Source: a virus | Length of the DNA stretch: 23,964 nt | Virus record (IMG/VR): IMGVR_UViG_3300049459_000333 | Span: 1 to 23,964 of that record | Direction: 5' to 3' (one strand) | In this document: one piece after another, positions 1 to 23,964 of the stretch | Layout of the letters: each line of letters starts with the position of its first letter | Numbering within the stretch: position 1 is the first letter of the stretch | Program-made: the position numbers and the translations under genes | The notes under the pieces: generated by a model | Database searches by the model: none | Told to the model about the DNA's origin: nothing | Seen by the model: the letters and a program-made list of their open reading frames with translations, nothing else

Positions 1-120
1 GAGGTATTGCTCCATGCCGCGCGTGGCGGTAGAAGTTGGTTGATGGTATTAATGGCAAACGGCTATCGGTCGATCACACCTTCACACGTCGTTTACCTAA
101 TATTCAGGAGCGAAAAATGA
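1..120 (+). CDS. possible 3' end of an upstream forward gene
   Basis: Frame 1 is open from the window edge and ends at TGA 118-120, giving 39 residues that finish in IFRSEK. The stop overlaps the ATG of the next gene in an ATGA arrangement, as happens between coupled phage genes. No start is visible and the peptide matches no family I recognise. It could equally be an open frame by chance, so confidence is low. Confidence 0.25.
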   Translation, partial: EVLLHAARGGRSWLMVLMANGYRSITPSHVVYLIFRSEK

Positions 121-467
121 TCACGATTAAAGGTGTAACTGGTCGCAATATTGGTGGGGACTTGCTTAGAGTTAATGTGCATAGCTCGATCCCACTTGAT
201 ATTTCCGATGTTTATGGCGAAAAAGTTAGAGGAAATCTCGTTCACGTAATTTCGTCAAAAAAACAGAAGATCGACGCACTCATCCGTGACTTAAAGCCTC
301 TCTTAGAGTCGCTGTCTGAAGAGCACAGAGTTGCAACGGAGCAGAGCCTGCAGCGACTAGCTAGTGCCAAAGGCCCTAATAGGAAAAAGCGCCTTGAAGA
401 GTTTCAGGCGTTTGTTTTATCGACGGGTAGTTCTGTTCTGGCTAACGTAATTTCACCCTACTTTTAG
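117..467 (+). CDS. small hypothetical protein, forward strand
   Basis: This encodes 116 residues of unknown function. I chose the ATG at 117 because AGGAG (106-110) lies six bases upstream; the TTG at 36 in the same frame has no such site. The protein starts MITIKGVTGRN and has a charged, helical C-terminal half with several KK/RK pairs and no membrane segment. Its base composition is more AT-rich than the leftward genes, which suggests separate acquisition. It is convergent with the small leftward gene at 453-545 and overlaps it by 15 bases. Confidence 0.6.
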   Translation: MITIKGVTGRNIGGDLLRVNVHSSIPLDISDVYGEKVRGNLVHVISSKKQKIDALIRDLKPLLESLSEEHRVATEQSLQRLASAKGPNRKKRLEEFQAFVLSTGSSVLANVISPYF

Positions 468-545
468 CGGTTTGCTTCGCGGTCGTGGTTGTCTCCACAG
501 CCCCTTGAAGAGGACGTAGGCTATGTAGAGCGGGGCGAGGATCAT
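453..545 (-). CDS. 30-residue single-span membrane peptide
   Basis: A very short leftward gene starts at ATG 545-543, overlapping the TGA of the preceding gene (ATGA at 542-545), so it is probably translationally coupled. AGGAG lies about ten bases upstream of the ATG. The peptide begins MILAPLYIAYVLFKGLW and then becomes basic (RQPRPRSKPLK). That is the pattern of one short membrane helix with a positive cytoplasmic tail. It is the last leftward gene visible, and its end overlaps the end of the forward gene 117-467. The function is unknown. Support comes from the overlap, the ribosome site and the membrane-like composition. Confidence 0.5.
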   Translation of the reverse strand: MILAPLYIAYVLFKGLWRQPRPRSKPLKVG

Positions 546-760
546 AGTAGGTCTGCTCCTGCTTCGAGGAGGCCGTCGCGGTCTTCGCGCAGTGCTTTGT
601 TCTCGGCGATCAGGGCCAGCACTACGGCAGGGGCGGCGGCGGCAGCGAAAGCCGCATCCTCTGCATTCAGCCCTATCGCCTCGAAGTCTGGGGCGGATAT
701 ATACCCCCCAACCAGATCAGCATCCTCGGCCAATTGTTTTAGTTTTGAATGGTCGCTCAT
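542..760 (-). CDS. small phage protein, Ala-rich
   Basis: This 72-residue protein starts at MSDHSKLKQLAEDADLVGG. I chose this start because GGAGAG lies five bases upstream and the upstream frame ends exactly here in an ATGA overlap. A longer in-frame extension to 862 reads through unlikely Arg/Pro-rich sequence. The middle is an alanine-rich helix (AAFAAAAAPAVVLALIAENK) followed by a charged amphipathic end (ALREDRDGLLEAGADLL). This resembles small accessory proteins of lambdoid early regions, but I cannot name a family. Both neighbours overlap it by four bases, so it belongs to the coupled leftward block. Confidence 0.65.
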   Translation of the reverse strand: MSDHSKLKQLAEDADLVGGYISAPDFEAIGLNAEDAAFAAAAAPAVVLALIAENKALREDRDGLLEAGADLL

Positions 761-941
761 TGCTGCTCTCCATCGCGCTGCATCATGTAGGCGAGTTGTT
801 CGTTGGTGAGCGGGCGTGAGCCCATGCGACGGCGATAATCTGAGCGCTGATGCTGGCTGCAAAACAGCGTGCCCGCACCCTTTGCGAACTGCACTCGTGC
901 TCGCCTGACTTGGTGGCGCAGGTGGTTGATTTTTCGCTCAT
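757..941 (-). pseudogene. small phage gene with apparent one-base frameshift
   Basis: Two frames together make one sensible protein. The ATG at 941-939 has a ribosome site (AAGGCGGTGA) but leaves the sensible frame after four codons, at a run of five A (cgAAAAAtc). With six A it would read MSEKINHLRHQVRRARVQFA and continue without a stop to the end QLAYMMQRDGEQQ, whose TGA overlaps the next start (ATGA at 757-760). That would be 61 residues. Without the extra base, translation could begin at GTG 894-892, with AGGCGA upstream, giving 45 residues. The frame that the ATG actually opens yields an implausible Cys/Ser-rich peptide ending at 783. The cause could be a sequencing error in the A run, a real mutation, or slippage. 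Confidence 0.45.
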
Positions 942-1014
942 CCGATCACCGCCTTTATGGTCAGTACCAATGGAAGCCAGAAGAAGAGGGTGCAGCAGAG
1001 TGCGCACTTCGTGA

Positions 1015-1407
1015 TCATGGCTGCACCAGTCCGTCATGGACGTCGAAGAAGTTGAGCCGGCCTTTCAACGGCGTAAACGCCATCGGCTTTGGATCGCGGA
1101 GCAGGAAGGCTTTCTCGCCCATGTACCAGCGCGAGTCGCTCGTATCCGTGCTGTCGACCAATTCCACCGAGCCGACGATGCCGCCCAACAGCAGCTCATT
1201 GATGGGTGGAACCTCTGCCGGGTGATTGATCAATCCGGCTTTCAGGGCAAACGAAACTGCCTCGGACCATTGCTTGCGTGTGCAACTCGCCGAAGCGTGT
1301 ACGAGGAACCGGCCTCGAAACTTCGTGTGCCAGCTACGGTTCTCTATGTCCTTGCCGCCGTGGAGGATCAGCCAAGCCCATGGCTGTCGGATTGAAAGCG
1401 CCTTCAT
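1015..1407 (-). CDS. ASCH domain protein
   Basis: This 130-residue protein starts MKALSIRQPWAWLILHGGKD, followed by IENRSW and a GRFLVHASA stretch. That is the N-terminal signature of ASCH domains, small PUA-like beta-barrels that bind RNA or act on modified nucleosides. The start is fixed by GAGGTGA seven bases before the ATG and by an ATGA overlap with the upstream gene. A region with LLGGIVGSVELVDS forms the core strand pair, and near the end comes the GRLNFFDV stretch common in these proteins. ASCH proteins are frequent in phage early regions, where their exact substrate is usually unknown. The family assignment is good; the function is inferred only at that level. Confidence 0.8.
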   Translation of the reverse strand: MKALSIRQPWAWLILHGGKDIENRSWHTKFRGRFLVHASASCTRKQWSEAVSFALKAGLINHPAEVPPINELLLGGIVGSVELVDSTDTSDSRWYMGEKAFLLRDPKPMAFTPLKGRLNFFDVHDGLVQP

Positions 1408-2006
1408 GGCGTCACCTCGCACGCTGCCGCTCGCTCGGCGGCGACCTCGTCGATGAGCGCTTGCGGCAGCCGTGCTGCGAATTCGCCTTCCGACCACGAC
1501 AGCGGCTGAGACTTGCGGATCATCTCGTTCAGCAGATCGAATGCTGCAAGCAGCTGGCCATCGTTGATCTCGCCGTCCTCCGGTAGGTCGTCGCAGAAAT
1601 GGTCTACCGGGTCGATTTCACGGGGATAGTTGGGCTCACAGATGCAGAGCTGCACGTCAGCGAGTTCGATATCGCTGTCGATCAGGTAGTCGCGTAGATC
1701 GTCTTCATCGAAGAAGTACCGATCACCATCGAAGATAACCAGAGGTTCACCGGCCCAGTCCTTGACCGGCATCGCCGCAAATTTTGCTTGGCGCCGGAAG
1801 TGTCGGCACTCATCGCAGGAACTGTTCACTTCATAGATGGGGTGTTCAGGGTTCACTTCGCAGCGGCGGTGAGTTGCGCCGCAGTAGCGGGCAAGATTTT
1901 CGTCGTCGCCGAAAAATCGACCACCAGAGGAAACCCAGCCGGTTACCGTTTGGAGGCTGGCTGCTTCCGGAGCGTCGTACATGATGATTGGCTTTTGTGC
2001 AGACAT
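1404..2006 (-). CDS. conserved-type phage protein with Cys/His cluster
   Basis: A 200-residue acidic protein has AAGGA upstream of its ATG. Residues about 42-68 contain CGATHRRC and CDECRHF, a spacing that could bind one zinc ion. The middle is very rich in Asp and Glu (DGDRYFFDEDDLRDYLIDSD), and Cys also occurs in QLCICEPNYP. The C-terminal third is helical and reads LLAAFDLLNEMIRKSQPLSW. I do not recognise the family. Its stop overlaps the ASCH gene start by four bases, so the two are probably made together. A role as a small zinc-dependent nucleic-acid or protein-binding factor is a guess. Confidence 0.75.
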   Translation of the reverse strand: MSAQKPIIMYDAPEAASLQTVTGWVSSGGRFFGDDENLARYCGATHRRCEVNPEHPIYEVNSSCDECRHFRRQAKFAAMPVKDWAGEPLVIFDGDRYFFDEDDLRDYLIDSDIELADVQLCICEPNYPREIDPVDHFCDDLPEDGEINDGQLLAAFDLLNEMIRKSQPLSWSEGEFAARLPQALIDEVAAERAAACEVTP

Positions 2007-2121
2007 GACTTCGTCCTTGCCGCTATAGCGGCTGACTTTGAAGGGGGAGGGAGTTACTGCTGTGCTTTACTGATTGCTGCATGCATGCAAATCGCAGGCA
2101 GTGATCGGGTGCTTAGCTTTG

Positions 2122-2508
2122 ATGAAAATAGGTTTGGCGTTGCTGATACTGCCAATTGGTGCGACGTTGGCGTATGAGCCCGATAGAGCAGTTACCAATC
2201 TCGCCCACGAACTGGCCGAGTGCGCAGGCTTTTACACCCTCTCGGTAATGGTTTTTGAGGCTCAGGCGCCAGAACTGTCTGAGAAAAGCAAAGATATCGC
2301 GGCTACCGCCTTCTATTACTCCAAAGAACTCACAAGCGAGAAGTTGACTCGCGCGCGTACGGAGATGGCGGTGAAGTCAATGATGAAAGAGATCGACAAT
2401 GATTCTGCAAACTACTCAATTCTTCTGAACAAATATGCAGAGCAATGTAGTGAAATCGTTGCAGATCCGACTGCTCGAATGGATTTTTGGCTAAAGAAGG
2501 AGGATTAA
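2122..2508 (+). CDS. exported small protein with signal peptide, forward strand
   Basis: The chosen start gives 128 residues beginning MKIGLALLILPIGATLAYEP, a textbook Sec signal peptide with likely cleavage after ATLA. A start at 2074 would put a Cys-containing extension before it. No strong ribosome site precedes 2122, so the exact start is uncertain. The mature part is helical and charged with one Cys pair (CAGFY and EQCSEI), which could form a disulfide in the periplasm. It is the only forward gene here, diverging from the gene at 1404-2006, and its TAA directly abuts the stop of the convergent gene 2509-3150. Function unknown; an envelope-modifying accessory gene expressed on its own is plausible. 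Confidence 0.65.
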   Translation: MKIGLALLILPIGATLAYEPDRAVTNLAHELAECAGFYTLSVMVFEAQAPELSEKSKDIAATAFYYSKELTSEKLTRARTEMAVKSMMKEIDNDSANYSILLNKYAEQCSEIVADPTARMDFWLKKED

Positions 2509-3150
2509 TCACGCAGCTTCTTGCTGCCGCTCTTGGCGCAACGCTTCCTGCACTGCCTCGACGACGCGGCGCAGGTAGGTGAATTTGTGGTTTTCTTCGA
2601 CCGCCTTGCCGTCGAGCGGGTAATGCCATTCATCGCCGAACAGTTCTGTCAGTAACCTGCTTTGATGCCAGCACTCGTTAGCGCTCTCTATGCCGCGCAG
2701 CTCGTCGATGTCGCTCCAAAGCTCTCGGGCTTCGTCTTTACTCAGCTCACCCAGCTCCCACTCATGGCGCCCTGTCTGTTGCCGGCGGCGCTGAACGATG
2801 CACTTCTTGGCCAGAGCGTGGAGGGCGTTACCGCTGAACACCGTGGGGCTGATCCCGCGATCTAGGCAGTTGAGGATGTAGTGCCAGTCGCAGTCGGCGA
2901 CAAACTCAGCGACGGTGCGCGGCCCCATTCCACCCCAGTAGGCGTTCCAGCTGTTGTTCCAGCAGTTGATCGTGATCTTGCCCTGGGCGGTCTGATAGCT
3001 TGGGTCGGATTCAGTAGGGCAGTCGCGTCGGCCGAAGTCCTCGAGGAATACGGTAATCGGGTCAAGCCGCGGCGCGCCGGTGATCACCAGTTTGGTCACA
3101 GTCGAGCGCTCAACCTTCAGCGGATCGGCCGTTTTGTTTTCTGTGGGCAT
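2509..3150 (-). CDS. phage protein of unknown function
   Basis: This 213-residue protein starts MPTENKTADPLKVERSTVTK. AGGA lies seven bases upstream, whereas the upstream in-frame extension to 3279 runs through an intergenic hairpin and is rejected. Its middle has an aromatic stretch ITINCWNNSWNAYWGGMG followed by VAEFVADCDWHYILNCLDRG. The C-terminal part is helical and charged, with WHYPLDGKAVEENHKFTYLR. I associate this type of sequence with early leftward regions of Pseudomonas and enteric phages but cannot give a function. The Trp/Asn-rich core could be a binding surface. Stop codons of this gene and the convergent forward gene touch without a gap. Confidence 0.75.
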   Translation of the reverse strand: MPTENKTADPLKVERSTVTKLVITGAPRLDPITVFLEDFGRRDCPTESDPSYQTAQGKITINCWNNSWNAYWGGMGPRTVAEFVADCDWHYILNCLDRGISPTVFSGNALHALAKKCIVQRRRQQTGRHEWELGELSKDEARELWSDIDELRGIESANECWHQSRLLTELFGDEWHYPLDGKAVEENHKFTYLRRVVEAVQEALRQERQQEAA

Positions 3151-3282
3151 GGGGCGTCCTATGCCGGGGCATGCCCGGGCGGTGGAGGGTGTCAATGGGG
3201 GAAATGTTCGAAGTTCTCGTTGTGCCAGCGCTTGGCACAAGTTTCCGGCAATGCGTGATTTAACGTGCGCACCGTTCAATAC

Positions 3283-3305
3283 ACCTCAAGCCAATCACTT
3301 GAGGT
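3283..3305 (+). promoter_or_regulatory. hairpin burying a ribosome binding site
   Basis: ACCTCAAG (3283-3290) and CTTGAGGT (3298-3305) form a perfect eight-base stem with a seven-base loop (CCAATCA). The 3' arm contains GAGGT, the only Shine-Dalgarno sequence for the 28-residue gene that starts at 3313. In the folded RNA the site is therefore unavailable. This is seen directly; translational control by opening of the stem is inferred. Confidence 0.6.
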
Positions 3306-3312
3306 TCAGACC

Positions 3313-3399
3313 ATGCTCGACAAACTCTTGAAGATCGTTCGTCTCGTTACAGCACTTCTCGCAATCTTTGAATTCATACGCCGTATGGGCTGGGTGTGA
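3313..3399 (+). CDS. 28-residue hydrophobic basic peptide, toxin-like
   Basis: An ATG eight bases after GAGG opens a 28-codon frame. It begins MLDKLLKIVRLVTALLAIFE and ends FIRRMGWV, then TGA. The peptide is an amphipathic to hydrophobic helix with Lys and Arg at both ends. That is the look of a small membrane-active peptide or type I toxin, or of a holin-like micropeptide. Its TGA (3397-3399) directly abuts the stop of the methyltransferase gene on the other strand, the same arrangement as at 2508/2509. The ribosome site sits inside a hairpin. No antisense RNA gene was identified. The function is inferred from shape only. Confidence 0.5.
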   Translation: MLDKLLKIVRLVTALLAIFEFIRRMGWV

Positions 3400-5205
3400 T
3401 CAGGCGGCAAGGCGCTGATAAAGCTCGATGATGTCTGCGGCATTGGCGGCGACCAGCGCCTCGGCTTCGTCGGGACATACGCTGTTGCCGATCAGTCGCA
3501 CCTGGTCGACCTTCTTGATGTCGCGCCATTCCTCGGCGCCGGTGACTGGGTCTACGAACAGGCCCCGATCAATGATGTAGTCCTTGTCGAAGCCTTGCGC
3601 GGCCTTGAGTTCAGGCGGCTGCAGCATGCGCAACGTGATGTCGATCAGCACATACCCGCCGACCATCACCATTTCCGCCGGATCCTTGAAATGCTCCGGC
3701 AGATACGCGTGCATGAATGCAGCGCAGCGTCGGGCGCCTTCCATTTGCTCAGGCGTCAGCGTATCCGGCACCTGAACTGTCTCGACGACCGCCACGCGAT
3801 CTTTCGTCGGTAGCGTGTGCATCGGCTCGTTGAGCGAAATGCCGTCCTTCTCGTTTCCGTAGTACTTCACCAGGTAGGCGTTGACCAGCCGCTGGTTGGC
3901 GCCGGATTGGCAGATGGTCGATATCGGATCGTAGGCCGATCGGCCGTCGCCTTTGTAGAAGCCACCATTCGCCTGCTCGAAGAACGCTGTGACGATGCCG
4001 TGACGCGCCGCGCCGGCCAGAACTGTCTGAGTTGGATCGTCAGGTGAGCTGCCCGCGGCGTTCTGCCCGAAGGCGGTCATATGCGCTGCTGCCATTGCGA
4101 AGTGTCCGCCTTTGACTTGGGCGACCTGAGTGCGCAGCGGCTCCTGCACGTCAAAGTTGCGCTGTGCTGATCCGTTCGCGCACTCGGTGAGAAAGGGCGC
4201 TGCAACAGGCTGCACCAGTGCGTGATGGGTGCTGCCCGCGCTGATCGTGGAAAGCGCTTCATCGGTACCGTGCGTGCTGGTGTGCGCCGATGAGGTGCCG
4301 CGCATTGGCACGATGAAAGTCTTCGCACTGGTCAGGACATGACGCCAGCAGCCTTTGGCCACGCGGCGCATCGTGTTCTCAGCCATCGGTTTGTCGCGGA
4401 AGATCGTGCGCCCGAGGTTGCTCCAGTCGATGCACTCCGCCGCCGAGCGCCACGGCAATTGTTTCGCCGCTGGCCGCTTGTGACGTTTCGGCGCGGGCCA
4501 GACGATCGGCTTCCCGTCGCTGCGCGCCACCAGATAAAGCCGCTTGCGGATAGTTGGGGTGCCGGCGTTCGCCGCGATGCGCTCCCGCCACTCAGCGTTG
4601 TAGCCCAGTCCGCGCACCAGAGCCTCCATCGGCACGAACTCTCCGATCGCCTCAATGATTTCCGGCATGTCCGGATGATCGGCGGGCAAGCCGGTGCTGA
4701 TCGCGGAAATGAACGCCCTGAAGGTGCGCCCGCGCTCAGACTTGATCGGTTGACCGTCTTCGTCGATTGGGCCCCAGTCGCAAAATTCTTCGACGTTTTC
4801 GAGGAAGAGCAGGCGCGATTTCGTTACGAACAGCCAGCGGATCACCACCCAGGCCAACCCCCGAACACCACGATCGCGCGGCGCGCCGCCTTTGGCCTTG
4901 CTGTGGTGACGACAATCCGGTGATGCCCAAATGATCGCCACCGGCTGTCCGCCCGTGGCTTCCCGCGGGTCAACCTCGAAAACGTCAGCCACGTAGTGCG
5001 CTGTCGTTGGGTGGTTGGCGCGATGCACAGCCAAGGCGATTGGATTGTGGTTCACCGCGACGTCCGGCTCCCGGTATGCCCGGGCGATGCCGGTGCTGGC
5101 GCCACCGCCGCCGGCGAACAGGTCGACCACCAGTTCCTTTTCGAACGGCAGGCCCATGCTTGGCTGTCCATGAATGAACTGGGGTAATTTCTGTTGTGCG
5201 GACAT
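3400..5205 (-). CDS. C5-cytosine DNA methyltransferase, Dcm-like
   Basis: This 601-residue protein, starting MSAQQKLPQF with GAGGA seven bases upstream, methylates cytosine at carbon 5 using S-adenosylmethionine. Motif I is VVDLFAGGGGAST (near residue 27), and the catalytic loop is ASPDCRHHSKAKGG with Cys98. It reads Pro-Asp-Cys instead of the usual Pro-Cys, a variant I associate with phage-type enzymes. Motif VI is FLENVEE (136-138), motif VIII RKRLYLVAR, and the end carries IGNSVCPDEAEAL as motif X. Between motifs VIII and X lies a long region with about five imperfect repeats of a Pro-x-x-T unit (EALSTI, EPLRTQ, DPTQTV, DPISTI, EPMHTL). This region probably forms the target recognition part. 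The likely role is protecting phage DNA from host restriction. Confidence 0.92.
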   Translation of the reverse strand: MSAQQKLPQFIHGQPSMGLPFEKELVVDLFAGGGGASTGIARAYREPDVAVNHNPIALAVHRANHPTTAHYVADVFEVDPREATGGQPVAIIWASPDCRHHSKAKGGAPRDRGVRGLAWVVIRWLFVTKSRLLFLENVEEFCDWGPIDEDGQPIKSERGRTFRAFISAISTGLPADHPDMPEIIEAIGEFVPMEALVRGLGYNAEWRERIAANAGTPTIRKRLYLVARSDGKPIVWPAPKRHKRPAAKQLPWRSAAECIDWSNLGRTIFRDKPMAENTMRRVAKGCWRHVLTSAKTFIVPMRGTSSAHTSTHGTDEALSTISAGSTHHALVQPVAAPFLTECANGSAQRNFDVQEPLRTQVAQVKGGHFAMAAAHMTAFGQNAAGSSPDDPTQTVLAGAARHGIVTAFFEQANGGFYKGDGRSAYDPISTICQSGANQRLVNAYLVKYYGNEKDGISLNEPMHTLPTKDRVAVVETVQVPDTLTPEQMEGARRCAAFMHAYLPEHFKDPAEMVMVGGYVLIDITLRMLQPPELKAAQGFDKDYIIDRGLFVDPVTGAEEWRDIKKVDQVRLIGNSVCPDEAEALVAANAADIIELYQRLAA

Positions 5206-5249
5206 AGGGGATCCTCGCCGGTATAGTTGCGTGAACAATGGAGGTGTTT

Positions 5250-5498
5250 ATGGAGTGTTTCGTCTGCAATCAAGAAGCCGAGCAGCATGAATCGGTGGGT
5301 GACTACGAAGAGCTTTCATGCCCTGAGTGCGGACGCTACCGCGTCAGCGGAACGGTCGTTGGCATGTGGGAGAGAGCGCGCTGGCTGCATACTGTTGCAA
5401 TGCAGCAGTGGATCGAGGAGCAGCGCCGCGCTGGCGTCAGCGTACCTATCATCACCAGTGATGTTGCTGTATGGGACGGAGTTCGCGCCGGCGATTAA
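5250..5498 (+). CDS. small zinc-ribbon protein, forward strand
   Basis: This 82-residue protein starts MECFVCNQEAEQHE. GGAGGT at 5240-5245 favours ATG 5250 over the GTG-type start upstream. CFVC and, 20 residues later, CPECGRY make a four-Cys zinc ribbon, and the rest is a helix with WERARWLHTVAMQQW. It could bind nucleic acid or act as a partner for another protein. It diverges from the methyltransferase gene by only 44 bases, and its stop overlaps the stop of the PAPS-reductase-like gene by four bases. Its place between these two genes suggests a link, but nothing in the sequence proves one. Confidence 0.7.
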   Translation: MECFVCNQEAEQHESVGDYEELSCPECGRYRVSGTVVGMWERARWLHTVAMQQWIEEQRRAGVSVPIITSDVAVWDGVRAGD

Positions 5499-6364
5499 TC
5501 ACCGCAGAAGCAGTCGATGTCTTCCGCGAGATAGTCAAAATCGAAGTCGGTTTGCCGAGATCGCTGCTCGGCAGACCATCCCATCGTCTTGTAATCGGCT
5601 CGATCCTGTCGAAAGACCTGCCGGAATCGCTCTTCAGTGCCTGACCACCAGATCACCCGCGCCGGGTCGTCCATGATGGTCTTGATTAGCTTGCCTTCGT
5701 TCTTCTTCCAGCACAGATCGCAGTTGCCGAAGTCGGAGTCCATGCCAAGGTCGAAGGGCTGCGTCGCCCAGAACTCGGCAACATCTTCCTTCGTGACACC
5801 GGTAGTGTAGGAAGGGCAAACATTGTCCCACCGGGTGCCGCCGCGATCATTGGCGGCCATCATGCGGTGGTAACGCTTCGGTTCGTCGTACCGGATGCCT
5901 ACGACGCAATCCCACTCTGTGTAGCCCAGGGCGCGCATGTGCTTCTCGCCGATCTTTACCTTCAGGTACGCGGTGCACATGTTGTTTGAGAAGTTCGGCA
6001 GCACCGGCGGCAGATTCTTCTCTGCTTTTCGGTAGGCAGCGTAATACTCAAGCATCATGGTGAAGGGTTCGCCGTTGCGGCTGGCCGTTTCGAAATCCAC
6101 AAGCCTGTACCAAGGGGCGTCATCCGGCTGGCCGTACACGCGGCACCATTCCATCCATACGATATTCACGCTCCAACGCTTGGCGATCTGGTCGATGAAG
6201 ACCAGCGTTTCCTCGCGCTCTTTGCCAGTGTTCTGGAAGAACAGGTGCACATCAGGCGGGAGGGTGCCGCCGTATGCTTCGAGGATCTTGTAGACCATGT
6301 GCCCGCTGGTTCGACCACCGCTGATGCCGATCTGTGCCGGGCCGGTGATCAGGTAGGGATTCAT
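5495..6364 (-). CDS. PAPS reductase / adenine nucleotide alpha hydrolase-like protein
   Basis: The 289-residue protein has an N-type ATP-pyrophosphatase fold signature. The PP-loop is GISGGRTSGHM (residues 13-23), LFFQNTGKE follows, and then the family motifs NNMCTAYLK (Cys130) and VVGIRYDEPKR. Several further Cys (153, 183, CDLC at 215-218, CFCGD at the end) could hold an iron-sulfur cluster or carry sulfur. Relatives include sulfonucleotide reductases, tRNA thiolation enzymes and DndC of DNA phosphorothioation. The start follows GGAG by five to six bases. In a phage beside a DNA methyltransferase, nucleic-acid modification is an attractive idea, but sulfate reduction cannot be excluded. No dndD- or dndE-like gene is visible. 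Confidence 0.8.
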   Translation of the reverse strand: MNPYLITGPAQIGISGGRTSGHMVYKILEAYGGTLPPDVHLFFQNTGKEREETLVFIDQIAKRWSVNIVWMEWCRVYGQPDDAPWYRLVDFETASRNGEPFTMMLEYYAAYRKAEKNLPPVLPNFSNNMCTAYLKVKIGEKHMRALGYTEWDCVVGIRYDEPKRYHRMMAANDRGGTRWDNVCPSYTTGVTKEDVAEFWATQPFDLGMDSDFGNCDLCWKKNEGKLIKTIMDDPARVIWWSGTEERFRQVFRQDRADYKTMGWSAEQRSRQTDFDFDYLAEDIDCFCGD

Positions 6365-6455
6365 AATTGCTCCAGACAGCCGATTGCCTCGCCGGCTGGC
6401 GTGATTCGTATAAGTGGGGTATTTATCTGCAATCTCACACTGGCAGGAGGCCGAC

Positions 6456-6644
6456 ATGAGGTTGCAGAGCGATGTAGATGCGCTGGCGGCTATCGAAGAG
6501 GACGCTAAAGCAATGCTTAAACGGATAGGGCTGCCGGATGATGCGGTGAAGCTGGAGGTGGTCGTGTTCCTTCGGGAGGTGATCGACCTGGCCAGCTACA
6601 TGGAGTCGGCACATCAAATCGTTGAGCCACCTAGTTTCGTCTGA
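6456..6644 (+). CDS. small helical protein, forward strand
   Basis: AGGAGG lies six bases before this ATG, one of the best ribosome sites in the window. It gives 62 residues starting MRLQSDVDALAAIEEDAKAM. The protein is acidic and helical (VVVFLREVIDLASYMESAH) with no Cys cluster or membrane span. It diverges from the PAPS-reductase-like gene by 91 bases, a space that could hold a promoter (a gtataag box near 6406 is a weak candidate). It ends 52 bases before the convergent gene 6697-7020. Family unknown. Confidence 0.65.
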   Translation: MRLQSDVDALAAIEEDAKAMLKRIGLPDDAVKLEVVVFLREVIDLASYMESAHQIVEPPSFV

Positions 6645-6696
6645 GCTGGCGCATTGCCGATCGTTGCGGTAGTTGGGTTCGGCCCGGCATGGGCTG

Positions 6697-7020
6697 TCAG
6701 CGAACAAAATCTGAAATTTCAGAAAGTGCTGAGTCGATAGCCTCTGCTGCCTCGCCGGCAGTCATTTCACTGTGGTTCTTTAAAAGGTCATGAACTCGCT
6801 GCATGCATTCCTGCATGTCGTCGGCGGCAGACCCTTCTTCTGCCGCTTCCTCCAACTGCTCTTCAAGTTCGGCGACTTCTTGCTTCAGAGTGTCGATCTC
6901 GCTGAGATACGTCCCTCGAAACGATATCGATCTCCTCGCCATCTCAGCTTGGGCGTCTTCGTCGATTCCAGCGTAATGAATGAGCTCTTCATCGGTGAGA
7001 GCTGAGACAGGGAGACCCAT
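6697..7020 (-). CDS. coiled-coil phage protein
   Basis: A 107-residue acidic protein has GGAG eight bases upstream of its ATG. The N-terminus MGLPVSALTDEELIHYAGID is of a type often seen in small accessory proteins of lambdoid phages. Residues about 40-65 (EIDTLKQEVAELEEQLEEAA) form a clear heptad coiled coil, so it probably dimerises. The end is helical again (AAEAIDSALSEISDFVR). The function is unknown and there is no enzymatic motif. It is in the leftward direction but separated from its neighbours by forward genes. Confidence 0.7.
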   Translation of the reverse strand: MGLPVSALTDEELIHYAGIDEDAQAEMARRSISFRGTYLSEIDTLKQEVAELEEQLEEAAEEGSAADDMQECMQRVHDLLKNHSEMTAGEAAEAIDSALSEISDFVR

Positions 7021-7132
7021 GGACTTTCTCCAGTCAGGCGCCGCCCTCCGGGACCGGTGGTGGCAATTTGGTTTGGGTTGGGGTATTACATTCTTGCTCA
7101 GTCGAGCGAGACAATTGAACGGGAGATATCAA

Positions 7133-7570
7133 ATGGATTTTCAGCAAGACCCCGACAGTTTCGGCAGCTATCTCGGACAAGCTGCCAGAGATATAACTCA
7201 CGCGAGAACTAATTTCCTTGATCGGTTAGATCATTGGAAGGTTCTCGCAGAACGTAAATACGGAGAGTTGGTAACTATTGAGCATCTACCTGAGCAGCGA
7301 GGCTTTATTGGCTCGGTGTTGGGTAAGCCTTTCTCGTTGCTCGTAAGTCCGCTTGTAATCGACGGCAAGGGGCGACTTGAGGTCGTGGTCACTATTCCCA
7401 ATCTTGCCGGCAAAGATAACGAGATATCCCGATTCAATGTTGATCGTAACGGTGATTTAGCTGATGACTACGAGATTGCCGGGGGCGATTTCGATAGCCT
7501 GATGAGCGTTAAAACATTCATGGGCATTCTGAAAAAAGTGCTGGAACAATCTATTCCGGTAGGCAGCTAG
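7133..7570 (+). CDS. hypothetical protein, forward strand, AT-rich
   Basis: This is 145 residues from MDFQQDPDSFGSYLGQAARD. I chose this start because GGGAG ends eight bases upstream; the frame is open further upstream to 6980, but that part overlaps the divergent gene at 6697-7020. The protein has no membrane span and looks like a mixed alpha/beta domain with a strand-rich middle (LLVSPLVIDGKGRLEVVVTI). A short Asp-rich turn (DRNGDLADDYEIAGGDFD) follows. Base composition is lower in GC than the leftward genes. It runs against the leftward operon and its end overlaps the stop of 7551-7871 by 20 bases. No function can be assigned. Confidence 0.65.
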   Translation: MDFQQDPDSFGSYLGQAARDITHARTNFLDRLDHWKVLAERKYGELVTIEHLPEQRGFIGSVLGKPFSLLVSPLVIDGKGRLEVVVTIPNLAGKDNEISRFNVDRNGDLADDYEIAGGDFDSLMSVKTFMGILKKVLEQSIPVGS

Positions 7571-7871
7571 ATCCAATTCGTAGCACCTCGCGCATCCTGA
7601 AGTTTTCCAGCCTTCGCGCCACAGACGGCGAAACCGTGATTTCGTGTCGCGGAGGTGTCAGCAATGGCAGGGCGCCGCCCGGGCCGAGAGCGTGCAGGTG
7701 GTGAATCATCAGCGTGATTGCCTCGCCCTGCTCCTCAATTCCGCTCCAGGCCATCAGCTCAGCAAGTGCTTGGCGAGTACCGGGCAGGCAGTGCAGCCTG
7801 ATTTCCTCTTCGCCGCGGCTCTTCCTCTTCGCCGCGGCTTTCTCTGAACGTTCCGCGTTGCTCTTGGCCAT
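7551..7871 (-). CDS. ribbon-helix-helix-like DNA-binding protein
   Basis: This 106-residue protein has GAGGT five bases before its ATG. It starts MAKSNAERSEKAAAKRKSRG, a basic N-terminus common in small phage proteins. The region EEEIRLHCLPGTRQALAELM followed by GEAITLMIHHLHALG has the strand-helix-helix spacing of Arc/MetJ-type repressors. The C-terminal part (RHEITVSPSVARRLENF) could be a second strand and helix. The basic N-terminus is encoded by an 18-base sequence present twice with a 19-base period, so the two copies are read in different frames. It may regulate an early promoter, but no target is evident. Confidence 0.6.
   Translation of the reverse strand: MAKSNAERSEKAAAKRKSRGEEEIRLHCLPGTRQALAELMAWSGIEEQGEAITLMIHHLHALGPGGALPLLTPPRHEITVSPSVARRLENFRMREVLRIGSSCLPE
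7803..7839. repeat. tandem 18-base duplication, period 19
   Basis: TTCCTCTTCGCCGCGGCT occurs at 7803-7820 and again at 7822-7839. The period of 19 bases is not a multiple of three, so on the minus strand the same bases give AAAKRK in one copy and SRGEEE in the next. It lies in the N-terminal codons of the ribbon-helix-helix-like gene. Confidence 0.85.
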
Positions 7872-7946
7872 GGCCTACCTCTTCAATTCCGCTGGCCGGC
7901 AAGTCCAGCCAGGTCTGTCGTTTGCGTTGTTGGGGTCTGGAACGTC

Positions 7947-8411
7947 TCACGCTGCTACCTTCACCTGATGCCAGGCGCCGGCGGCGTAGAACAGTTTCGC
8001 GGCTTCGGCTTCATCCAGCGAAACTTCGTCCGGAATGGCGATCCAGCCTGACGCCACCATATGGGTCGGGTTACAGCTGTTGCGCAGCTCCAGATAGTAA
8101 TGCTCGATCGCATCGGTCAGGCGCTCGACCTTGGAGATGCCCTCGGGCGAGATTTCCACCGACTTGATGTACTCGGCGCCGCGCTCGTCGCGACACATGG
8201 CGCCGATGTAGATCGTCCAGCGGTAGGAGAAGTCGAAGATTGCATTGGCGATCGCCAGACTGCGGATCTGTCGGCAGCTCTTCCAGTTCGCCATGATCTG
8301 GCTGCCGCTGGGGTCGATGTTCACCACCGCGACGTGGTTGGTGCGCAGCAGCGCCCGGCAGCTGCGTTCAGCCCGGGCGAAGCCGTTGTTGGGTTTTCGT
8401 TTCGACTTCAT
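7947..8411 (-). CDS. conserved-type phage protein, unknown function
   Basis: A 154-residue protein starts MKSKRKPNNGFARAERSCRA. The ATG overlaps the stop of the upstream gene (ATGA at 8408-8411), which supports the start despite a weak ribosome site (GGCGGA). Sequence order: basic N-terminus, an aromatic middle (FDFSYRWTIYIGAMCRDERG), then helices and a small alanine-rich end (AEAAKLFYAAGAWHQVKVAA). I see no catalytic motif. A GTG frame starting at the 3' overlap (7950) continues leftward into the next gene and is not accepted here. It sits in the leftward recombination block and may take part in DNA metabolism. Confidence 0.75.
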   Translation of the reverse strand: MKSKRKPNNGFARAERSCRALLRTNHVAVVNIDPSGSQIMANWKSCRQIRSLAIANAIFDFSYRWTIYIGAMCRDERGAEYIKSVEISPEGISKVERLTDAIEHYYLELRNSCNPTHMVASGWIAIPDEVSLDEAEAAKLFYAAGAWHQVKVAA

Positions 8412-8653
8412 ATCGAGTCCGCCATTTTGCGCAGAGTCTTGCGGTCGGCGGCCGATATCGGCTTCGGCCGCCGCCGCTTGAGGACAGTTTCAGGGTCTAT
8501 TTTCTTCGAGCGGGGCGGTGGCAGCGGATTGCGCGGCGGGCTCTTCAGTTGGTCGATCCGCCCGCCGGTGGCCAGGTACTGCGCGATTTGTTCAGAGATC
8601 AATTCGGCATCCGAGCGGTGCTGCTCGACGAGGTTGAGGTGGTTGCTGATCAT
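8408..8653 (-). CDS. small basic phage protein
   Basis: This 81-residue protein starts MISNHLNLVEQHRSDAELIS. GAGG lies five to six bases upstream and the start is seven bases after the Gp157-like stop. The first half is helical (LISEQIAQYLATGGRIDQLK). The second half is very basic and Pro-rich (PPRNPLPPPRSKKIDP) and ends in KRRRPKPISAADRKTLRKMA, which would suit nucleic-acid binding. The longer open frame to 8827 is the wrong-frame image of the Gp157-like gene. Function unknown. Confidence 0.7.
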   Translation of the reverse strand: MISNHLNLVEQHRSDAELISEQIAQYLATGGRIDQLKSPPRNPLPPPRSKKIDPETVLKRRRPKPISAADRKTLRKMADSI

Positions 8654-8660
8654 GCTGGCC

Positions 8661-9224
8661 TCACTTGATCCGAATCGAACTGTCGCCGCGCTCCAAGTGC
8701 GCATAGGCCGGTTCTTCAATGAGTTCGTGTTCTGCGTCTTCGCCGGCAGCCATGCGCTTGCGCACGGTTTCGTTGTGCTCGCGAATTTCCTTGAGTTTGG
8801 CGGCGATCGCGTTCTTGTCCGGTGCAATGCTGGTTTTCACGGATGTCAGTTCGTCGGGCACCGCGTCCTCGTTGTCGACGATGACTTTCTCCTTGCCCAA
8901 GGCCAAGGTGATGGTGAACAGCGGGCGCTTGATCGACTTAAGATTCGCGGCTTCCATGTTCCGGCGTAGGTAATCGCTGATCTGCGCAACGCTGTTGGAC
9001 TTGATGCGCTTGAGCTCGGTCAGTCGCTCAATCTCCGTGTCGATGGCCGTCACGTCGCTTTCAATGTTGCGGCGCAGCATGACGATGCTATCGGCCTTCA
9101 CCTCAAACTCGCCTTGGATTTCGTCCATTGCGTGCTGCAGGGCCTCTTTCAGGCCTTCGTCGTCGGTGTCTGCCATTCCCTGAAGTTCGGCGAGCTTGCC
9201 GGTCAGTGCATAGAGCTGGGTCAT
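8661..9224 (-). CDS. Gp157 family protein (siphovirus Gp157-like)
   Basis: The 187-residue protein matches the Gp157 family by eye: MTQLYALTGKLAELQGMADT, a long coiled-coil section with IDTEIERLTELKRIKSNSVA, then ISDYLRRNMEAANLKSIKRP, and the beta stretch FTITLALGKEKVIVDNEDAV. This family is widespread in the early or recombination blocks of siphoviruses, and one member was linked to phage resistance in streptococci. The biochemical role is unsettled. Its start overlaps the stop of the annealing-like gene by four bases (ATGA at 9221-9224), so the two are co-translated. Confidence 0.85.
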   Translation of the reverse strand: MTQLYALTGKLAELQGMADTDDEGLKEALQHAMDEIQGEFEVKADSIVMLRRNIESDVTAIDTEIERLTELKRIKSNSVAQISDYLRRNMEAANLKSIKRPLFTITLALGKEKVIVDNEDAVPDELTSVKTSIAPDKNAIAAKLKEIREHNETVRKRMAAGEDAEHELIEEPAYAHLERGDSSIRIK

Positions 9225-9958
9225 GCTGCATTCTCCCTTTCAGATGCTTCTTTGATTCGTTTCCACTCCAACGAGACTCGCTCAACGCCCTTGGTGTCCT
9301 TGCGAATGGTCAGTTTGCGCACGGCAACGTCGTGGATTTTCTTCAGCTCCTGAGCCGACTGGGCGCCGCCCATTGTGTCGATGACCGACTTGATGTAGTC
9401 CAACCGTTCCTGCTTCTGGCGATCTTCCTCTGCTACACGATCTTCAGCTTTGTTCAACGCCACCTCATCCCGAACCGTCTCGACATATGCGGCGTCATCG
9501 AACAACCCCATGTGGATGTCTGCGGCGAATCCGAGCGGCTGGAGGCATTTACCGATGGCATCTGTGAGCGACTTCTTTGCCGCCTCCCAGTCGGTGATGA
9601 TCTTGCCTTGCTGCAGGAGAACGAATGGAGTGTGCCCGTAATGCGTCACGGTGCATTTCTGTCCGCCTTCGCCCTGGTACCAAAGCTCAATTCTCATGGT
9701 GTGGACTTTCGCGTTGATCAGTGGCGCGGTCGGCCATTCCTTGGTCGGCGCTTGCAACGGGCCTCCTTCGTCGAATCGCTCTTCAAGGATGGTCCAGCCC
9801 CAACCTTCACCGCATGGGCCGAATACCTCCGTGGCTTTGCGCATCAGGTAGGTCGGCTTGATGGCCGTACCCTTGAAGCCGCCCATTCCGGTGAAGTTCT
9901 TTGTAGCGCTCGGATCGGTCGTGTCGACCTGATCCCAGATCCGCGTATTCGTGGACAT
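9221..9958 (-). CDS. putative single-strand annealing / recombination protein
   Basis: This 245-residue protein begins MSTNTRIWDQVDTTDPSATK, with AAGGA eight bases upstream. The pattern of an early W and TDP, then TAIKPTYLMRKATEVFGPCG and GWGWTILEE, recalls phage proteins of the Rad52/Sak or related annealing groups that bind single-stranded DNA. The middle holds beta strands (MRIELWYQGEGGQKCTVTHY) and a helix DWEAAKKSLTDAIGKCLQPLG; the C-terminal third is a charged coiled coil. Its position next to Gp157 and among leftward genes is where lambda keeps bet/gam/exo. No exonuclease gene is evident beside it. The family call is moderate, not certain. Confidence 0.55.
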   Translation of the reverse strand: MSTNTRIWDQVDTTDPSATKNFTGMGGFKGTAIKPTYLMRKATEVFGPCGEGWGWTILEERFDEGGPLQAPTKEWPTAPLINAKVHTMRIELWYQGEGGQKCTVTHYGHTPFVLLQQGKIITDWEAAKKSLTDAIGKCLQPLGFAADIHMGLFDDAAYVETVRDEVALNKAEDRVAEEDRQKQERLDYIKSVIDTMGGAQSAQELKKIHDVAVRKLTIRKDTKGVERVSLEWKRIKEASERENAA

Positions 9959-10001
9959 GAGGAATCCTTGCCGCGCTATGCGCAGCGATTGAATGCATTG
10001 T

Positions 10002-10118
10002 TTATTGAGTGATGCGGTCGGCGAGGGCGCTGAGCAGCATCAAGAAGGTGAAAACGCCGATGGCAGAGAGCGATCCGCGCCGAATCAGAATGCGACGGGC
10101 AAGCTGGCGACCGGTCAC
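10002..10118 (-). CDS. 38-residue membrane peptide
   Basis: GTG at 10118-10116 overlaps the stop of the preceding gene (GTGA at 10115-10118). It opens a 38-codon frame ending at TAA. The peptide starts VTGRQLARRILIRRG and continues SLSAIGVFTFLMLLSALADR, so a strongly basic amphipathic start precedes one membrane-spanning helix. Positive residues before the helix predict the N-terminus in the cytoplasm. A single hydrophobic segment flanked by charges, plus the coupled start, argues for a real gene. Function unknown; it could modulate an envelope protein. Confidence 0.5.
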   Translation of the reverse strand: MTGRQLARRILIRRGSLSAIGVFTFLMLLSALADRITQ

Positions 10119-10309
10119 GGCCGAACCCTGACCGCGATGCGCCTGCCTTTCATGGTTGGCGCCAGACGCTGCGGCAGATTGGCGACCAAGTCCTCGCGCT
10201 TGCGGCCGATCACCTCATTAAAGGGAAGGCCGAAACCGAGCAGGGCGATCTTGTTTTCGATGTCCTCGAGCTGTTCGTCGATCAGCGATTTAACCGGTGT
10301 CGTACTCAT
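10115..10309 (-). CDS. small phage protein
   Basis: AAGGAGG lies four bases from this ATG, and the start overlaps the upstream stop (ATGA at 10306-10309). It gives 64 residues: an acidic helical half (MSTTPVKSLIDEQLEDIENK) and a basic end (RLAPTMKGRRIAVRVRP). The pattern IALLGFGLPFNEVIGRKRED is not one I can place. It is part of a run of tiny coupled genes between the annealing-like gene and the first operon genes. Function unknown. Confidence 0.65.
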   Translation of the reverse strand: MSTTPVKSLIDEQLEDIENKIALLGFGLPFNEVIGRKREDLVANLPQRLAPTMKGRRIAVRVRP

Positions 10310-10506
10310 GCTTCCTCCTTGCGCCGCTGACAGGTGTCACGTAGGCGTTTGCAGTAGTGGTTGAATTCGTCGGTGGTAATCGCGCCATCGGTGAAGAGGC
10401 GGGTGATCAGCCCCTGCACCAGCATGCTGATGTCTTCTTCGCCGGCCGGCACCGACACACCATCAAGGGCTTGGTCGATCAGGATATGAGGACTCAAAAC
10501 CCGCAC
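10306..10506 (-). CDS. small phage protein, GTG start
   Basis: The frame opens at GTG 10506-10504 inside the last codons of the upstream gene, giving a 13-base overlap and 66 residues beginning MRVLSPHILIDQALDGVSVP. GCGGGAG just before is a tight ribosome site, so a TTG four codons later is an alternative. The protein has a helical end EFNHYCKRLRDTCQRRKEEA with two Cys. No function is recognised. Overlaps on both sides show tight packing in the leftward operon. Confidence 0.6.
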   Translation of the reverse strand: MRVLSPHILIDQALDGVSVPAGEEDISMLVQGLITRLFTDGAITTDEFNHYCKRLRDTCQRRKEEA

Positions 10507-10898
10507 TCCCGCTCGACGCGATCGCTTTCTCGCTTGGCATCGCGGTATTCGTTGGCGTGCACTGCGACCAGGTCGCCGGCCAGCCTTCGAACAATCAGCG
10601 GATCACCGCCGACGGCTTCGATGGCCCAGGTATGCAGAATCCCGCTATCGCCGCGCCGGATTAGCTCGATCAAAATCTTCTCGATGTACCGATCAGGGTC
10701 TGGGTTCGCGGCCATCTGATCCGCCAGCGCCTCCGGTAGGTGGTCGGCGTTGACCAAGACCTTGCTTCGCCCAACCGGGTTGGGCGCCTCGACGTGGCGC
10801 CGATGAAGCAGATCGTCGACCGACTCGGTCAGCCATTCTTGACCTGCCTCCGTGTCGAGAAAGTCGTCTTCCGGGATGGGCTTGCGTAGAGCTGACAT
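10494..10898 (-). CDS. hypothetical phage protein
   Basis: This 134-residue protein starts MSALRKPIPEDDFLDTEAGQ, with GGAG six to seven bases upstream. The in-frame extension to 10991 starts without a ribosome site. The protein is acidic and helical, with a conserved-looking segment PDRYIEKILIELIRRGDSG and AIEAVGGDPLIVRRLAGDLV. It is the first leftward gene after the terminator at 11052-11078, so its expression needs either read-through from PL or a local promoter. I see no good promoter in the 150 bases between. Family unknown. Confidence 0.65.
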   Translation of the reverse strand: MSALRKPIPEDDFLDTEAGQEWLTESVDDLLHRRHVEAPNPVGRSKVLVNADHLPEALADQMAANPDPDRYIEKILIELIRRGDSGILHTWAIEAVGGDPLIVRRLAGDLVAVHANEYRDAKRESDRVERECGF

Positions 10899-11051
10899 GG
10901 TCGTCTCCAGAGTGGCGGGGTGTTGATCCAACAAAACTCGGATGCACTCATCCGTTCCGCTGTTTGCCGATGGGCGCGGAGGGGAGTGCATTCGGGATTT
11001 GTCGGGAGATTGATGACTAGCTGCGGGGTCTCATTGCGGTACGACACGCAG

Positions 11052-11078
11052 AAAAAAGCCCGCGAGAGAGGCGGGCTT
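11052..11078 (-). terminator. intrinsic terminator, leftward
   Basis: On the minus strand AGCCCGC and GCGGGCT form a seven-base stem around a seven-base loop, followed by six T. It begins 14 bases after the stop of the gene at 11092-11520. It also lies within the path of the PL transcript, so downstream genes require read-through. Confidence 0.85.
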
Positions 11079-11091
11079 CAGTGGGCAGTCT

Positions 11092-11520
11092 TCAGAGGCA
11101 GTCGGACTTGCCTATCTGAAACTCAACTATCGGTGAGCTGGTTGAATCTTTGTACAGAAGGTTAATGGAAAGACCCGTTTTAACGAACTGTCCTAAACCT
11201 TTTTCATTGCAGAATGCAGAAACTCCAAGCGCTTTAGCGTCCTTGGTGAACTCATCGGTATCGATTTCGTCCTTCGCTACTTTTGTGAGTGTGTAAGAGA
11301 TACGCATGACCTCATCGCTGTAGGTCACCGAGTCAATGCGAGTTGAGTCATCAGATGCTTTTCCGGACTGAACACTCATGATTAGCGCGAGACCTTTTAG
11401 CTGGCGTTCACGCTCCTGCATTTTCTCTTCCGGAGCAGTCTTCGCATGCCATACCTGTACCAAGATAAAGAGCAAAGTCATTGCCGAGAAAAATATGATT
11501 ATTCCGCGATTCTGTTTCAA
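11092..11520 (-). CDS. membrane-anchored accessory protein (moron)
   Basis: A 142-residue protein starts at TTG 11520-11518, the first possible start after a stop codon nine bases upstream; an internal ATG 13 codons later is the alternative. Residues about 7-24 (IIIFFSAMTLLFILVQVW) form a membrane anchor. The rest is probably periplasmic, with Cys at FCNEK and near the end. Its AT-rich composition differs from its neighbours, and it carries its own promoter (11552-11580) and terminator (11052-11078). This is the layout of a moron, a gene expressed independently in the lysogen. The family is unknown; a host-surface or exclusion role is a guess. Confidence 0.65.
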   Translation of the reverse strand: MKQNRGIIIFFSAMTLLFILVQVWHAKTAPEEKMQERERQLKGLALIMSVQSGKASDDSTRIDSVTYSDEVMRISYTLTKVAKDEIDTDEFTKDAKALGVSAFCNEKGLGQFVKTGLSINLLYKDSTSSPIVEFQIGKSDCL

Positions 11521-11551
11521 CTGAGATTACCGTAGCAAAAGGCCATTACTT

Positions 11552-11580
11552 ATTTGACCATGCCTGCATGACCATCTCAA
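11552..11580 (-). promoter_or_regulatory. sigma-70-type promoter for the 11092-11520 gene
   Basis: On the minus strand TTGAGA (11580-11575) and TCAAAT (11557-11552) are separated by 17 bases. They match the consensus boxes at five and four of six positions. The predicted start, near 11545, leaves a leader of about 25 bases before the TTG start. Confidence 0.5.
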
Positions 11581-11842
11581 GTTGCCAGAGCTGCCGGTTA
11601 CGTCTCCGGCGCCGAGTTCCACGGCCGTGTTCAGTTCACCAGCGCTCGATAACAACCGATTCTGGGATTTGATGCAGGTGGGCGGTTATAGGCCGCAGTT
11701 TCGTCCGCATCGGATTGCGATCTCGCTGAACTTCAATCAGCACCTCCCTCGCGAGCGGGCGCCCTGTCTGGAAGATCGCAAACCGATGCGCTCTCATAGA
11801 GAGGATCGGGCAGTTAACGACAGGCTGTCGTGCGCTGGTTGT
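11581..11842. other. 262 bases without a confident gene
   Basis: Three leftward frames are partly open. One runs from ATG 11820 to a TGA near 11660 (53 residues, no ribosome site). Another would start at TTG after a good GGGAGG near 11724 but stops after 16 codons. The forward frame covering this stretch continues as the antisense of the next gene and is not credible. A TCGCGA-centred dyad lies near 11750. It may be a leader or a decayed small gene. Confidence 0.35.
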
Positions 11843-12607
11843 TCAGTCGTAGATGCCGTAGCTGAACTCATCCTCATCGCAGTCGACGATGATTTTGGAT
11901 TTACCGAAGTAGAGTGCAGCGACCATCTTTTCGAATGGAGAGCGGAATTTCAGTGTTTGGCTGATCTTCTCGTTGTCGATTTTGGCGGCGTACACCGAGC
12001 CAACCTCATGACCTTTTTCGTTTCGGTCTTTCCCGTAGCGGTCGAAGCTGATGTGGATCGCATTGCCGAGCATGTACTCGCTGCGCTCGGAGCTTCGGGA
12101 ATAGGTTGAAATCCCGTGATCCTTCGGTTCCTTGTCGAAGTAGATGTGCATGCCACCGTAGTCGGATGGCTGGAAGCGAATGTCCGGAGCTTCCCAGTGA
12201 TCTTCGGCTGCCGACTCTTTGTGGTCTTCGACGAAGGCTTCCAGCAGCGCCTGCAAGCTGATCACTTCCGGCAGCGCATCTTTGTTCAGCACCTCATCGA
12301 TCTGTTTCTGCGCCAAGCGCACCATGTCGGCTTCGACGCCACTGTTTTCCCACTTTTCCTTCAAAGCAGCAGCGACCATCGCGTTGTAGCGGGTCAGCTC
12401 AAAGATTTCGGTCAAATTGGCTGGCAGCGCGGCCTTGATTGCCTCCTCGACCTGCTTGCCCATTTCGCCGTAACGGCCGAAGCAACTGTCGACCACGCTG
12501 GTGAACATCTTCTTTACATGCTCATCGATGATTTCGACTGGCTTGTCGCTGTTTGCGAAAGCAGTGACGCGCTCGGCGAGCAGCGCTTGAAGTGTTTGTT
12601 CGCTCAT
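11843..12607 (-). CDS. first large protein of the PL operon, unknown function
   Basis: The 254-residue protein starts MSEQTLQALLAERVTAFANS, with GGAG six bases upstream. A longer reading to 12709 crosses the remains of small leader genes. The N-terminal half is helical (VKKMFTSVVDSCFGRYGEMG; ALKEKWENSGVEADMVRLAQ). The C-terminal half has strands and a DYGGMHIYFDKEPKDHG region, and ends IIVDCDEDEFSYGIYD. It carries no motif I can assign. It is the first sizeable gene transcribed from PL, the place where lambda has N and exclusion genes, so it is made early after infection. Confidence 0.75.
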   Translation of the reverse strand: MSEQTLQALLAERVTAFANSDKPVEIIDEHVKKMFTSVVDSCFGRYGEMGKQVEEAIKAALPANLTEIFELTRYNAMVAAALKEKWENSGVEADMVRLAQKQIDEVLNKDALPEVISLQALLEAFVEDHKESAAEDHWEAPDIRFQPSDYGGMHIYFDKEPKDHGISTYSRSSERSEYMLGNAIHISFDRYGKDRNEKGHEVGSVYAAKIDNEKISQTLKFRSPFEKMVAALYFGKSKIIVDCDEDEFSYGIYD

Positions 12608-12884
12608 TTGATGCTCCGTGCTTGATCGGTTGATTTCCCGTCTGGCCCTGTCGCCAAGGCCAGCCAGTGAAATTTGTTTTTCTCCGCACCCGCTTACCAG
12701 GTCATTCACTCAGTTCGGTCAACACCTCGTCCGCCGTCGCAGTGGGCTGCGCGTTGGCAGGCTTTCGGGCCTGTCGGATCGCCGGTCGCCAGTAGAGGCA
12801 AGTGCGGTTTTGTTCATCGGTTTACTGACCTCCCACCGATGGAGCCGGGAGTGACCTAATCGGACTGGCCGGGTAGTCGTTCAT
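12604..12884 (-). other. PL leader with small ORFs, two broken by in-frame TAA
   Basis: ATG 12884 opens MNDYPASPIRSLPAPSVGGQ then TAA. The same frame continues as a protein-like stretch ending DEVLTELSE at TGA 12704-12702. That stop overlaps ATG 12705 (ATGA), which reads MTW, TAA, then AGAEKNKFHWLALATGPDGK. The last part ends SIK at a TGA that overlaps the start of the 254-residue gene. A third frame, ATG 12817 with GGGAGG upstream, encodes 32 residues beginning MNKTALASTGDRRSDR and ending in LRRRTRC, rich in arginine. These could be decayed small genes, or the Arg-rich peptide could be a real N-like factor. Confidence 0.4.
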
Positions 12885-12893
12885 GGCACGGGT

Positions 12894-12905
12894 TGTTAAA
12901 GAGCG
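12894..12905 (-). promoter_or_regulatory. boxA antitermination element in the PL leader
   Basis: The minus strand reads CGCTCTTTAACA, the classical boxA bound by NusB/NusE, about 40 bases after the predicted PL start. I did not find a convincing boxB hairpin next to it; CTCCC and GGGAG about 40 bases further could pair. Antitermination here would explain read-through of the terminator at 11052-11078. Confidence 0.6.
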
Positions 12906-12950
12906 GCGCGGCTTTCGCTGCGGGGCCGGTGTTGCGTTGGCTTGCGAATA

Positions 12951-12979
12951 AAAGTAGCAGCGCTGCTATTCAAAGTAAA
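12951..12979 (-). promoter_or_regulatory. early leftward promoter PL
   Basis: TTTACT (12979-12974) and TACTTT (12956-12951) are spaced by 17 bases, with operator OL1 in the spacer. The operator lies in the same place relative to the -10 box as in PR. TTGAAT/TATTCG, shifted by six bases, is an alternative reading. Confidence 0.55.
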
Positions 12980-12990
12980 TAGCGCTGCTA
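12955..12990. promoter_or_regulatory. left operator OL, two repressor sites
   Basis: OL1 is the perfect palindrome TAGCAGCGCTGCTA (12955-12968). OL2 (12977-12990, AAATAGCGCTGCTA) keeps the right half, with a centre spacing of 22 bases. The same sequence recurs three times between cI and cro, so both operators are probably bound by CI and Cro. Confidence 0.8.
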
Positions 12991-13010
12991 ATAATAATTT
13001 CTGCGGGCGT

Positions 13011-13035
13011 AAAAAAGCCCGCACATGGCGGGCTT
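13011..13035 (-). terminator. intrinsic terminator, leftward
   Basis: On the minus strand AAGCCCGC and GCGGGCTT pair around a five-base loop and six T follow. It ends the transcript of the Imm-like gene just before OL/PL, isolating PL from lysogenic transcription. Confidence 0.85.
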
Positions 13036-13049
13036 GGGAAAAGTGGGGT

Positions 13050-13628
13050 TCAGTCAAGAATTGGTGGGTATTTCCCGCTTACGGAATCCCGGTACATGAT
13101 TTCGCTGAAGAGCCTCGGCTCATTCCGAAGGAGCGCTAAGGCCTGCTTTGCCTCTTCTTTTGTTTCAAACGGGCCGGCCCCAATTGCCGTGCCAATCATT
13201 GGAACAACTGGAAGTCCAAGCGCCTTGATCGCCTCGATGGTGCTTAGCTGCTCCGCACCCTCCTTACAGGGTAATGCAACCCACCCGTTCCGGAGTCGTG
13301 GAGCCTGAATAGCTTCAACATCTGCACTACAGTGCTTGCACTTGATGGCTGCGCTCTTGATCGTTTCGGCGCAGAAAGGGCAGGCACGCTCGGCGGACGC
13401 ACCAACTCCTAGCCCCAAACTGTTTTTCGGTTTTTCTGTGTTTGCGGAGGAAGCCCAAACCAATGCGGCGACCCATCCTAAAAACGTCCAGCCAAGGAAA
13501 AGATTGACCAGGAAAATCGACGTTCCGTTGAGGTGCTTTCGACTTGAGGCAACAAATGTGGGCAGGAAATAGATTACGAAGCCGACCACCAGAAACAGAA
13601 AGCCAGCCATAGGACTTCCACTATCCAT
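13050..13628 (-). CDS. T4-Imm-like superinfection immunity protein with zinc ribbon
   Basis: This 192-residue inner-membrane protein has three visible parts. Residues 8-60 hold two membrane helices joined by a short loop, with FVIYFLPTFVA, HLNGTSIFLVNLFLGWT and GWVAALVWA. This is the signature of the Imm superinfection-immunity family, whose T4 member blocks DNA entry of a second phage. Residues 83-100 are a zinc ribbon, CPFC and CKHC 10 residues apart. Residues about 112-170 resemble a SPOR-type domain (GAGPFETKEEAKQALALL), which could bind peptidoglycan or another protein. A second start at M7 has a nearer ribosome site. It is flanked by terminators and is likely transcribed on its own in the lysogen; TAAAAT about 40 bases upstream may be the -10 box. 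Confidence 0.75.
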   Translation of the reverse strand: MDSGSPMAGFLFLVVGFVIYFLPTFVASSRKHLNGTSIFLVNLFLGWTFLGWVAALVWASSANTEKPKNSLGLGVGASAERACPFCAETIKSAAIKCKHCSADVEAIQAPRLRNGWVALPCKEGAEQLSTIEAIKALGLPVVPMIGTAIGAGPFETKEEAKQALALLRNEPRLFSEIMYRDSVSGKYPPILD

Positions 13629-13642
13629 ATCGTAAAACCTGA

Positions 13643-14031
13643 TCCATTGAGGGAGACGCGGATTTTACCATTCGTGGCCGTGCGCCACCATCTTCTGCAC
13701 CGTCAGTCGCCGCCACTGAACGGCAGCGCTTTTTTGGGGGGGGCTCAACCGGTGCACCCCTCCAGGTACTCACTATAAACGACGATGGGAAAGAGCGGGC
13801 CCTGTCCGCCTGGCGCAAGTTACTTGAAGAGCCAGAAATCCGAACGGACGCCGATGAGCATTACGACGAACTGCTGAAGCTGGCGGACGGGTACAACCGC
13901 GCGTAATCGACGGTGATGACTGGCGGGAGCTGGCGGAGGAGGCGACTGTCTTTTATGCGCATTCGGTCGAGATGGCGAGGGGGGGGCGCAGAGTTGCTGA
14001 GAAAAACAGCCTGACGTCTCGACAAACATAA
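13643..14031 (+). pseudogene. remnant of a forward phage gene with frameshift
   Basis: A forward frame from 13643 to the TAA at 13904 has no usable start codon but ends in convincing protein sequence (LTINDDGKERALSAWRKLLE, then DEHYDELLKLADGYNRA). Directly after it, one base out of frame, comes VIDGDDWRELAEEATVFYAH, continuing to TAA 14029-14031. One extra G before taatcg would join them. Two runs of eight G (13736-13743 and 13979-13986) lie in the remnant and are prone to slippage. The joined protein would be helical and acidic, like accessory early proteins. The terminator at 14034-14058 follows in its direction. Confidence 0.5.
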
Positions 14032-14033
14032 TA

Positions 14034-14058
14034 AAAAGCCCCTGCGTCAGGGGCTTTT
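14034..14058. terminator. bidirectional intrinsic terminator
   Basis: AAAAGCCCCTG and CAGGGGCTTTT form an 11-base stem around CGT. Both strands end in a T run. It closes the cI-STAS/GHKL transcript on the minus strand, about 105 bases after the GHKL gene's stop, and the decayed gene on the plus strand. Confidence 0.85.
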
Positions 14059-14163
14059 CTGGGCAAATTTCACCGAGGCCTAACAGCAGATCTTGGTAAA
14101 TGCATCCTGAAGGATTCGCAGCATTTTATTTTTTATAGCTTGTGCTCTGAATGTACGCAAGCT

Positions 14164-15501
14164 CTACGTGTTGTCATCCAGAATAAAATCTATTGTCTCG
14201 CGAATTTCGGGAGTTGCGTTTACAAACTTAATCCGCTTATATGAACTCATGCCCAAACTTTTAATTGGGGAGGCAAGCAAGGCACTCAGGAAACTATGAG
14301 GCGAGCTTACAACATTCTCGAAGTTTATCAGGACGTTTTTCCCTTCTTCTATTGCAGGAAAAATTCTTTTGTCACGCAGTTTTATTGCGGCCTCTTTGTC
14401 TTCTGCGTATTTTCCGAAAAAGTTTTCAATGCCAATTAAAATTGTGGTTGCAGCTTCCTTTGTATCGCCGAATTTTTGCTCTTTGTCGGCGGCCTCACGG
14501 AATTCCTGCATTATTTTGTGCAATACGAAATTCGAGTTTCTTTCCAGGCGGAGAGAGACCAGTACAAGAGTGCCTGGCCATGCTGTTTCCATTCGTCTAC
14601 GCGTTACATCTCTCGGTGATATGTGAACTAGTCCATTTCCTGAAAGTATGTGCATGTCGGCGTTTAAACGCCTTATAATATTTGATGAGATGAATAATCC
14701 CATGCCTGCGTTATTTTTATTTTTATATGGGTCGTTACGGCCAAAGGTTCCAGAAACTTTTGGACGCAAAGCAAACTCAATCGCCTCCTCGTCCGTTTCT
14801 AGTGGTGGAAAGGCTTGTTCTATATGTGCCTTTATGCCGACTCCCAAGTCGGCAATAATGAATTGGATTTCGTTCCGCTGTTTGTACCATGTGAACTGGA
14901 CTAGTGATGGTATGCGAACGCTTCTTGGTCCTGAGAAACAGCTGCCATGTTCCATAGTGTTATATAAAAGCTCGCCCAGAACATAACGCAAAGTGCTTTC
15001 ATACTCAACGTTGAATCCATCTGTGTATGATTCTGCTGACTGTATGACCGTCCCGAAATCCTTCGCGTCTCTAACTGCGAAAAGCGGTTTAAAATGATTG
15101 CCTTTGAACTGCTGGCCATCATTAAATAACACGGCAAATAAACCTCGCGCACCCATTGTGCGCCACATTTCGCTAGCTCCAGTAACCTTTTCATTTTCTA
15201 CAAAGGTTACTCGACAGCCTTGAGATTTTAATTTCCAGCCGTAAATGGCAAGCAGGGACAAAGCTTGATAGTTAGCTGTGTGACATCTCGTCAGGTCGAT
15301 CTCTACTGGCGAGTCATGAATATTCCAGTTAAAAAAACTAATGAGCCTCTCAAAGTCATAAACATCATGCTCTTTAAAGGAAAATCGTGGAGGTAGCTGA
15401 AGCTTGACCACTCTCTGATCCTCTAGCTCTTTTTTTAACTCTTCGAAACCTTCGTGATACATCGTCAGTCCCTTTACGATTTCAGAATGGTTTTCAGTCA
15501 T
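14164..15501 (-). CDS. STAS-GHKL ATPase-STAS-like protein in the rex position
   Basis: This 445-residue protein starts MTENHSEIVKGLTMYHEGFE, with AAAGG just upstream. Residues about 35-135 look like a STAS-type domain (VEIDLTRCHTANYQALSLLA, then KLKSQGCRVTFVENEKV). Residues 170-320 carry a GHKL ATP-binding fold: N box LGELLYNTMEHG (Glu177, Asn181), G1 box ADLGVGI (Asp218, Gly220, Gly222) and G2 box NAGMGLFISSNII (266-270). Residues about 365-443 resemble a second STAS-like domain of the DUF4325 type (GKNVLINFENVVSSPHSFLS). No phosphorylatable histidine or membrane span is visible. The gene is clearly AT-rich and starts 28 bases after cI, so it is probably made in lysogens from the cI promoter. 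A defence or host-signalling role is inferred, not shown. Confidence 0.75.
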   Translation of the reverse strand: MTENHSEIVKGLTMYHEGFEELKKELEDQRVVKLQLPPRFSFKEHDVYDFERLISFFNWNIHDSPVEIDLTRCHTANYQALSLLAIYGWKLKSQGCRVTFVENEKVTGASEMWRTMGARGLFAVLFNDGQQFKGNHFKPLFAVRDAKDFGTVIQSAESYTDGFNVEYESTLRYVLGELLYNTMEHGSCFSGPRSVRIPSLVQFTWYKQRNEIQFIIADLGVGIKAHIEQAFPPLETDEEAIEFALRPKVSGTFGRNDPYKNKNNAGMGLFISSNIIRRLNADMHILSGNGLVHISPRDVTRRRMETAWPGTLVLVSLRLERNSNFVLHKIMQEFREAADKEQKFGDTKEAATTILIGIENFFGKYAEDKEAAIKLRDKRIFPAIEEGKNVLINFENVVSSPHSFLSALLASPIKSLGMSSYKRIKFVNATPEIRETIDFILDDNT

Positions 15502-15529
15502 GACCTTTACATCATTTTTGGTGTAGTTG

Positions 15530-16318
15530 TCAGCGAGAATACATAGCCCACCAGAACACATGCCCCAAAATCGATATCTGCTGCTCCTGGATCTGCTGGA
15601 ACGTATAGTCCTCGTCCGGATGCTCATCACGGTTGAAGCTGCGCAAGCGAATCCCGATCGGGATGCGGTAGACCTGCTTTACGCGAAGCTGGCCGTTGTG
15701 GTTGATGGCATACATCTCGCCGTCGACGATATCGCTCAGTGAGTTTTTCCCCACGTTCACGCCAACTGTGGCGCCGTCGCGCAGCACGGGCATCATGCTG
15801 TTCCCGCCAACCTTCACGCACTTCGCGTTGCTGAACTGAACGCCGTTGTGGCGTAGATCCTTCTTGTTGAAGCGGAGGCGTGAGTTAGCGCTTTCCTCAA
15901 TCGCAAACCTGCCAGATCCGGCCGCCAGTTCGACTTCATGAAGGAAGGGGACATAGACCTCATCGTCATCGAGCGGGGTTTCGTCGTCCCAAGTCTCGAT
16001 GCTTCCTAATTTTACGCTTGGCTGTATGCGGTCCTGCTGCACGCTGGCAACAGTGGATAACAGTCGAGAGCTGACTTCGCTTGCATCGAAGTTGAGCGCC
16101 TTTGCGAGCTTCAGCAGCGCTTCAACATTTAGTGGCACCTTCCCGGTGGCGTATTGGCTGAATGCGCTTTGCCCGGACCATCCACATGCTTCGGCAACGT
16201 CCGCCTGCGTCAGGCTGCGCCCGGCCGCTTTAGCAGCTGATTTCCGCTGTTCGTAGATAGCTTTGAGCCTGGCGCTCTCGGCGACTTCTTCGGGGGTGAG
16301 GGGGCGACGTATTTTCAT
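15530..16318 (-). CDS. cI: CI repressor, LexA-like, self-cleaving
   Basis: The 262-residue repressor maintains lysogeny. The N-terminal helix-turn-helix spans about 37-60 (TQADVAEACGWSGQSAFSQY). The C-terminal S24 peptidase domain has the Ala-Gly cleavage site in ELAAGSGRF (133-134), the catalytic serine in GNSMMPVLRDGA (Ser174) and the lysine in QLRVKQVYR (Lys214). All residues needed for RecA-stimulated self-cleavage are present, so induction by DNA damage is expected. The start MKIRRPLTPE is preferred over the longer frame to 16420, which runs through the operators. There is no ribosome site, and the promoter places the RNA start only a few bases upstream, so the message is nearly leaderless like lambda cI. 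Confidence 0.95.
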   Translation of the reverse strand: MKIRRPLTPEEVAESARLKAIYEQRKSAAKAAGRSLTQADVAEACGWSGQSAFSQYATGKVPLNVEALLKLAKALNFDASEVSSRLLSTVASVQQDRIQPSVKLGSIETWDDETPLDDDEVYVPFLHEVELAAGSGRFAIEESANSRLRFNKKDLRHNGVQFSNAKCVKVGGNSMMPVLRDGATVGVNVGKNSLSDIVDGEMYAINHNGQLRVKQVYRIPIGIRLRSFNRDEHPDEDYTFQQIQEQQISILGHVFWWAMYSR

Positions 16319-16328
16319 ACGAATAAGA

Positions 16329-16356
16329 GTATTAGCAGAGCTGATATCCAAGCAAA
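16329..16356 (-). promoter_or_regulatory. cI maintenance promoter PRM
   Basis: On the minus strand TAATAC (16334-16329) is a good -10 box, with TTTGCT 16 bases upstream as a weak -35 box. The -10 box overlaps the operator nearest cI (16333-16346). The next operator sits at the -35 box, as needed for repressor-stimulated transcription. The RNA would start near 16322, four bases before the cI ATG. Confidence 0.6.
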
Positions 16357-16400
16357 CAGCGCTGCTAGTATTTTGTTGCTGATAAAAAGCAGCGCTGCTA
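16333..16400. promoter_or_regulatory. right operator OR, three repressor sites
   Basis: The sites are 16333-16346 (TAGCAGAGCTGATA, 12 of 14 matches to the OL1 palindrome), 16354-16367 (AAACAGCGCTGCTA, 12 of 14) and 16387-16400 (AAGCAGCGCTGCTA, 13 of 14). The last sits in the PR spacer. By position they correspond to OR3, OR2 and OR1. Confidence 0.85.
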
Positions 16401-16404
16401 CTAT
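16376..16404 (+). promoter_or_regulatory. early rightward promoter PR
   Basis: TTGCTG (16376-16381) and TACTAT (16399-16404) are 17 bases apart and enclose OR1. Transcription would start near 16411, about 24 bases before the cro ATG. Confidence 0.7.
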
Positions 16405-16434
16405 CCATTGCAGATATCAAGCCGTGGAAATTCC

Positions 16435-16638
16435 ATGAAAAAGATCCCTTTGAGCAAATACCTAGAAGAGCACGGCACTCAAGCCGCGCTTGCTGCTGCT
16501 CTCGGCGTGAACCAGAGCGCGATCTCGCAAATGGTTCGAGCCGGCAGAAGCATCGAAATCACCCTTTATGACGACGGCCGTATTGAAGCGAATGAGATTC
16601 GTCCGATCCCGGCGCGCCCCAAGCGCACAGCAGCCTAA
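16435..16638 (+). CDS. cro: Cro-type repressor
   Basis: This 67-residue protein starts MKKIPLSKYLEEHGTQAALA. The helix-turn-helix is TQAALAAALGVNQSAISQMV (about residues 15-34), and the end is basic (RPIPARPKRTAA). Length, position right after PR and the opposite orientation to cI fit lambda Cro, which turns down early promoters and favours lysis. The ATG at 16435 follows GTGGAA. An upstream in-frame start at 16408 would lie at or before the transcription start and is rejected. It is expected to bind the same TAGCAGCGCTGCTA sites as CI. Confidence 0.9.
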   Translation: MKKIPLSKYLEEHGTQAALAAALGVNQSAISQMVRAGRSIEITLYDDGRIEANEIRPIPARPKRTAA

Positions 16639-16719
16639 GGCAGTCATTGCTTACTGCCCGAACAAATGATCGCCCACGCACTGGCAGGGCGCCACGGAAA
16701 CAACTTTGAGGTTTTACGA

Positions 16720-17142
16720 ATGGAAGATTTTCTGCGGGCCTGCCAGAGCGCTGTCCTCGACAACGAAGCCAAGACCCTTGCTGCAAAGATGGGCGTTCCT
16801 CACGTTGGCCTGCTTCAGCGCGCCAATCCGGACAACGACGCACACCACCTGACCGTGGAGCATTTGTTCGGGATTCTGTTGCACACCGGCGACATGCGCC
16901 CTCTGGCTGCACTGGCGAGTGAATTTGGTTTCGACGTCGTTGCGAAAGCTGCGCCGGAGCCGCAAGCATTGACCAAATCACTGATCAACGTCGGCAAAGA
17001 GGTCGCCGATCTGACCATCGCGGTGCACCAGGCGCTGGATGACAACCACGTCAGTTCTTTCGAGAAAAACTTGATCCGCCAGGAGATCAACCACGTTCGG
17101 CAGAGCCTAGACGTGATGGATGCCTCGGTGAAGGCTGCCTGA
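16720..17142 (+). CDS. CII-family phage regulatory protein
   Basis: This 140-residue protein starts MEDFLRACQSAVLDNEAKTL, with GAGG eight bases upstream. The sequence continues LAAKMGVPHVGLLQRANPDN and HHLTVEHLFGILLHTGDMRP, which is the pattern of the phage regulatory CII family (the P2-like/YmfL group rather than lambda CII itself). The N-terminal half holds a helix-turn-helix-like segment. The C-terminal half is helical (LINVGKEVADLTIAVHQALD). Its place after cro implies a choice-of-lysogeny role. A short antisense RNA is predicted just after its stop. Confidence 0.8.
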   Translation: MEDFLRACQSAVLDNEAKTLAAKMGVPHVGLLQRANPDNDAHHLTVEHLFGILLHTGDMRPLAALASEFGFDVVAKAAPEPQALTKSLINVGKEVADLTIAVHQALDDNHVSSFEKNLIRQEINHVRQSLDVMDASVKAA

Positions 17143-17152
17143 ACTCCGGGCA

Positions 17153-17197
17153 CAAAAAAGCCGACGTAGAAGGTCGGCTGATTCGCAAAACTAGAGA
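17153..17197 (-). ncRNA. predicted OOP-like antisense RNA, about 45 nt
   Basis: A minus-strand promoter at 17204-17232 would start RNA near 17197. The RNA would end in a hairpin (AGCCGAC, seven-base loop, GTCGGCT) followed by six T at 17159-17154. The terminator points leftward although no leftward protein gene precedes it. The product would cover the space between the cII-like stop and the Rha-like ribosome site. Lambda has its OOP RNA at the same place, between cII and O. Confidence 0.5.
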
Positions 17198-17203
17198 GAC
17201 CCG

Positions 17204-17232
17204 ATTATGCAGAGCGAACCCAATTCAAGCAA
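17204..17232 (-). promoter_or_regulatory. leftward promoter of the OOP-like RNA
   Basis: TTGCTT (17232-17227) and CATAAT (17209-17204) are separated by 17 bases on the minus strand. The promoter lies over the start of the Rha-like gene and 11 bases from the double-dyad element at 17244-17283. Confidence 0.5.
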
Positions 17233-18013
17233 TACCCCCCAAAGTGTCGCGACACGTTTTTCGAATTCTGAAAACGTGTCGCGTACCACGATGTCTTCTC
17301 GCGAGATTGCCGATCTGGTCGACTCGCGCCATGACAAGGTCAAACAATCCATCGAGCGCTTGGTAGAGCGCGGTGTAATCGTCCAGCCCCCATTGGGGGA
17401 TGAACAATTCCGCGACTCGCTTGGCCGCCCACGGACCGAATCCGTCTACCACGTCGGCAAGCGCGACAGCTTCGTTGTCGTTGCTCAGCTCAGCCCTGAG
17501 TTCACCGCCGCCCTCGTTGATCGCTGGCAGGAGCTGGAAGGGCGGATCGCCCAGCCGCGCGAACTCTCCCGCATGGATCTCATCCAGCTCGCCTTTGAGG
17601 CTGAACAGCAACGCCTGCAACTGACAATCCAGGTCGAAGCGCAGGCCTCGAAAATCCACTCCATGGAGAACCTGTTCAAGGAGGGGATGACCCATACCCA
17701 GTTCTGCAAAGGACTCAACGGGGTCAACGTCATGCAGGTGGGCAAATTCCTCGAGGGCCGGAACTGGCTCTACAACGAGAGCAAATCCGGCCTGCGCTTC
17801 CGTGTGGCGTCATACGCACGCGACAAGTACATGACCGAGCATCAGACCGAAGTAACCCCTCACGGCCGCGAGCCATTCGTTTCCTTCACGCCGATCTTGC
17901 TCAAGAAGGGCGCCGCACGCCTGTACGATCTGTACCTGACCGGCGCACTACCAATGAAGAAGAACTGGGACGGCTTGTTCACTCATAACAAAGCCTTGCG
18001 AGGTGCTGCGTGA
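17207..18013 (+). CDS. Rha/KilAC-type phage regulatory protein
   Basis: This is a 268-residue protein. Residues about 29-113 match the Rha domain (TMSSREIADLVDSRHDKVKQ, then SVYHVGKRDSFVVVAQLSPE). The C-terminal part, from about 150 on, resembles the KilAC/antirepressor DNA-binding domain (GMTHTQFCKGLNGVNVMQVG, ending WDGLFTHNKALRGAA). Such proteins act as antirepressors or interfere with growth when host factors are missing. The first 28 residues are low in conservation and are encoded partly by the double-dyad element (VATRFSNSENVSR), so a start at M29 is possible. The given ATG has GAGAG upstream. The stop overlaps the GTG of the O-like gene. Confidence 0.8.
   Translation: MQSEPNSSNTPQSVATRFSNSENVSRTTMSSREIADLVDSRHDKVKQSIERLVERGVIVQPPLGDEQFRDSLGRPRTESVYHVGKRDSFVVVAQLSPEFTAALVDRWQELEGRIAQPRELSRMDLIQLAFEAEQQRLQLTIQVEAQASKIHSMENLFKEGMTHTQFCKGLNGVNVMQVGKFLEGRNWLYNESKSGLRFRVASYARDKYMTEHQTEVTPHGREPFVSFTPILLKKGAARLYDLYLTGALPMKKNWDGLFTHNKALRGAA
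17244..17283. repeat. double-dyad element, copy 1
   Basis: GTGTCGCGACAC (17244-17255) is a perfect palindrome. After 20 bases comes GTGTCGCG (17276-17283). The inner part is also an inverted repeat (ACGTTTT and AAAACGT). The same layout and spacing recur at 23365-23406. Confidence 0.85.
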
Positions 18014-18936
18014 GCATGGGCCTTATGGTCGCCGCGATGAAGCTTCGCGTTGGCAATCCATTGCGCAAGCTGGTGCTGATCAAGCTGGCGGACAACGCCA
18101 GCGACGTAGGCGAGTGCTGGCCTTCCTACCAGCACATCGCCGATCAGTGCGAGATCAGTAAGCGTTCCGTTATGAATCACATTGCTGCCTTGTGCGACTC
18201 GGGACTACTTCGCAAAGAAATTCGGAAGGGTGGACCGAAGGGCAATTCGTCGAATGTTTACTTCCTGACTCTTGATGGTGGTGCACCTCCTGCACCAGGG
18301 GTAGTGCAGCAGATTCAGCGGGGTGGTGCAGCAGGTTCACCCCCTAGTGAATCTCCTGCACTAGGGGGTAGTGCAGGAGCTGCACCCAGAACCAGTCACT
18401 CTTCTGAACCAGTCAATGAACCGGTCATTGAACCAATTGCACCCCCGGCTTCCGCCGAGGTTGTGCCGGCTCAGTCCCGCAATCTGGTTCTCGTGATTGA
18501 TCGCACCGATGCGCCACGGGTTGAGATTCCCGCTGACATGCCGGGCCCAAAAGACCAATCCTGCAAAACATTCAAGGTCTGGGCGAACTACGCCATGGCC
18601 TACCGCAAGCGCTACAGCACCTGGCCGGTGTGGAACGCCAAGGTCGGTGGCCAGCTTGGCCAACTGGTCGACCGCCTCGGCGCCGATGTCGCCCACCACG
18701 TCGCGGCGCACTACCTGAAAACCAGCGATGCCGCCGTGCTGCGCAAGTGCCACAGCCTCAACGAACTACTGGTCAACGCCGAGAGCTACCACACCCAGTG
18801 GGTGACCGGTCAGCGCATCAACGGGACAACTGCTCGCCAGATGGAACGTACCGAAGCGAACGTCTCCGCCGCCGAGCAGGCCGCGCAAATGGTCTTGGCC
18901 AAGCGCCAAGCTGGGGAGCGCAATGAATACCTTTGA
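18010..18936 (+). CDS. O-like replication initiator with winged-helix N-terminus
   Basis: A 308-residue protein starts at GTG 18010, overlapping the previous stop (GTGA). ATG 18016 is an alternative. The N-terminal domain has the helix-turn-helix of phage O-type initiators (WPSYQHIADQCEISKRSVMN, residues 37-56), which bind iterons at the origin. A Pro/Gly/Ala/Ser-rich linker (about 90-145) is encoded by the iteron cluster itself, as in lambda O. The C-terminal domain (KTFKVWANYAMAYRKRYSTW onwards) should contact the helicase loader. It is expressed from PR after the Rha-like gene. Confidence 0.85.
   Translation: MSMGLMVAAMKLRVGNPLRKLVLIKLADNASDVGECWPSYQHIADQCEISKRSVMNHIAALCDSGLLRKEIRKGGPKGNSSNVYFLTLDGGAPPAPGVVQQIQRGGAAGSPPSESPALGGSAGAAPRTSHSSEPVNEPVIEPIAPPASAEVVPAQSRNLVLVIDRTDAPRVEIPADMPGPKDQSCKTFKVWANYAMAYRKRYSTWPVWNAKVGGQLGQLVDRLGADVAHHVAAHYLKTSDAAVLRKCHSLNELLVNAESYHTQWVTGQRINGTTARQMERTEANVSAAEQAAQMVLAKRQAGERNEYL
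18276..18440. other. probable phage replication origin with iterons
   Basis: Inside the O-like gene, copies of GGGG(T)(A/G)GTGCAGCAG occur at 18298-18312 and 18320-18334, and a related copy at 18364-18379. Shorter GGTGGTGCACC and reversed CTCCTGCAC copies lie at 18276-18296 and 18353-18361. A second short repeat (GAACCAGTCA, then GAACCGGTCATTGAACCAATT) follows to about 18440. The placement within the initiator gene matches lambdoid origins. Confidence 0.65.
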
Positions 18937-19720
18937 AATGAACGACCAGCAAGTTGCCGGGCTCGCTGCTGCGATCTGCGCCACCGCCGAGGCCATGGGT
19001 CAGGAAATGAACCCAGGCACTGCGGCGATGATGGCCGAAGACCTCTGCGCGTACTCGGTGCCCGCCGTGAAAGCCGCGCTGAAGGCATGCCGCTTTGAGG
19101 TGAAGGGAAAGCTCGCCATGGCTGACATTCTCCAGCGAGTGCAGGCTGCTGACGGCCGTCCGGGCAAGGACGAAGCTTGGGCGATCGCCATGACCACCAA
19201 CGATGAATTTGAAACCGTGGTGCTGACCGACGAAATCCAGCTCGCACTGGCTGCTGCGAAACCTGTCCTCGATGCGGGCGACAAGGTAGGTGCGCGCATG
19301 GCGTTCAACAGCGCTTACGAGCGTTTGGTGGGGCAGGCCCGAGAGGACAGCAAACAGGTCAACTGGCACGTATCCGTCGGCTTCGATGCGAACCGCCGCA
19401 CGCAGGCGATCACCAAAGCCGTGCAAATGCAGCGAATCCCACATGAGCGCGGGCAGCTGTACCTGGCCGACTTGAGTGTCGCGCCGGTAACTGAAGACGG
19501 CCGTGCCGTCGTTGCGCTGCTCACCGGTGAGATTGCGCGTCCTTCGCCAAAACTGCGCGAGAAGCTCGCCGCGGTGAAGGATTCGATGCTCGCCATGCGC
19601 CAAGCATCGGCAGAGGAAAAAACAGAACTGCGAATTCTGGCGGCCAATGAGCTGGCGGATCGCCGGGCGCTGCTGATTCAGCAGGCTGAACAATTGGAAG
19701 CAAGGAGTGCGGCTCAATGA
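18923..19720 (+). CDS. protein in the lambda P position, unknown function
   Basis: This 265-residue protein starts MNTFEMNDQQVAGLAAAICA, with GGGGAG four bases upstream, overlapping the O-like gene by 14 bases. It is helical with few motifs: MADILQRVQAADGRPGKDEA in the first half and LREKLAAVKDSMLAMRQASA near the end. There is no Walker motif, so it is not a DnaC- or DnaB-type ATPase. Its place right after the initiator suggests a role in loading the host helicase, as for lambda P, but the sequence does not prove this. The last bases overlap the next gene by four. Confidence 0.65.
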   Translation: MNTFEMNDQQVAGLAAAICATAEAMGQEMNPGTAAMMAEDLCAYSVPAVKAALKACRFEVKGKLAMADILQRVQAADGRPGKDEAWAIAMTTNDEFETVVLTDEIQLALAAAKPVLDAGDKVGARMAFNSAYERLVGQAREDSKQVNWHVSVGFDANRRTQAITKAVQMQRIPHERGQLYLADLSVAPVTEDGRAVVALLTGEIARPSPKLREKLAAVKDSMLAMRQASAEEKTELRILAANELADRRALLIQQAEQLEARSAAQ

Positions 19721-19944
19721 CCATCGACAAACAAAAACTCCAGAAGCTGCTGTGGGCCGAAGCGGCATCTTTCCGTGCCGACTGCGCAGACTGGAAGCGC
19801 AACACTGAGGCGCTGCAGGAATTCCTCGGGGAGAAAACCGTGGAAGAGGTAGCGCTGGAGCTGCTGGCCGACAACGAACGACTGACGCAGCAACTCGCTG
19901 AGTTGATCGAAGGGTTGCCAAATAAGGTGGCCGCTCATGGCTGA
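19717..19944 (+). CDS. small helical phage protein
   Basis: This 75-residue acidic protein starts MTIDKQKLQKLLWAEAASFR. AAGGAG lies upstream and the ATGA overlap links it to the preceding gene. It is helical throughout, with a coiled-coil-like end (LLADNERLTQQLAELIEGLP). It overlaps the NinB start by eight bases. I see no function; it resembles the many small accessory proteins in nin regions. Confidence 0.7.
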   Translation: MTIDKQKLQKLLWAEAASFRADCADWKRNTEALQEFLGEKTVEEVALELLADNERLTQQLAELIEGLPNKVAAHG

Positions 19945-20407
19945 CAAAATCTCCGTGAACTGTCAGGCAAAGTTGTCCGAAGCCATTACCAAACTCAGCA
20001 CCATGTATCGCGACAAGAAGTTCGTCGTTGTTTCGCTACGCCCCGGTAAGGATCGCACGCTCGATCAGAACCGGCTGTGGTTTGCGATGTACAAGCGGAT
20101 TGCCGAGATGACCCAGATCGGCGACGAGGCCGACGCTCGCCGGTACTGCAAGTTGCACGTCGGCGTGCAGATCCTGCTGAACGAGGATGCCGGGTTTCAG
20201 GCTGAGTGGTACAGCGTCATGCGTCACCTCCCGTACGAGACGAAGCTGGCCATGATGGGAGGCTGCAAGCTGTTTGGCCCGGACGGTTTCCCGGTCACCA
20301 GTTTGTTCGATCGCGCGCAGGGCATTGCCTACACCGACCGGATCGTCGCGCGCTTCGCACAGCAGGGCGTGTACTTCGATGATCTGCTGAGCCAGGAGGC
20401 CGCATGA
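19937..20407 (+). CDS. ninB: NinB recombination protein
   Basis: The 156-residue protein contains the NinB signature KDRTLDQNRLWFAMYKRIAE, with GDEADARRYCKLHVGVQILL and the end FAQQGVYFDDLLSQEAA. NinB (Orf) of lambda is a DNA-binding recombination mediator that substitutes for RecFOR when single-strand annealing or strand invasion is loaded. The ATG follows AAGGTGG. It overlaps NinG by four bases, the classical ninB-ninG neighbourhood. Length is close to the family norm of about 145. Confidence 0.9.
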   Translation: MADKISVNCQAKLSEAITKLSTMYRDKKFVVVSLRPGKDRTLDQNRLWFAMYKRIAEMTQIGDEADARRYCKLHVGVQILLNEDAGFQAEWYSVMRHLPYETKLAMMGGCKLFGPDGFPVTSLFDRAQGIAYTDRIVARFAQQGVYFDDLLSQEAA

Positions 20408-21006
20408 CGATCGAGCGAAAACCGCCCCGCGCCAAGAAGTGCCGTGTCCTAACGTGCAGGGCATCATTCGTTCCTGCGCGGCTGGGGCAGGCAGTGTGCA
20501 GCCCAGCCTGCGCGCTGAAGGATGCGCCACGGAATGAACAGAAGGCGAAGAAGGCTATCGCTCAGCGCGATCGCCGTGAAATCAAAGTCCGCAAAGAGAA
20601 ACTGAAGACCAGGGCTGACCACCTGCGCGAAGCCCAGGCCGCGGTGAACGAGTACGTCCGCCTACGCGATGCGCACCTGCCGTGCATCAGTTGCGACTCG
20701 ATGCCGAACGACAACGACCTGATGACTGGAAGCCGCTGGGACGCTGGCCACTACCGATCTGTCGGCGCCTGTCCGGAGCTGCGCTTCGAGCCGCTGAACA
20801 TCCACCGCCAGTGCGTGAGGTGTAACCGCAACCTGTCCGGTAACGCGGTCGAGTATCGCATCCGGTTGGTGCAGCGCATCGGTGCCGAAACCGTGGCTTG
20901 GCTCGAAGGGCCTCATGAGGCCCGCAAGTACACCGTCGAAGAAATCAAAACCATCAAGGCCGAATATCGGGCAAAGACCAGAGAACTGAAAAAGGAAGCA
21001 GCATGA
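20404..21006 (+). CDS. ninG: NinG / Rap recombination nuclease
   Basis: This 200-residue protein is NinG, called Rap in lambda, a structure-specific endonuclease that cuts branched recombination intermediates. The N-terminus has a zinc-finger-like set (KKCRVLTCRASFVPA with VCSPAC). A basic coiled coil follows (AKKAIAQRDRREIKVRKEKL). The conserved C-terminal block is CISCDSMP, then SRWDAGHYRSVGACPELRFE and NIHRQCVRCNRNLSGN, an HNH-like metal-binding arrangement. All expected Cys and His are present. ATGA overlaps at both ends couple it to NinB and the putative Q. Confidence 0.92.
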   Translation: MTIERKPPRAKKCRVLTCRASFVPARLGQAVCSPACALKDAPRNEQKAKKAIAQRDRREIKVRKEKLKTRADHLREAQAAVNEYVRLRDAHLPCISCDSMPNDNDLMTGSRWDAGHYRSVGACPELRFEPLNIHRQCVRCNRNLSGNAVEYRIRLVQRIGAETVAWLEGPHEARKYTVEEIKTIKAEYRAKTRELKKEAA

Positions 21007-21680
21007 AACTGATCAACGCAAGACAGGTATGGACTGAGGCTCAGCACGAATCGAACGCGTCGATCAGCGCTGCGGCCATCGAACGGGCCGAGTCGGCACC
21101 GGTGAAGAAGGGCGCCCGCATGCGCCGGCACGAAGCTGTGTTCGCCGCACTGGGCGATGACAAGGAAGAGCGCATCCAAGTCGTGCGCGAGAGGATCAGT
21201 ATCAGCGGGACGCGTCGCACGCCAGTTGGCCGCTCTACCGCCCGCGCCGCGCACCTGGCGATGATCGGCAAAGTGCTGCGCGCGATCGACACGCTGCCGT
21301 TCCAGGTGCAGCAGTTTGGTCACTACCTGTACCACCCGGCGATGAACATGCGGCACCTGTTGAATGCTGTGCTGCTGATCACCGCCAAGGCGGCATTGCC
21401 TGACCTGACTTCGGCCAAGCGCGTGAAGGCGCAGTACCTGGTTACTCTGGCTCTGCAGTCGTACAAGGGCGAAGTGCAAGGCGCTGCGGAATGGGGACCG
21501 GCGCGTGTTGCCGCAGAGATGCTGACTTTCTTCGGCGTCACCATCGACCCGAAGAACTGGACTCGAGACTGGTTGGGCCTTTGGGTATCCCTGAAAGAAG
21601 TGATAAAGGAAGTGGATATTCAGGCTCAGCAACCACTATGGCAGGTGATCCACGCGGAAAAAGATCAAGAGGCGGCATAA
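21003..21680 (+). CDS. putative Q-type late antiterminator
   Basis: This is 225 residues from MKLINARQVWTEAQHESNAS, coupled to NinG by ATGA. I do not recognise the family with certainty. The case for Q is positional: it is the last gene of the early operon, and the late promoter and intrinsic terminator follow its stop within 100 bases, as in lambda. Inside, LPFQVQQFGHYLYHPAMNMR and LLNAVLLITAKAALPDLTSA form helical blocks and the N-terminal half is basic. No zinc-finger Cys set as in some Q proteins is seen. A plain unknown early gene is the alternative. Confidence 0.55.
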   Translation: MKLINARQVWTEAQHESNASISAAAIERAESAPVKKGARMRRHEAVFAALGDDKEERIQVVRERISISGTRRTPVGRSTARAAHLAMIGKVLRAIDTLPFQVQQFGHYLYHPAMNMRHLLNAVLLITAKAALPDLTSAKRVKAQYLVTLALQSYKGEVQGAAEWGPARVAAEMLTFFGVTIDPKNWTRDWLGLWVSLKEVIKEVDIQAQQPLWQVIHAEKDQEAA

Positions 21681-21685
21681 TCATA

Positions 21686-21714
21686 TTGACATGACGGGGT
21701 TTTGCGCGTACTTT
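21686..21714 (+). promoter_or_regulatory. late promoter PR'
   Basis: TTGACA (21686-21691) is a perfect -35 box, followed after exactly 17 bases by TACTTT (21709-21714). It starts six bases after the stop of the putative Q gene. The transcript should begin near 21721. Confidence 0.75.
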
Positions 21715-21756
21715 TCCCATAGTGCACAAGTAACGCGAAACGCACACGAAACCCTG

Positions 21757-21780
21757 AGCCCGGCCAAGCGCCGGGTTTTC
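21757..21780 (+). terminator. tR'-like terminator after the late promoter
   Basis: AGCCCGGC and GCCGGGTT pair around a five-base loop, followed by TT. The stop would make a leader RNA of about 60 bases unless polymerase is modified by a Q-type factor. Confidence 0.75.
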
Positions 21781-21789
21781 ATTTCAATG

Positions 21790-21818
21790 TTTAGTCGCGT
21801 GCTTTAACCGTGTAAAAT
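21790..21818 (+). promoter_or_regulatory. weak promoter candidate before 21838 gene
   Basis: TAAAAT (21813-21818) is five of six to the -10 consensus, with TTTAGT 17 bases upstream as a poor -35 box. It lies after the tR'-like terminator, so it could give Q-independent expression of the next gene. Confidence 0.35.
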
Positions 21819-21837
21819 CAGCACATAGCCAGGACTC

Positions 21838-22098
21838 ATGCATCTGGCGCCCAGTTTCTGGGGATCGAAAGGTTCAAATCCGGCCATGTCGGCTGCTCAA
21901 ATGGCAATTCTGTTCGTACTTACGGTCTTGATGGCCGTTCTTTACGCCACACCTGAATTGCTGATCGCAACAGTCCAATTTGCGAATGAGGGTAGTCTGA
22001 TGATGAAAGAAACCATGATGCAATATGTACAGCCAGTAGCCACAATGATTGCCGCCATTTGGTGTGGATGCATGGCCAACGGTAAGATCCCCGTTTGA
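21838..22098 (+). CDS. small membrane protein, first late gene
   Basis: This is 86 residues from ATG 21838, which has AGGA close upstream. An internal start at 21886 (MSAAQMAILFVLTVLMAVLY) has no ribosome site. One strong membrane helix (AILFVLTVLMAVLYATPELL) and a second weaker one (VQPVATMIAAIWCGCMANG) flank a Met/Glu-rich middle. The place right after the late promoter would suit a holin or a lysis regulator, but two holin-like genes follow further on. A bidirectional terminator begins 22 bases after the stop. Confidence 0.55.
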   Translation: MHLAPSFWGSKGSNPAMSAAQMAILFVLTVLMAVLYATPELLIATVQFANEGSLMMKETMMQYVQPVATMIAAIWCGCMANGKIPV

Positions 22099-22118
22099 TA
22101 CGAGGTAAGACCTCACAT

Positions 22119-22149
22119 GAAAAACCCGGCCGCCGCGCCGGGTTTTTTG
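22119..22149. terminator. bidirectional terminator
   Basis: AAAACCCGGC and GCCGGGTTTT make a ten-base stem with loop CGCCGC, and T runs occur on both strands. It ends the forward gene 21838-22098 and the reversed gene 22153-22572. Confidence 0.85.
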
Positions 22150-22152
22150 TTG

Positions 22153-22572
22153 TCAGTGCTTTGAAACACAAATTATGTCTTGGTCATACTGCGGAATTTT
22201 TTCGGCAGGTACTTCCACCCACTGTGCTCCTATTCCCAGGCCATCGGGAAGGCATTCCAGGCAAATGACGATCCCGTAGGTGCATCGGCCAGCTTGGCCA
22301 TAAGGGATTGACTCATCTACAAGGTGATCAATTTTCCGACCAAGATTGGTATTAAGGGCGCTTTCTATCTTCTCTTCCAGTGTCTTGTCGGAGTTGCCAG
22401 GTATCAACGCCCCTTTCAGGATCTTATTGGCAACGGTGACTTTTTCATTTGATGTTGATCGATTGAAATTGTACATAAATTCGTTTTGGGCTTGCGGAGA
22501 CATCTCTGCAATCTCCGGCGCGTAGGGGGCGAAGTAAAATGTTCTAGCGCCGACGTCCTTTTCATTTGCCAT
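22153..22572 (-). CDS. reversed accessory gene (moron) in the late leader
   Basis: This 139-residue protein starts MANEKDVGARTFYFAPYAPE. The longer frame to 22863 is the antisense of the holin gene and is rejected. The ribosome site is weak (AGAGAA). The protein is soluble-looking, with helical QAQNEFMYNFNRSTSNEKVT and KTLEEKIESALNTNLGRKID, then GQAGRCTYGIVICLECLPDG containing three Cys. It is AT-rich, opposes the late operon and lies between two terminators. TTGGAA and TATCAC, 17 bases apart on the minus strand near 22605-22635, may be its promoter. Function unknown; expression in the lysogen is likely. Confidence 0.65.
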   Translation of the reverse strand: MANEKDVGARTFYFAPYAPEIAEMSPQAQNEFMYNFNRSTSNEKVTVANKILKGALIPGNSDKTLEEKIESALNTNLGRKIDHLVDESIPYGQAGRCTYGIVICLECLPDGLGIGAQWVEVPAEKIPQYDQDIICVSKH

Positions 22573-22628
22573 TATGGGTTCTCTGATTTTTTGAAACCGT
22601 AGTGATAGCACCTGAGTGTTATTTTTCC

Positions 22629-22656
22629 AAGCCCAAGCAATGACTTGGGCTTTTTC
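22629..22656 (+). terminator. forward intrinsic terminator
   Basis: AGCCCAAG and CTTGGGCT form an eight-base stem with loop CAATGA, followed by five T. It lies between the reversed gene and the holin-like gene. Late transcription must read through it, consistent with Q-type antitermination. Confidence 0.75.
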
Positions 22657-22681
22657 ATGCCCAGCCCACGGAGTCGAGCGC

Positions 22682-23020
22682 ATGGAGTATCTACAGCGCC
22701 TGCTCGACAAGATCGACAGGTTTGAATTGCTGATCGCAGGACTGGTCGGCGCTGTCGTCGCAAGCTGGTGGCACAAAGACGATCTTGCGGACTGGCGTGC
22801 CTGGATGATCTTTCTAGTCACCGGCATTGCCTGCTCTCTGTACCTGACGAGCATGGTCAGCACCTACTTGGGTGTGACCGAGCCGAAGATAGTCGCGGGC
22901 ATTGGCTTCCTGCTCGGCACCTTCGGCGGATCGCTGCTCGCAGCCATCAACCGAGCCATCAAAGCCGCTGACCTCTGGGCGCTCATTCGCCAGCGGTTCG
23001 GGGGAGGCAATCCACCATGA
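22682..23020 (+). CDS. holin-like membrane protein
   Basis: This 112-residue protein starts MEYLQRLLDKIDRFELLIAG, with GGAG eight bases upstream. Three predicted membrane helices lie at about 16-31 (LLIAGLVGAVVASWW), 40-60 (AWMIFLVTGIACSLYLTSMV) and 68-90 (VAGIGFLLGTFGGSLLAAIN), with a basic C-terminus (AADLWALIRQRFGGGN). This matches the shape of phage holins, which make membrane holes to release the endolysin. No endolysin gene is visible up to the window end. The stop overlaps the next gene start (ATGA at 23017-23020). Confidence 0.75.
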   Translation: MEYLQRLLDKIDRFELLIAGLVGAVVASWWHKDDLADWRAWMIFLVTGIACSLYLTSMVSTYLGVTEPKIVAGIGFLLGTFGGSLLAAINRAIKAADLWALIRQRFGGGNPP

Positions 23021-23364
23021 GTCTTGAACTGATCAACTCCGTCGCCTGCGGCTTGATTGCCTTGTGGGCGACCTGGTGTGTTCTGAGCGGTCGAGTGCGG
23101 GACGGCGTCATCGGCAAGCTGATCTATTCGGCGATTGCCATCAGCGGTTTCGTGGTGATGAGCCGGGAGCAGAACATCTTCATGATGGGGCCGACCACGG
23201 CCGGCATCACGCTCCACGCCTCGCTGGCTCTCGCCGGCATGCGTCACATCTTCATGGTCATCTGGTGGCAGCGGGTGAAGGCCTGGCTGTGCCGAACGCT
23301 CAACTGTGAGCACTGCATGCGGTGTGATAAGGCGCCGGGCGGGATCGAGCGGCGATCCAAGTAA
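23017..23364 (+). CDS. second holin-like / antiholin-type membrane protein
   Basis: This 115-residue protein starts MSLELINSVACGLIALWATW, coupled to the holin-like gene. It has helices at about 6-23 (INSVACGLIALWATWCVL), 33-49 (GKLIYSAIAISGFVVMS) and 57-84 (PTTAGITLHASLALAGMRHI). The cytoplasmic-looking end carries four Cys (CRTLNCEHCMRC), a possible metal site. Pairs of adjacent membrane proteins of this size usually form a holin/antiholin set. Which of the two is the pore former cannot be told from sequence. It ends one base before double-dyad copy 2. Confidence 0.7.
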   Translation: MSLELINSVACGLIALWATWCVLSGRVRDGVIGKLIYSAIAISGFVVMSREQNIFMMGPTTAGITLHASLALAGMRHIFMVIWWQRVKAWLCRTLNCEHCMRCDKAPGGIERRSK

Positions 23365-23406
23365 GTCGCGACACGTTTCGCGAATTGGCAAATTGTGTCG
23401 CGACAC
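23365..23406. repeat. double-dyad element, copy 2
   Basis: GTCGCGACAC (23365-23374), 20 bases, then the palindrome GTGTCGCGACAC (23395-23406). The spacing equals copy 1 and the spacer also shares GTTT and CGAATT at the same positions. It starts right after the TAA of the second holin-like gene. Confidence 0.85.
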
Positions 23407-23574
23407 TCAATTCACTTGGCAGGGCTAAGTCTAAAAAACACTGAAATCGTCTGCATACTATAATTCTAAGCGATAGGTTGAGTATTCCGTGATTTATGGT
23501 AGTCTGTGCGTGTTCTTTGCGAACACCCCCCTCGGTCTTCGGACCGACACGACTACACTCAATCGGTATTGATT
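23407..23574 (+). promoter_or_regulatory. leader with TATAAT box and UUCG hairpin
   Basis: A perfect TATAAT lies at 23459-23464 but has no good -35 box at the usual spacing. TTGAGT and TAGTCT near 23478-23505, 16 bases apart, are another option. CGGTC-TTCG-GACCG at 23533-23546 forms a short, very stable tetraloop hairpin in the RNA upstream of the last gene. No coding region is seen here. Confidence 0.4.
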
Positions 23575-23964
23575 ATGAACAGTCTGAGAAAAAAACTTTC
23601 TGCTACAGCGACCGCGCAGGCACTCCTGGTGAATGCAGAGTCATATGGCATTGAGAAGGATCGGCATGTCAGTCGTTTCCGTCTCACTAAGAACAGCCTT
23701 GAAATGATTTCCGGAAGGGCGTTACTCACTCCGCAGTTCCTCCAAGATACCAACGGTGCTTTGTGGGAAATGAACTGGTCCATGATTGCCCTCCCGGATG
23801 GTGACTTCGCTTTTATCGAGACGAGTAAGATTGGCGTCTGGCCTCGGGTTGGCTGGAGTCGTCTTGAGGCTGCGCTGCGGGCAAGCGATCCAGAGGTAGC
23901 TATCGAGGTCGAGTTCAATAAGTGTTTTCCTGATTTCAAAGGCGAGCTCAGCTTTGACGATTGA
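23575..23964 (+). CDS. hypothetical protein at the right edge
   Basis: This is 129 residues from MNSLRKKLSATATAQALLVN to the TGA that ends the window. The chosen ATG lacks a strong ribosome site (CGGTATTGATT), and starts upstream to 23506 would run through the leader hairpin. The sequence has an alpha start, then mixed strands (LPDGDFAFIETSKIGVWPRV) and an acidic end (FPDFKGELSFDD). I see no known family and no membrane span. With its own leader and a lower GC than the holin-like genes, it may be another independently expressed accessory gene. Confidence 0.6.
   Translation: MNSLRKKLSATATAQALLVNAESYGIEKDRHVSRFRLTKNSLEMISGRALLTPQFLQDTNGALWEMNWSMIALPDGDFAFIETSKIGVWPRVGWSRLEAALRASDPEVAIEVEFNKCFPDFKGELSFDD

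Follow-up and report, generated by a model that had tools for sequence, protein, structure and literature searches.

A STAS-GHKL-DUF4325 fusion gene in the lambda rex position of a phage immunity region, a candidate one-gene infection or DNA-damage sensor

A 23,964-nt stretch of viral DNA (IMG/VR record IMGVR_UViG_3300049459_000333, positions 1 to 23,964; the whole stretch is referred to here as the window) carries a gene for a protein that joins an N-terminal STAS-like domain, a GHKL ATPase/kinase domain and a C-terminal DUF4325 domain in a single chain. The gene lies behind a cI-like repressor gene, in a strict lambda rex position. In phage lambda the phage-exclusion genes (rexAB) sit in this slot behind cI. 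The likeliest reading, to which we give an even chance, is that a CapK/VapK-like STAS-GHKL kinase has been fused to a VapS-like substrate, forming a switch made in the lysogen that responds to stress or infection and aids resistance to a second phage. Taken over the whole analysis, the protein is a good candidate sensor of infection or DNA damage, encoded by one gene.

The open reading frame as called encodes 445 aa on the minus strand, and residue numbers given here follow it. The coding sequence probably starts at Met14 of this frame, which leaves 432 aa, because the DNA alignment of the window with two phage relatives (L002 and L003; 72-73% identity, spanning 14158/14168-15463) ends at 15463, the first residue of the L002, L003 and L004 proteins aligns to Met14, and AAAGGG stands just upstream of its codon. 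With this start the gap from the cI stop is 67 bases and not the 28 bases given in the initial annotation (Table 1). As first described, the gene is AT-rich, with a GC content of 42.7% compared to 56.0% for the window, and a terminator-like hairpin follows its 3' end. It reads in the same direction as cI, and a scan of the gap between the two genes showed neither a terminator-like nor a promoter-like site. An Rfam search of 12400-16700 returned no match above cut-offs.

Table 1. Features of the fusion gene and of the surrounding immunity region, in window coordinates.
Feature	Position	Strand	Basis
STAS-GHKL-DUF4325 fusion, probable real coding sequence, 432 aa	14164..15462	-	homology edge, starts of relatives, AAAGGG
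445-aa ORF as first given	14164..15501	-	ORF call
N-terminal STAS-like domain, residues ~31-140	15082..15411	-	weak STAS_2 at 62-101, clearer STAS matches in relatives, model elements
GHKL ATPase/kinase domain, residues ~150-318 (E177/N181/H185, D218xG220xG222, G266xG268)	14548..15054	-	HATPase_c, invariant residues, CheA/SpoIIAB profile matches, Foldseek SpoIIAB
C-terminal DUF4325 STAS-like (VapS-like) domain, residues ~353-445	14167..14445	-	Pfam DUF4325, VapS 9z7o profile match, BFVD phage DUF4325 models
His402-Ser403, candidate phospho-acceptor site	14293..14298	-	Ser403 kept in 25/25 aligned DUF4325 domains without PIN linkage
Terminator-like hairpin (12 pairs)	14033..14059	-	hairpin scan
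cI-like repressor (HTH + Peptidase S24), likely start 16318	15530..16420	-	Pfam/PHROG; start judged from where the operators lie
oR-like cluster, three AGCAGCGCTGCT-type palindromes, cI/cro gap	16334..16399	.	palindrome search
oL-like pair of AGCAGCGCTGCT-type palindromes	12956..12989	.	palindrome search

The three domains had been read by eye in the initial annotation, and each of them was recovered. Pfam DUF4325 matched residues 372-433 above its cut-off (E 1.4e-7), and HATPase_c matched residues 168-287 just below its own cut-off (E 2.6e-5; 25.1 bits, with the cut-off at 26.4). The GHKL boxes, described as intact, are so by conservation as well, with E177, N181, H185, D218, G220, G266 and G268 invariant in 16 diverse relatives. 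STAS_2 at residues 62-101 was far below cut-off (E 0.1); the N-terminal STAS call stands beyond this weak match because relatives of the kinase part match STAS_2 (1.3e-4 in one) and STAS (5.5e-5 in another) and because the AlphaFold model has an alternating strand/helix order in this region. No HisKA or HPt phosphotransfer domain was found in the Pfam scan, in agreement with the reported lack of a histidine-kinase phosphorylation site, and this rules against a two-component histidine kinase. The same scan found no HTH or other DNA-binding domain. The whole chain is covered by PHROG 5816 (1.5e-222), an uncharacterised family of unknown function, and the STAS-GHKL part by PHROG 3364 (2e-28).

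When searched against the PDB, a profile of the kinase part (A4) matched CheA (3.6e-5) and SpoIIAB (0.024), and a profile of the DUF4325 part (A3) had Escherichia VapS (9z7o) as its best match (E 2.5e-5), with the next match at 0.67. The AlphaFold model was obtained on eight diverse sequences (mean pLDDT 72, pTM 0.63), and a run on five close sequences (pLDDT 50) was discarded. The best Foldseek match of the model in the PDB was the kinase SpoIIAB (probability 1.00, E 3.6e-3), the STAS matches included RsbV and RsbS, and the viral models matched in BFVD included phage DUF4325 proteins (probability 1.00). As no PDB match fell below 0.001, the fold evidence is supportive and not decisive alone. 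GHKL and STAS folds are shared with SpoIIAB/SpoIIAA and RsbW/RsbV; the window protein differs from both in its extra N-terminal STAS domain and fused substrate-like domain, and no sigma factor or serine phosphatase was seen. This closeness to SpoIIAB and STAS antagonists would suit lysogenic conversion, in which the protein acts on the host as a partner switch and changes one of its sigma factors or stress pathways; in Streptococcus phages, too, a split kinase/DUF4325 pair stands between lysin and integrase, a place typical of conversion genes. We nevertheless consider such a role quite unlikely, since among characterised proteins the one nearest in sequence to the DUF4325 part is VapS, the phospho-switch antitoxin of an anti-phage toxin system, and not an anti-anti-sigma factor.

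The domain order had been likened to a single-chain version of anti-sigma/STAS partner switching, and this gains sequence support from the match between DUF4325 and VapS and from the STAS-GHKL/VapS/CapS systems (PMC13373217). Both immune operons and toxins are under the control of STAS-GHKL kinases that have VapS or CapS partners (PMC13373217). VapKSC, an anti-phage toxin system, consists of the STAS-GHKL kinase VapK, VapS and the PIN toxin VapC (EMBO J 2026, PMC13373217). The mechanism proposed for it is that VapC is set free once VapS is phosphorylated at S48; protection against a phage requires VapC residues, VapS S48 and VapK F54 (PMC13373217). The window protein resembles this system in that its STAS-GHKL kinase, which has the ATP-site residues, precedes a STAS-like domain whose profile matches VapS. 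It differs in carrying both parts in one chain, whereas VapK and VapS are separate, and in that neither a PIN gene beside the fusion gene nor a PIN domain in any of the five phage records was found.

The acceptor site also differs. In the column of VapS S48 (two before Phe, a column taken from sequence alignment only) the window protein has His402, with Ser403 one position on. The pattern was x-S-[F/Y] in all 25 aligned DUF4325 domains without PIN linkage and S-x-F in all three that are PIN-linked, and therefore the VapS acceptor column holds His402 while the invariant serine is Ser403. In the kinase part, Thr75 stands in the column of W53 of a Deinococcus VapK-like protein, which is taken as the equivalent of VapK F54 by an inferred column, and no aromatic residue occurs in this inferred VapK F54/CapK W68 column (DNA-stacking, for the binding of single-stranded DNA) in any of the eight clade members. 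VapKSC proper was rejected for the window gene because of the missing PIN gene together with the acceptor shift. CapK/CapS (PMC13373217) is similar in that a STAS and GHKL kinase acts on a STAS domain; in the Pfam scan, however, the window kinase had no HTH and its STAS part no wHTH, and no immune operon was recognised beside the gene. Literature searches combining STAS-like with anti-phage and GHKL with prophage gave nothing relevant beyond PMC13373217 and PMC7924643.

Palindromes of the AGCAGCGCTGCT type start at 16334, 16355 and 16388 in the cI/cro gap and at 12956 and 12978 on the left side. With up to two mismatches, 11 matches occur in the window compared to 2.6 expected, and none of 100 shuffles was as high. 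As these operators flank the gene on both sides, it lies between oR-like and oL-like sites, between cI and oL and codirectional with cI, which bears out the rex position originally proposed. Pseudomonas phage PseuP_222 is 78% identical at the cI end but has other genes in the slot. Lambda RexAB and P. putida RexABpp (PMC12894663) share with the window gene the slot behind cI and the idea of a lysogen-made infection sensor. The window gene differs in encoding one soluble-looking protein (highest 19-residue hydropathy 0.9) and no membrane effector, and no sequence relation was seen. The location in the immunity region between the operator-like sites, and the Peptidase S24 domain of cI, would also fit a prophage self-regulator, that is, a DNA-damage or stress sensor coexpressed with cI that tunes the induction threshold or the lysis-lysogeny choice and does not act on other phages. 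This is unlikely given that the same gene stands beside unrelated repressors and also in bacterial chromosomes among genes other than phage regulators, and that Pfam found no DNA-binding domain in the protein.

The same immunity region contains a gene (13050-13628, minus strand) that combines a zinc-ribbon-like part with an Imm_superinfect domain (PF14373, 2.1e-17; PHROG 1039, 'immunity to superinfection') and has a homologue in PseuP_222 and, partly, in L002. It is a second candidate exclusion gene of the region. Positions 12627-12914 have no clear gene and no Rfam match above cut-off; they are matched at 94-100% identity in L003 and at 77-80% in many Pseudomonas phages.

Three phage relatives (L002, L003, L004) are 75-83% identical to the window protein, and L001, from a near relative of the window phage (94% identical DNA over 12372-17289), encodes an identical protein. 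The L002 and L003 genes lie behind an S24 repressor and the L004 gene near a PHROG 147 regulator, and the cI genes of L002 and L003 do not align to that of the window. Between the window gene and the three phage relatives pS was 0.85-0.93 and pN 0.12-0.17; pS so far exceeds pN that the frame is not a chance one, and the pN/pS of about 0.13-0.18 is a rough ratio since pS is near saturation. The GC content of the gene was 10-16 points below that of the surrounding locus in all five other loci measured. By these comparisons the fusion gene is a portable AT-rich cassette under protein-level selection, found beside non-homologous cI genes. No close relative was found among GenBank phages, and none in E. 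coli genomes.

Chromosomal relatives (51-58% identical) occur in Verrucomicrobiota, Kiritimatiellota and Acidobacteriota, behind genes as unrelated as thrS, rpoC and those for leucyl aminopeptidase and polysaccharide lyase. Such positions could point to a cellular housekeeping or metabolic regulator picked up by phages through chance, a reading we hold to be very improbable as the neighbours differ each time, the gene has the low GC described above among the loci measured, members of the family are rare in the genomes sampled and two of the chromosomal copies carry frameshifts. Frameshifted or interrupted copies of the fused gene were seen in Acidobacteriota at L009 3204-4483 and L041 968-2235.

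The module also occurs in a split form on phages and plasmids, consisting of a STAS-GHKL gene followed by a DUF4325 gene of about 100 aa. Besides the Streptococcus phages mentioned above, split pairs were found in Bacteroides phage BF1-TP2, on an Alicyclobacillus plasmid and, close to QueC and a methyltransferase, on a Pseudomonas plasmid. In Marinitoga phage MPV1 (L031 3831-6351) the CI-like repressor is followed by a methyltransferase, two small genes, PD-Lambda-1 (6e-117), the kinase, DUF4325 and the integrase, with the PD-Lambda-1 defence gene directly ahead of the pair. In Francisella phage KIRK a 293-aa hypothetical protein and then a DUF4325 protein come directly after CI (PMC7924643). 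Two triads of kinase, DUF4325 and PIN genes, similar to vapKSC, are present, one on a Deinococcus plasmid and the other in an Acidobacteriota genome. On a Bradyrhizobium plasmid (L035 4950-8733) a STAS-GHKL-type gene adjoins a gene matching pAgo-associated REase models (1.7e-138). Viral contigs scanned with split kinases gave no relatives.

In the tree, whose deep branches are weak, two changes are needed between fused and split forms. The window's fused clade has eight members (support 100/100), and a second fused clade (L016, L018, L044) is separate from it. A member of the second clade is flanked by a YhcG_C nuclease gene and by a 1324-aa ORF with a Walker-like DEVGMGKT motif (by eye), for whose product phmmer found no PDB match. 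The homologues are not confined to metabolic operons, as the phage relatives lie beside cI-type regulators and split relatives near PD-Lambda-1, PIN, restriction-type or pAgo-associated genes. The chromosomal members of the window's own clade do stand among housekeeping or metabolic genes, and the wider family is therefore more strongly linked to defence than this clade is.

The window protein has no match among the PADLOC models. The first ~405 positions of the PADLOC profile for the DISARM protein DrmA (PDLC02567) contain a STAS-GHKL-DUF4325 module, and this profile is matched by 14 of the 16 aligned relatives. L016 matches it at positions 46-405 (7.5e-100) and the Alicyclobacillus pair at 24-393 (1.2e-29). 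The DrmA genes found in two phyla lack the module, their matches starting no earlier than profile position ~411, and none spans module and helicase among the matches listed (278 Verrucomicrobiota and 297 Acidobacteriota genomes), so the idea that DrmA genes generally bear the module was rejected. With the module inside it, the profile can flag unrelated stand-alone kinases as DrmA. The window protein differs from DISARM DrmA in having no helicase part, and no match to the DrmA helicase body was found in the window record.

We propose that the fusion protein would be made in the lysogen from the cI transcript and would sense an infection or DNA-damage stress signal at its STAS-GHKL part. This part may act as a serine (or histidine) kinase and phosphorylate the DUF4325 domain near His402/Ser403, either in cis or between two copies, and the phosphorylated domain could then let go of a partner or bind one, by which the lysogen would better resist a second phage. 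Gene neighbourhoods argue for a phospho-switch, namely the split pairs on phages and plasmids, one of them behind a cI-like repressor, a methyltransferase and PD-Lambda-1. Points against are the absence of PIN from the five phage records, an acceptor column with His402 and not Ser/Thr, the chromosomal clade members among housekeeping or metabolic genes, the missing aromatic in the inferred column across the clade, and the lack of a PADLOC match for the window protein. A defence role for the fusion gene is given a probability of about one half. Possible, and put forward tentatively, is a one-gene prophage exclusion system in which temperate phages unrelated to one another carry a promoterless kinase-switch cassette in their rex slot; its acceptor (His402/Ser403) and trigger would differ from those of CapK/VapK, and its output would run via the host or another effector.

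The unstudied phage family PHROG 5816 and DUF4325 are now linked to the newly described CapKS/VapKSC phospho-switches, and in the slot that lambda uses for exclusion genes. The same module recurs split over two genes, fused in one gene and inside a DISARM helicase profile. The difference between S-x-F in PIN-linked VapS and x-S-F elsewhere provides a testable prediction on which residue is phosphorylated and on the other outputs that PIN-free switches may have.
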